Source of the DNA: Kappaphycus alvarezii
Lineage: Eukaryota > Rhodophyta > Florideophyceae > Gigartinales > Solieriaceae
Assembly (NCBI GenBank): GCA_002205965.3
Contig: NADL03000065.1
Span: 124,001 to 188,000 of the forward strand
DNA length: 64,000 nt
Reading direction: 5' to 3'
Under the pieces are notes generated by a model. The model was not told where the DNA came from and did not search any database. It saw only the letters and a program-made list of their open reading frames with translations. The position numbers and the translations under genes are program-made. Below, in pieces: positions 1 to 64,000 of this stretch; within the stretch, counting starts at the first letter, position 1; every line of letters starts with the position of its first letter.

Positions 1-555
1 AAGAGGTCCACAGCTGGTTTGAATGTTCCAGGGCATACCCGACGAACGCTCAAGGATCAAGTTGCTACAGCTACTAGAAGTAGTGAAAACTGAGAAGAAG
101 GAATTGATGCTCCTTGGATTGTGGACGCAGTGATGTTTGGAACCCAGGTGAGTGTAGACGGGAAACTTTTCGAGTACCGAAAGTACTATGCTTGCCATGG
201 CAGTGTCGCAGATGCCAGGTCGTATTCCAAATCGATGAGGAATCGCTTACTGCTCCACCTCATGGAGGAAGTTCAGTGGAATTTCCCACCAGAATAATTG
301 CTGTCAAGCCAGGAAGGAAGGCTCCAGACAGGTATGTGGTGAAGGCCGCGAGCAAAGATGCCTCAGAAGAGGACTTGGAACTTTGAAAGAAATGCTCGAG
401 TTCTTGTAGAGGTATCCCGGTACAGCAATAGTAACCAGGGGGCCGGCGATAAAGGGGCCGAATCCGTTTTGTCTCCGTATCGCACCTAGTACTGTAGTCG
501 CCTTTGCCAGGGGTCTAAATGCTTGACTGCGTGCCGGCCAGTATGGTCAACGCGG
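1..555. other. Unassigned end of copia element region
   Basis: This stretch lies downstream of the minus-strand copia integrase, where reverse transcriptase would be expected in Ty1/copia order. I could not find a convincing RT motif on either strand. A plus-strand open stretch (about 114-386) and a minus-strand reading with few stops both exist, and neither matches a family I recognise. It may be decayed pol sequence or a different insertion. The element is cut by the window edge. Confidence 0.3.
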
Positions 556-1515
556 TTTTCTTGATGCTGGGAGGAAAGGAAGCAACAATGGTCATGTAAG
601 GCTTGATTTGAGCCAAATTGAAGGAAGTATAATACTGGGCTCAGAGTCACTCAATCGAATGAATGCGAGTTTCTTGCTCACATCCACGGAATCCACAACG
701 TATGGCCCAGTCCATTCTCCGACACGGCTTCTACCCTCTCTTTCTCGCCATACCAAGACCTTGTCACCGGCCCGATAGGTGCGATCACTTGCAGGGTATC
801 TTGTATTTAAGGGCTCTATTTATTGGCACGGATGCCATTTTAGAGGCCATTTCTCTACGAGAAAGCTCGGCGATACTTGATCTTTGCTGAAAGTAAGGGT
901 GTTGAGATTGGGCTCGGATCGGAATCTTTGGATATTCGCCGAAAACCAGGACAGAAGGTACAAGTCCGTCTGGGCCAAGTGTATCGTTCATTACTTTGGC
1001 AGCACAGGCCATGCCAGGTATTTGTCGATATTCGGATGCTCTTTGATTAGCTTCCTCACGCAGCGCTCAGCTGGACCGAACCTTATGTTTCCTTGTCCGT
1101 GACACTTCGACTGGAGTCAGCCGCCATACGGATGAATCGCTCCCCGAATTTGGTACTTGATCGGTTTGCTTTAGACCGGTGTAGATGAGGATCCAGCACG
1201 TAGTAATGGTTGTCCAAATGGTCTTCGTACTCACATCAGGGAGGAAGCGAGCTGCGCTGAACGCGTAGCCTCGTCGACGATATGGAGTTCGGATCAGATC
1301 CGACGTACGTAATATCTATGAGAATTTTTCGTTAAAGCGACAGTGCTAAGCCGTGTGGGCGCGGATTGGATTCGTTGACAGGGATTGAACCTTATATCTG
1401 CAACGTACGCAATTTTCCGGTGTGTATCTTCATTTGGGCGCTTTAGGAGTTTCTGCGTAGACAGATGGAAGAAGTGCCTGTGCATCCGGACCAGTTCACG
1501 TCGTGCGGAGAACAT
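556..1515 (-). pseudogene. Ty1/copia integrase (gag-pre-integrase, core end, C-terminal domain), broken
   Basis: Integrase joins retrotransposon cDNA into chromosomal DNA. Three colinear minus-strand pieces support the call. At 1294-1515 a gag-pre-integrase zinc-binding region reads HRHFFHLSTQKLLK, followed by a C-rich turn (NPCQRIQSAP). At 785-1012 the typical end of the core reads NDTLGPDGLVPSVLVFGEYP, then QQRSSIAELSRREMASK. At about 600-790 the C-terminal domain has GDKVLVWRE and GEWTGPYVV. The pieces are in different frames, so the gene is broken by indels, and the central DDE residues are not all visible. The order gag, protease, integrase along the minus strand fits Ty1/copia. The match is strong for the family, while activity is very unlikely. 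Confidence 0.75.
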
Positions 1516-1564
1516 GTCATAAATTTTTTCTTAGGGGCGTAGAGGTGGTTGCTATGGGATCGTG

Positions 1565-1981
1565 TCATCGGTACATGCCATTCGTCGAAGTACATGACTT
1601 CAGAGTGATCGACGGCACTGGTACCTTCTTGACCAGCCTGTTGGAAATTTTACAAGGAGTCAAAGATTCCCTGTCTAATGTATCCATTCCCAGTAATGCC
1701 GGTACATCTGCTTGAACGATGTCGAGCTTGACGTAAACTGTCTTGATACCAGGTGGTGTATCGAGCGGCAGGACGGTCTGGCCGACAGATGGATACACTG
1801 TGTCAGCAAATCGAAATCTGTGACTGGCGGTTGGATGAGAGCGACTTTGGAAACGCAGACTAGAGAATATTTTGCCCATCTCCTTTCCTCCGATGATGGA
1901 CGTTGGAGCTCCGATGTCACACAGGATGCCAATGGGTCTATCCTTGGTTTTTTTAGTAACTGGGGGATATATTTCTGTCAT
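1565..1981 (-). pseudogene. Retropepsin-like protease of copia element
   Basis: Aspartic protease that would process the copia polyprotein. The minus-strand reading has the retropepsin N-terminal loop as CDIGAPTSIIGG (usually DTGAPxSxIG) and, about 75 residues later, the flap/C-terminal element DVPALLGMDTLDRE. The catalytic Asp is present, but the following Thr has become Ile, which should weaken or abolish the active site. Upstream along the minus strand lies gag and downstream lies integrase, giving the expected gag-PR-IN order. The frame is open for 138 codons, so this is the best preserved piece of the element. Confidence 0.7.
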
Positions 1982-1984
1982 ATC

Positions 1985-2925
1985 GATTTCCTCGCAGTCT
2001 TAAACACTGGAAATCAAGTGTGTCGTGCCAGGTGGGCGACGCAAACGCGGTGGTTCACATACAGCCACGGAATCAAAAATCCTGTACGGCAGGATGTGTA
2101 GGGTATTCAAGGGCGGAGGAGAGCCTCTAAACATAAGTTTCCTGCTCTAGATCATCAAAAGCGTTCGAAAAAGCAGCATGCCCATCAAAACCCGCATCGC
2201 TATGGTCGTTGGTCGTAGAAACAACGGAAGGAGAAGAAATAGTGGAGCGAGAATCGAGCTCTTCGACCATATTGGAAGTGTCTGGATCTTCTCCCTTGCT
2301 CCGGTAGTCTTGCTCAAGGGCTGAGTCTTCTTCCCCGTCAATAAAATCGGTCAAGATATGGATGGGTTTCTCCTCGCTCGCTATACGTGAGCGAGAATTC
2401 TTGAAAACATTTAGTCTCGAATAACGGTGACCAGGCTGTCAGGTTTCCTTGAATTTTATGCAAATTCGTTTGGCATGAGGTTCCTGAAATTCCTCGTAAC
2501 TGTGAAAGTGACCTGTTATTTTCGAGGTTGCGCTCGGGTGTCTCGGGCGATCTCGACGTCCAAGTGACGTGGTTTGCGGCCGTAACGCATTTAGGCTGTG
2601 ACCTCGGGGCCTTCAGTGTCCAAGGCCGAGCTCCTCCCATTCACCAAATTGATCTGCCGAAGCTGCTGAATGGATTCATGAAGGGAAGTGATGAACTTTG
2701 TGAAGGTGTATCCATGAGAAGTGGTGCTTTGCTTGGGCATCTGGGACCACTCAGTGAAGTCAGTAATGGCCTTAGTATGGTAGTCAATCTTGTGTGCATC
2801 CGAACGGAATTCTCTTGGGCACTACCGGACTAGGACGTTGATGTGCTCAATCAGCTCCTTCAGACCAGTGAAAAAATCAGTAATATCGTTCTCAGCCATA
2901 GAATTTCGAAGACGAAGGGTCTCTT
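1985..2925 (-). pseudogene. Decayed link between gag and protease of copia element
   Basis: The region should hold the end of gag and the nucleocapsid. Minus-strand open stretches at 2127-2354 and 2338-2640 are acidic or Ser/Arg-rich and lie colinear with gag and protease. A full CX2CX4HX4C zinc knuckle could not be read. I assign it to the element by position only. Confidence 0.35.
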
Positions 2926-4076
2926 ATGTCCCTTTCACTTGCATTCGGCGAGCCTCGCTACATTCTTCTGTATAAACGAGCCATGTCATAATAAGAACTG
3001 ATGTCACGATCAAAGCAGTGATCAAGGAAAATCCGCGGGCCGGGCCGAGGAAGACGTGTACGAAAAAGTCCGCCTTCTGCGTTCGAGAGAGCATGTACTG
3101 CTTGGCGCCTATGTTGTACATCTGAAGCGTTTCTTCTATATCATCAGAGAGCTCGCCAGAGAAGCGGGTACCCTTGAACATAGCTTGGACGTAGTTCGCC
3201 TTACGCGGGTCCTCGTTACTGTTCTGTTGGAAGTAATTCGCGCCACCATTGTATCCATCAATGTAAAGGCAATCAACTTTCCGATCAACTTTCCGGTCTT
3301 GATCAATGTAGAAGCGATGCTTATCGACCTTCCTGGTACTCGGATCAGCATTTTCGTCTTGTCTGGGTATGCGCTCATAACCCAAGGTTAAGGACGCTAC
3401 ATGGGGTTCTCTTGCAGCGCGAGCATTATTTCTAGGTCTTGTAGTTGCAGTAACCACCTTCTCGAATTCTTCTGTTTCCATATTTCTTTTTAGCCAGAGC
3501 GGAACTTGACTCCGAGATATGGGTTCTGAGCCGTTTCCTCCTGTTCTTCTCAAGATTTTTCTGGTTCTCATCATCCAACATTGGAAAGAGTGAAAACGAA
3601 GAAGTGCCATGAAGTGCACGGGTCTTGTTAAAATTAGAAACAAAAATCTTGCACAAATCGCTGTTAGCTCCAACAAAGTAATACATCCAAACATGAGAAC
3701 AAAGGCGCTTGTCTTTCATTCCATCTGCAGAAATTTTTGCTGAGCGAAGGTAGTGTTCGGGAACCGTCGCGAAGGAAAAGAGTTGTCCAAGCTGGAACAA
3801 AGCACGAATCGGAAATATTGGCATCTTTAAATTATCCGCTCAAAACAGTTCGTAGTGAGGAGGCAAGAGGTCCTCCAAGAAGTCTGAAACGGTATCGAGA
3901 TTCGTAATTTTACAAGATACGTCCGTTTCTGATTCCAAAGGTGCGAAGATCTCTGAGGTAGTTTTCGCAGCCTGCAACAAATGCAGAGGTAAGCTTTCCT
4001 TGTACGAAGAAGAGTTGATCATCTTCATCAAGCGATCATAATTGGCCTTGAATTGTGTACGCGTGACTGCAGGCAT
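2926..4076 (-). pseudogene. Ty1/copia gag, broken into three frames
   Basis: Structural capsid protein of the copia element. The likely start is the ATG at 4076 (MPAVTRTQFKANYDRL). Reading continues in three frames: 3840-4076, about 3432-3824 (charged segment with LDDENQKNLEKN), and 2924 to about 3500. The last piece contains a typical capsid stretch, MFKGTRFSGELSDDIEETLQ, followed by YNIGAKQYMLSRTQKADFF and GPARGF. This resembles the gag fold in which a target-binding helix set precedes a 'ff..l.g.Ar' motif. The breaks are single-base frame changes. It precedes protease and integrase on the same strand, so the assignment is mainly by context plus this motif. Confidence 0.6.
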
Positions 4077-5100
4077 AATAATTTGAGAAAGAGATCTTCG
4101 ACGAAACGATTGAACGTCGTTCTTGTTGAAGTACGCGAAGAAGGAACACGAATCCGGATTGTCGCGTATTCGCTCTTGCGCACACGTGAGACTCACACTT
4201 TACAATCAGAACCTCAGATAGTTTCGCGAAAAGGTTTGAGAGTAGAAAAGGGAGCGCGTGCGGGAAAGGCAGTGTAGAAGGTAGATATAGATGGGGCCGA
4301 GCTGAACGAACGGCGGAGAGTTCCAGCTACCTTACTCGTAGACCTAGAACAGTTAACCCTCTTTTCCTGCAAGCCAGGGGCGCTGGTAGCCTCACCCGGC
4401 GGCGGGTATTTAATCTGTACTTTGTAACGACTGTCGCAGCCCCGACGGCGGCGACGGTTTGGTCTAGTATACATTGTAAGTAGGTAGTGTAACCTACTAC
4501 TTTAATGACAGTTTCCGATTACTAAAAGGACTCGGATCCCTGCAGGGACGCCCTGAAGTTCGCTTACAATATCCAAGTCTACCGTACAGCTAACATGGAC
4601 CATTTGAGCTAGCTCTGCCACTTGCACCTAATTCCCTAGCGATATAAGCACAGCCCACTCTTGAAGAATAATCATCGACGGTAAAATAAAAACAACGGTA
4701 GAGGTATTGGTTAAAAGGCTTTATGTATACCCTGGACGATTACATTGAGAAGGAGTAAGCGAGGTACAAAAACAACTTCGACGCGCGATTACGAAAACCG
4801 GCATATGAAATCCCGGTCGGATCTTTTTTATTCTTTAGGAGGGAGCCCAGGTCGAGCAAAGAACGTCGACGCAAGTTTTCTGCCGTGGCCACTGGTCCAG
4901 ATTGAGTCAAAACAGTTCAAGCTGACACTGTTGTGATCGAAATTGTAGACACGCAAGAGAGGGTATCTCGCAATCTAGTTGGACCTGCACGAACTTCCTG
5001 GAGTCACCTTCAAAAGAAGGCCCCTCATGAGAAATTGAAGCTCATACTTTTAAAGTACAAAAATTATAACACCCCGCAGCCATCATAATGCGAACACCTC
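4077..5100. other. Possible 5' leader/LTR of the copia element, otherwise empty
   Basis: On the minus strand, about 4410-4200 has an AT-rich TTAAATA promoter-like motif followed by a GC-rich leader running into gag. This suits a 5' LTR/leader, but no second LTR copy is in the window to prove it. From 4480 to 5100 I see no supported gene. Confidence 0.25.
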
Positions 5101-5139
5101 AAATGGTATACCTGAAGGTAGTTAGTTGTGCAAAGGACT

Positions 5140-5712
5140 GCTTGATCTTCCATTGATTGAAATGCGAAAAGAAGCAATAACCAATGCAGCACAAGACTCA
5201 CTCGAGACTCAGGATTACAACATGAAATTGACGCTGGCAAAGGATAAAATCCATTCCTCAGAGGATAAAAGCAGACAGCAGGCAACGCCCTCGCCGTAGG
5301 TTACTGTCAGCAATGTAGCAATCGAAGAGCACATCTGGAAAATAATCCGATCACCACCCAATGGGAGGAAAAATGGGTCCTCAAGAGAAAATTCCACCTA
5401 CAAAGAAAATGTGGTCGACCTAGATTAATTATCACGTCCAAATATCTCCCTGGACCCGGCACAAGGCGGGAAACCGCCAGTTGGAGAACAGAAGCCGGAA
5501 GTCCCGGATCGGGAATATGTTATTGGAAAGAATTATCAAAAGGTCGAGCTGAAGACGTGGAGCTGTTGTTTCGCGTCCACTACACTGGCTATCCAGTCTC
5601 TGAAGCAACTTGGGAAACTGGTTCCACGCTTTCGAGAAGCAAGTTGGTGCAATACTTCCGGATAAATAAACTTCCCTTACCAACAGAAGTGGGCACCGCT
5701 CAAGTTGGATGA
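5140..5712 (+). pseudogene. Ty3/gypsy integrase C-terminus with chromodomain
   Basis: Tail of a chromovirus pol. At about 5145-5230 the plus strand reads LPLIEMRKEAITNAAQDS and then YNMKLTLAKDK, the basic helix found at the end of Ty3/gypsy integrases. At 5551-5712 it reads ELLFRVHYTGYPVSEATWE followed by LVQYFR and a stop, a chromodomain with the conserved GYP, TWE and hydrophobic end. Just upstream, DREYVIG lies in another frame, so one indel breaks the chromodomain. Chromodomains of this class target integration to chromatin with histone marks (family knowledge). The rest of pol is absent upstream, so this is a truncated remnant. Confidence 0.6.
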
Positions 5713-8700
5713 AAATCCTCAAGATAGTTCAGGGTCTATTAATACTACTCCAATATTCAGAAGGGGATGGATCAAAAAAAGGAAATTTGAAAAGATAGAA
5801 TTTTAACGTAGAATTCATTTTCTTCACCAAAACGGACAGTAACACCGGTAGAACCGGCAAAAATGATCCCAGTTATAATTTGAAAAGGACAACGATAGTG
5901 AGATGAGAACTCTCCAAGACTTTTAGGCGCACTGCAATTGTAAAATACGACTGTTAAAGACATAATGCAGCAGGGTCTGCCCCTTCGATCATTCATCCCA
6001 CGGTAAGAGTGTCATTGTTTGGAAGGTCGACTAGTTCGCCTATTGCTTGCCGCTCAACGTCCTGGAAAAATATGAATAAACTGCGACATATCCCCCTCAC
6101 TGACCGTGGGAAAGTAAGAACTGAAGCTCCGACTGCTTGGATGACAAAGTAATGAATTGACTCCCAAGTTTCCACCGAAAAGAACGGCTGATCCGAAGGT
6201 TGAACTTGGGAACCCCAGAGTGAAGACAGCACTGTTGCATTCTCTCCATTGATTATTTTCTGGCGGGCCTCGATAATAATACGTCGTAGCTGGCCTACCA
6301 ACTGTAGTGCGGTGCTAGACCAACTCGCCCCCTGGAGGTGACAGGAAGGAATGCAGGAATTTCTCCACTATATCTACGGCGGTCTCATGATACTCCACCG
6401 TTACGTACTTCTGACACGAGGGACGAACGGTAGCATGTGCGATGATTGTCTCTGGCTCCAACGCTTGGATTTCCTTTTCAGGGTCGCGGTGCACCGTATG
6501 CGCGGAGTCGGGTTCCACAACCTGATGGCCCGAATTAGGGACGAACTGGAGGAAGAGCTTACTACTTCTTGGCCAGGTCGAATAGTGGAACTGCGTGTCC
6601 TTTTCGATGAAGCATTTAATCACGCTTCCACTTTCGATTAAAAACGATCGGATTCCTTAACCCGCGTGTTCTCCCGCTTCAAACGCTTTGAGGGCGGCGA
6701 ATACTCCCCAGAACAGAGGATGGTGGCAGCAAACACTTGCGATTACCCCGCGAGAGGATTATTAGAAGGAGCCTGTGAAGTTTCCCTAGCGGACAAGTCT
6801 CTCCCCGTCTTCCTGCGAATTCCGGGATTCTGGGCTCTTTTCCTGCTGTAGAAGTGCTTAAGAAGAACCTCACACTCTCTAAGTTCTCCCTTGTCCTCAC
6901 TGTTGGCCCATCTTATGAGCCAACAGCTATCGAAAGAAGTCCGCTTCTCGCATATATCCTCTTTCTAATCAGGGCCCCGAGTTCTTTTTGCATCCGAACG
7001 TGTAGATGCCGCGCCCAACGGGCGGTCCTGCCGATTTGCCCTGCAAGGGACCTTGACTCACTGATTACTTCGTTATACCACGCTTCGTACCATATGAGGT
7101 CTCCCGCCTCCTCGACCCGTGTTCTTCAATAAGTTTATCGCTGATCGTTGCCACGATGACTGTTTCTTCGCGGTACTCGCGTACGGTCTGCTTGGTCCAC
7201 CACCCGCTTTATTAACACCCAATCACCATATCCTTCTTCACCTAGGACAAGTCGCAGTACGTCCGGGCCAAGTTGATAGCGAGCACCACGGACTCGAAGA
7301 GGATCAACCATAACCGAGAGGTATCTTATACCTCTCAGATGACGAAGCATACCACCGATATAACCCAAGCGATGAAGTGCGAAATCCACTAAGCAGAGGA
7401 GCTATTCGCAAAAATACGACCCAGTAGGCAAACACTGGAGGCGTCTCCGCCTACCCCACCACGGAACTTCCCAATCTTCCCACCACCAGGTTGGTACAGC
7501 GATGTACTGAGAAAGCAGCGCAGAAAATCTCCAGCATTCTACCTCAGATCGGTGCCACTGGATGAAGCAGCCGAGCTAGGAGCGGCAACGCCGATTTTAC
7601 AACACAGTAATGGAACAGAAGGATAGATATGCTTTCCTCACACTGCGGTAACCACGAAACAAAACTTATTGGTCCGTAGGGTCACCTATGGATGTAAATC
7701 TGTCGTAACCCCATTTGAGTCCAGGTGTGAACAATCTTCCCAATCCTAAGCAAAATCTGCAAATAATGATTTCCCCCAGCGAAATCGTAAACTACAAATC
7801 AGCGGGTGAGAATCGGCGCCAGGCAAGAAGGGGCAGTTGACCAACCGCAACTTTTCGGATAGGCATGCAACTGGGTCGCTTTGAAACAACGCGGATTTAG
7901 AGGCTTCCGTCCTCCCACTTTCCATCGACTACAACGCTACCCATATCAGAGGGGTACATTGAAACCCGTGCCATCTCCTCGAATGACCTCAACGCCGTTG
8001 ATGGTATTACGCTGGTACTACCAGCGCAGACATCTCATACTACATATACCTCCGCATACCCTCTCCATCATTAACATGGCGAACATAAAGCTAGTGTGCC
8101 CTCGAAGAACGAGAATTTTCCTCTGAAATAAGACCGAGCTTACTCTCCTCTTGAATGGAGCGCCGAAAAGGTAGGGAAAATAGCGTCACTTATTGGAATG
8201 AGGGAACTGGAATATTTCAATAGATATGACGAAGCATCAAAGAGTGTTCCATTTATCCTTCAGGATCAATGATGATCCGCAAAGTCTTTTGGTGGGAAAT
8301 TGGTTAATTAATTGGTGCTCCAAATAACGATGATTGTTGTTCTGCATGCGATATTTTTGATGCGTGAAATCCCCTACGCGTGCCTCATCATGCTGCAGCG
8401 GTGACCTGTTGTGCTGTGCTTGTTATGGTTGTTGGATACGCATTTACTATGTCAGAAACTGCCGATATAAGTACAGTAATGACCCTTTATTGGATCACAC
8501 GGTACTAATTGTGCTGAGTCACCTGTATGTGTGAATTCTGTCCAAGATACTAAGTTGTCACCAACTTATCGCGCCAGACGAAGCATAATGAGAGAGTCTT
8601 GTGTGGTGTCAAGACTACTGAGTCAGGAGTCATACGCACGAGGACCACCAGCTTGGCGGTGGTCGTAATCCATCCTCATATATGTTTTTAGGGTTCGTTG
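5713..8700. other. Unassigned, probably degraded repeat DNA
   Basis: Two consecutive minus-strand open stretches (6315-6623, and 5993-6301 ending near DLPNNDTLTVG) have coherent composition and may be one broken protein. A third is at 7135-7389. None matches a family I recognise. Nothing else in this 3 kb supports a gene or RNA. The surroundings suggest old retroelement sequence. Confidence 0.3.
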
Positions 8701-9160
8701 AAGGAGACATAAGTCTGAATCTTAGTGTGAGCACGCAGAAGTGAAAGGTAGCGATCATCCAAAGGAAGAAGCAACCCCCAGTGAGAGCAACTTATGCTAT
8801 CATCACGGAGGGCCGTGCCCAACCGAAAGCCACGAGAGGGAAAAATCCGTTTGGAGAGAAAGAAAAAAGAAGCCTTTGATGTGTGTGAACGACTTTGCTG
8901 GAGACGGAACCAAGGGCTGGCCGCAAAATTGGATTCTCCCACTTATGATGATGTTGCCGTAAATAGTCGCCGATTCGGCATCTATGCGCGCATACATAAT
9001 CTTTTCCTTTTGGACTTGCCCCTCCCGTGGGGTAATCTCCCGGATGTGCATCGAAGTACAACAACGTACAGTTCGCGCCAGACCGATACTGTACGTCAAA
9101 AACCTGTCGAACCTGTTAATGTTTGTGCCCAAGAATTAGGTCTAATATTTGGAGAGACTT
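8700..9160. other. Overlapping open stretches on both strands, no supported gene
   Basis: Both strands stay open for 100-140 codons here (8794-9213 +, 8803-9132 -). Neither shows a recognisable domain or a convincing start. The stretch abuts the tRNA-like sequence at 9163-9240 and could be part of the same repeat. Confidence 0.2.
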
Positions 9161-9162
9161 CC

Positions 9163-9240
9163 CCGAAAATGGGGAAACCCCGCGCCTCGAGCCCGGGGCC
9201 TACCCGTCAGTAGCTCGAGACACTACCAACTGGGCCATTT
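9163..9240 (-). repeat. tRNA-like / SINE head with A-box and B-box-like motifs
   Basis: Read on the minus strand this contains TGGCCCAGTTGG, close to the RNA polymerase III A box, and about 35 bases later GGGCTCGAGGC, close to the B box. CCCCG/CGGGG can pair as a T-stem. No consistent anticodon arm with a U33-type loop can be drawn, so this is not called as a functional tRNA. A tRNA-derived SINE or tRNA pseudogene is more likely. Confidence 0.4.
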
Positions 9241-9257
9241 GGCCGAACCCGGTACTA

Positions 9258-9342
9258 CAATATCCAAAATACAAATATTTTGAATATCAAAATACGAATA
9301 TTTTGAATATCGAAATGCGAATATTTGAATATCAAAAACCTT
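9258..9342. repeat. AT-rich tandem repeat, about 23-bp unit
   Basis: The unit AATATCAAAATACGAATATTTTG recurs about three and a half times with small changes. Each unit contains a self-complementary CAAAATAnnnATATTTTG core, so the array can form hairpins. It lies directly beside the tRNA-like sequence and may belong to the same element. Confidence 0.7.
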
Positions 9343-10639
9343 CAAGAATGTGTGCTGGACCCTCCATATTAATCCAGTAAAGTTTATATCGCTGAGAAGG
9401 ATGATATGTAGTGCAATTGGCACTCATACTGTACTGCCACCGGCAGAGCTGATTTTGGTGATCTTTTTTTGACCTTATTCTCGGTACAGGACATATCGCA
9501 GCCATCCGATGGTAACCACAACATTAAGGACATTTGTTTCGACTGCTGACCACCATCGGTCATGGCACTGTATATCCACCCGAGTGGGCCGAGGGCATGT
9601 ATTCCGGACTATTGGTCCCCAACTTGGACCTACTATTTTCGCAGGTGAAAGGCACCCATTGGGCCAAGTGCCGACTTTAATCATCTCTAACGTGGATCTT
9701 CATTACTTGGGTGACGTTTACTTTACCTAATCCGCCGTCGCAGATAGCCCTAACCCAGCTAGCTAGTATTTATAGCTACCTGGCCACTAGGGCCCCAGAA
9801 TAAACAGACACCCCGTGCTGGCTCTGAACTTGACTTCCAACTTCCGCCTTTGCTGCAACCTTACCGACAGCAACTTTGGCTACAGCGACGTTCAATCGCC
9901 TAGGTTTATCTTTTATTTTCTTCTTTCTATCCCATATTTTACCATCTATTTCATTGATCATGTACTATTTAATGGTAAATATCATACTATAATTCAGGTT
10001 CTATGTGCATTTGGAAGGCTTGTCGCCCGATACATATGTACAATAGTTATCATTAAAACATTAAAATTCGGAGAGGTACGAGTGCGCAAATCTTTTAAAG
10101 CAAGCAAATGGTAATGAAACAGGGCTTTATTTAACACAAATACCAACCTATTTTAATTATTAATTATTAATTAAAGTGTACTTGAAGTCACTTAAGTTTT
10201 CGCTTTACTTTTTTTTAAATAAATTAATAAAAATTAAGTACCAAGTGACCAATTCACCAAAGCAAGGCAAATAAGTACATAAGCGACCGATTCAATCTCC
10301 TCGTGGATATTAAGCAAAAGTATTTGGAGCGGTTTTGTTCATTACTTAGGATAAAGGAGACAGTAACTGTGAAAAATCTGCAAAGGAATTCTTTAATTTT
10401 GAAAACAAATATATCCAAGAAAGTCTGGAAGAGAGGTAAGGATAAGAATAAGGGCTCCCATACAATTTAAGTGGCACGGATGTTGATTTACGTAGTGAGT
10501 TTGGGCGCCAGTAAGAAAATCTAGTTAATTGAAGAGGTACCAAGTGGCTCTGGTAAATGGAGGACGATTGGAGCGATGAGGGAAGGGAGGGGCTATTATT
10601 ACATGATTAAAAGGTAATTTGAAGTAGCGCATTTGCGCT
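9343..10639. other. No supported gene
   Basis: Short open stretches at 9475-9730 and 9815-10114 have no recognisable domain. From about 10000 the sequence is AT-rich with homopolymer runs and low coding potential. A weak resemblance to the copia LTR near 9815 is treated as rejected. Confidence 0.3.
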
Positions 10640-10935
10640 CTTTTTCTGATAAAAAATGAATCCAGAGGACGTAAGCAAAAATTTAAGGAAAACTTGTTTT
10701 GAGATCGATTTACAGGGTTGGATACGGTATTAAAAATCTAGATAAATGGCAGAGAGTTTGGAGAGGACCGGGGAAAGGATAGGAATGGATAAGGAAAGAG
10801 AGAGATTCTCCCTGGGAAAGTGCTTAGAGTGAGGGAGGGCGAGAAAGGACCAGAACTAACGAGCAATTTTGGACAAGAGAAGGTACTCCAGTAAATAAGA
10901 GTCGGTAGGTGACGATGACAAAAAAAATACGTCTA
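10640..10935 (-). repeat. Diverged direct repeat, probable 3' LTR of gypsy element 10.6-18.4 kb
   Basis: This segment aligns colinearly with 18145-18445. Shared blocks include the CTTTTTCTGA/GAAAAAATGAAT region, GTAAGCAAAAA, GGTTGGATAC, TCTAGATA, TTTGGAGAGGA and GACGA(T/C)GA followed by an A-run. The copies are in the same orientation and flank a minus-strand gypsy gag-pol, so they are probably its LTRs. They are strongly diverged, so the true ends cannot be fixed. Confidence 0.5.
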
Positions 10936-11440
10936 ATTCGCGCTGGCGTGACACTCCCAGCACCTAGATCTAAATTCCCGTCTCGTCTTCATTGCTCTAG
11001 GTGTCCTTCTGGTAGTTCATCCATCATCACGAAGATAAATGGTTGACTGAAAGGATAAGCAGCAGCTGATTTACGAATTGGCAGGAGAGGGTGTACCGTG
11101 CGATGACCGGCTCTCTTCCTTGAGCAAGAGTTTCATCGATCCTAAGGATAGTTTCATAGTGCCTCTAATGAGCTCCCCTTAGTTTATGTCAGAAAAATCT
11201 TCCCAAAGGAAGATAATAGATGTAATACGCGAACTTCTCTGGAAACAGGTCCAGAAACGGCATCTGAAGGAGAAAAAACTCGCAACAAAAAATAGAGTCC
11301 TCAAGAGTAAGGTGTGCCCCATGAATGCTTTGGAAGTGCATCCAAATACTAATCGCAAAGTAGGAAATTACCTGGGCTTCTCGGGTTCCTCCGTTATTTC
11401 TCCAAGCCCACGTCTAATTGGAAGCCGTCATATAGTTAAA
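10936..11440. other. Unassigned stretch downstream of gypsy integrase
   Basis: A plus-strand open stretch (11186-11527, Lys-rich start) overlaps the antisense end of the gypsy pol. I regard it as non-coding 3' sequence of the element. Confidence 0.25.
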
Positions 11441-11449
11441 GAGAGATAT

Positions 11450-13110
11450 TCTCCGTGGGAGACTGGCGGGGTTGGAGGTTACTCCTCGGTGATCTTCCCT
11501 CCGCTCTCGACGCCTTGCCCTTTTTGACGGTCCGCCTCGATCACTGGATGGTCCTCGAATAATCATGACGGTCTCGGGGGGATCTTAATCTTCAGCAGAA
11601 ACTCCGTTCCTTGGAGGGGAAACGTGAGTTTCCCATAGAAGATATGGGACTAAACGATATTCATTGTCCCCATCTAAATCATGCCCTGTGTGTGATGCCC
11701 AAGATGCTCTTTTAGAAACGAATACACGCTTCGGATAACACTTAGATACGGGAAAGATAGGTTTTATTCTGGAACGATTCCATATTGTCCAATCGAGTAG
11801 TAGTAGATGATCTGTACAAACTCAGGGCCGATTGCTATGAATCTTCCATTTTAAAACGAAAAGAATACCCTCAAGAGTTTATAACCTTCTTCCGAAAGAT
11901 TCGGTCAATTAAGCATCCGAAAGCACAAGAAGGTGTTAAAAGTAGTGAATAATTACATGTGACTCCGTGTTTTCTCTGGAAAACATCCTGATGCACTCCC
12001 AAGCTCTTTTCCACCAATCACAATCATCATGTAATTATGGAGTAAAACTTTCCTTGGGTACACATTTGATGCAATCATTAAGACTTCCTCCGCCCTTTCA
12101 TGGTACGGGACAAGGCTAAGAGCGTGGATGGGTCTCCTGTATTTCTCCCCTGAACCTGAGCAGAGTTCATAGTGCAGGTGTCTTGCCTTGGTAACAACGC
12201 ATGGGTAAGAGTATTTTATTTCGAACGCCGGCCACTTGAATATCTGTTACAACGTTTTTCAGTAGATCACAGGAACCTTTTAACCGATTGTAAACATCGT
12301 ACTTTGCGCATCCGACTGAGAAACCCCTGAATTCGCATCCACTCTCTCTGCTTGCCAATTCCTAGCAGCCAGTAGCTCCAGTTCTCGTTCCCTGACCTTA
12401 GCCCGCTCTTGTTGGATAAGGAATCCTCCTTAATCATTCTTGGATTCTTCCATACATCACCTGAAAATTTGAACGCCCGTCTTTTCTCTTTCTCTTTCTG
12501 TATCCATAGAGGTCCTTTGGATTTCTTCTTCCTATTCCATGCTACTAACTGATATAGTCTTCGAAACCGCTCTTTTTATCGTCCCCACCTTTCTTTCTGC
12601 TCTGTCGTTTGACGTGGGAACGTAAGCAAGAACTGTCTTCCAATGAATTCCCCTTTTTTCCATGAATATGGTAACTGCTGTTGCTAAAAGCAGAGGGTGG
12701 TATCCAATAATCATTTTCGGAAGAACAAAAGGTTCTATATTTTGTTCCTGAACGAATTTCAGAACTTCCTCCGCGATGGCATCGTCCACTGGTACTGCAT
12801 AGACCAGCCAGTAAGGTGCTCCAATCCAATTAGGGCATACTCGCTTCCTTTGGAAGTTTGTCAAAAAGCCAGCGAGGTCAATGGGGAAATTCTCAAAGAG
12901 AGCGGAGATTGGAAATTTCAACGTCGACTTGTACTTTCGTACGGGCTTAAACTTGCGGCAGCCATCGCAGCTCTTCACGAATTAGAAGGCGTCCTTATGG
13001 AGGCCCGGCCACCAAAATCTGTCCATGATAGACTGCTTCGTCGTATTAATGTCGTAGTGACCAGTTTCGTCGCGGAATGTCCTTACGATCTTACCACGAT
13101 CCTCTAGCAG
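11450..13110 (-). pseudogene. Ty3/gypsy integrase, broken
   Basis: Integrase of the 10.6-18.4 kb element. At 12532-12978 the minus strand reads SCDGCRKFKPVRK (second half of the HHCC zinc finger), then FPIDLAGFL carrying the first catalytic Asp, then GAPYWLVYAVPVDDAIAEEVL, and GIHWKTVLAYVPTSNDRAERK carrying the Glu region (usual form: HPQTNGQxER). The second catalytic Asp is not visible at the expected place. Downstream, about 12420-12260 reads ERAKVRERELELLAARNWQ, matching the C-terminal helix region, and about 11690-11470 may be the GPY tail. Several frame breaks occur. It follows RT and RNase H on the same strand as expected for Ty3/gypsy order. Confidence 0.7.
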
Positions 13111-13299
13111 TACGACCAGTCGAAGGACTTATTTGGTCCGCCGGAATAATCTTCCTCCCACATGTTATATGCTTTGTTCCTCCGAACCCAATCCTTGTAC
13201 CTTACGTCTACCTTTCTAATTTCCAGACCGGTAAGAAATTGAATGAAGGCCTGAATTTCGGCCTCAAAGCTGCTAGGCTCTAACCTCTCCACTTCAATG

Positions 13300-13860
13300 T
13301 ACCTTTGACATCTTCACCAAGAATTCTTCCCGTTTTGGATGTTATCCTCATCGTGAAAGAAAATCTGTGGGTTAGTTTTCGCGTCCAGGCCGGTAAGTTA
13401 CATCGAAGCTGTGCTACGCGAATAGTTCAAGCCACCTGGCCAACCGGAGGTGTACGTCCTTCTTTTGAAATTCTGCCTTGAGTGCCTGGTGGTCGGTCAC
13501 TAAAGTAAACTTCTCGAGCGACAGAAGATATACCCTAAATTTATGCAATACAAAAACGACCGCTGGCGCCTGTTTTTCGCAGACATAATATCCTATCTTC
13601 GTCTCGTTTAGATTTTTTTACAGCAAAAGAGACTAGTTGCAGTCCACCTATTTCATCCTTTGAGACAAAACGGCCCTAACTGCATGGTAAGATGCACCCG
13701 TTTCTACTATACATGGAACCTTGAAATCAGGATAAATGAGGACTTGAGGGCGTAAGGCTTTTACTCGAGATCCTCAAAAGCCTGTTTCATCCCCTGTTTC
13801 CATACGAATTTTCCATTCTTTGACTTGCCAGAATGAAGCGGGGCCGCTATTTTAGCGAAA
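13300..13860 (-). pseudogene. Ty3/gypsy RNase H domain, broken
   Basis: RNase H removes the RNA strand during reverse transcription. The minus strand at about 13410-13500 reads VTDHQALKAEF followed by VHLRLARWLELFA, the conserved C-terminal TDHxAL ... RLARW block of gypsy RNase H. More N-terminal catalytic residues are hard to place because of frame changes. It lies between the RT and integrase of the same element. Confidence 0.55.
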
Positions 13861-14560
13861 TTCTTAACGATCCTTCTGTACTACGAGGCAAGGCCACGGA
13901 AACTTCTCAATCTATTTTTCGATGCTGGCCGGGGTGCCAGCTTGATTTTAGAAACCTTTTTCAGGTCTACTTTTATTCCCTCCCGGTCTACTACATGACC
14001 TAGTAGTTTTACATATGTCTGTGCGATGAGAAATTTGCTCAGCTTATTTATCAAACAGAAATTTGATATCCTTTTTATCACTTCTTTGATATGAATCAAA
14101 TGATCCTCCAGAGTCTTCGAAAGTATCAACACATCGCCGATTTATTCCCTTGCAAGGGTCAGTCCTGACCTTTAGAACATAGTTCTTCATTCTTTGAAAA
14201 GTAGTCGGTGCATTCATGAGACCAAAAAGGCGTCAACTCGAATCTAAAAGTTCCCATTTTTTAAGTGAATATCGTCTTTTCTTTGCACTCTTCCGCTAAA
14301 GGAATTTGCCAGTAGCCAGTATAAAGGTCGATCGTTGTGAAATATTTCCCATCTTTCGCGTCTTCGAAAATTTCCTCCATCTTCGAAATTGGTAATCGAT
14401 CAGGTATCATCTTCCCGTTCAATAACCTGTAATCAACGCAGAATCTTAGTTCCCCATCCTTCTTGGCTGAGATGACAACTGGGAACGACCATGGAGAAAG
14501 CGTAGGGGTTATGATACCATTTTAGCATCTATTCGACGTTCTCTTCAACTACCTGATCCC
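13861..14560 (-). pseudogene. Ty3/gypsy reverse transcriptase, catalytic box destroyed
   Basis: RT of the 10.6-18.4 kb element. Minus-strand readings at about 14500-14280 include AKKDGELRFCVDYRLLN and FTTIDLYTGYWQIPLAE, which are RT motifs A and B with the first catalytic Asp kept. At about 14135 the YxDD box reads stop-Ile-Gly-Asp, followed by VLILSKTLEDHLIHI, so Tyr became a stop and the first Asp became Gly. The thumb follows at 13881-14132 (LLGHVVDREGIKVD). Frame breaks plus this box make it non-functional. Confidence 0.8.
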
Positions 14561-15239
14561 ACTTCGGCGACTGGCGCCAAGGTCTGTGATATATTGGTTT
14601 GTGGTTCTACTATCTCGAATTCGTGCTTTACAGGAACATCTGCTTGATTCAAGTCTGATACATCCCATGAAATGACTTCTGGAGATAAAAGTGTCTCGGA
14701 AACTTGCTTGGCTGCTAGTAAAGGGAGATGGGAACCCTTTTTCGATCTCTCTCGTTCTCTTTTCTCTTTCTGTTCGGATTTCTTCGCGGAGATCTCCTTT
14801 TCTACTCCCACGAGGCCAATTTTTTCCTTCAACTTCTCATTTCTTACATTTTATTTCCAGTTTTCAGGTCCAGATTTTCCGTATCTCGCGACAAATTCAG
14901 GGTTGTTCTCATCCCCGCAGTCCTTGTTATTATCCATGTCGAAGCCAGGGTCTGAACCGTCCCACGCGAAGTTCAGGATAACTTCTTCCGATTTTTCCAA
15001 GCGGTCATTTCGAACCTCAGTCCCCGACTCTTTATCTCCGTAACTAGATGTGAATTCTTTACTGTTCATCCCATTTAAATTCCCCAAGCCACCGCTCCGT
15101 CTAGGTCGAGTGGCATCCGGGCCTCCGTTCCATCTACTTGAATTGACACACTTTGATTACCTAGATCTATGCATGTTTCCAATTCTTATATCGTTGGGCA
15201 GCCAATAATTAAGTCAAATGTTAGGTCAGGCATGAAAAG
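14561..15239 (-). pseudogene. Linker between protease and RT of gypsy element, degraded
   Basis: Minus-strand stretches at 14545-14832 (Lys/Glu-rich) and 14851-15087 (acidic) sit between protease and RT and probably encode the pol linker. No domain is recognisable. Shadow frames on the plus strand are ignored. Confidence 0.35.
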
Positions 15240-15450
15240 GATATCTAAATTGATCTATATCTACGAAGAACACTGCGCGACATTTTCGACCGTGCCCATA
15301 CATTGAGAGACGATCCCATCAGCAACAGTTATCTTCCCCATTGTAGGAATAGCGTTGGGACCATTATGATCTACTAAGCTCCCTGAAATAAAGTTCGGAA
15401 CAGCCCCTGAATCGAAGCTTGAGCTGCTGTTCCCAGAACCTTGACCGGTA
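15240..15450 (-). pseudogene. Ty3/gypsy aspartic protease
   Basis: The minus strand reads SFDSGAVPNFISGSLVDHNG and, about 25 residues on, KITVADGIVSQCMGTV. FDSGA is the retropepsin active site in the DSG form and VADG is the usual strand before the flap. The catalytic Asp is intact. The domain sits between a gag with zinc knuckle and the RT, in the expected order, and its ends are uncertain because of frame changes. Confidence 0.65.
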
Positions 15451-16860
15451 CTAGTTTAAGACGTCTCTAAGTGGTGGAGGCAGGGTTAAGCTTTACCCTC
15501 TTCCTCCCTGCGGACTTAATGACTTTCTTCAGTTCTTACCTCGCGTCATCCGCATCCCCTCTTAGCAGTAGGTCAAATGTCATCCCGTTGGCGCTGCCGC
15601 CAGTTCCGCGACCAAGTTATATTTTTTTCACGTAACCTAGGACATCCTTGGATACGCTCTTTCTTTTCTTTTGCTTCCCCGTTTTTTCTGGATTTCACGG
15701 CCTCGGTTCTAGAATAGTAGTATAAGGCCTCTTGGTGCGGGGTTCTACCGGGGCGGGAATATACTCCAGAATATCCTGCCCCAGCCTTTTTTTTCGCTAG
15801 AACGTTGCCTTCCACATACCTTTTAGTCGTATTTACCTGGTTAGAATCTTCGGGGACCGAGACATTTCCGACACTTTCCTGGCTTCGCTCCATCCTACTC
15901 TTCAATATTTTCAGCTCCGGGTCCGACTCGATCCGTACCCCCGCGAAATTGACCGACGGCCATCCTTCGACCAGCAGTTACTCTCATGGTGACCATAACG
16001 ACTACAGTGTCCGCATAGATTGTTTCCGTGTGTATTATCTGGCATCCGTCAGCGAATTTCCCGGCCTATGACAGTAAGAGCAAGCTTCCGGTGCCTCAAC
16101 AGTCCCAGAATGGTTCTTCTTTATGATTAGAATCAAGCGTTCCAATTTTGAAGTGTCTTTTCCAGTCGATTATCAAAGCTAGTCTCCAGGTTTTGCTCCA
16201 TATATTTTACATCGCCTCGAACAGCTTCTAAGGCTGCCGAACAGGTTGCTGGCCTTTGGTAGTTCTTGTTTGGATCGACGAAGACTCCATGAATAGGGGC
16301 TCCTTTCGGCATCGCCTGCAGTACCTGAAAATTTCGAAATTTCTGACAAACTGGACCATCATGCCTTTTAAAAGCTAAAATTTAGTGGTCCTTTCATAAG
16401 GGGGAAGTCCGAGAAGCGTCTGTCCCAAAGCCGCATTGCGCAGCATCCCATACTTCGCGTGGTCTTTGAACTCTGCCTTCTCGTACAAGAAACATGTGGA
16501 AACTAATAAACTCAATAAATTACGAAATTCTAGACGGGCTTCAATAGCTTTGGCGGATCATCTCTTCGGGCTCTATTTCATTGGCATTCTCGCTAAAGAT
16601 CCACTTGCAGACTTCATCGAGGTTTCATCCGTTTACATTCAGAGACCACCCGTCTATGAGTTAAGTTTTTTATTTGATCTTTTCGTCCCCAAAAAATTCT
16701 TACCGCCTTCTCCTTATCACTCTTTTCTATCATTATAACATTTACATAAGTGTACAGGAACTCTTCTACATCTTCTATCTTACTACCATTGAACGAAATT
16801 CTAACAGCATTCAGATCCATTTTATGCGAGCTTTAAGTTTTATAATAGTCAAGAATACTC
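15451..16860 (-). pseudogene. Ty3/gypsy gag with degraded zinc knuckle
   Basis: Capsid/nucleocapsid protein of the element. The start is near 16820 (MDLNAVRISFNGSKIEDVEE, then FLYTYVNV), which resembles the beginning of gypsy capsid where 'F.G....+EEFL..Y' is common. The nucleocapsid zinc knuckle at 16038-16082 reads CSYCHRPGNSLTDAR. The first two Cys are kept, but His is replaced by Asn and the last Cys by Ala. The segment 15573-15905 is basic and Ser-rich, suiting the nucleocapsid tail. Frames change several times. Confidence 0.6.
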
Positions 16861-16977
16861 GCCACTTATGTCCTAAAACTTGCTGATTTAGGATGCAACA
16901 CTCTCCACAAGAGTGCCAAATGATAGCGGTAAAACGGCGGAAATAGATATCCGACGAGCACTATCTCAGAACGGAGG

Positions 16978-17330
16978 TGTTGCAAGCGACAAAAGTGCTA
17001 CCGTAGTATAGTTTCAGGATCAGTAAGTGATATATATTGATGAGGAACCAAAGGTATACAAGTGTATTCAGAAGTCAGGCTCTACCACCTACTATCGCTA
17101 ACAAAAAGTAACAAGAACGCTTGCTGGGTCTGAAGTTGACTCTCAACTTCCTAATTAGTTCGGACTTGACTTGAAGCTGTCTGCCAACTTGCTTGACATC
17201 GCTCTGAGGATGCAGTCTACTCAGCTTATATAGACTTTTCTCTACCCCTTAAGTCTTGGCAAACCATACCAAATATCATAAAGTTCATATAAATAATATC
17301 TTCGGACGTGAGAGTCACAATAAAAATACT
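16978..17330 (+). repeat. Copia-family LTR, solo or 3' remnant
   Basis: Starts with TGTTGCAAGCGACAAAAGTG immediately after a short purine run (ACGGAGG) and is colinear with 56641-56960. Shared blocks include GGGTCTGAAGTTGACTCTCA, CTTGACTTGAAG(C/T)TGTCT and a TATA-like TATA(T/C)A region. It lies upstream (5') of the minus-strand gypsy gag in the opposite orientation, so it is an insertion into that element's leader. The right end is approximate. Confidence 0.7.
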
Positions 17331-17484
17331 TTTAAGATATTAAAAGATACTTAAAATATTCTAAATAAAAAAAGACGCGGAAATGATTCTATTCCTTACA
17401 ATTTCAATTCCCTACACTTGATTCAAACAAATCATCCAAAATATCCATACAGAGCAAACAGTCCCCACAACTATCTGCGAACGG

Positions 17485-17960
17485 CTACAAATCTATTTCC
17501 TCCGGGGAGATATCGAAACCACTAAAGATGCCCCCATTTGGTTCCAGCGTCGGGACCACCTGGTCCATACTATCCAGCCCCCGCCGCACCATTCCAACAA
17601 TTTCCATGTCCCCTCCCCTCTTCCCCGTCCTCCTCTTCATCCTCCTCCTCATCCTCCTCCTCATCCTCCTCCTCATCCTTCCCCGTCCTACTCCTCATCC
17701 TCATTCTCGTAAACCAATTCCGGGGCCGCCCACTCCTCGAAAGTCTCTCCAGCTCCATTCTCGACCTCCCCCTCCTGTCCCTCACCTTCCTCCGCAGCCT
17801 CATCCTCGATGAACAAACGACGATCGAACTCGATCACCTTCTACTTGGTTTGCCGGCGGAGATATTCATCGCGGCAGTAGGGCCGAAGGGAGTAGGGGAA
17901 TGGCGTTTAGGGGGCGAGGGTGCCGAGTTTTGGAAATGCCGCTAGAGGAGCATATTTTTT
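17485..17960 (-). pseudogene. Acidic protein of unknown function, frame-broken
   Basis: The minus strand encodes three colinear pieces in different frames. The first is a Ser/Pro-rich start (about 17950-17860). The second is an acidic block beginning VIEFDRRLFIEDEAAEEGEG and ending at a Glu/Asp-rich tract. The third is a C-terminus reading GMVRRGLDSMDQVV, then NGGIFSGFDISPEEIDL and a stop at 17485. A 12-bp repeat (17636-17690) makes the Glu-rich tract. Composition is GC-richer than the flanks, like the host gene island. It could be a displaced host gene or an extra frame between the 5' LTR and gag of the gypsy element, with which it shares strand. No family is recognised. Confidence 0.4.
17630..17700. 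repeat. 12-bp GAG/GAT-type minisatellite
   Basis: CATCCTCCTCCT (plus strand) is repeated four times in tandem and then continues imperfectly. On the minus strand it encodes a run of Glu with periodic Asp. This is low complexity and prone to slippage. Confidence 0.85.
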
Positions 17961-18144
17961 ACATTTTGGTGAAGTTTGGGGATTGGCAGGCAATTGCGGA
18001 TGTTTCGAATGGGCAGAGGTAGAAGGTTAGTGAGTAGAATGATGGGGTTTTGAAACTTAGAATAAAGGGTTTAAATAGCCGAGTGCACATTCCATAGATT
18101 TGAGATAGATGAAAAAATTTGCATGGGAATTTTCAGAAGTACGT

Positions 18145-18445
18145 TTGCCTTTTTTTCTCAGAAAAAATGAATTTGGAGAAGGAGGTAAGCAAAAAGAAAA
18201 GCAGGGTTGAATTGGGATTGACTTAGGGGGGTGGATACAGCATTGAATATCTAGATAGAACGGCCGTAAATTTGGAGAGGAGCGCAGAAAGGGTAAGCAC
18301 GGACAGGGAAGAATGGATAGTATCTATTTTGGGCTTAGCATAGTAAAGAGGACGAGTGAGGACGTAGGTGCAAGCGAATTCGTAAAGGGAAGACGCTACA
18401 GTATGTTCAGTTTAGAGGACGACGAGGAAAAAATGCGTGGAGCGC
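18145..18445 (-). repeat. Diverged direct repeat, probable 5' LTR of gypsy element 10.6-18.4 kb
   Basis: Partner of 10640-10935, in the same orientation and on the upstream side of the minus-strand gag. The identity is visible but low, consistent with the heavy decay of the coding region. Exact LTR ends and target-site duplication are not determinable by eye. Confidence 0.5.
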
Positions 18446-19790
18446 GTGCGTGATAATAATAGCCTAAAAATGAGGCACCTTTAAACGGTTAGGACACGAA
18501 GTTATTCCGCGCCTGCCTTTTGAATTAGTAAGGGACCAACAAATAAATTATATCTTGAGTCGAAAAGAGTCCATATCTTGAATGTGGATCCAAAGGGCTT
18601 GCTTTTCATTCTAACTTTCCCATTTAAAAGACTTTATTCATGTACATCATTTGATCAGCGCTTAGATTTATCCTCAGGATTCAATCCTTTCGAGTTCCAC
18701 ATTATTTCGTCATAAAGCGACTCTACTTTGTTGAAAAATACTCTCCGATTTTAACCTTTGAGATAGCCAAATTTTCTGGAATCAAAGCATTTGTATGTAA
18801 TTTATTATTGAATCAAATGGTCGCTGCCACTTTTGTCCAGTTTTCCTTTAATCGCGGGAATTTTCACATCATATATGCAGTGGAATGTCCGTGAAGCATC
18901 TAACCCCAGTCGCATCAGTGTCAGCTAGTGGTTTCCCTGCACTAAAACATTTTAAGGCAGTATATTTACCCGTTTGGTCGCAAAAGTTTCCATTTGCTCA
19001 TATGTACCATACATTTTGGACGGACCAAGTCGATTGAACGTGAAAGAGTTTCTCAGTTTGAGAGGGTTTGGTTTTCCTGCGATATGACGCTGGGCTAAAT
19101 AAATCCATTGGTTCCAAATGCGTAATAATATGTAGGAAACTACAATTGTAATTTTCCTCATGCTTGCCTGTTTTAATCTTCTCCAGAACGAAATGAAGGC
19201 TGCAAAAGGCGCGATTGGAAATCCTTTACATTCATCATCATTTTCGATAAATTCTGTTTGCGGATATTTCGATTTCTACGCTTGTATATAACAGCCAGCT
19301 GGTAAGCTCATTCATGCTTGTTTACATTCATCCGACAGCTCGGAGATGTTGTCCTTACTTTCATTCGAAAAAAATATCCATGATCCCAAGCTTGTTTGAA
19401 ATGTAAGGTATTTTGCGTGATTAAATACAGAATGGCAGAGAAACCAGTTGATAATAGTGAGGCATTAAACAAATATGGGTATAACATACATCGAAAAAGG
19501 GTTTTTTGGAGTCAATAAAGGCTTAAATTGGACTCAAATAGTATATTTTATGTTTGAGATCTTCTGGAAAATAGATGCTCTACAGGAAGACCAGGATATA
19601 ACAGTTTTATTGCATCCCTACATATCATCATGGCCTAAGTGTAAAAGTTTTATATAATACAGTTATAATCCTAACGTAATGTATTTTTTCCAGTAGACGT
19701 CCATCCTCTTCCATTGCCTTAGCATAGAAAGAAGCTTAAGGTCACACGAGCTGCAAATAAACATTTAGAGGACGCTCATCTGACTCCAAA
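18446..19790. other. No clearly supported gene; possible TE remnants
   Basis: A minus-strand stretch at 18952-19161 (KLRNSFTFNRLGPSKMYGTY) and a plus-strand stretch at 19475-19657 have coherent composition but no recognisable domain. The plus-strand piece lies upstream of, and may belong to, the transposase fragment at 19798. Confidence 0.3.
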
Positions 19791-19797
19791 ATACGTC

Positions 19798-20097
19798 ATG
19801 GTATTCCAGAATACTTCATTCAATGTTGAAGAGGGCAGAAAAAGGGTTGTCTTTATTGAGATGATGGATAGGCTGGAACCCATTTGGAGTTGCATATCTG
19901 AAGAGTGCGCATCAATTATTTTGCTTGATATCGAATTAAAAAATGATGACAAAATAATTCGCAGAAAGGGGAAAGGTTTGGGTGTTATACTCTTGTTAGA
20001 TATATCCGATCTATCCATGGTTTTGGAACCACTGTCGACTCAAAAAGGGTATAAAGAAACAGGAGCAGCTGCTTGCGTGCTGCATTCGCAGAAATGA
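19798..20097 (+). pseudogene. DDE transposase fragment with RRKGKGLG motif
   Basis: The 99-codon frame reads EEGRKRVVFIEMMDRLEPIW, then LKNDDKIIRRKGKGLGVILL. It resembles the central part of a distant IS630/Tc1-like group of eukaryotic DDE transposases. In that group a metal-binding Asp and an 'xND' element precede a '(L)RKKGxGxGIMVSDFL' segment. Here the VSDFL part is altered (ILLLDISDL). The N- and C-terminal thirds are missing or out of frame. The fragment ends within a 15-bp inverted repeat (20067-20112). The family call is from memory of the motif and is tentative. Confidence 0.4.
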
Positions 20098-20112
20098 AGC
20101 ACGCAAGCAGCT
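20067..20112. repeat. 15-bp perfect inverted repeat (hairpin)
   Basis: AGCTGCTTGCGTGCT (20067-20081) and AGCACGCAAGCAGCT (20098-20112) are exact reverse complements around a 16-base loop. The hairpin overlaps the end of the DDE fragment and could be a terminator, a foldback or a transposon end junction. Confidence 0.85.
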
Positions 20113-20786
20113 TCAAGGTCACAAAAGATCAGATCTGGATGCGATATTTCTCCCAGGTGTTTCAAGTGCCCAGAATCCAATGACTATCCCTGAGAACCGG
20201 AAACTTTCTCTTGCTCCCCTTTTTTGATCCTGTTTAGGATCAAACGGGTTATTTTTATAGGCATTCATTACCAACGAAAACTTTGATATTATTCTAAACC
20301 TCAACAGCATGGTTCAGATACGAAAGCGCCAATATATCCTCTTGCGCGACCATTAACGCATGCTGGGCTGTCAATACTAATCTCACTCAACTCCCTCGCC
20401 TTTTAACCAGCGTCAAATCTAAAAATGAAATGAGGTCATATCAGAAGAGGTAGGGGAAAAGAAGGGCTTCGTTTATTGTGACAGATGTTTTTGCTATAAC
20501 CCAATCACATTTCATATCTGAGTTTTACATTGGATGCATTTTAGTGAGAAACATTCAGAAGAGTAAAGTGGAATGATATAACAAAAATAACATATGAGAT
20601 ATTTGACGCGACCAATGTCCTGAACTGTACATTGCAGTCTAGTATAAGGCTAGAATATCTACCCTGCTACTCAGACATGCAAGAAAAATTACGGCATAAT
20701 AGAATCCACAGCCGGGTAGTTGCATAGTTCAAAACTACAATTTTTGCTATTCCTGCAAAGAAAAGACTAGATCAAGAGGGTTACAC
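20113..20786. other. No supported gene
   Basis: AT-rich sequence between the DDE fragment and the left end of the 4.1-kb transposon. Short open stretches only. Confidence 0.4.
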
Positions 20787-20828
20787 ATATCCCTAATGCC
20801 ATGAAGGGTAACTATATTTATCTTAAGG
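20787..20828 (+). repeat. Left terminal inverted repeat
   Basis: Begins CCCTAATGCC at 20791 after the flanking ATAT and pairs with 24895-24933 in inverted orientation. Shared core blocks are CCCTAATGCCA, AAGGGTAACTATA and TAAGG. Confidence 0.75.
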
Positions 20829-20857
20829 ATCTTTGGCAGAACTTCCGTTACAATCTT

Positions 20858-20877
20858 AGGATAAGTATACTTATCCT
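20858..20877. repeat. Subterminal 20-bp perfect palindrome
   Basis: AGGATAAGTATACTTATCCT is identical to its reverse complement. A partial copy (AGGATAAGCATAG) lies about 240 bases inside the right TIR. Such subterminal sites are often transposase-binding sites; here that is inference. Confidence 0.7.
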
Positions 20878-20931
20878 TACAGTTAAAATACGGCCTACTT
20901 TAGAGTTCAATTGTAATGAAATTAAACTTTA

Positions 20932-23900
20932 ATGGGCTCAATAAACATCCGATCTATGATCTGGTTAACAAGCGAAAGCGATTGGGCTTTCAAGCGTCAA
21001 AATCCGACCATTTTGAGAGGAATGACGACTTTCTTCCCGACCAAGCCTCAGCACCGTGTTGAGGCGGATCGAGAGGCACTCAACACGGATGCGGAGCAGC
21101 CTTTTGTGATGCACAGCCCCTCCAGAACCCATGGTGGCGGCTCTTCCGCCGCTGCATTGACAAACCAACCACAAGGCGAGTCTCCATCAGAGATATTGTC
21201 GCATCGGGGGGGGGTAGGCCGTCTGGTAGAGGAAGGGGTCTCGGTCGCGGATCATCATTATCTTCCGGAGCCGCGCGTGTTAGAGGCAGAGGTTCAAGAA
21301 CTACTCTGAGGGGTAGAGAGACAAGGAGAGTAATTTCAAGAAGGGTACTGACCGGATCAGGATTAGACGTTTTGCAGCGAAGATTACTCACAAGTTCTGA
21401 TGGAGAAACCTCTGACTCGCTTCTCCAGAACAGAGCACGAATTCTATGTCAAACGTCGGTATCTAAGATGAAATTGGAGTGTACTGTGAGGGGGATTATT
21501 CCATCGAGGTGTGGATATGTTTTGCTGATGATGAAGTGTTGATCAAACAACTGACAGAGTGGCTCAATGAGCTTCTTGGATTACAAAACCGTGGAGAAGA
21601 AATAACTATTCCCGATAAGTACCGATACGTAGCAGTTTTACTTCTATATCACACCACTGGACTCAGTTTCGACAAGGCAATACAATAATGCGTCAAAGCG
21701 GCTATATCCCTCCGTCTTCGGACAAGGAGAAGTTTATCTCAGATAAAATTTTGGCTTATTCACCAAAGGAAGGGGTTCAGATGGTATGGGAAATTGGAAT
21801 AATCGACGAGATCAGACAAGGCAGCTGACAGAATTTGAATCATTGGCGTTTCGTGAGACAAGAAAGGTGTTTTTTACTGCTCTGCAATTGCTGGCTACCT
21901 TAGACGATAATCTTTATGGTACAAGGGCATCAGATAATCAGGTTAAGATGTTGAGTTCAAGAAAAGCGGATAGAGAAGGGCATTTTGCGGACGCATTCGC
22001 GGATGCCCTTTTTAGAGTAGTCTTGCATTAAGATTTAGACGGCGTGGGGAATCACAGGTGGAATCTGTTCGTAATTGTTTATGACATTGATGGACGGGGG
22101 GGGGAAGAGGCACTAAATGGTTGCATTGTTACAGCCGACAGAGGGTACGGAAAGAGGAATTTATGAATTTGATGAATGAATTTGGAGTGAGTTCTGTCTT
22201 TGTCATGTCAGATCATTTACTTCGTGTGCACCCTTTCGTTGCAAGGTCGTTTCTGAATCCGAGTCGCGGGATGAGGAGGAAGAGTAATTTGGATACAGAT
22301 CAAGGATCAAGATCTGAGGGGACAGATGGAAGTACAGATAACCTTCAGTCAACAACAACTCAGCGGGGACTGAAAATGAAGATGTTGGGCAAACGAAACT
22401 GGTTATTGCAGATAGAAGGGCATCGTTTATCATTGATGATAGCCCTAAACTGGGACCAGAAGTTTTTATGGCAAAAATCCCCTAGTGGCTCTCTGAATAG
22501 GACAGGTCAACGAAGGGTGAGTGCCATAGCAGTAAGAGAACATGGATCAGAGAAGTTCAGTAAAGTTTTGAGGTTCATGTATACTGTACCTCAAAACGTA
22601 TCTGATTTACTGAACAAGTGGATTGCGGTTCCCAAGACTGGTTTTTGTTTCGACTGGACTCTCTTCGGTCGCAGCTTGGTTGAACATGTAGGTCAACAAG
22701 TCAAGAAGGGTAGTGCAGAGGAAAAACTTAAGCAACATTGTGATGTGCTGACCGTCATGCAGAGATGTGCAGAATGGTTTGTATTAAGGCAGTTCAGAGT
22801 CACAGGTACAACTGCTGCAATGATTTTAATGTCAAATGATGAGTTGGTCTCCATGTTTGGACTGGATCCGACACCTACCGATGACAAGACACTATCTGAA
22901 TGGTTTGATGATCTCCAGAGGAGTTGGTTCAGTAGTAAATTCGTCTGAGGTGATGATGAGGGGAACAGCAAACGAGGACGCTGTAATGAACGCTTTGAGA
23001 TCTATGAATTTTGTGACGGCGTTATTTGATGTGGGAATGCTATGTATAAGAACAACTGTTTCTAGCTTGTTCACCAGACGGCTTCTATCTTGGATGTTTC
23101 TAAATTTGGGGACGAGCAGAACAACATCACTGGACATGGAGAAGGGGAGGTAATGGCATCTGTTGAGATCAAGACTCGAGTTGCTGCCTCTACACTGGGA
23201 CAGGCGTTGTCCTTGTCCAGAGCTGAACCATTTTTTTGCGCCTTTGGAGACGACGCATTCAAAAAGTATGTCCCAAAGATCACATTGGTCAAATCGCGCA
23301 ACAACTTCTTGTATTGGGGTTGCAGTACTCTGTTCATGTTGTTGCTGGAGAATCTGGAATTCTATACACTGTCATAATCAAGTGTTCCTCAGAGATTATC
23401 TGTAAGGTTCGGGAGGTATTACTATCGTTTTGTCAACCAATTCTGAACTGGGCATATGACGGCAGTACAGATCTTCCAAGTTTTGTTGTAGGTGCAACTC
23501 AACAACTCGTGCGAGCTCAATACAAATTCCGGAAGATAATAGACGACAGAGTAAGGAGTGCTGGTCCGTTTGTCCCCCCAAACTTATTCAAGCACGCATC
23601 CCAAAGCTTTTACTCCAAAAAAAGCGGGAGTGGATGGGGCAACACAGCAGCGTGCCATTTTACGATCGTCAACCTCTAACCTGAAGTGGGAACAGAGAAT
23701 AGTATCCCTGATTATCAAAAAAATCGCTGTGGATGCATTCATTGCTTGGCGCATGCACCAGAGGGAGGATCTGCTTAGGAGACCAAAGCCTCATTTGATC
23801 ACTTGATAACTATCGCAGCCTTTTAAAAAAGGTTCAGGCTACAACAGATTCCATGTACGACATCTCGCATGAGTTGCTATTATTGGCAACAAATCGGTAT

Positions 23901-24476
23901 GTGACTGAGGTTGCTGAATGTCTAATCGATAATGTAGGAGGGAATGGAGAGGCTATAACTACTGAAGAAAGGGTCAGGTTAATAAGATTGGCTCATAAGA
24001 CAAAGCGAAACCGTTTAAAGTTTTTCAACTCTACAGACGGCTTAGTGTTACGATGTTCCATTCGCGTTCATTCTCCAAAGCAGTTCGTAAATATTCTGTA
24101 TTGTACGTTTTGGGGCACACACCACGGGAAAGATAGCCAAGGGAAACTTCTTTGGGTCACAAAACTTCATACGCTGTACTATTTGTGGGTTCCATCTATG
24201 TGTTCGAACTTATCTGGGTCTACGAAAGAGTTTTTGGGACGTTTGGCATTTCACAAAAGTCCTTAAGCCGAGAATAATCCCTTCGTTTCAATCGAGAGCA
24301 ACTTCTAGATCAATAACACCCAGTGGAACTGAAAAAAGAAGCTCTTTACCAGGAGTCGGCGATGCAGTCAGGCCAGAAGTCTTAGAGGCGACGTCAGGTT
24401 TTACACGAGAGGTGCGCGATAATTCTTCAAATTCCGCTGCCTCTAAAGGACTACTCGCTGCAATGCGGGAACTGTG
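20932..24476 (+). pseudogene. piggyBac-like DDE transposase fused to YqaJ-like nuclease, frame-broken
   Basis: Large transposase of the 20.8-24.9 kb element, read across at least eight frame changes. In order it has: start at 20932 or the ATG at 21022; an Arg/Gly-rich segment (about 21200-21300); a helical region with PDKYRYVAVLLLYHTTGLSF (21620-21680); LDDNLYGTRASDNQ and RKADREGHFADAFADALFR (21895-22020); TADRGYGKEEF (22133-22165); and VSSVFVMSDHLLRVHPFV. The Asp residues of LDD and TADRG probably are the first two DDE residues. A PD-(D/E)XK nuclease follows (see 22955). A piggyBac-like C-terminus at 23600-23800 reads GVDGATQQRAILRSSTSNLK then WEQRIV and AVDAFIAWRM, like the 'VDxxDQ ... kW.+R......+A+.NA' end of DDE_Tnp_1_7. 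It finishes with 23853-24266 and a Ser/Thr-rich tail. The third acidic residue is not assigned. Confidence 0.65.
22955..23460 (+). other. YqaJ/lambda-exonuclease-like PD-(D/E)XK nuclease domain inside the transposase
   Basis: A coherent nuclease core can be followed across two frame changes. It reads MMRGTANEDAVMNALRS (Glu of motif I), then CSPDG (the motif II Asp), then ASVEIKTRVA (the E-x-K motif), and HIGQIAQQLLVLGL followed by YSVHVVAGESGILYTV (the conserved Gln helix and following strand). This spacing, GTxNE / SPDG / EIKT / HxxQxxxQ, is that of YqaJ-type viral recombinase exonucleases (family knowledge). All catalytic residues named are present. It lies between the TADRG block and the piggyBac-like C-terminal block, so it is nested in or fused within the transposase. 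Confidence 0.65.
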
Positions 24477-24892
24477 ACTCCTCAGCGTATAACTCGACTC
24501 CGCGGAGTCTGCCTCAAGGTGAATCATCTGTGCTTGAGCCGCCCCCCGCAAGCGATGCAGGAGGTAATACAACGTTGATTTCAACGGCCTTTTAAGAGGT
24601 CACCTGGTGAGGTCTTCTATTCTCAATAACACCCGGAAAAAATCTGTAGAAAGTTTTAAAAAACAGTATTTGCCGAAATAGATTTTAATTTAGGATAAGC
24701 ATAGTTCAAATAAGGGAATAATGGCCTCTTTGAAGAGGCCCAGATGCCCAAACTTCAAGAAGATGGCTCTCCTTAGATATTGGTCCTTAAGCTCTCAAAC
24801 TTTGGTCAGTAACAGAGGTAGATGTGCACTTTCAGGACATATATTTATTTTGGAGAGTGCATGAAAAATGCCGAGCTTGTGGGGGTTCAAAC

Positions 24893-24937
24893 CTTATGTG
24901 AAGTATAGTTACCCTTAATACCTGGCATTAGGGATAT
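24893..24937 (-). repeat. Right terminal inverted repeat
   Basis: Ends GGCATTAGGG at 24933 followed by ATAT. Inverted copy of the left end with a GGTA insertion relative to it. Confidence 0.75.
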
Positions 24938-26305
24938 GAAAAATTAACATTTAGCTAAACAAGAAGTAAAATGTTTCGCATTTATCTTCAAATATTAGCA
25001 CTGAACCATTCAAATGGGCGACGATTATGAACTAATTCAGGCATCACATTGTAAGCTGGAACGATTCAGAGACCGAAAGAGCTAAACAATTTCTACTTCA
25101 AGAACAGTCACCCGCCAAGTCTCCGTCATTCCTTTTCTCTTTTCTTTCTTTGCGAAAGAGAACGATAAAGGGAAGAAGTTTGAGATCGGAAGGAGATGTA
25201 GGTGACGAAAAGGAGCAAAAATTGTCGTTTTAGTGGTCGAATGGCAGAGAAAGAGAAGAGAAAAATAAAAAGGTCATGGAGATATTTCTACTGCTAGGAT
25301 CGCATCGTGCCCTTTCTGTTCCTAGGTGCTTTATTAGATGTTTCCGCGTTGCGGGGTGCTCATAGTGATTTTTGGGAAATTTACGAGTCACAGGAGAAGA
25401 AAGACGTTTAGGCGACAGAGTTATTGTGTCGTGTTACTTTCCTCCGAAAGAAGAGCATACATCGTAGCATTAGCTCTAACGCCTATTCAACAAGCAATGG
25501 ATATTATTTGCTCAAGAGACATCATATTGCCACACATTATCGTTCGCCAAATAACATTTTGTGGAGAATAATGATATATCGCACGATACGGTTCACCGCC
25601 TGAGTAGACCAAAACCGAGCCGAAAACGCGATGACGAGCCTATTCGCCTCCAAGACCCCCGAAAAAACGCTCGAAATCCCCTCGGTGGCCATTTTAGTTC
25701 GATTTAGCCTGCCCCTTTTCTTTTTGGCCGGATTGTTTGGTACAGTACAGTACAATAATTTGTGATGTGGTCTTAACTTCTGCATCAGCTGCCCGTTGAA
25801 GATGGAGAACAAGTACAGTACTGTACAGTACAGGAATGCCTACCGTATCTTTGAGGGAAAATTTTGGGTAATTTATTATTTGGAAAGTACTGTAATGTCA
25901 TTTCTTGAAGTGAGGCCACATGTTCCATTAGGGATTGAAGGGTATCTTTGAAGCGTTTTCTGTTGAAAGTGCGGTAATTTCTTAAATGCCGTTAATTTAT
26001 GCTAGAATCCTGGAAAGCAACATGGGCTTAACCCACGTTGACACTTGTCTCGAGAACTAGCCTGTTCTTGTACAGTACTTGCATCATACTGTACATATCA
26101 ATGCTCCTCGTAATGTCCACTACCACGATCTCAGGGGATCAACGCCCTGGTCACTTTCCGGACTATGACATTAGCCTTCCTCCTCCACCACGCGCTTCCC
26201 TGTCGTCCCTTTCCCACGCTCAATAACGCACAAACCAGAGACCTTCATCCTCGTCACCTCTGCACGACCAGACTCTCCCACAATCACGGCCCCGCTCCTC
26301 GAACC
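24938..26305. other. Intergenic; contains GTAC-type repeat, upstream region of the Lin0512 gene
   Basis: A short frame at 25338-25571 has no recognisable domain. GTAC-rich palindromic repeats lie at 25738-25834 and near 26068-26096. The last 200 bases become C-rich and pyrimidine-rich, as in front of the other host genes here, and may hold the promoter and 5' leader. Confidence 0.4.
25738..25834. repeat. TACTGTACAGTA-type palindromic repeats
   Basis: Includes TACAGTACAGTACA (about 25740) and GTACAGTACTGTACAGTACAG (about 25813), built from the self-complementary unit TACTGTACAGTA. The same unit recurs at about 30236-30570, 33540-33600, 33818-33832, 47735-47875 and 48895-49030. Confidence 0.75.
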
Positions 26306-26929
26306 ATGCAACTCACCCAGCCGTCCCTTTCAAATTCCCCTCAAGTCGCCATTGTCGAAGTAAGGCCCCCACGCTGCAATTCCACCCCTGCTTACCCACT
26401 CCCTCCCCATCCGTCCCCCTCAAAAACATCCCAACACCTCAATGCTAACCCCTGCACACGCGGTTGAAAATCAGATCGGCTGTGGCACCGATCTCCACGG
26501 CCAGGATGCCACTGTTGCAGCTGTCCGTGCCTGCAGAAGTACGTCATTTTCACTCTTCTAGTCCACGAGTCTTCGATCGAATACATAGGCCTTAGCATCC
26601 TGGTATCGCAAACTGACCTGTCTGCGGTTTTGTCTCACTCACTTCCTGCAGATGCCATTGGTTCAATTCGTTGCCTGGATTATCTCGCCTTCTCCCTGAC
26701 GGTGATTTGTCTCGTATGCAAGTGCGAGTTCGTCTCGGAGTTCCCAATGATTTTGCAGTGACGTGCAGATAGACCGTGTCAAGCAACAGTTTCCGTATGG
26801 AACAGTTAGTGTGGAGGTAGTTGAGGGGGATTGACATGTTCATCAGGCATTGTCCTGCCGGAGCAAGGCGATCGCAAAGGCGATGATCGAGCGATTGTAG
26901 TGGTGGCTGCAGTAGAAGTGGCATGTTAG
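26306..26929 (+). CDS. Lin0512-family conserved protein, three exons, exon 3 with indels
   Basis: Small conserved protein of unknown function, about 130 residues. Exon 1 (26306-26359) reads MQLTQPSLSNSPQVAIVE. Intron 1 (26360-26474) starts GTAAGG, contains GCTAAC and ends CAG. Exon 2 (26475-26538) reads IGCGTDLHGQDATVAAVRAC. Intron 2 (26539-26651) starts GTACGT, contains ACTGAC and ends CAG. Both introns restore the family motif 'GxGxDxHGQDxTxAAVRAxRNAI' across the joins. Exon 3 (26652-26929) reads FNSLPGLSRLLPDGD, VRVRLGVPNDFAV, DRVKQQFPYGTVSVEVVEG and ends DDRAIVVVAAVEVAC before a TAG. Three single-base frame changes interrupt exon 3. The family is widespread in bacteria and also in eukaryotes, and its biochemical role is not known to me. 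Confidence 0.75.
26360..26474 (+). other. Spliceosomal intron 1 of the Lin0512-family gene
   Basis: 115 bases, GTAAGG...AAAATCAG, with an AATGCTAACC branch-like site about 40 bases before the acceptor. Removing it joins VAIVE to IGCGTDLHG in frame. Confidence 0.75.
26539..26651 (+). other. Spliceosomal intron 2 of the Lin0512-family gene
   Basis: 113 bases, GTACGT...CACTTCCTGCAG, with a pyrimidine-rich end and ACTGAC upstream. Removing it creates RACRNAI, the family sequence, across a split codon. Confidence 0.75.
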
Positions 26930-27197
26930 TGGAGACTTGTTTACTGTCTGAAACCAACTTATCGGTTATCTCATTTTGCTATTCTATTCTCTCGGTTTTC
27001 TTATTTCGAGAGGGGAATGGGAGAGTGGGTGTAGCGGACGAGAAAATGGAATTATGCCTACAAATGTACATGCGAAGGCTCTCGTATGGATATTCATTCA
27101 GCAACGCAACCCAAAGTTCAAGTACTGACAGCCTCCCGGTCATGCCTCTATCGGCACTGTCCAACTGTCGTAGCTCTCGTAAGCATCCTGTCATCTC
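26930..27197. other. Short 3' intergenic space between convergent genes
   Basis: Separates the stop of the Lin0512-family gene (+) from the stop of the PRT_C gene (-). Open stretches here are shadows. Confidence 0.4.
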
Positions 27198-29900
27198 TTA
27201 CTGCTCTTCCGAAACCAACTGGCGGGAAGCTGAGGCCCTCGGCGTACCTCCTTTGCGACGTCTTCTACTCTCAGTCTTTCTTGAATTTTTTGGCCTTTTC
27301 GTAATACGAGAGGGCACAGACTGCCAAAACTGAAGTGCGATGTTGGACGGCGGCAAAAAGTGTTTAAAGAATAGGAAGAACACAAACCCTAGGAACAGCA
27401 ATCTTGAAGGCACAATCGCGAGCACTATTGCAAACATAAGAAGGGCACCTACGGCAACCCAACTTTGCCATTCTTCGGCGCCCCAAAGAAACAGCGATTG
27501 CACTTTGCCAAGCTCGCCGTTGAGCTTGCCTAGCACATTCTGCGCGGCCGAGAGAGTATCGTGCACCTGTGTCACAAGCGAGAGGACACTTGCCTGCCTT
27601 CGCTCGGCGTCCTCAGATTCAGTTCGCCCCATGCCAAGGCCAAGCCAGTTATACTTTGTTTCAACAACCCAGGCAGCCTGCAATGCCACCAAGAAGGCCG
27701 GAACGTAGTTGACAAGGCCCTTGAAGGCAATAGTAATGCAGACTAAAATAGCAAGAATAGTCGCAGGTGGGTTCCTCCACTGGAACAGATGACTAATGAA
27801 CACGGCCAGCCCGGCTAATGGAGAGCAAAGCTCTGCGAAGCGCCCGATAGCATCACCCAGAACGGCTATATCAAATGGCTCATCATCTTTTGCCCGATAG
27901 ATGCGGTCGTTCGTGTCCATGTTTTCCCGAATTGCTGCGAGGGCCCGCTTAATCCATGACTTTCCACTGTCGTTGTGGTAGGTACGTACTGAATCTGTGT
28001 ACCAGTTCACAATTTCCGTGTTCTTGTCGACATGAGAGAATAGAAGGAGTGAATTGGACACTCGCTTTTTGTTACCCTCCTAGTGCGCGGTATCTGACAA
28101 TTTTGCATGTGCGGCAACCGCAAGGAGGGGAGGTGATGGCTCGTTTCGGAATGGAGACCTCGTGTAATTAAGATGCCTAGACACGTTGGTCTCTTTGGCT
28201 TCTTGTCTCTCCTCACCTTCCTCCCGTTTGGCCTCCTTGTTTTGATCCGGTGACTCCTGCTGTGATTCCTGGGACGGTGCCGCACGTCCAGAACTACCGA
28301 ACCTAGCTGCACATGCAGCTTATGTGCAGCAACCATTTCCCTCGTAATTGCAACCCAGTTATCGCGTCGTTAGTTTCTCGAATCTCCAACAAGCTAAAAA
28401 GAAGAGGTTTTCTCCCGGCATTGAATTTTCGCATCAGGTTCCCAACGTGTTGACAAGGTTTGCTCTTGGCGATTGTCCTGGCGATTTTCATGCTGTTTGT
28501 CCCTCTTGCCATCGCCATCCTTAGGTGGTTCTTTCGGCAGAGCCGACACACCGTCCATTGCTGCCTTCGACTCAGACTCTAAATGCAGCCGTATGCAATC
28601 GCGCATCATGATTGGAATCGACGCCTGGCTTACCTGCGCTATAGCCCGAGTCTCGCGACATAGTGATTCCTTCCGATGGCAGCGTAAAAAATCAAGTATC
28701 GTTGGCTCAAATATAACTTGCCCATCGTCGGAATAGATCGTTGTGATCAACCGCACCCTGGCTTTTTATCAAAATCTCGCCTTGGTCAATTCCCAACTGT
28801 TCCTTGACATTGCCCCAATCATCATCATGACATTGGTACTTGTCCTGCACTGCTAAAAAGAACGGCCGCCAAGTCTCATACCTCAATGCAATACCGGGTG
28901 GATATAAATCTCTGACCAGCGTTCACTAGCGCTTCCATCTACCGCAACGCTCCCAGACCCTTCTGCCCCGCTCCTCATCACTTGCGACGTCACCATCCCG
29001 TGGCGTACGCAGTCCTTTTTTCCGTCTCCGCAAACCTGAAGCGATTGCGTCTCGCCTACTGCCTCTCTCTCTTCTTAGCTGCGGTTTCTCCGCTTTCCCT
29101 CTTCTTCAACGTCGCTGCTCTTTTCGGCTGCAACACGTGCCTGCTCCCTAACCAGCTCGTCAAAGACTATACCTGCAACAGCGGCATCTGCAACCGGCCC
29201 GATAAATGGGGCATACCTCACAAATTCCTCCCGCAAAACATAGCCTGCACCCGTCCTATCCATCATATTAAATAGCCAGGAAGTTGCGTTCTGCATGGCC
29301 ATGGCATCTTGAGCCTTCAAGGTGGACATGATGGCAAAATCGGCCAAATCTCTCGGCACTGGCTCAAAGGAGCGATTTCGGACGTAAACGAGGAGCGAGA
29401 CGAATCGGCGGATGCAGCTGAGTCTTGAAATTCCTCCTGCAGTTGCTCCAAACTCTTCCCAAGCAGGTCGGCACAGGCTTGAACCATGGCGTCTCGCCAT
29501 GCAACGCCAGACGAGACGTAATGCTGTAAAGCGTCACTATTTGCAGCGCTAGAGACTTCAGCGCTGCGAAAATCACTGCCGCACTGTCATCCTCGTCGTC
29601 GGGATCTTCATCGGTGGAAACATGAGGGTCACGAGATATGGCGGTGGAGTGTGGGGACCCCGATCGAGAGGGGGAAGACCCGTCGGAGCGATTTGTGGAG
29701 GCTTCAGCTGAAAACATGGAGAGCGGGTCGGGGAAGTATCGACGATAAGAGTTGCTAGGAATGGAACGGAGATGATTGGAGACGGAAGATAGCGAACGGA
29801 TGCGACGGAAGATGGCAAGCTCAATGTCGCCTGGGTTTTGACCAGTGTCACTTTCGGCGGTGGCACTTTCTGCTGTCGGGTCTGGGGTCGTGGGACGCAT
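27198..29900 (-). CDS. EF-hand and PRT_C-domain multipass membrane protein, frame-broken
   Basis: Likely ER or contact-site membrane protein of about 900 residues. The start is the ATG at 29900 (MRPTTPDPTAESATAESDTG). The N-terminus is Ser/Asp-rich. An EF-hand-like loop, DRTGAGYVLREEF, lies near 29240 with Asp1, Gly6 and Glu12 kept but weak positions 3 and 5. Then come a basic stretch, a folded region (ALRYETWRPFFLAVQDKYQC, about 28880) and a conserved-looking region at 28394-28756. A charged Gln/Glu linker follows. The C-terminal frame 27198-28061 has hydrophobic segments LFQWRNPPATILAILVCITI and VAVGALLMFAIVLAIVPSRL, then LPPSNIALQFWQSVPSR. This matches the PRT_C domain of plant MCTPs, where paired membrane hairpins precede an 'F+RLPS' end. 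About five frame changes occur before the intact last 287 codons. The substrate or partner is unknown. Confidence 0.6.
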
Positions 29901-30960
29901 GTGGCTTTGGGTGGAGGTTGAGGGAAAGTGGGGTGAGGAAAGGGGAGAGTCGGAGTAGAAGGTTTCGCAGCCCCTCGGGGAGGAACGTGCACAAGGCTTT
30001 CGCTGAGTATGATGCGAGGTGAAGATGGTGAGCTGCAAACTCCTGCGTTTGGTCGCAAGAAGTTTTCTAGTGACAAGGTGACAGCTCTATCGAGCTTAAA
30101 GCATGGATGGCACATGCGAAAGCTTTGTCTTCTTCCATCGCCAATAATGGGCCGGGGCCAAGGTTTTTCAAGAAAATATAAAAAAAAAAAATATACACGT
30201 GTAATGAAATGTAGGTATGTTTTACAGTGGCAGCAAAATTCTGCATGCACTGTACCTTACGGTCAAGCACTGTATGTACAGTAAGCTGCCGAAATGAGAT
30301 ATTGTACGTGGGATAAAGTATTGTTCAGCCATGCGCATTACAGCTAATACTGTTGCTGTAGCCTCGTACCTCTGGTTTTGTAACTATGCTGTAAATCATG
30401 ATTACTGTACTGTACTGTACAGTATAAGTACAATACTGTACCACGTAGAGTAGTGTACTGTACAAACCATTACAGTGTAATGTACAATACTCAATGATCT
30501 ATAGAGGCGGACGGTTGCCCTCTAATGTGCGTACAGTAACGATGCTGTACTGTACAAGTGTCGATGTTGCTCAGTACAGGACAGGCAAGGAATAAAATTT
30601 GAAGCCCCCGGCAGGAGTGAAACGAATGCGGTGCGTTCAAAAAGGTCTCACTCGAGTTTTCGATTTGATATTGTGCGTGTTTTTGTCCCTTTGACCAACC
30701 TCGCCCTGCCTCGCGTGGCCACTTCACATGTCTCCGTGACTACTTCAAGCTTCACCAGACCACTTCCCTTTTCCGCTAAACAACTCTCCATCTCCCGAAT
30801 CCCTTCTCCTTCCTCTGGCGCTACTCACGCCCTCCCCCTTCTCATCTCCCCGCACGCACCACCCAATCCCCCAACCCTCGCCATTGCCCCCTGTCAATCT
30901 CCATCTTCCTTGATCCCACATGTTCCCTTGACTCAACCCCGTCAACCCACATCCCATCAT
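29901..30960. promoter_or_regulatory. Divergent intergenic region between the PRT_C gene and GPAT9
   Basis: About 1.06 kb separates the two start codons. The middle (30236-30570) is packed with TACTGTAC/GTACAGTA units. The stretch 30640-30960 is pyrimidine-rich before the GPAT9 ATG. No TATA box is obvious at a standard distance. Reading frames here are shadows of repeat and CT-rich sequence. Confidence 0.4.
30236..30570. repeat. Dense TACTGTACAGTA-type palindromic repeat cluster
   Basis: Examples are TTACTGTACTGTACTGTACAG (about 30402), TAGTGTACTGTACAAACC (about 30452) and CGATGCTGTACTGTACAAG (about 30540). The units are self-complementary and occur on the intergenic side of both flanking genes. 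Confidence 0.75.
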
Positions 30961-30961
30961 C

Positions 30962-32520
30962 ATGCTAAAGTTCCGCAACATTTCCTTCCTTCGTCGCATA
31001 TACGTCTGGTGTCTCGGAGTCATCACCCATGTCGCCTATGGTCCCGACATCCGCGCTGCCGCCTCCCCCGAAAATGCGCCCCCTTTCGATAGCTCACGCA
31101 TCGCCCGCATCAACTCAGAACTCGAACATGGACCACATCTCTGGCAAAAAGACTATCTCGATCGTACTCCTCGTGTTGCCCAGTCCAATTCCGACGACGC
31201 TTTTCGTCTCGATGATATCGCCGCCCGCTTACGGAAGGAATTCATGCTATAGCCGGTGATACTCTTACGGCTGCTTCTCCGCCGAGCCTCCGGATCCTTG
31301 GAATTTCTTAACCAGAAATATTCCTCCGGGTCGGTGGCGTATGTCGGCTTATAATAGCTTGCTGTGGTTGTCGGTGTTTGGGCAAGGTACTGCGTGTTTT
31401 TGCCAGTCAGAGTTTTGGCCTTGATTATTGGTGTGGGGTTGTTTATCTTGCTTGGCCGCTTGCGGCCTGGGTGCCAGGTAAGGCAAGGAAGCGCTTAATG
31501 AGGCAATGGTTGTTGAGGTATCTTTCCTCGGTCGTGGTCTTGTCGTGGTCGGGGTATGTCAAGTTTCATGGAAAGCGACCTGAGAGGCGTGCAAATCAGA
31601 TTTATGTCGCCAACCATACATCGCTCATTGACCTTTTTTTGCTCAATAAGGATTACAACTTTAGCTGCATCGGACAGAGGCACGGTGGTTTGGCCGGAGT
31701 TTTGCAGGATTTGTTGATGACTGCACAGGATCATATCTGGTTTGATCGAGAGGAAGGGATGATCGTCGTGTCGTCCAACGCTTGATTCAGGAGCATGTTC
31801 GAGATGGTAGTAAGGAGCCGATGCTTGTATTCCCAGAGGGGACATGTACGAACTCGGCTTATTGTATCATGTTCAAGAAGGGTAGCTTTGAACTTGGCGC
31901 CGACGTGTACCCGATCGCAATGCGATATAGGCGCCGATTCGGCGATCCGTTTTGGAACTCCCAGACTACCTCCTTTCCTCGTCATCTCTATGAGCTCATG
32001 ACTTCTTGGGCTGTTGTTTGCGATGTGTACTACATGGAACCGCAACACATCCGCGAGAATGAGACTTCCGTCAATTTGCGAACCGTGTGCGAGGAATGAT
32101 ATGCGAACGTGCCGGTTTGACCAGCATCAATTGGGACGGCTTTTTGAAGCGCCATCGCATATCCACAAGTTTCTAGACTCGCGCCAACGTGCATTGGCAT
32201 CTATTATTACGCGACGACTTCATGGGGATCTACCCAGGCCGTTGAGTTCCCCAGTACTCGCGAGCGGCGATGATACACTGAATCAGACGAATGCCACCGG
32301 AAATGGAGATAGCAGTAGTGGTGGATGGACTCTCTTGGATTCGAGAATCCGCTGTTGCGGGAGGGGAGAACGCAGGTTCGTCAAGGAATCCGCGATATCG
32401 GGAAGTGTTGACGTTGAGGAGACGTCGGGGTGGTGGAGCAGAGGGCATGAATACCAGCAGATATGGGGCCAGGGAGGCTGGCGGGGGATCAATATGAGGG
32501 GAAGGGTTACGAAACAGTAG
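30962..32520 (+). CDS. GPAT9: Glycerol-3-phosphate acyltransferase, GPAT9 / GPAT3-4 class, frame-broken
   Basis: ER membrane enzyme that acylates sn-glycerol-3-phosphate to lysophosphatidate, the first step of membrane lipid and triacylglycerol synthesis. Start ATG at 30962 (MLKFRNISFLRRIYVWCLGV). A piece with PDPWNFLTRN (about 31296) and a hydrophobic segment precede the catalytic domain. Block I reads VANHTSLIDLF (HX4D, 31612-31632). Next come GQRHGGLAG and IWFDRE, then block III LVFPEGTCTN (31826-31852) and MFKKGSFELGADVYPIA. Then follow FWNSQTTSFPRHLYELMTSW, AVVCDVYYMEPQ, and near the end AGLTSINWDGFLK, all diagnostic of GPAT9 rather than soluble or plastid GPATs. All catalytic residues are intact. 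Five or six single-base frame changes break the frame (about 31250, 31297, 31385, 31752, 32090 and 32170). No splice sites explain them, so sequence error or recent pseudogenisation are the options. Confidence 0.8.
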
Positions 32521-32948
32521 AGCGGTAAGGTTTGTGGAGAATGCGTTGAGAGACACGATGAGGTGGGCTTTGGGTATAGGTCTGTTTGTGATGGCAGCTA
32601 TGGTGACAAACCGTATGATGCCGGTATCATGGAAGCAATGGCTAACATCGGGATTTTCATAGATTGCGGGAGCTTGTACGGCTTGCACCGGTGGCGAATG
32701 GGTTGCAAGCCGGCGATTACAGGTTTCTTTTGTTAGGGTAACGGGAGGGTTGTGCTGTAGATTGCGTTTGCCTTTGACATTACTGACTATCCTTTTCAAA
32801 GCGATGTCAGTCTGTCCGCTTGTCTACTTTTGAAAAGAGATGGTGTAGAATGGGAGAAAGTGCAGTTGAGGAAACAAGAAATTATGTCTAACCGTACGAG
32901 AAGGGATCGCAGTTGATAGGGGAGATAGAGGAACCAATTTAGCCTTTA
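32521..32948. other. 3' intergenic space between convergent genes
   Basis: Between the end of GPAT9 (+) and the end of the allophanate-hydrolase-like gene (-). The long minus-strand open frame over 32230-32799 is antisense to the GPAT9 end and is not accepted as a gene. Confidence 0.4.
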
Positions 32949-33377
32949 CTAGGTTGCGCTTCTGCTCCGCATGAAATTACGCCATCCTCCAAACGAAGTT
33001 ATGTTCACCGACTCCAATCCTAGTAAATTGCACAACTTTGGGTCTACTGCCCAGCCTTCTGCGACAAACCCGTAAACTGTCTGCCCATCTTCCAGCCACA
33101 CAGTTCCGAAGCCTAGTGGCGGTGGAACAACCTTCAGGAGACCGCCAATGCTCTCGTCAGGTATGTTCCAGACTTCGACATCAATAGCAGCAGTGTCCGG
33201 GGTACCACCGGGGTGATAAACCAGGGCCGGTTTGAGCGGCGATGTGGCGCTGGAAACGGCGTGCATTGTGTAATTCGGAGACGTTTTCACGGAGCGAACT
33301 AGTTTGCCCCCGGCTGACACGATTTGATGATTAAGAGGACCGCCAGATAGGTGTAGACCGCACACGGCGAAATGCAT
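32949..33377 (-). CDS. Standalone allophanate hydrolase C-terminal domain-like protein, intact
   Basis: 142-codon intact gene with ATG at 33377. It reads MHFAVCGLHLSGGPLNHQIV, then TSPNYTMHAVSS, PALVYHPGGTPDTAAIDVEV, LKVVPPPLGFGTVWLEDGQ, VYGFVAEGWAV and a C-terminus SVNITSFGGWRNFMRS. This is the AH_C domain of allophanate hydrolases (AtzF/DUR1,2 C-terminus, a gamma-glutamylcyclotransferase-like fold), in the short standalone form found in many bacteria. In full-length enzymes this domain finishes the conversion of allophanate to ammonia and CO2 in urea use. Without the amidase half its substrate here is unknown. It is the only long host gene in the window with an uninterrupted frame. The upstream region has TACTGTAC repeats. 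Confidence 0.75.
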   Translation of the reverse strand: MHFAVCGLHLSGGPLNHQIVSAGGKLVRSVKTSPNYTMHAVSSATSPLKPALVYHPGGTPDTAAIDVEVWNIPDESIGGLLKVVPPPLGFGTVWLEDGQTVYGFVAEGWAVDPKLCNLLGLESVNITSFGGWRNFMRSRSAT

Positions 33378-35573
33378 CCTGTTGTACAGTTAGGCACGTG
33401 ATTGACGCTCGAGGGAGGTACCGTTTTCAAGAGACGGCAGCATATGTTCGAGGATATCAGTTCGATGCAGCCAGATGCGAGGGATCCCGGCAACAAGCAC
33501 GCCATTGCGAATCGTTTACTGTTGATTCGATGAACTCACGTACCGTACGGTGGATAGGTACAGTGCGTACAAAATACAGTGTACTGTACATGTATCTCGG
33601 CTTATTGTCTTTGCGCTACAGATCTCGGTCCGTTTTCTGCAGATCCAGTGCACAGGTACCCGCCGCACTGCCAGCGCCAAGGACCGCCTAAGGAACACGT
33701 AAATCAGAGTGGGCTCTGTAGCAAGGTGGGAACTTGTTTGTCCAAACTGAAGGAGTGGCACTCCCGAGTATCCTCTATGTAAGGAAAATAGTCCCCGAAT
33801 ATCTGACTATAGCTGGGGTACAGTACAGTACACTTGTGGTTCCCACTTTGGGTGCTACAGTGCCCAAGATGGGTATCAGAAGGCAGCGGGAAATGGACTT
33901 TCCTGGACCACCTAGCGATACCACTGAGGCTCTGGCGGAAAGCGCAGTCTCGCTAATAAAGACTGGAACAAGTGCAGCACATGTAGTGGAAATAAGAATG
34001 AGAGGGCTCGCCGCAGTAGTGCCCATATGGTGCTACCCCGTAGAACCTCGTCGCTTCCCAACCGTTCTTCATAAGAGTGGTCTTATACAGCACCTAGGTC
34101 AAAGTAAACTACACGCCTTTGGACGTCCCGTCTTCCTAAAAAGTGCTTGTCCTCTATAAATTCATAAACTTTGAATGGTAAATTGAAGGATACTGTTGAC
34201 TTCCTTTTTTTCAGTGATGCTTTTGCGAAGAGGCTTCAAAAAGACATCGAATCCGATACTGCAAGAGTGATTATCTTCAGTAATACATGGACCTCGGCCA
34301 TTTTACAGACACGATGTAAAATTGGCTTATCAGTCATTGTTACCAGCCAAAAATAAGTAAACTCCACAGTTTCCCACCAGCCCCGACACGCAGATGGTAA
34401 TCAGTTGGTCCTGCCCCACTAGGAACTAAAATTGCAGTAGTAAGGCTTTTGATACCTGAACGCCTCACGTTCCACATTGAATGCATGACCACGTGGCCAT
34501 TATTTTCAGTTGAAATTAAAATATTGAATTCTGTTGCCCATGTCGCCCATCATCCAAACCATCCTCTCTACCATCTTCCTTTCATCATCCGCATCAGTAT
34601 CCATTGTGTCGAGAGCCGTCAATAGGGGAGTTCTCGGATCACTACCTAAAATCGGTGCGTACGCATTTTCAAAAAAAGAATTAGAGACCTAATTTCGCTC
34701 AAGTTCATTTCCGCTTTCATGTTTCTGTAGCACCTTCGCTATGCAGCCTGCTTGAAAGCAGCAAAAGGGGATCCATTTGCTTGACAACGGCTGCGGTCTT
34801 ACTGCCGGTAATTTCCACCGCTCGAACAGAGACCATAACTTTTTACCGCTGGTGAGGTTTTTGTGAGATGCGGGGAGAGGTAGATTGAATCAGGTAGATG
34901 CTTCGCTGAATGGTGCAGTGATTACTATTGGAGCACTACAGATAATAAGCGATTCGTGACGGTTAAATATTTTTGCAGCATGATTCTGTGTGATAGTGAC
35001 GAATGTTCTCGCCTTTCCCCCCATCCCAGCTAAAAGAACCAAAAGACAGGATTCTCAAAATGGTAGGAGCTCTGCTGTAAAATCTCGGGGAGACAATGAC
35101 GTCTGCATCCCCAATTTTCAACACATAAAGGGGTTTGGTGCAAAGTTTAATAGCCTCTAGTGTCTTGTTTACTGCAATGAGTTCGCTCGCTATCGTACCC
35201 ATGTACAATCAGAGGTATTTACAGATAGCGTGGAGACACGATAGGATAGGGATAGTTAGTTTTACGATAGACGTAAGCTTAAACAAAGGAATAGTTTTTG
35301 AATTGAGAAGAGCTGGGGCTGCACACCTCGGCTAGACAAAGGACGTGAATGTCGACACTGCTTAACTTCTCGATTGTACCTCTGACTAGCGAGAACGTGG
35401 GCGGGCGAGCGCTGACCGGTATATAAGCAGCAAGACGGGAGCACTGTAGTACCTATAACAAAGCGCATGACAATGATGTACCGTAATTCTACACTCCCCA
35501 TCTGTTGTCAGACGTCGTGCCCGTAATTGCGTACGCTTTGTACTGCAATTTTCACCTGGATAAAGGGAGCACG
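33378..35573. other. Intergenic and unassigned
   Basis: Plus-strand frame 33734-34159 (141 codons, Val/Thr/Pro-rich middle) and minus-strand frame 34963-35208 (TIASELIAVNKTLEAIKLCT) have plausible composition but no recognised domain. TACTGTAC units lie near 33575 and 33820. The rest shows nothing I can support. Confidence 0.3.
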
Positions 35574-36100
35574 TGACTCAATAAAGCGGACCAAGCCCAA
35601 ACGCTAGAAGGACCAGAATCGACGTAGAGATGGACGAGCCCAAGGAAAGACAATTAGGATCTAAGGTCGGGGTCGGAGGGCTAAGCCGAAAACAGGTACC
35701 TTTACCGTACTGTAGTGTCCCTTAGGATAGGTAGACTAAGTAGTAAAAGTAAAACCAAAACTAACGGAAAAAAGCTCTAATAGTAGCATCGATTCAAGGG
35801 GGCACTAAAATAGGTAAAAAGCAACGGAATTCCAGGTCAGCAAGTGGGGTTCCCCGCGTAGTCCAGTGTCCCACCACGGCGCGTGCTAGGGTCCAGTCTC
35901 GGCTGCATGCCATGTTGGACTTGAGGGTGGACCCGTGCCAACTGTAAAAACGCCACGTGTAATGTAGCTGACAGTAGGCAGTAACCGTAAGGTAGATACC
36001 AGATAGCCCGTAGTAGCAGAATAGGGGGCCCCCAAAATAAATGAAAAACATGATCTCAGGGCACACCCTTAATTAGCATCACCATCAGGATCTCCCTGCA
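35574..36100 (-). repeat. 3' LTR of the 11.6-kb gypsy element
   Basis: On the minus strand it begins TGCAGGGAGATCC and ends GCTTTATTGAGTCA, giving TG...CA ends. It aligns end to end with 46648-47172. A G-rich run (AGGGGGATG on the minus strand), suitable as a polypurine tract, lies just inside it. Confidence 0.9.
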
Positions 36101-36346
36101 GTACGCATCCCCCCTGTCAGCGGTAAGGCGGCTCGACTTGCCAAGAGGGTGTGTGTTAAATTGCCAGAAGGCTTAGCAAAGATCAGGAGAACCCGCAGCA
36201 GTTCGCGATAACGCCGTAAGGTAGTATTGGCTAAAGCCGTTAAGATCCAGATAAACTGGTAGAATTATTTAAGACGATCATGACCAGGGAAAGTAGGCAC
36301 GGCACAGTCCATATCAGCATCCATAGTCCAGTAGGCGGTAGTCAAA

Positions 36347-37316
36347 GTGAGAAAAACTCGTAGCGTAGGTGAAGTTAATCCAGAATGCTGTACAGCGACA
36401 GTTGATCAGCGTGCTCTGCTCTTGGGCGTTCTTCTTCGTGCTGAGTTCCTCTATTTACGCAAACGGGATAACCTTTACTGGGACATGGTCCGTTGGGAAC
36501 GTCGAGTTCGATCTCGTTTCGGTTATATCGTCTCGTATGCGAACCTGGAGATCGAAATCATTCGTTGCGCCATGCGACCTCGCATCTATCTCCAAGTCAC
36601 CTCTCCATGGGCACATTTCGAAACCCCGGAGGGATTCGTAGTCGAGGTTACACCCGTTACAGTATATCTGTGACCCAATTCTTGGAATTTCCGGATACGG
36701 CGCTGTGGTGTCCGTCGTTTTCCGAGTTAACAGCGAAAGTCGCGGCTGCTTGGTTATGGGATCTACACGACAATTATCGTATGTGGTGGATCCCTCCTCT
36801 CCTTGCAAAGTTCATGAACCAGTTAAACCTGGAAGTTCCGCTGGGCGGACCCTAAAATGAAAAGGAATTTCGTGAACACCTTCATCATTACGCCATCATC
36901 GATTGGAATAACCCGAGCAAGTCCAGTTATCAAACAACAAACGCACTAATCCTCCTAGCGGTAATCGCTCTCCAGGCCGTAGTCATCCGACGTGTGGATA
37001 TTGGGTCTGGTATGATCCCTGGACGAGTAAAATGATCTCATCGGAGCAAGCGGCTCAGAACCGGAATAACCCACCACCAATGCCGGACGATCAGGAGATC
37101 TGTTACGTGTTTGTGGTACCAGAAGAGGAAGAGATTCCGCTTACGGAAGACGATGAGGTCGAGCCGATGGACGAGGACGTGATCACTCCGGTGTACAACA
37201 GCGACCGGGACCGACCCGATAATCGAGGTGGAAGATACCAGGGCGAAGCGCAGTCGCGCCATATGAGTCTTCGCGAGCAATGGTTCACCGTTCTCCTCGC
37301 CACGCGGCAGTCCTGA
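36347..37316 (+). other. Antisense reading frames inside the gypsy element, near its 3' LTR
   Basis: Three colinear plus-strand open pieces run opposite to the gypsy genes. The first (36347-36673) contains RERRVRSRFG-type basic and YLRKRDNLYWDMVRWE segments. The second (about 36665-36855) reads FPDTALWCPSFSELTAKVAA and WLWDLHDNYRMWWIPPLL and continues after its stop with HLHHYAIIDWNNPSKSSYQT. The third (37032-37316) is acidic with YVFVVPEEEEIPLTEDDEVE. Composition looks protein-like and the pieces could be one gene broken by indels. Antisense frames at this position are known in some plant gypsy lineages. The minus-strand frame over 36455-36808 is the alternative. No family is recognised. Confidence 0.4.
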
Positions 37317-38530
37317 TCATTGGGGAACGGCGGAGCGTGTGATGGAGTCTTCCGGAACCGGTCGCGAGATCACTCATGCAAGGATTGAGCACGTTCTCGA
37401 CTTCTTATACGATTGCGGTTTTCGTCGCTAGGACTTACGAGGCGGATGTGATACCCTTATTGCTCGAATCCGCTCTCGTATGTACTGACTTCGCGTGATC
37501 GCGATTTCCTGACTGTGATCAGCACTGTAGCATTCATCCGAAGGTAGGAGCTTGGGTGCAGTAGAAACCTTAGACTGGCGGAAATGCCTTGCTTGGTATC
37601 GTCTTGAATAAATAAAAAAATTCCCTTACGGGGTTAAAAGTATCGGGTAAATCTAAGTGAATCGACGGAAGTCGTGGGATGGGGTAGTTGGTAATTTCCG
37701 GTAAAACTGTGGTGAAAAGGGGAAGGAGATGGGTAAATAAAGGAGGAAACGAGAGTACTCGGAACAGACCGGAAATAAGGATGGATACAGTAGTCTGTTT
37801 GACATACCCCACGTTAAGGGGTGAGTAAAACGAGTAGAATAGGTATGGGAAAGTGTTAAAAGGGAGATATCATCCCGCGGAATTGACGGTTACCCGGACT
37901 TGAAGGTGGTCAAACTTGCAAAATCTCCAGGAGGATAGGTATAACCAAAGGTTCTCCTGAGCATGTCACAGCGTCGACGCGTGAAAATTATCTGGGGATC
38001 CCGTACAAAAGTTACTCTTAGTGGACGAGAAAAAAGGGTTGGAGGAAAAATAGAAATGGATAAACAAGATCGTCTTGAGCATTATCGGGTGTTCCCGTTT
38101 GTCGGTGGTTGCCCACATATCCGGCCCGTAGTGTGGAAGGGAGCCAAAAGCTCAATGGAGCGTCGACAAGCGGTTACGCGATAAGCGAATCGGGCGATCC
38201 CGTAAAGTAGCAGTAGCACTGCGACTAAGGAGAGAGGGAAATAAAGGAAGAAAGGTGAAGAGGGGGTTATTCACGAGTGACAGCTATAGTTCGGGAATTC
38301 CTGTAGAGGAGAAGGGAGAGAGAGGGATAAACTTGAACAAAGAAGGAGATCCTGATCAATCCAAAGAACTGATCCTGCATCCCCCCGTTAACTGGATGGC
38401 AAGGGAGGCAACTTGACAAGATTATCGACAATCAAAGCGTGGTCGCTTTCCCTGAACAGTGAGTCCAATACAGAACGGGGTGTTCACACAACCGTAACGG
38501 GTTAACCCACTTGAGCACTTTCAGGGTCCA
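37317..38530. other. Unassigned internal region of the gypsy element
   Basis: A plus-strand frame at 37963-38184 (basic, MSQRRRVKIIWGSRTKVTLS) and a later plus-strand stretch ending HPPVNWMAREAT near 38410 could continue the antisense gene. The minus strand has a hydrophobic frame at 37570-37812. I cannot decide between them. Confidence 0.3.
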
Positions 38531-38760
38531 CTGGTAGAGAGGTCCATGTATGGATATGGTAGCGTAGTATATGACTTCACGGGATGTCCCGATGGGCTCC
38601 CAAGTATCCTGCAGCTGGGCTGGGTGTACCCGAACCATCGTACCTTGTACATTGAAACTCCGTCATCGGACTCTCCATGGTCAACCACTTTGGCAATCAC
38701 GTACTCGAGCTCATCCTCCGAACTCGGGTCAGGACAGCCTGTTTGCGGCGATTTTTCGAC
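38531..38760 (-). pseudogene. Chromodomain of the gypsy element
   Basis: At 38703-38614 the minus strand reads YVIAKVVDHGESDDGVSMYK then VRWFGYTQ, the 'eYvVekIl..r....g...Y.VRW.GYt' core of a chromodomain. The TWEP segment that should follow lies in another frame. It sits after integrase on the same strand, as in chromoviruses. Confidence 0.65.
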
Positions 38761-39629
38761 TTCGAACGCGTAAAGGGAGATCCCGAATCTTGGTCTGCAG
38801 TACCAGTGTGACTCGAGAGATATCGACCTAAAATTCCGTGAAAGGGGGTAGTCGTTCGCATTGGCGTTCGTGATTTCACTTTGTCCTTTCCCTACAGCAG
38901 GTGGCTTTCCCACTACGTGATAGGTAATAACAGTCGACGTTGGCGCGAACGAAACCCGTTTGTCGGGAGCAGCATCAGCAATAACGCGCTTGCTTTGGGC
39001 TCCTAACTTCAGTGTTGTGACCGGTACGGGCTGGACCGTAGCGTAGTCGAGTTTGTCTCGTTCTTCGTGTCTTCAGCGCTCGAGTTTCGGGTACTTGGGT
39101 GGGGGCGTCTTCCCGATTTCATTTCACCGGAAACGGTATCACTAGCGAGCTTAGTCTCGACAATGGGCGATCGGGGTACCCAGGGGTGTGGGTTCTCCAC
39201 GATTTAGAGCAGACGGAGTTCCCAGGGTAGATGAAGGGAACTCCTGCACAAAAATGTGGCTGTTCAAAGACGACAGGGCAGTTTCGGTGTCAACCGCTTT
39301 TTCGTCCTTGCTTGGAGAAACTCTCGATCCAGATTATCTGATGACAAATGGCTTGACCTGATTGGTCACCAACCGCCACCTTGGCTTTCGTTTTCAACCA
39401 GTGGAGGTAAATCTGCGAGATTGCGAATAAATTCTGATAAAAACTCGGTTTTCAGATAACTTTACGCGAAGTGAATGGTTCCTGAGCAGTTGCCACCGTA
39501 GGCGTTTTACCTGGTTCCACCTCCCGGCTGTCTTGAGATGTTTCCAAGCCACGGCTCACTTTCATATTTTGAGCATGCCTCGTTTATGTCTCGGGTGACT
39601 CCGATTTCACTCGATCATCGAACACTTCC

Positions 39630-40790
39630 ACATTCCACAATGGGACTTCGTTTCCGGACTCCTGTTCACTTTGCTCACCGACTACAGTCTCAGGCATTGG
39701 TGCAGACATGATTCTATCTATCTTACTCGTCCTTAGTATCCAAGACTGCATTGTCGGGACCGACAGAGACAACTCGATTCGGACCGTCCGCGATCGGTGC
39801 GAGTTTATGCTTAGGGGCGTCCTTGGCAAAGTGTTCCTTGCGGACGAAGTTTAGCCACCTGGCGATAGTGTATATTGCATCTTGCGCACTCGACGTCAAA
39901 AAAGCTCTTGTATCGTTCCTGGTTCTTATCCATGTTCTTACGAGCGGTACTCATCAGTGCTGTCAACCATATACGCCATTTCTAGTTGTACGATTTCGGG
40001 GGTACTCCCAGTTCAAATGTAGGTTCGTCCTCGACTGCCAGAGCAGGAGGTCTGGATAGTACCAATTCAAAAGGGGATAACCCAGTGGTCGTATCGATTG
40101 CGTGTTGTACGCGTACGTTAGGGCATCAGTGAATAGTCGCAATCTGTCGGGTGGTCGCCACGTATTGACGCAACGCTGCGAAATCGTCCGGCTAAACCGC
40201 TCTACCTGCCCATTAGTTTGGGGATGAATAGGTTGTAGTATAAGAGGTTCTTGATTCCTAATATTCGACAGATGTCATGGAACAATTTTCCAGTGAACTG
40301 TGGTCCGTTGTCTGCTAAACAGAGTCTGTGGGGGACCATATACGAAAATTCAATGATAAACAAATGCTTTGGCCACGATCAACGCGTTGATACACTTTAG
40401 CGGGATTGTGCGAACGAGTTTCGAGAAACGATCGGCAATTACCAACAGGAATTCGTTCTCGCGTGGTGCGGTGTCCTGATAAGCTTACCCAGAATGTCGA
40501 TAGATATCGACTCGAGCGGAATTTGCAGGAAAGAGTAGGATGGGTTTGACAACACGCCGAAGCTTAACGCGATTTCACGCGCACGTTTCACAATTGCGTA
40601 CTGTAGTTTAGCAGTCAATCGTCATTGCAGGACAATAAGAGAATCTTCTGAGTCCATAGTACATTTATTTCTCTCCTGGATGTTCAGATAACTTAGGATA
40701 ACCCGACAGGTAGAGAACTCTCGCTTGAAGCGTGTTAGGCACGAAAATTTGAAAACGTGATTCCATGGTACGCACGAGGATACTCTGCTC
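39630..40790 (-). pseudogene. Ty3/gypsy integrase
   Basis: Minus-strand readings across several frames give IPLESISIDILGKL (first catalytic Asp), LADNGPQFTGKLF (second Asp) and PQTNGQVERFSR (the Glu). DD35E is therefore complete in sequence although the frame is broken repeatedly. HDICRILGIK between them also fits. The N-terminal zinc finger region near 40700 is poorly preserved. Confidence 0.75.
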
Positions 40791-40792
40791 AT

Positions 40793-41720
40793 TCAGAGCA
40801 AAAGGCAACACCGTACCCCCCTTAAGACAAGAGCGTACCTGCTGACGGAATACGTCTTCAGTTGGGCTCCTAAAAGTTCCTCAGTGGAGATCGGTTTTAG
40901 CATTTCATGAGCAAGAGGCGCGTCAGACGCGATAATTGCATGATCAAACTCATCATAATCAAACGACACGAAGTCAATATCTTCTTCTTCTTTCGCCAGT
41001 TGGCAGTTCTTACACTGGCAATCAAATTCCTCCTCCGAGCTTGTCTCGACGCAAAAGCACGGAATCTCGTCATCGATTTCTAGAGGGGAACTTCCCAATG
41101 AACGGAGTCGCGATGACGCATCGGCCTGGGTGTTTAACTTTCTCTTCTTGTATACGACAGTAAAGTCAAATTCAGAAAGGGTTGTCGCCACCTCATAAGT
41201 CTGCCTGACGGGTCGGTTATCTCTATCAGCCATCGTAGCGAACTTTGATCGTTCTGAATCACGAACTTTTCGTACTGTAGATACGGACGTAAGGTCTTGA
41301 TGGCGTAGACTACGGCAGAGCATTCCTTTTCGATTGCCGAGTAGTTCTTCTCGCTCTTCGTCAACGTACGGGACCAATACCCAATTGAGCGTCGCTCACC
41401 GTCGATGGTTTGGTACAGTGCGCACCTCACCTGGTAATTCGAGGCATCGGTATCAAACGAATATGGACATCTCGGTTTAGGTAGTGACAACACTGGAGGT
41501 TCCGTCACTTGACGTATCAACTCGCGGAACGTGAACAGCTGATCGGAGTTGAGCTCGACAATTGTTGGCGGTTGTCCTTTCTTCAACAGTTCGTTAAGCT
41601 GTGCAGCAATCTGCGAATAATTCGGAACAAACCGGCGATAGACGTTACATAAACCTAGAAAAGAACGTAGTTCCGTTTGTGTTCGAGGAGGCTCCGCTTC
41701 TTTCAGTGCCGCGGTATTCA
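40793..41720 (-). pseudogene. Ty3/gypsy RNase H and following linker
   Basis: The frame 41134-41721 carries CPYSFDTDASNYQV (first RNase H Asp), SRTLTKSEKNYSAIEKE then CSAVVYAIKTLRPYL, and QNDQSSLRWL in place of TDHSSLRWL, with the final catalytic-loop Asp still present. Frame 40793-41377 continues with FDFTVVYKKRKLNTQADASS and an acidic linker (SSEEEFDCQCKNCQ). The family assignment is secure. Confidence 0.8.
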
Positions 41721-42310
41721 CGCGATCAACTTCCAGAGATTCTTCTCACAATGTACCCAAGGTATTTCACCGAGTACGTAAGAACGAGCACTTCCTTCAA
41801 GCGTAAGGATATCCCAGAATTCTGCAAGACACACAGGAATTCCTGAACATGGTTGAGGTGATCCTCGAAAGTCCTTGAAGAGATTACGACATAATCCAAA
41901 TAAAGGAGGCAAGTTTTTCATTTTTGCCGTGTTAGAAACAGATCGAGCGTGCGCTGGAATGTCGCAGGCGCATTTGTCAGTCCAAACGGCATAAAGAGAA
42001 ACTGTTTTGACCCACTGTGACACACAAAAGCGGTTTTGTCGCGATCTAGCTTTGCAACCGGCACTTGCCAATGTACACAATTCGCATCAAGTGTCGTGAA
42101 CCACGACGCTACGCGCAACGAGTCGATGTACTCATCCATTCCGGGAAGCAGATAAGTGTCTTTCCTGGTCCTCGCGTTGAGCTGACGGTAATCCACATCG
42201 AAAAGAATCTTTCCATCAGGCTTAGGGATCAGAAGAACTGGACTCGCTCACTCAGACTGAGTTGGCTCAATTATGCCCTCTTCGAGCATTTTCTCGACTT
42301 CAATCTTCTC
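41721..42310 (-). pseudogene. Ty3/gypsy reverse transcriptase, YLDY instead of YxDD
   Basis: The minus strand reads SEWASPVLLIPKPDGKILFD (about 42270-42205), VDYRQLNARTRKDTYLLPGM, WFTTLDANCVHWQVPVAKLD (motif A Asp kept) and FLFMPFGLTNAPATFQRTLD (motif B). The motif C box near 41895 reads CLLYLDYVVIS, so the second catalytic Asp is Tyr. Connection to the thumb and RNase H (RTQTELRSFLGLCNVYRRFV) is clear. Frame breaks add to the inactivation. Confidence 0.85.
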
Positions 42311-42418
42311 AATCTCTCTTTTTTGGGCCTGCCCTGTACGTTGGTGCCGCGTCAGGGCGTGCCCCTGGTACCAAATCAATATAATGTTCAATACCAGATA
42401 TTTGACCAAGTGCGCACT

Positions 42419-43140
42419 CTACATCGAATAGAGTTGTCGGAGAATGTCTCGAACTCGTACTTGTTGATCAGGAGTTAACTTGTCCAAGACAACATCGTCG
42501 ACTGACGGGGGTTTAGATGGGGGATCCCGAACAATATACGGTTTCTCCGGTGTCAGTGTCTCGACGTCAGGACGGTTTGACACATGGTCAGAGGGTTCAA
42601 GTCCCAGCTCTTCCGCAAGCATCACGTGACTCTGGATGACTTCTTTCGAGTGCGGAATCGCGTGCGCTAAGACTTGGTCTCTCATAAAACGAACAGGTTA
42701 ATCCCGGAAGTTTGCAACGGGGATTCGAAATGGCGTATTCGAGGTTACTTCGGCTACACCATTGGAAGCCAGAATTCCATGTTTCAGGAACATCCTCTCG
42801 AAGGGTTGGACAATCACGAGGCCCCCGCGTTGCGTCTTCACGGTGACCCATCTCTGCGAGTTCGCGGGGAGTTCCCGAAGTTTGGTGACCAGAATTCGGT
42901 TAGTTAGGCGTCCTCGTGATGTCTCCTTCTTCGTTTCCGAATCGGAGGTGGTTCCTTAAGGGGTAAAGGGGATAAAGGGGATTTCGCAACAGGCGCTTTG
43001 GGTGAGGGCTTCCGAAGGATCGGTACTGTAGAGCCGTCATCCATCTCAATTTCACGCCTTTGCGGATAAACTGCGGCGATGAAACGGTCCGCGTAATCTT
43101 GATTTAAGAAGCGGAGCCGCGAGAAGTTCATATACAATAA
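42419..43140 (-). pseudogene. Protease-RT linker of the gypsy element
   Basis: Frame 42419-42685 reads SVDDVVLDKLTPDQQVRVRD, typical of the stretch before gypsy RT. Frame 42904-43137 contains FLNQDYADRFIAAVYPQRRE and a Pro/Lys-rich tail. Assigned by position and composition. Confidence 0.55.
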
Positions 43141-43149
43141 ACTGCTCTT

Positions 43150-43531
43150 TGCTCAAATGAGATCCAACTCGAACGGTAAGCTCAGTAAGTCCGCTTATAC
43201 GCAAAGGGAGATTGTTCGCGTCAGCGATAGAAGGGAGCGCAGCGTGAAGTATGGGAGATCCCGGAGGTAAATCCGAAGAACAAATGAAGTTGGGTCCTGC
43301 GCCGGTATTGAGAACACACAAGTTACGAAAAAGCACATCTGGACTAACACCCACGTCAGCATAAACCTTGTAATTAATTTTCGCCAACAGCAGCACGTGC
43401 AATCGTCGGTAGTCCGGAATGTGTCGACTCCAAGGTCCACGAATGACAACTTCAACATTCACATTCACGATCACGGAGCACTTAAAAGGTCTCTCTCGAT
43501 TCGAGTTCTTCTCCCTCAGGTTCCAGATCAC
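43150..43531 (-). pseudogene. Ty3/gypsy aspartic protease with NTG active site
   Basis: The minus strand reads NLCVLNTGAGPNFICSSDLP (about 43322-43263) and later LPLRISGLTELTVRVGSHLS and EQFIVYELLAAPLLL-like end. The active-site triad DTG is NTG here (GAT or GAC to AAT), removing the catalytic Asp. The 159-codon frame is otherwise well preserved. Confidence 0.75.
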
Positions 43532-43559
43532 TGGTTATATCCAAAAAGCTACTTAGGGA

Positions 43560-46220
43560 AATGAGTAGAACCCTGTCTAGTTTCCCTGTTTGTCCAGTTC
43601 ATCCGTCGCACGAGTGAGGAAACGAGGATGGGCTTCAGCTGGACTGGGAGCTGGTCGTACAGAAGGGGAAGGGGCACCGCGTGAACGCGTGCGTGGACCT
43701 GCGTTAGCGCTTATGGCAAAGTGGGCCTTCGCGCTCTGGTACGACGTGTTCGGTAAGCTGTTGTGGTCTTGTTTCGAGAGAGCCTCGTAATTCAAAATCA
43801 CCTGATAAAGCTGGCGCATCGTGAGATCAATTCCGGCGCAGTATGCCCTGGAGCATAGCAAGCGTGGCAAATCACGATCGGCTTCGGACTTCCGGATGTA
43901 GATTGTGGACGGGTGTCGACCCAACCAGGACGGGAGGCTTGATAACGATCGTGCGTGTGCGCGATAGGTGGTGGACGCACGAAACGCTGGCGGTGACCCG
44001 CATACAAAAGAGAGTCTTCTCCGTCATCAGTGTTGAACTCCGTCGAAGGCAGTTCCGAAGTGGGTACAGAAGAATGGTTGTCAGCGTAGTGTAACTCCAA
44101 ACCTTGGGAATCACTCGACTGGTGTCACGAATCTCCGTGTACGAATTCGTGTTCGGTCTCGGCAAGCATCGCCTTTCCATTCTTGAAGCGAGTCTTGCTC
44201 TGCCCAAACATCGACGTGGAACGAGCCTGTTCTCGTGCCTTCTTGTCTTGACGCGTGCTAAATTTCCTTCATCTTGCGCAAAGTGCATGAGTCTCTCGAA
44301 CGTCGGGACCGGGGTGCTCTTCGCGATATCGCGCTGTTGCGGTACGAGTGAGCTCGGATAGATCATAAATAAACATAGTCATCTTATAAGAAACAGGAAT
44401 AAAATTACCAATACGATTACAAACTTTCGATACAAGAGTTCCAAAAGCCGTTTCAGATTCACTGGGTCCTTGATGTAGCGTTGGCGCGTGAATGACTGCT
44501 TCGCGTAAGACGCTTGGGGTCGCGTAGGTTCGCAGCCTCCGGCCAACATGAAACACCATCCGTAGAGCGCGCTGTCGACTTAGAACTTTGGGAGAGAGCG
44601 GAGGCATCTCCTTTGAGGAAGTACTGTATCGCGATAAACACTTGCGCTTCGGACATTTCCAACGTATCACACTCATCAGGAACCGGTTTAAAAATCTAGA
44701 ATGAGAACGGGATCAGTCCCATCAAATGCGAGATCGCTCATCGTAAGCTCCAAACGCTTGATGTGATCCTTGATCTTACCAGTCTCTCTACCGGTACGAG
44801 ATTGGCCTCGATTCCTTAAACGGTAGAACCGGTATGAAACTAACTAATTAAACTGAGATTCCGTCGTCTTGAGTTCTCTCAGGCCGGGTGACGGGGACTC
44901 TTGCGCCGAATGCCATCGTACAACGAGAGAATTGACTCCACGTCGGACTGCTCATGCCTAGAAGGGTGTCTCGTCAGATGACGAATCGTCAGATTCATTC
45001 CGGGATTTTCCCTTTCTGTGTGCGCATCCGCGTTCGCCATGCCTTGAGGGTGACCTGTAGTACTTGGACTTTCGAGACTTCTCATTCGGATCGACGATGT
45101 CAAACTTCTCGATTTCCTTCAGAAGAGATTCTCGGTGCTCATTGCGGGCGGCGGGTGCCTTTTCCAATTGCTCGATGCGGCTTGTTAGTTCAGATAATTG
45201 GGGGCTAGTAACAGTAGAAACAACAGGAAACGAGAAATAACAGGAACAGGGGAAGGGTCAACCCGAACAGAGCCATCAGGTGCGAATATCGCTGACGCAC
45301 GCTCCTTGAAGCGATTCAGGTCTTCCCTATATGATCGGATTACCGGTGCTAATTACCGCAGCAGCTTGTCATGCTCTTCCGCCTTCGTTGTTGGATCGCG
45401 ATTTGTGAATTAACGAACACAATTTAGGACTCCGCGCGTTCCAGACGTAGCTTCAGCGCTTCGAGAAGTTCTCGATCAGACAGCGGCGTCCGCGCCGGGA
45501 GGGGTGGCAGTGTAGGGATACTCTGCAGTTAAAAGCCGATACTTCCGAAATAGTAGCATAATATGGACGTATAGATGTAGGTGAAGACACAGGAGTAGAT
45601 TCCGGAGCTTCCGTGGCAAGAGCCTTACTAACGGATTCCACAGTCACACTTTGAGTTGTCGCGGGACCATGCCTAACAGGGGATAACGAAACCGGAACCG
45701 CGACTCCTAATGTAAGGATACACACTAAGGGGTCAGCCGTAGAGGCGGGAACGGAAACCGCCGGTCCGGGCACTCCAGAAAACGGATTTTCCATATTGAT
45801 TCGACTTAAGGCTTCGGGGTCGCTCAGGAGAGCAGGGTCAAGAGAAGAAATTGACGGCAACGTTGGGACGCTCCAGGGGAGAGTGAAGGCGACAGCGCCA
45901 CGAGAGCGACTGATTTAGGAACGGACCAAGGGGACGAGCCCAGTAAACGTGGCTGCAAGCCTGGCGGTAGGCCGTGGGTGCCCGAAGTCGTAGAGTCGAC
46001 AGCGGTCGTTGATGGTACGGTCCCGAGTTGTGCTGTAACAGCGGGCGGTGAGTCGGATACTCCAGGTAAACCGACTGCAACTTGCGGAACTGTGAGGGTT
46101 ACCAAATCGGCGGGTGAAAGGGACGTATCAGGGGCAACACTGCCCAGGGGAACGGATGATCCGGCGAAAGCAGCTCTGATGGCGGGGCTAGCTTGCGGTG
46201 CTCCCGTCTGAGATCCGCGA
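43560..46220 (-). pseudogene. Ty3/gypsy gag with partial zinc knuckle
   Basis: Several minus-strand frames (45824-46105, 45453-45860, 44269-44676, 43872-44366, 43577-43924) form a broken gag. Capsid-like sequence REAVIHAPTLHQGPSESETA then FGTLVSKVCNRIGNFIPVSY lies at about 44500-44390. A zinc knuckle near 43840 reads CHACYAPGHTAPEL, so the final Cys is missing. Ser/Thr/Pro-rich N-terminal sequence (45500-46100) is common in such gags. The exact start is not determinable. Confidence 0.6.
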
Positions 46221-46647
46221 GAGTCTACTGACCTTGTGCGTACTATGAAGAACTCCGGAAAACCCTAAATAAAAAACCAAGAAAATTTCACGACCTGGCG
46301 AAACGAACAACGAGTAAACCTCTCACAAGAAAACAAATGAAACAATCGCAACACTGCGAATAAGAACAAAACGGGTGTCCGAAGACGAAAAAGAAACTAA
46401 AACGTGAGGTCAACGGGATAAGCACTTCTAGGTCGGGAGACCAAAATGTAGTGCAATCACGAACCGCAGACGCCACGAGGCAAAAGAGGGTGATGGGCAC
46501 CGAGTTGGGAGAAGGGTAAATGTGAGATCACGTTCAGGGGTGCTCGAACGCATAAAGGAAAGTAAGGCGGTAGCTGTGGTAGAGAAAGCGACTAGCGCGA
46601 ACGTAAAGGGATAACGCGACTGTAAAAATATATCCGGACGCAGAACG
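46221..46647 (-). other. 5' leader of the gypsy element
   Basis: Non-coding sequence between the 5' LTR and gag. The bases next to the LTR (CGTTCTGCGTCCGGA on the minus strand) do not match the common initiator-tRNA primer binding site, so the primer is unknown. Confidence 0.4.
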
Positions 46648-47172
46648 TGACACACTCAATAAAGCGGACCAAGCCCAAACGCTAGAAGGACCAGATCGAC
46701 GTAGAGAGGGACGAGCCGAGAAAGACAATTAGGATCTAAGGTCGGGGTCGGAGGGCTAGCCGAAAACAGGTACCTTTACCGTACTGTAGCGTCCCTTAGG
46801 ATAGGGTAGACTAAGTAGTAAAAGTAAAAGACCAAAACTAACGGAAAAATGCTCTAATAGCATCGATCAAAGGGGCACTAAAAATAGGTAAAAAGCAACG
46901 GAATTCCAGGTCAGCAAGTGGGTTCCCCGCGTAGTCCGTGTCCCACCACGGCGCGTGCTAGGGTCCAGTCTCGGTTGCATGCCATGTTGGACTTGAGGGT
47001 GGACCCGTGCCAACTGTAAAAACGCCACGTGTAATGTAGCTGACAGTAGGCAGTAACCGTAAGGTAGATATCAGATAGTCCGTAGTAGCAGAATAGGGGG
47101 CCCCCAAAATAAATGAAAAACATGATCTCGGGCCACACCCTTAATTAGCATCACCATCAGGATCTCCCTGCA
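46648..47172 (-). repeat. 5' LTR of the 11.6-kb gypsy element
   Basis: Direct copy of 35574-36100 with TG...CA ends on the minus strand. See the finding on indel-rich divergence. Confidence 0.9.
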
Positions 47173-48372
47173 CTACATTACACCTGAACACGTCTCAATC
47201 CCGTAACCGAAAAAGGTAATCACACGCTGCCATCCGCAATTATACTACAATCTCCCCCTCTTTAAATTGGATCACGTCCCCGGGTTTCGTAACTTTCCCG
47301 CCAAGAATCCTTCCGCTCGACCAACATGACCATGCCACCGACCGCGAGGATTCAAATACCCGCCAACTGGCAACCCAGTCCAACGACGACCATTCCCTAC
47401 CGACTGCGGTACCGCGCTTGCACACCATATCTACTTCCATTTCCGTCCTCCTTCATCTTGTTTACTGAAAACCGATAACACGGAGCCCATCGGGTTTGTA
47501 TCCATGCCCTACGACCATCCGCACCTCGGTGTTCCGATTCCTCGCAAAGAAATCTTGATCGACCGAGCAATGATGCGCGCCACCCTAGTTACGAAGTGGA
47601 AAAGTCGTTGCCAGCGGGGTCGGGCCGGAGGTATTACAGACGGGGAGGGAGTAACGTGTGTACGAACTGCAGGGGGGTGCGGGGAAAACCGATTCTGCAG
47701 TACCAGCAAAAGTAGAGAATCCCTGTCGTACGGTACATTACCTATTACTACTGTACATGTTGGAACTAAGGATTTAATGTATCAAGTTGGCTCACCGCAC
47801 GGAACCCATGCGTCCGTGCAGGTAGCCTAGGAAATTCATTTAACGCTACCTGCATGTGGAACTGTACAGTAATGTAACTCCAAAAAACTAGCACATTTCG
47901 AAGGAGTTCTGATCGTGCAAGAACGCGTAATTTTCTTCCTGCGCTTTCAGACCAATATAAACCATACGAGCAGAGCTATCCCTCTAGCCCAAATTAAACT
48001 TCCCGTAAATGTGCATTTGCACTGCAAATGGCAACGCGATCCTAGAAGTAGACTCCAGGCTGTCTGAAGAGCGAACGCGAAACGCCTTTAAGGCATATTC
48101 AAAACCAATAAAGCGCGGATGGTACTAAGTTGCTTTCCAATTCACCTTCCTTGGGCCCTTCATTTTTTAAAAAAATCACAGCACTGAGCATGCTAATGAT
48201 ATGCTGTGGAAAAGCGATGAAAAGATGTTCAGAAATTAATGTTGGTATTTAATTGAAATTATCAGTGAATTTCCTATTGTAAGTTTTATTTCCTTTACTT
48301 TTTTAAATTTTTTTACTGCATACTGACCAGAAAAAAATTTCATCGCTATCTCGACTGGTTGCAAATACATCA
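47173..48372. other. Unassigned region right of the gypsy element
   Basis: A minus-strand frame 47240-47440 ends KVTKPGDVIQFKEGEIVV and a plus-strand frame 47504-47830 is basic. Neither is recognised. GTAC-type repeats lie at 47735-47875, and a 10-bp-arm hairpin (TGCAGGTAGC/GCTACCTGCA) at 47817-47854. The rest is AT-rich. Confidence 0.3.
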
Positions 48373-48837
48373 ATGTCTAATGATGATTATTGTTCTGTGG
48401 ACGGCACTGATTGTCCAGTCAATGAGCCTAATCCATTTAGTCCCAAGTGGTTTTCTCACAAGTTTAATGGGCCTGGGGTGAGATATGTGATCGGCGTTTG
48501 CGTACGTAAGGGGATTATTGTCTGGTGTAATAAATCAATCGCTCGTGGTTCTAACAATGATTTGTGTATTTTTGAGAGCAAAATGATATAGTTTCTTTCA
48601 ATCAATGAGCTGGTTGTAACCGACAACGGTTATAATCACGCGAGGTGTATTACACCGGCAATTGTTGACTATTTTATGAAAAAACTACACTCGCTAGGAG
48701 ACAGCCAACGTGAGAGTTAAGAATTTCAATTCAGTGAGGGCAGTTTTCAGTCACAATTTAAATCTACATGGTACTGTATTTCATGCAGTTGTTCGTGTTA
48801 CTGCTTTAATGATAGAATACAGTGACCAATTATTTTA
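48373..48837 (+). pseudogene. Harbinger / DDE_Tnp_4-like transposase C-terminal part
   Basis: The plus strand reads YCSVDGTDCPVNEPNPFSPK then WFSHKFNGPGVRYVIGVCV, matching the 'sVDGTdc.I.EP.PF...w.ShK..gpg.rYe' block with the first DDE Asp. GSNNDLCIFESKM follows, a TAG interrupts, then ELVVTDNGY gives the second Asp. After another frame change RVKNFNSVRAVFSHN and HAVVRVTALMIEYSDQLF end the protein at TAA. The order matches DDE_Tnp_4 (PIF/Harbinger and relatives). The N-terminal half is missing and no terminal repeats were identified. Confidence 0.7.
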
Positions 48838-49600
48838 AACTAAAATGTAGGGCATTGCTGCCCATGTTTTGAACAAATAATATTCCGTCAGGCGGCACCG
48901 TACAGTACTGTGCCGTTTGGAATACAGTAATACTTGTACAGAACAGTGAAATGTATAGATAAAACATTGTGCCTGGCCTGTTGTAGTAGTATTACTGTAC
49001 AGTACTACATACACAGTTGTCCAGTATAGTTGTGTACAATTTCGATTTTTACCGCACCCCAGACACGCTACAAATTTACTGGGTACCAACCCACACATCG
49101 TCAACGTCGATGACGAGTTTGACCATCGCGCGCACCGCGACCGGGGTGCGGCTTTGTCAAGGAGCTGTCAAGCACCGATATCAGTTAACGCGTATTTCCG
49201 TCCCTTCGGATCCTCCTTTGATGCCTGTCGCTATGGCCGACTCGCCCGTCACTCCCTGTTCGCTACTCCGAATTAGGGATAGAAACAGCGCAAGCCCTCT
49301 AACTCCAGAGGCCTTCAATCCATAGAGGAGACTTTAACCGAGATCGAAAAACCAAACAGGGTACGGCTAGGATCTTCACAATTCTTCCCCTTCTTTAAGG
49401 TATGGTATAAACCGAAAACCAGATAAATGTTTAGACATTGGTTTCAGAACCACGGGACAGATTTCGATGGTTTTATTGATGCTAATATACGGTTATGAAT
49501 TTATTTCTAGAATTCCGAACGCCGGTTCCCAAGTGTCGTGCTCGGGACTCTAACCGTACCATCGGACTTTGCACCACATTCCGTCACTATGCTCCTCCAG
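48838..49600. other. Intergenic with GTAC repeats; possible gypsy 3' region
   Basis: TACTGTAC-type units at 48895-49030. The stretch 49500-49600 may be LTR or 3' sequence of the adjacent gypsy pol, but no second copy was found to prove it. Confidence 0.35.
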
Positions 49601-49621
49601 CTTAACCAGGGAGTCAATCCG

Positions 49622-50730
49622 TTACTCGGTTTTTTCGTCTGCCTCCGGGATCACGAGGTCCTTTAACGGCTCGGGGGAGGGGTCCGCAGTCTCCCATGGC
49701 GCGGTGCGAGGAACCGGTGTACAGCGGTCGATAGAGGCGTTTACCAACACGCCATCCTTCTCGATCATAAAGTTTTCATCTTTGAATCGGTCCACGCGAA
49801 ACAGGCCTTGCTCAAGAGGGAGAAGCTTTTGCGCCACCTCTTCGGCGTAGTTGGTCGCTTCTTCCCGTTCTTCGGCGGTCAGAATACGGGAAGGGCAGTC
49901 GACAAAGACTTCATCTTCGGGTCAAATGAAGGAAAGGAACTGAACCTTCCGGTCATAATCGCGCTTGCACCGGCGTTGAGCAGCGATCATCTTGGGGGTT
50001 GCGGCATTTAGCCACTCCCGAAGTTTCTGGATTGCATCGCGCTTGAGCTTGGTTGGGGTGGATCCGACCGGGCGATCATCAGAGGATGTCGGTAAGTCGT
50101 GCACAATGATGTTCCGAGGATTTCTGGTTGGCCACAGGTCGAAAGATGTCGTTCCCGTTGTTCTGTGTAGTTGCATGTTATACCCGTACGTAAGCGGTTC
50201 GACGAACTCCTCCCACTTCGTCGGGGTGCACCGTGATGTAATTTCAGAGGGAGCACACGAGTGTACTTTTTAAGCTTTCCCCCTGTCCGTTCGTTTTCTG
50301 GTCACATGAGGCGGTAAAGTAATGTTTGATCCCCAAAATTCCGAAAACGGTATCCAAGAACTCGGCTACAAACCGCTTTTCGTTTTCGGTTAGGACATAA
50401 TTCGGCGCACCGTACGCGTAAATCCAGTGTTACAAGAACGCTCATCAAACGTCGGCGGCGGTAATTTCCCGCAGAAGTACGGCACGCTTGGGCTTCGAAT
50501 ACGTGCTTACAATGATCAGGATGAACCGATATCAGCGGGAAGTCGCCGGAAACGGACCGAGGATATCCAACACGACGAACTCGAGAGGCCCGCCAGCCGA
50601 AAAAATCTTCAAGCACTTCTGATGCTTGTATTGTGTTTCCTGGGAGCGGATACAACTGCGACACCGAGCGGCAGTTTTGAATGCGTTCAGGGCCATGTGG
50701 CCTACCCGATGCGTCGGACAAGTTCAGGAT
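49622..50730 (-). pseudogene. Ty3/gypsy integrase with GPY-type end, second Asp changed
   Basis: Minus-strand pieces are: PLEFVVLDILGPFPATSRYR (first catalytic Asp, about 50590); GAPNYVLTENEKRFVAEFLD (about 50420, where the usual TDNG is TENE, so the second Asp is Glu); TTGTTSFDLWPTRNPRNI and KLREWLNAATPKMIAAQRRC (49922-50176); and KLLPLEQGLFRVDRFKDENF then DRCTPVPRTAP (49622-49837), the GPF/Y end domain. Frame breaks occur between pieces. Confidence 0.75.
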
Positions 50731-51830
50731 CCAACGCAGCGGTTCTTATCCACGCGCAGGATAAAGGGGCCACCGTACAGGTATGGGCGGAGCTGTAGCA
50801 TAGCCCATACCACTGCGAGACACTCCAGTTCCGGAGCGATGTAACTCCGTTTTGCATCGGTTAAACTGCGTCTCCGATACCCGATAGGGAGTCTATCTCG
50901 TTCCGGTTGTTCTTGTAACAGACGACAAACGACCTGATAGTGGCAGGATTCAGTGTCCAAGGTATACCGGAAACCGGAACGCGGCAGGGCGAGGATCGGA
51001 GGGGAGACTAAGCGCTGCTTCAACTCCGAGAAAGCGGAATGTTCTTCGTCATCAAAGTTCTCCCACTCGGTCGGTTCGGTTGGTAGTGTTTTCCGAGTAA
51101 GAGGTGCCGACATTTGAGCGAAATTAGGGACGATGTGGCGGTAGACGTTGCACATACAGAGGAATGATTGGATTTTAGTTATATTAGTCGGAGGTCGCGG
51201 GTTTCGAATGGCGTCGCTGTTCTTGTTGTTCACCTCGAGCTGCCAGGGCTCGATCGCGTGAACGAGGTACACCACTTCGAAATTGAAGAAAAAACACTTA
51301 TCCAGGCGCAACGTGACTCTGGTATCGGTTAACAATTGCAGAACTTCCCGCATGTGTCGAAAATGGTCCTCCAGGCTGTTGGAGTAGATAAGCACGTCGT
51401 GGACTTAGACGAGCGCAAAGAGCCATTTTACTCGGGAAAGTATGATATCTGCTGCCCGTTGGAATGTCTCCGGGGCGTTTTTCAACCCAAAAGGCATCCG
51501 ACGAAATTAGTAAGTTCCATAGTGCGTAATAAACCTTATTTTATCCCGATCCTCCTCTGCAACTTCGACTTGCCAATACCCAGAGTTAAAATGTAACGTC
51601 CTGAAAACGGCCACTTGGCTAACTGAGTCTATGCACTTGTCCATCGGCGGAATCAGGTATGTATCGCGACGAGTGACTGCGTTAAGCCGGCGGTATTCCA
51701 TAGAGAAGCGCAGCTTTCTGTCTTCCTTCGGTATTAGGACGAAAAAGCTTTCTCGCTCCAGCTGCGCGGATTTGATGACTTCATCCGTGATCATTCGGAA
51801 GATTTCCTTCTGCTGAAATTACCGACTTCG
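50731..51830 (-). pseudogene. Ty3/gypsy RT and RNase H, YxDD replaced by stop-V-H-D
   Basis: The minus strand reads ERESFFVLIPKEDRKLRFSM then YRRLNAVTRRDTYLIPPMDK and FRTLHFNSGYWQVEVAEEDR (51507-51794). Motif A normally has Asp after TL; here it is His. Motif C near 51400 reads stop-V-H-D followed by VLIYSNSLEDHFRHM. The thumb (IRNPRPPTNITKIQSFLCMC) and RNase H (RYTLDTESCHYQV, where DTDAS is DTESC) follow to about 50740. Catalytic residues of both enzymes are damaged. Confidence 0.8.
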
Positions 51831-52768
51831 GTGACCTGATCTTTACGGCATATGATAAACTGGCTTTGCGCCCGCTTCTAAGTCAATGCGTTGTTTTGCC
51901 GTGGCGATAAACCCGAGGTCACCGGACCACATTGATCGATTTTCCGATCAGAGGTGGTACACTTGCGCAAGAACTTGCTCGTCCTCAAAACCTATTTTGA
52001 TGGATTGTTTCCGGTTTTCTTCCGACTTCCCAGTTTCGACAGTGCTAGTTCCTGACTGAACTTTTTCATCAAAAATATGTATATCTTCCACCATCCTTAG
52101 CCCGAGGGTTCTCCGGGCCCGTTGATAGTGAGTTCATAGAGTTAGGGGAGTTAACGTCCGAGGTTACTGTTAGTACTCCAGCGGTGGCTCGAAGGGTCAG
52201 AGAGATTACAGTGCGCTTCTGTAGCGTCACGGAGCCGACAGAGAAGTTCGAAAATAGCACCCGGAACGGTATTTTGTCATTATGTTCATAACATCGTTGG
52301 CCATTAAGGTTATGTTGTGATAAACCAACTTAGTGTGATTCTGTAAGAACCGGAACTCAACGACTTCGGTTTTCTAGTCTATGCAAGCACTATCGTGGGC
52401 CCTTGAGAAGAAAATATCGAAAAATAGTGATAAATCAACCCAAAGACGACAGAAATATTTCATGAGCCTGCTATATGAAGAAAGTGAACAATACCCTCGG
52501 CTCAGAGGGATTTTTCTCTTCAGCACTCGCATTTAGACAGTTTCCTCAGCTTATTGCACCACTCGAGCCTCTTACAATTCGTATGATGTTGTTTGACCTC
52601 GGGAAAAATAGCCTAAACTGCAAGACAGGAGATGCAAGTCCAAATGTCAAAACTGAAACTACAACGTGCTTTAAAACATGCAGTCCTATCATCGACCGAT
52701 AGCACCTCTCAGCCCGGGGATCAAGTTTTTTTCTGACATGAAAAAGATCTCATTGTTCGAATGGTAGA
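51831..52768. other. Junction between the minus-strand gypsy and plus-strand copia elements
   Basis: Minus-strand frame 52069-52260 may be gypsy protease or linker. Nothing else is recognised. The copia integrase and gag that should precede 52769 are absent, so the copia element is truncated or interrupted here. Confidence 0.35.
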
Positions 52769-53890
52769 ATGGAAGGGAAATTTTCAAATTTCTACCGTTT
52801 AATTGGACATAAAGTGGGTGTATGTACGAGACTGCGACAATGGGCCGCCAAACCCACTGAACATTGCTCAAGTCAAGCCCTATCTCACTCTCGGAAACCT
52901 CTCCTTTCTACATTACTTGCGGATCTTGGAGAAGCTCTGGCCCAATTTAAAAGACCTGAGGATGGCTTAATATTGGCGACAGAGCTATTGTACGAAAGCG
53001 ACAGTCGATCCAAAAACTCAGAAATGGACAATGCCAAGAAGAAGGAAATAATAGCCTTACTGAAACGTGGAACGTTCAAAGTAATATTTAAGTAAGAGGC
53101 TCCACCTGATGGTAACATTCTACCTGGACGCTTCGTTCTATCAATCTATGTATCTATGTACGTGAAGATGAAATATAAGGCACTTTGCGCTATCGGAGGA
53201 CATCGCGATCAGATGAAAAAAATCCCGGTACACAAATCCTCTACCTGTCAGTCACAATCCGTAAGACTGCTCCTAGTGCTGGCAGCAATATTCGGATTTG
53301 ATGTGTGGAAGCAAATATAACCCAAGCTAATCTTCAATCCTCAGAACCACTCGCAAGGGATATATAAATTAAAAAACCCTACCATAATTCGAGCTTTAAC
53401 CGGATCACTGCCTCAATTTGCTTCGACCTATCCACAGCCTATGCGATGCAGGAGACTTATGGCACAAGATACTGGATAAAAATCATCGCAAGTAAATGAA
53501 GATGGTAGCACTTCGTATGGGCCCTGCGCTGTACTTCTTACAGAGTGAAGGGACGATAAAGGGCCCGAGTGGTAATAACGTGAACTATCTCCTTAGTTGT
53601 GGGGACAAAGACTTTCGAAAGCTCCCAAAGCCTACCAACGAGAGGATTGAAATAAAAGAAGAGTCTTCCTCACCGTCCGAATTCACCGCCTTCGTACTCA
53701 CCGCCTTCGTACTCGACGAGAGCAAAGGTGACTTATCTACTGAAAAAATTTATTATTTGCGGAAACTCGAATGCCTACCCAAGGAAGCACCATTCAAGAA
53801 CTTTTAGATCTATTCGCATGAAATTGGCGTGGCTGCCATATTCAAGACCCGGCTGACTATTCTATATAGCGCAACTGGCGTAGATTACGG
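52769..53890 (+). pseudogene. Ty1/copia reverse transcriptase, NVNY instead of YVDD
   Basis: Plus-strand pieces are: NAKKKEIIALLKRGTFKVIF (53030-53090, the start of copia RT), LPGRFVLSI, KYKALCAIGGHRDQMKK, VRLLLVLAAIFGFDVW, DAGDLWHKILDK-like sequence near 53450, and frame 53496-53807. In that frame motif C reads SGNNVNYLLSCGDKDF where YVDDLL is expected, so all three catalytic-box residues other than Val are changed. A 15-base tandem duplication (TAFVLTAFVLD) lies at about 53686-53717. The family call is secure. Confidence 0.8.
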
Positions 53891-54129
53891 AGAAGATGTT
53901 CGAGCAAGATCTATGTAAAATATTGGGAAGGATAAAAGGGGTTATCAATACGCAATTGATAATCGCGCTGGCCTAAAAATTCCCACACTAAGACTGTAAA
54001 ATATACGAATTGCAGGTTTTGCGGATTCTTCCTTCGCAATAAACTGGGATCTCTCCTCACAACTCATTAACTTCATATTCATCGCCGATACAGACGAAAA
54101 AGTTGCCCCAAAATCGGTTCAGTCCTATA

Positions 54130-54514
54130 AGTCTAGACGGGTCACGCGTTACGCATGTCTGGAGAATTTATAGCCTTTAGCGACATTTTCGACGTATTTA
54201 TTATGTTATCGAAGGAATTTGAAGTGATTCAGAACAAGCCGGTACTCGTGCAGCTGTTGAAAGATAGCAAAAGTCTGCTCTTCAGATATCCAAAGGCTCA
54301 AGGACTTCTGTGGAAGCCTATATATCTCGATATTTCCGCTGCCCCGGAAGCCTTTCACCACGGAGTAATTTCTGAAATCGGCTTCGTTAGAAGCGCAAGT
54401 AATGTTGCTGACGTAATTAACAAGTACATGAGCCAAAAATTCTTCGAAAAGTTATCAAGACGGACCACCTCACCATTCAACCAGACCAATGGATCATTAA
54501 ATCGAAGTAAGTAA
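54130..54514 (+). pseudogene. Ty1/copia RNase H
   Basis: Frame 54155-54514 reads MSGEFIAFSDIFDVFIMLSK (the SGE ... D start of copia RNase H), VQLLKDSKSLLF (usually TDSKSLFD), PIYLDISAAPEAFHHGVISE and IGFVRSASNVADVINKYMSQ (usually NxADxLTK). The frame is open for 119 codons. It follows RT on the same strand, as in all Ty1/copia elements. Confidence 0.8.
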
Positions 54515-56630
54515 CTTGAGGACGCATTATTTAATGAGAAAATCATATACTTCTGCTATGTACAACTTCTCAGAGCAAGGACCGGCACAAAATCTCAAGG
54601 ACTGGGTCGTAAGACCATCTACAAACTATTCTTCCGAATACGAGATAACTTTGAGATCAGAATTAATACCAAAGCAGTGTTCAACGCGAGATCCGCGCTC
54701 GCCTACTAAGCTAAAAATCAAAATGACGTTGGGAAAGTTCGATTTAATCTGAAAGCCCCATCATACCGTGACTCACGAAGAATTGAGAGGTCTAGGCTTA
54801 ATGACGTTTAGCCGCACGTCCAATTTGAGCATAATCTAGCTAGTCTGCTTGAGATTGTAATAATAGACCGTACAAGCACTTATTTTCTGCAAGGCTGACC
54901 TTTCTTCATTTTCACCAAGCAACCAAAACATTCCATTGATCATCGACGCGGGAACACAGTCCAACTCTTTGTACACATCTCGTTTAACACTTTAAGACGC
55001 CGAATATATTTCTTTCCAGATAATGGGAAAGGGATTGAGTAGTATCTTCTGTACTGACTTGAAACGGAAAAAGGCGTAACGTACTGGCGGTAAACACGAT
55101 CCTTTGTGGATGCCGAAACTGAGGCCTCAGTTTGCTGTTTTACTGTAGGGGGACTATTATGTTATCTACAATGCGATACAACTACAAAACACAGATCTAG
55201 CAGCCCTCCGACCTCTCCATCCACTACAAGCACACAAGTACTTGGAACTAACAAGAGCAACCTGAATGCACAACAGGAATCCATTAGAAAAGATAATATA
55301 GTGAGTCAACTTCCGATATGCTTTGAAAATCCCTAGAATCGAGCTGGTAGAAGCAAAAATGTCGAACAAAATCAGTAATTAGACCCTTCAGAACAATTGC
55401 GGCGAAACGAATGACTGAGTTGTGCTGAATCGCTCACACAGCGGTTCATAACTGTAGTGACGGGAAAGACGACTATTACGACAAAACGGATGACTCTTGC
55501 GACTAAGTCGGATGAGTTGATAGTGTTGCACTGGGCGACGCAGGCCTGCGTTGCCTGGATGCTCCAAGAGCTTAATCAATGTTTCTGTATACTCGAGGTA
55601 CAAAGATCTTTATAACCAAGAACATATACAATAATCGACGCACCATGATGCTGAAAGCATGTGAAAAACTCTGAGAACGAAAAATTCAGGAACGCATTCA
55701 TCATCTGCGCAGGTTTCTTGTATAAAATGTCTGTAGTTATACAAGCTGATATCTACTGAAATTATTTCGACGATGGAAAAGTAAAAGCATTTATGGAGTC
55801 AAATACACAGCAAATGTGACATACTTGCGATGGAGACCCATCTCTATGCACACTGAGTTTGTTTCACAACGGTTATTTGAGGAGACGGAGCCCACGGGGC
55901 ATCTCGTAAAGGAACTGGAGAGGGATAAAATTACTCGCAGGAGTCCTCTTCGTGCGTTGAGACCTACCGACGAGGCAAATGGATAGTTACCTTTCCAATA
56001 CTATCCCAATATACCTTCGCCGCGAACAAGAACAGCAGCTTCGCAATTCTTGAAATGAGTTGTAAAGAACAAATGAAGGACTTCATTGCTATTGAGAGCA
56101 ATCTTGTTGGAGTGGAAGGAGCCGGATCTGGACAGATCAAGGACTCTCACAATGGTGTGCGGCTGCTTATCGTGGGTCGCAGTGAATAAGTATTTTGAGT
56201 TGACCGCCTTCAACGTTGAATGATCTAAAATTAGAGATCAAGTATGTAAATTTAATTAAAATTTTGAAACCGCCCAATTATTTAGAAATTATTGGACAGG
56301 CTGCTAAATTATAAACGCCGCCTTGTGTATTCCGGCTGATACTACTGGCTTGGAAGAAGCGTAGGATGCGCCGTGTAGATGTAGAGGATGTTATTGGATG
56401 AAAGAAAATTCTTTGTTACTCGTTGAACAGGTCCCTGCACAGGTAGTGATGCTAAGCTATCCTTGTTTCAAAAGTGGAGTGAACAATTACAGAAGTGTTG
56501 TACAGGGGTAATATTTACAGTGATGTGTACTCATGGCCATGGACAAGACTTTGAGCAGTTGATTAATATAAGCTATATCTGTGAGAGGGATAAATCGTCG
56601 GGAGAAGAGATACTCAGAACCAACTACCCC
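54515..56630 (+). other. Copia region between RNase H and 3' LTR, no clear gene
   Basis: About 2.1 kb separate RNase H from the LTR, longer than usual. A coherent plus-strand stretch at about 55830-55988 contains MHTEFVSQRLFEETEPTGHL. Other short frames exist at 55106-55336 and 56463-56678. None is recognised, and this may be a later insertion. Confidence 0.3.
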
Positions 56631-56640
56631 AAGAAGGAGG
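56631..56640 (+). other. Polypurine tract
   Basis: AAGAAGGAGG lies directly before the LTR start TGTTG and suits the plus-strand primer of the copia element. Confidence 0.7.
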
Positions 56641-56960
56641 TGTTGCAAGCGACAAAAGTGCTACCGTGGTATAGTTGAACGAGCAAGAAGGAGTGTATAT
56701 GGAAGAGAGTTGAGAGGGCTACAAGCAAGTATGAAAGGGGCAGGGTCTACTACTGATGCTCTGTGAGCAGCGTAGGAAAAAGGTTCCTTGGGTCTGAAGT
56801 TGACTCTCAACTTCCTACTACTCGGTACTTGACTTGAAGTTGTCTCCCAACTTGCTTGACCTCCACAAGAGGAAGCAGTTTACTCGGCTTACATATACTT
56901 TTGGGTACCCTAAAGTCTCAAACAAACATACTAATAACCATAAAATGCATTCAAGAGAAT
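56641..56960 (+). repeat. 3' LTR of the copia element
   Basis: Starts TGTTGCAAGCGACAAAAGTG and matches 16978-17330 in the same orientation. Contains GGGTCTGAAGTTGACTCTCA, a promoter-like ACATATAC and an AT-rich right part. The right end is approximate. The matching 5' LTR was not found. Confidence 0.75.
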
Positions 56961-58300
56961 CGTGTGAACCAGAGAGACTATTAGAAGATATTTCCTCAAC
57001 GTAAATATCTATGTGCCATACCCATGCAGCCACCATCGGCCAGGGGTAGGAATTAATGTGACAATTATATAGACCTTTCAGAGTCACTCTTACTATCACC
57101 CAGAACCTGGACTTGTACTGACATCTAGTATGACAGCGTGTCCTAAAATAAAAAATCAACTCATGAATTTGCCACACTCATCCAAATTAAAATATCTTGC
57201 AAATTCAGGAACTGTAAAAAATGTCTTGCAAATCCCTATACTGTATCCAAATTTGGTCCTCCTCTAGATTTTTTTTTCGTGTGCAAATTTTGCGCACATC
57301 AATCTGTATAGAGAAGAGCGAGATAGCTCAGAGATATATCTATATAGATTTCAGCGTGTTTCCTTTAATTATAGCAAGCCTCAGTGCTCCCGCGCTGAGA
57401 ACTTGGAGGCATTGCAATGGCATGAAGTTCGCATACTAGAGTAGAAAGCCTAAAGTTATTACTTCAGAACATGATAAAACTACATATATTTATGTCTGTC
57501 TGTAAAGGGATTGTAGAGCACTCCATCATTTTAACGCCAGAGAGGCCTCTCCGTAATAAGATGTTTCATAGTGCGAAGTGAATATTGTTGTTATAAGACG
57601 TAGAAAAGAGTTTATTTGCTTGTACACCTACTTGCAAAATAAAGAACACGGAAAAAGTGTAGCAAAGCGGTGTCACAATGTCTCGCTGCTACGAAGCGAC
57701 ATATGTATAGCGATAGGTAGGCCTAAATTCTGCTAAACTTATTCAGATTGTGCCACCAGAACAGTTCTTGTTTAAACAATTCCAATGAACCATGTCGCAA
57801 TCATCGTCGCATGAACTCGAATTGCACCGCTAACAAAAAGGACTCAATGTCCTGCAACCCTTCATTCCTTTCGGCATCTCCAAGTGCGTGATGCGGAGTA
57901 GGTGAATAGAAGGCGTAAAGGTAGGTCTAGATCAGCTGATTGCCAATCTGCAGGGACTTTCATGGCTACCATCGTCATATATAGAGATGATTGAACCGGG
58001 ATCGGAGCGTCATTTCCATTTGGAACCAACTTTTGCTCCATTGCTGGGGGATATGGGGGCAACCAATTTCTAAGAGGCTCAGTGATGGTGTATTGCAATG
58101 GATGGGACCGCAAGGGTTGGGTTGAGGTATGAATTGGAGCGTTTGGGATTGTGGGGATGCAGTCATAAATGTCGGGGCCCCGGCTATTATGCGTGCAACT
58201 ATCGGAGAGAAGTTTTCTTAGGAGTTTTTGCCTTCTTTACTGCGCTACGGGCACGGAGAAAATCAAGCTATTTGAGCCCTCAAATTTCTTTTCAGGAGAA
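56961..58300. other. No supported gene
   Basis: AT-rich. Overlapping open stretches at 57862-58313 on both strands carry no recognised domain. Confidence 0.35.
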
Positions 58301-58310
58301 AAGCTGTCTA

Positions 58311-58354
58311 TAGACAACAGATATAATACGGGCCCGTAATAAAGCTGTTGTCTA
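58311..58354. repeat. 44-bp hairpin palindrome
   Basis: Outer arms TAGACAACAG and CTGTTGTCTA share the same centre as the inner 12-bp palindrome TACGGGCCCGTA (58327-58338), so the whole forms one hairpin with an internal mismatch bubble. Confidence 0.85.
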
Positions 58355-58585
58355 CAGAGGGGGATCACAAACTGTCGGATGAGACCCGAATATGACTTGA
58401 GACCCTGTGCCGTAATTCTATGACATGGCATGGGCCTACCGTATAGGCATGATACAAGTGTGATATAACACAATCGTCTTGTTGAGCTTGCCCATAAATT
58501 TTATCCAGTGGCAGTGGGATAGCTCTATTCACTGTTACAGCTGTATTCACTGTTACGGTGGATGGATCGATCCCACTAGTATCCT

Positions 58586-58610
58586 ATTATTCAGTATACA
58601 ACTGAATAAT
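58586..58610. repeat. 10-bp-arm hairpin
   Basis: ATTATTCAGT, loop ATACA, ACTGAATAAT. The arms are perfect. Confidence 0.85.
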
Positions 58611-58630
58611 GGATCCGAGTCGACTGGTTA

Positions 58631-58654
58631 GGTCTGTGAACGCGTTCACAGACC
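58631..58654. repeat. 24-bp perfect palindrome
   Basis: GGTCTGTGAACG followed by CGTTCACAGACC, exactly self-complementary with no loop. Confidence 0.9.
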
Positions 58655-59494
58655 GCGCAATTGTGGCGTAACTTGTGAAAGTCGGCCGATTCTCCCGAAA
58701 GTTGCGGAGTTCTTTAATTTTGAGTTCCATCTGGCAAGGAACACGCATTTTGGGCGCGTTTCATTTCCCTGGCCTCACAGCACAAGCATGTTATAGGCCT
58801 GTAACATGAGTTCAGCTAGCTCAATACTCAAAGTATGAAGTGACTGCCTGTCACCCGGACTAAGAAAGGACAAAGGCTATGACGGATGGAGGAAGAAACC
58901 AAAGGCCTTCAGTCCCCTCCAAACAGACTTGACGTTTTGTGGCGTGCAGCACACTTAAATTTTTGTAGGCATCTGCAATTCAGTGGTTGGAACTCGAGAA
59001 ATAGTGACTGCGAAGCGTGTGCTTGGCCAAGCACTTGCATCATTTGGCATTAATGGAAAATCAGATGGTTCGTTATATTCCATCTAGGTAATAACGGGAA
59101 TGAAGAGCTCCCTATTCTCGTTATTGAAGAAAATAGGCGATCATACTAGTAGTTATAAACGTCCACCGGCGTACTCTAGTTCAAGAGCTTTTCGACTCCA
59201 AAAAGCACTGTTCTGGAGCCTATTCCCTATACTTTCACACCACTAGAGCTTTTCAGTACTCTTCAGAGTCCGGAGGAGGAATCTGAAGGCCTTCGGATTT
59301 CTTCACACTTAGTAGACTACATCAATTACAATACATGTATTCTACATGCATGTAAGCCTTAGTTCTTCAATCTAAACTTACACAAAGAATGCGATATTCC
59401 GGATTAGGCCTAATCCACAAGTATCTAATGGGGGAGGATACAATTGCCTACAGAAGAAGGCATAGAAGCAATCTGAATGTTTGCAAAACAACTA
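58655..59494. other. No supported gene
   Basis: Mixed-composition sequence without open frames of note. Confidence 0.35.
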
Positions 59495-60818
59495 CTAACA
59501 AATAACCACAACTGAGAGCCTCTGAGCTACCATGAAAAAGCTCCGATAAGTGCTCTTACGGTTGCATAAAATCCGAGGATCACGATTGCTGCGATACGGG
59601 TCCTTATTTTTGTCAGCCTGACGGTACGGATCGGCCGATCTGGAATCCGAGCGATAAGGATCATTTGGCATGTGATAAGTCAGCGTACGGATCATTAGAG
59701 CGACAACCTTCGCGCGTACTTCGGCCGAAGTACGGTTGTGACTTGTTATGACAAGAGTCTCGTTTAAATTAGAATCCGACGCCTGAACTTGATTGAAATG
59801 GACGACATATCTTTCACCAGCATATGGACCCGGAGCGGCCGCTCCAGATCTAGAAGCATATGGTCATCTGCAGAATACGGATCATCTATAGAGCTGCGGC
59901 CGCTGTTTTTTTATTTGTAGTTGTCACGGACACCGGACCCGGTGCCTTTATAGTCTCATACCCGCTAGTTCTAGCCTCACCACCAGTGTTGTATGTAATC
60001 TGACGCTGACCTCCTTATTCGTATCGAGAGCCTTTCCAATCTTCACGATAGGGAAGAAAACCAATACAAAGGCCCGAGTTTTGATTTTCACCGTCATATC
60101 CCTCTTCGTACCACGCCGATTGTGCCGATAATCGCAGTTAACATTTCCCCAAAGGGCCTCACCGACGAAGCGAGTCATCTGCGAAGCCTTGGTGCGAGCA
60201 TGGCGATAAGACTACGCCATTCTCAGTAGCTGGGTAACGAGGTCGGATACAGTGATTTCTCCGTCCGGAGATAACCACCCCTGTGAATGAGCCAAAGCAT
60301 AAAGGCCGGGAACTTGGTCCACTCATCACGTCCAAAGTATCGGTGCAGGACTGCACCGGCACTTTTCTTATTCGGCAAACGTGTTCCCCTGTCTTTCAAC
60401 TTCATCATCTTCTTGCGCATACTGATAACCAAGTCTGGTCGAAATCATGCTCGAAATCCAACAGTAGCTGGAAATCTTCCGGGACCGGAGATACTGCAGC
60501 ATTTTCATCTTCCACATCGGAAGATTTATCTTCCCCGTGAACATTTAAGAAGAAGTAAGTAGGGGACTGCCAGTTATCACCGAAAATAATGCGGTTGCGA
60601 AGGGCTGAATTACGAGTATGTAGATCCTTCATGTGGCGAATTATATCTGGTACCTTATGTTTTGTCCCGGGGTCATTGTGGCCACAATAACGCTCGAGAT
60701 GGTCGATTGTTTCTTTCTCCAAGACTATCGCGCGACCACCGTTGACACACTCAGTATACCACGAAACGATGAAGAGAACCATGAAGTCAAGTTGCGCAAT
60801 TAATCGGAGGGCGCCCAC
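59495..60818 (-). pseudogene. Unidentified protein with DPY-repeat tail, frame-broken
   Basis: Colinear minus-strand pieces suggest one gene. At 60405-60818 it reads VLEKETIDHLERYCGHNDPG, DIIRHMKDLHTRNSALRNRI and an acidic end. At 60223-60432 it has a Lys-rich helix, then SAGAVLHRYFGRDEW and AFMLWLIHRGGYLRTEKSLY. At 59948-60178 it reads MTRFVGEALWGNVNCDYRHN and TRAFVLVFFPIVKIGKAL. The tail (about 59910-59560) is rich in DPY: IDDPYSADDHM, NDPYRSDSRSADPYRQ, KDPYRSNRDPR. No family is recognised, and the true start may lie upstream of 60818. Frame changes separate all pieces. Confidence 0.4.
59715..59734. repeat. 20-bp perfect palindrome
   Basis: CGTACTTCGG followed by CCGAAGTACG. Short outer arms ACAACC/GGTTGT lie on either side. 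It falls inside the DPY-repeat region. Confidence 0.85.
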
Positions 60819-60899
60819 GTCATGCTTCCCAGAGGCATTCAGCTCCCGTTTTGAGGACTGACCCTGTGGTACGGGAAAAGATCTCGTATTTGGTTTTCA

Positions 60900-62100
60900 A
60901 GTTAGCTGTGGCGTAGTGAGATACAAAATCAACTATATATGAGTTAATTTAGAGAAATGTGGGTGTATTGGGTCGCAGATACTACCTAGTAGGGCTTGTT
61001 ATCTGGTAAATGTACATTATGATAGAATATTGGAGGCACACAGAAAGGAAGTTTGATACAACAAAGATGATTTTAGTTCGAGCTGAGCTGGCTGTGATTT
61101 CTGTACTGGCTGTGCTTTCTATCGAACATTAATAGCGAGTGCAAGATTGCACCGCTATAAATAGTCACTCTATGGCCATTGTAGTGAACTATTTATCACC
61201 AGAATCAACAATGATTGGGCCCGTTAAGTTAAGCATCGTAATTTCCAGTAGATAAATGTGATGAATACACAAACGGTCTTCACAAAAACATGTTTCATCA
61301 ACAACAGACAAATTAGCGAATAAAAAGCAGACTATTACATAAGATAAATTACATCACGTCCTGTCGAGAACATTTATTTCATAATGTTTACGAGATTCAC
61401 ATTCAGTCAAAAATTTATTGTGCTGTGCCTCTTGGAACTTTGTTTGCTTTGTGCGAAACTGGAACACTTCAACTGTAATTGCGTAGGTCTGAGTATGCGC
61501 GACAGGATGAAGAGGTGCTCTTTGTACTTGGAAAATAACTTTGTGAATTCTTAATTCTATATAGGTGAATACGATGTTCCGATGATGGAATTGTAGTTCG
61601 ATTGCTTAAGATGCGCGTATCGGTATTCGGATCAAACCGGCAAAAGTCAAACATACCGCCTCTCTTCCTCATACAACAAGATATTCAAGAAAAATATCCG
61701 CTCAGTACCAGATCTGCAAAAAGGGCCACCTGATCCTCGTACAACCAACTAATTCCGCCATCTATGGAAAAAGAACAGGAAACCAATATTATGAGTAGCT
61801 CAGTGGAGAAGGCGTGGATAAGAAATATACCGGTCTACTACAAGCGTCCTCAAAATGGGCATTCGCCTACTCCCCTAGATTACTGAACCAGTCTCCTGGT
61901 TCTGTAACTGCCTCAGCCCCGCAGAACAATCTAAGCCTGCGAAAGCAACCAAATAGAATTCCTTAACTCGCAAAAAATGCTAAGCAACGCTGATGACGTC
62001 CTTAGTCGGTTCGAGGAGGATAGAGCAGCACTTTTTTGACAATTTATGGGCTAAGGGGAAGTCCATCTTGAATTTATGTTGCATACGGCAGAGAGGTGGG
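60900..62100. other. No supported gene
   Basis: AT-rich. A minus-strand frame at 61469-61672 has no recognised domain. Confidence 0.35.
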
Positions 62101-62310
62101 TTACACATTATTCAATTTTATCTGATTGTTTGAGGCGTGTTTAATTTGGTTGGAGGTGGCTGCAGCAGATTTGAGGGCGAGAGTAACTCTTTTTGGTTTG
62201 GAGGGAAGGATATGATTGGCATGCGTGGTTTGGGCGTCGAAGCCGATGAAGAACTTAATTTCCGTTGTAACGCTATCCATTAGCACACGAGCACCCAATA
62301 ATAAAAAAAA

Positions 62311-62368
62311 GTACCAGATCCCCCATATTATGAGATTCGGTGCTCTCATGCGATGGGGGACCTGGTAC
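62311..62368. repeat. 58-nt strong stem-loop
   Basis: GTACCAGATCCCCCAT (62311-62326) pairs with ATGGGGGACCTGGTAC (62353-62368) with one mismatch. Inside it ATGAGA/TCTCAT pairs around loop TTCGGTGC, after a 3-4 base bulge. It separates two divergent open frames (62101-62349 - and 62353-62625 +). Confidence 0.85.
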
Positions 62369-62625
62369 TGTTTTCTATAATATTATATAGAGTTTGCGTA
62401 GGATACGCCTGTTTGAGCTTTTATGTGACCTTAATTTTGATTGCGGTATTCTCAGCATTGGTTCCTGGTTCGGGCTTAGACGCCTTCATGGAGCGGCTAG
62501 GGAAGTGTGTAGAGTACTTTCCGTGGCTGGGCTATCTAGCCAAGAGAAAGTCTTGGCGGGGTTTCCTGCGAAGATTAGGTAGTCCAGCTCTGTCCGCAAT
62601 GTCCTCGCACCGTGTCTCTGTGTAG
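62353..62625 (+). CDS. Possible small membrane protein, unrecognised
   Basis: 90-codon frame with a hydrophobic N-terminal half (LVLFSIILYRVCVGYACLSF then VTLILIAVFSALVP) that could form two membrane segments, and a basic C-terminal half. It starts inside the hairpin at 62311-62368, which argues against a normal gene. A minus-strand frame (62101-62349) is also hydrophobic near its start. It may be part of an unrecognised repeat. Confidence 0.25.
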   Translation: MGDLVLFSIILYRVCVGYACLSFYVTLILIAVFSALVPGSGLDAFMERLGKCVEYFPWLGYLAKRKSWRGFLRRLGSPALSAMSSHRVSV

Positions 62626-64000
62626 GGGGCGCGATGGATATTTGTTTCGCGACTTGTAGGGATGTGCATATCTTTGTAGCTTATCGAATTCTTGAGCACC
62701 GTGCATGTCACAGCGGAGTTGGTCGATCTCCGTGTGGACGATTATAAAATGTGTACTGCGGACAGAGTTATTGCAGGCGGGAATATGGTACAATCTTTTA
62801 AGCAAAAATGCGGTTTCCAGGCTTTCATGTGGCCGCGCAGCCAAAGTTGCTGCTCCAAGAAGTATCCAACGTCTCTTTGGGGCGAAATTCTTAGCCTGTC
62901 AGCTTTTCGTTTGTGCGTTGTGGGTAATATGGGAATATTTCATTAGTATTTGTTTGAGTGTGCCGTTAATTTTTGCAGAATTCTTGGTAAACTTTTCCGG
63001 CCATTATAATGGCTGTGTAACTGCTAGTTGACTGCCGGTAGTCATGATGTTACCGACTATCTGAACTCTACGGGTAGTGCGATTACAATAGGGGTATATA
63101 AGTGAAGTGGTTGCTTGACGATAAATTTGGGGACAGAATGCTAGCGGTCCACAGAATAAAAGGTGCCTTAATTCGGATACATTCTTTGTAACTTCAACTG
63201 CGGTATGAGGGCAGGCTGTAATGATGAGTGGGATTCAGACGAAAAAGATATGTGCATGGCTAACAGGGAAGCTTAGGTAGAATTCTGAAGCTCTTAATGT
63301 TCCAAACTTTGTTTGTCTTGTATCCAAAGGTCGGTTCAGATGTTAGTCATATTACAGATAGTGATCAAAACAAACTAATCGAGAGTTGAAACTATGCTCA
63401 GCACTGGTACAACGTTCCATGGAGCGGTAGCTGTCTTTTTCTCTTCTTATCCCTGAAAATTGGATCCAAGAATCTTTTCAGAAATCTTATTCAATTCGAT
63501 GCTTCCCTTGTTATTTCAGTGTCAGAATATAAGCGCTTGTATATGTTGGCTTAGAAGACTAAATATATCTCTGCATACAACATTTCTGTCCATATTGACA
63601 TTTTAAGTTTGACTAGGAGGAAATTAGTGAGGCAGCTTGGAAGATAAGTGACTGTCTCAGAACTTTTATGCCGAAGATAGTCAACTTAAAAGCGATATTA
63701 CCTTCAAAAGATTTCTTATCGAAGGTTGGACCGTCTGAATTGCCGGATGAACTTGGAAAACAAGTTTTAGAAGCTTTTCAACCCTGACATGGTAATACAG
63801 ATAGTTCCGTGGTGCATCAATCAAATGAAACTAAAATTACATATGAACGATTATGGGACAACCAGGGCAAATGCGCATCTATTAATGAAAATTTTCTGTA
63901 AAAAGCTACAAATTAATGTAAATATAATAATATGCTCACCTATGGGAGAGCTTCTCTAGATTAATCGCCACTTAAATTCTTATGGCGGTTTTTCTGCTCC
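62626..64000. other. No supported gene
   Basis: Frames at 62692-63031 overlap in several registers without a recognised domain. The remainder to the window end is AT-rich and closed. Confidence 0.35.

Follow-up and report, generated by a model that had tools for sequence, protein, structure and literature searches.

Introduction

DNA transposons of the piggyBac superfamily (Trichoplusia ni piggyBac, piggyBat; PF13843) have a DDD RNase H-like core with insertion-domain strands and a GGVD helix, a Cys-rich C-terminus, palindromic subterminal repeats and a 4-bp palindromic target duplication. piggyBac ends begin with CCC. Nucleases and other domains accompany the transposases of several further systems. 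ISL2EU, a DNA transposon of the PHIS superfamily, encodes a YqaJ exonuclease as a second ORF beside a PIF/Harbinger-group transposase with DDE, HTH and THAP domains, and targets AT, as described in PMC4482050. Dada, found in Laccaria and Ectocarpus, belongs to another superfamily, targets small-RNA genes and carries a DEDDy DnaQ-like 3′-5′ exonuclease between D2 and the motif that follows, according to PMC3706591. In Tn7 a DDE transposase works with a second nuclease; TnsA and TnsB are bacterial, separate or naturally fused, and PMC10761935 describes TnsA as type II restriction-endonuclease-like. The domain inserted between β5 and α4 of the RNase H fold in the P element and THAP9 is presented in PMC8230255 as a GTP-binding domain rather than a nuclease.

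We analysed a 64,000-nucleotide stretch of the Kappaphycus alvarezii genome, here called the window, which holds an element sharing features with all of these systems. Sequences and predicted models show one chain with a nuclease nested in it, conserved residues at both active sites, defined termini and an ATAT target duplication. It shares with piggyBac the features listed above, including the CCC ends and, less surely, the Cys-rich C-terminus, and differs from it in having a lambda-exonuclease domain of ~270 residues between D2 and D3, in its target, ATAT rather than TTAA, and in falling under the Pfam cut-off in all tabulated members but one. Like ISL2EU it bears a YqaJ exonuclease, but in one chain with a piggyBac fold and not as a separate ORF beside a THAP transposase; it also duplicates 4-bp ATAT (one insertion with empty sites) instead of AT. 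Unlike the DEDDy exonuclease of Dada, its nested domain has the lambda Exo fold. Our favoured explanation, somewhat probable as a whole, is that the window copy is a dead cut-and-paste transposon of the piggyBac superfamily whose transposase has a lambda-exonuclease-type nuclease within the RNase H-like catalytic domain, a nuclease that may have resected donor ends.

Element boundaries and target site

The boundary features are as follows.

20791..24933, plus strand: whole element, a decayed DNA transposon filed in a divergent piggyBac branch (inverted repeat; copies in the genome with differing flanks)
20787..20790, no strand: left target-site duplication ATAT (copies with differing flanks; C616 empty sites)
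20791..20800, plus strand: left terminal inverted repeat CCCTAATGCC (inverted-repeat match; copies with differing flanks; other families end alike)
24924..24933, minus strand: right terminal inverted repeat (inverted-repeat match; copies with differing flanks)
24934..24937, no strand: right target-site duplication ATAT (copies with differing flanks; C616 empty sites)
20856..20879, no strand: 24-bp palindrome in the left end, with one mismatched pair

With its target duplication the element end reads ATAT-CCCTAATG... A perfect 16-nt inverted repeat joins 20786-20801 to 24923-24938 and continues inward for 28 nt at 82% complementarity. Allowing up to three mismatches, the 16-mer was found at two places only in the window, both mismatch-free; shuffles gave a mean of 0.49 matches, with two or more in 10 of 100. 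The ends are real, because the family's other copies in the genome stop at the same points with differing flanks, and because an unseeded search found the same terminal repeat at four of 30 loci examined that lie outside the family (L020, L024, L028 and L032, the first two 96.7% alike). The original prediction of a 4.1-kb unit bounded by terminal inverted repeats is thus borne out, as is its expectation of other copies sharing these termini, and the coordinates that it gave, 20791..24933, are those of the element minus its ATAT duplications.

The 4-bp palindromic duplication is ATAT and not TTAA; the element is therefore not a canonical piggyBac. For copy C616, a single ATAT stands in 12 of 12 aligned empty sites, which represent one insertion. 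The pattern used for counting ends itself includes ATAT, which biases its ATAT count; the unbiased basis is the copies with differing flanks, the unseeded end search and the C616 empty sites.

As expected of the piggyBac superfamily, there is a palindromic subterminal repeat near bp 17-35. It was measured on 54 ends reduced to 33, a set that includes a few chance matches (e.g. L012-, L018-, L031). Mean pairing over all positions peaks with the centre 32 nt away from the initial A of ATAT, at 3.55 of 9 pairs against a background of 2.34 (SD 0.29); the next-highest centres are 237 and 26. Only 4 of the 33 ends attain 7 of 9 pairs at centre 32. The best of the 16 centres 24-39 averages 5.9 versus 4.9 elsewhere. 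Centre 28 is best for several single ends, yet lies outside the 12 highest mean positions. Sister copy L010 has a palindrome at a like place and another closer to the end.

A broken gene for a single chain

The coding features of the transposase part are as follows.

20926..24275, plus strand: broken transposase-nuclease gene in three frames, approximate ends (read-through of 20 segments)
21903..21905, plus strand: first catalytic Asp in TLDD, matched by order to piggyBac D268 (motif; 28/28 aligned relatives)
22137..22139, plus strand: second catalytic Asp in TADRGYG, matched by order to piggyBac D346 (motif; 27/28 aligned relatives)
23633..23635, plus strand: third catalytic Asp, GVDG, D447 of piggyBac (24/24 aligned relatives; profile alignment to 6x67 438-503)
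24040..24275, plus strand: decayed C-terminal Cys/His-rich domain, approximate limits (CALCG...C..C...LC...WH in relatives)

One plus-strand gene had been predicted to take up nearly all of the unit. The motifs quoted for it are all present, but they are scattered across three reading frames, and the longest plus-strand stop-to-stop frame in the window copy is 285 aa. The read-through protein aligns with 17 relatives at 37-50% identity. Pfam scans gave one weak unrelated match for the broken ORFs (PIH1, E 0.26) and none for the read-through, the families being recovered only from relatives' proteins; a trial scan of window positions 1-3000 found nothing.

The lack of a long open frame in the window copy would suit two adjoining genes, or sequences brought together by chance where the DNA has decayed. 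The relatives already refute this, and we give it next to no credence: the first-Asp and ExK motifs share one chain in 31 of 37 relatives (two in variant form), 28 of which also have the third-Asp motif; a single 867-aa frame from another copy in the same genome covers the DDE front half together with the nuclease; and DDE_Tnp_1_7 flanks YqaJ, starting before it in P0020 and ending after it in P0016. The order is D1, D2, nuclease, D3 and the remaining piggyBac core. The one-chain claim of the original prediction is upheld, and none of the outcomes that it named as contrary (two separate genes, no PD-(D/E)XK fold, no copy sharing the terminal repeats) was found.

Predicted models have the piggyBac fold in the catalytic and DNA-binding domains, and the DDD triad of the superfamily is present; D3 alone was aligned to piggyBac by sequence, D1 and D2 being equated by order and fold. 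PF13843 exceeds its curated cut-off of 22.4 bits in one of 19 tabulated members (P0020, 22.6) and appears at E up to 1 in 6 of 29 relatives. The first two Cys of the C-terminal domain are kept in 22/22 and 21/21 aligned relatives. zf-Tnp_2 is found in 3 of 29 relatives at E up to 1, under cut-off where tabulated, and the C-terminal profile block scores -2.5 bits against the piggyBac Cys-rich domain. By modelled fold and triad, we file the element as a divergent branch of the piggyBac superfamily.

The nested nuclease

The nuclease features are as follows.

22760..23460, plus strand: nested lambda-exonuclease/YqaJ domain, approximate limits (fold match of two relatives' models; Pfam YqaJ in relatives)
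22766..22792, plus strand: CAEWFVLRQ, whose Trp and Arg correspond to Trp24/Arg28 of the lambda Exo 5′-phosphate pocket (26/26 aligned relatives with letters there)
22974..22976, plus strand: nuclease Glu in RGTANE, matched by order to lambda Exo Glu85 (23/24 aligned relatives)
23077..23079, plus strand: nuclease Asp in SPDG, equivalent to lambda Exo Asp119 (24/24 aligned relatives)
23165..23173, plus strand: nuclease E-x-K in EIK, equivalent to lambda Exo Glu129/Lys131 (E 25/25, K 24/25 aligned relatives)

What had been read as a piggyBac-like C-terminus does belong to piggyBac, but it makes up the back half of one and the same catalytic domain and holds the third Asp, in GGVDG; the nuclease is therefore inserted inside the transposase. 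It is nested, not appended, sitting past the second catalytic Asp and ahead of the third, and follows an apparent three-stranded insertion domain. Its position recalls the P element and THAP9.

The EIKT region, predicted to be PD-(D/E)XK, is modelled as a lambda-exonuclease-type domain; models of two relatives match lambda Exo and LHK-Exo, while hhalign of the nuclease columns against lambda Exo alone is weak. Seven of 19 tabulated members score clearly above 22 bits with PF09588, P0005 is printed as equal to the cut-off, and 22 of 29 relatives match at E up to 1. The active-site Glu/Asp/ExK and the pocket Trp/Arg of lambda exonuclease/YqaJ are present, Trp and Arg being spaced by four residues as in lambda Exo, where the string ACSPDG is identical; the SPDG-EIK stretch is longer than in those enzymes. 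Lambda residue numbers were checked against the lambda sequence. Glu129 belongs to the active site of lambda Exo. The 5′-phosphate pocket and the roles of the other residues are as described in PMC7496540.

The nuclease is probably catalytically active. It could instead be a DNA-binding spacer needing no nuclease activity, which we consider improbable. Insertion domains at this position serve other roles in known transposases, such as the GTP binding described for the P element (PMC8230255), and dN/dS among own-genome copies is near-neutral, as a spacer would allow, a value that is uninformative. Single counted nuclease residues are lost in P0010 and P0025, and one further in P0036. The equivalents of Glu85, Asp119, Glu129, Lys131, Trp24 and Arg28 are nevertheless kept in 23/24 to 26/26 of the aligned relatives, which are 33-62% identical to P0003; these counts exclude eight later relatives (P0030-P0037). 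Nuclease-free relatives were sought with the front DDE half of P0003; 23 of the 26 hits have the ExK motif, and the others are P0010 (EIET), P0036 (KIKT) and P0035, which changes character inside the nuclease and is without the motif. Viral contigs and phage records yielded no relative at the sensitivity used.

Proposed mechanism

The original prediction had suggested that excision may be coupled to end resection or target processing. By analogy with piggyBac, the DDD site would probably nick at CCC, form hairpins over the 4-nt ATAT, reopen them and join the 3′ ends to another ATAT. The nuclease may then load onto the 5′-phosphorylated ends left by excision, chiefly at the broken donor site, and resect the 5′ strand; repair of the gap would then go by homologous recombination and not by simple re-annealing of ATAT overhangs. 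We hold this second part at slightly less than even confidence. Internal-deletion copies were set aside as a sign of gap repair, as ordinary cut-and-paste elements also make them.

The nuclease might alternatively cleave the 5′ strand, the one not transferred, where the transposon ends, so that the DDD site would need to form no hairpin. Such a division exists in Tn7, where TnsA cuts 5′ strands and TnsB 3′ strands, the two being fused in some natural cases (PMC10761935). We judge it unlikely here: the nested nuclease retains the end-binding pocket of an exonuclease and a fold matching lambda Exo and LHK-Exo, the Tyr that contacts the hairpin is retained, as is the Gly-Gly turn ahead of D3, and the target duplication is still a 4-bp palindrome.

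A lesser role, also rather unlikely, would be trimming short 5′ flaps at transposon ends or target after strand transfer, with no long donor resection. Once its hairpins are opened, piggyBac has 4-nt overhangs at its ends, which form a flap in the strand transfer complex (PMC7351741), and the modelled nuclease comes after the insertion-domain strands. piggyBac, however, manages this step without a nuclease, and lambda Exo is described as processive in its trimeric form (PMC7496540); should that assembly be kept, longer resection would be favoured.

With donor resection as the preferred reading, we tentatively propose that one interrupted fold houses two active sites: a piggyBac core re-aimed at ATAT would deliver its own 5′-end resection enzyme to the ends that it makes, and seamless excision would thereby give way to recombination-primed repair in which the donor copy is retained.

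Significance

Seamless excision and a TTAA target have made piggyBac a widely used tool of genome engineering (PMC7351741). The branch described here is a natural one with another tetranucleotide target and a nuclease next to the catalytic site. It allows direct tests of how insertion domains bear on the fate of excised ends, of what sets target choice and of whether transposons control donor repair, and links eukaryotic transposition to the recombination exonucleases of phages and giant viruses. If the proposal is true, it would add a further exonuclease recruitment by eukaryotic transposons to those of Dada and ISL2EU and, beside Dada, a second exonuclease at the D2-D3 insertion site.

Window element and its broken gene

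Features of the window discussed here are:
20786-20801 and 24923-24938: perfect 16-nt inverted repeat, left and right copies
20791-24933, plus-strand gene: decayed piggyBac-type transposon
near 21200-21330: RG-rich region in the broken gene
41137-41745, minus strand: ORF fragment
50727-51404, minus strand: ORF fragment

The terminal inverted repeats of the original prediction are real: the 16-nt pair is continued by an imperfect one of 28 nt, and within the window the 16-mer, at up to 3 mismatches, is limited to the two element ends. The single plus-strand gene stands in part, in that the motifs named for it are present; they are spread over three frames, and the longest stop-to-stop plus-strand frame is 285 aa, so the gene is broken. 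The whole window holds only eight stop-to-stop frames of at least 200 aa. The minus-strand ORF fragments (with FLGLCNVYRRFVPN and like) are presumably retrotransposon-like.

Protein relatives

A hand-joined read-through of the gene's frames yielded 17 relatives at 37-50% identity, rising to 29 with an alignment search and to 37 proteins with a search using the front DDE half. The proposal that a DDE transposase and a YqaJ-like nuclease share one chain is borne out: by motif count, the first catalytic Asp (D1) and the nuclease ExK motif occur together in 31 of the 37 (including P0010, with EIET, and P0036, with KIKT), and 28 of these 31 also have the third-Asp motif. Relatives P0026-P0029 end before the nuclease or early in it, P0017 is without the front and P0035 without the ExK motif. 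Most of the relatives come from sources labelled lgn, ena or jgi, often on contigs of 3.7-4.6 kb, about the element size. Gracilariopsis chorda supplies four (named at source as YqaJ domain-containing, piggyBac-derived or uncharacterized) and Chondrus crispus one, both species being Florideophyceae. Counting against the piggyBac assignment, most of the tabulated members score below the cut-off of PF13843.

An RG-rich N-terminal region, as in the window copy, is common among relatives (e.g. P0013, P0018). In some members (P0013, P0023, P0024) the C-terminus bears a further zinc finger similar to Znf_SCAND3; at E up to 1 it is found in 4 of 29 members, P0023 scoring 26.9 against a cut-off of 27.

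Conservation of both active sites

Residues were counted in the 29 aligned relatives having a letter at the site, leaving out the eight later ones (among which P0036 is without the ExK Glu), and in 31 own-genome copies, many decayed, having a codon there. Lambda Exo positions were verified on the lambda gene; Trp24 and Arg28 form its 5'-phosphate pocket, according to PMC7496540.

Conserved residues at each site (nuclease in lambda Exo numbering; aligned relatives, then own-genome copies)
D1: 28/28; 25/29
D2: 27/28; 23/30
D3: 24/24; 29/31
Trp24: 26/26; 27/30
Arg28: 26/26; 28/30
Glu85: 23/24; 28/31
Asp119: 24/24; 28/31
Glu129: 25/25; 30/31
Lys131: 24/25; 30/31

Both active sites, DDD and nuclease, are kept in the family. 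Two observations count against the overall reading: conservation is lower in the nuclease than in the DDE parts, and dN/dS among close copies is about one in both parts, being otherwise mostly saturated. A structural role for the nested domain is a rival reading, and a less likely one.

Tyr439 of piggyBac (hairpin contact) is kept, and the consensus has Ser for Asn440, which contacts a TTAA base; this fits a switch of target from TTAA, without proving it.

Copies in the genome

Phycobilisome proteins score above the Pfam cut-off at three places in the assembly; among 14 control genomes, Synechococcus alone has them. Taken with the named relatives, this suggests a red alga as the host. The 336-Mb assembly (884 contigs) gave at least 48 matches to the element, the window's own included (40 of 166 candidates scored), and at least 75 matched stretches to the relative P0003 (45 of 2218 scored). 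Near full-length copies at 86-92% identity lie on contigs C671, C616, C446, C668 and C497, the last interrupted, and shorter derivatives on C728, C641 and C467; 31 of the 48 matches, at 66-73%, belong to other families. Some copies are recent: loci L035 and L049 share 98.1% identity across 4225 bases, and L020 and L024 96.7% across 4208. On C4, one 867-aa frame of a copy spans P0003 positions 5-739, which take in the front half and nuclease.

The C497 copy (locus L013, about 1682-6607) is split by a large insert with long ORFs, one retroelement-like by eye. Loci L015, L016 (each about 1.6 kb) and L017 are internally deleted window-family derivatives keeping one or both ends.

Ends and target site

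In ten fetched stretches (nine window-family copies, the window's included), flanks diverge directly outside ATAT, and ATAT itself is undamaged on the left in 7 of 9 cases and on the right in 7 of 8; window-family copies end alike while their flanks differ, so the predicted termini are indeed shared. Among 30 loci from other families, an unseeded inverted-repeat search found four with ATATCCCTAATG ends, of which two are sister copies; a seeded search, its seed biased towards ATAT, found such ends at many more.

The C616 copy (L010) is inserted in a high-copy repeat. Its left flank resembles a retroelement pol end by eye, and with L050-L061 represents a retroelement-like repeat. Its joined flanks matched across the junction at 40 other scored places (82-86% identity). 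The empty-site check proposed originally was run on this one insertion: all 12 sites cut and aligned hold one ATAT, against two around the insertion. This makes ATAT the target-site duplication. Like TTAA, it has four bases and is self-complementary, which could let 5' overhangs re-anneal.

Close to the ends lies an 18-bp palindrome with imperfect pairing. Of all positions, a centre 32 nt from the ATAT start has the highest mean pairing (3.55 of 9 pairs; background 2.34, SD 0.29, 33 ends), followed by centres 237 (3.33) and 26 (3.30). Several right ends pair best at centre 28, and at centre 32 only 4 of 33 ends have 7 or more of the 9 pairs. In piggyBac, the palindromic repeat bound by the Cys-rich domain lies at a similar place, bp 17-33, as described in PMC7351741.

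Precedents and proposed mechanism

No such piggyBac-YqaJ element was found in titles and abstract starts of literature naming both. ISL2EU has its YqaJ protein in a separate ORF (PMC4482050). Dada transposases (Laccaria, Ectocarpus) carry an exonuclease after the second D and ahead of the next motif; in the authors' view it processes cleaved 3' ends (PMC3706591). The Dada enzyme also follows the second D but is of DEDDy type, whereas here a lambda-exonuclease is nested in a piggyBac transposase. These precedents cover parts of the idea; what would be new, in the mainly open-access literature searched, Repbase apart, is the combination with an ATAT target.

By homology, the DDD core would cut and paste like piggyBac, through a hairpin across the 4-nt target, reopening and joining, with the nested nuclease near the DNA channel lined by the insertion domain. 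The nuclease might instead be a TnsA-like second-strand cutter or a trimmer of short flaps. The nested nuclease retains the 5'-phosphate pocket of an exonuclease. Most likely, it would work after cleavage on 5'-phosphorylated ends, chiefly at the donor break, and would thereby feed homologous repair.
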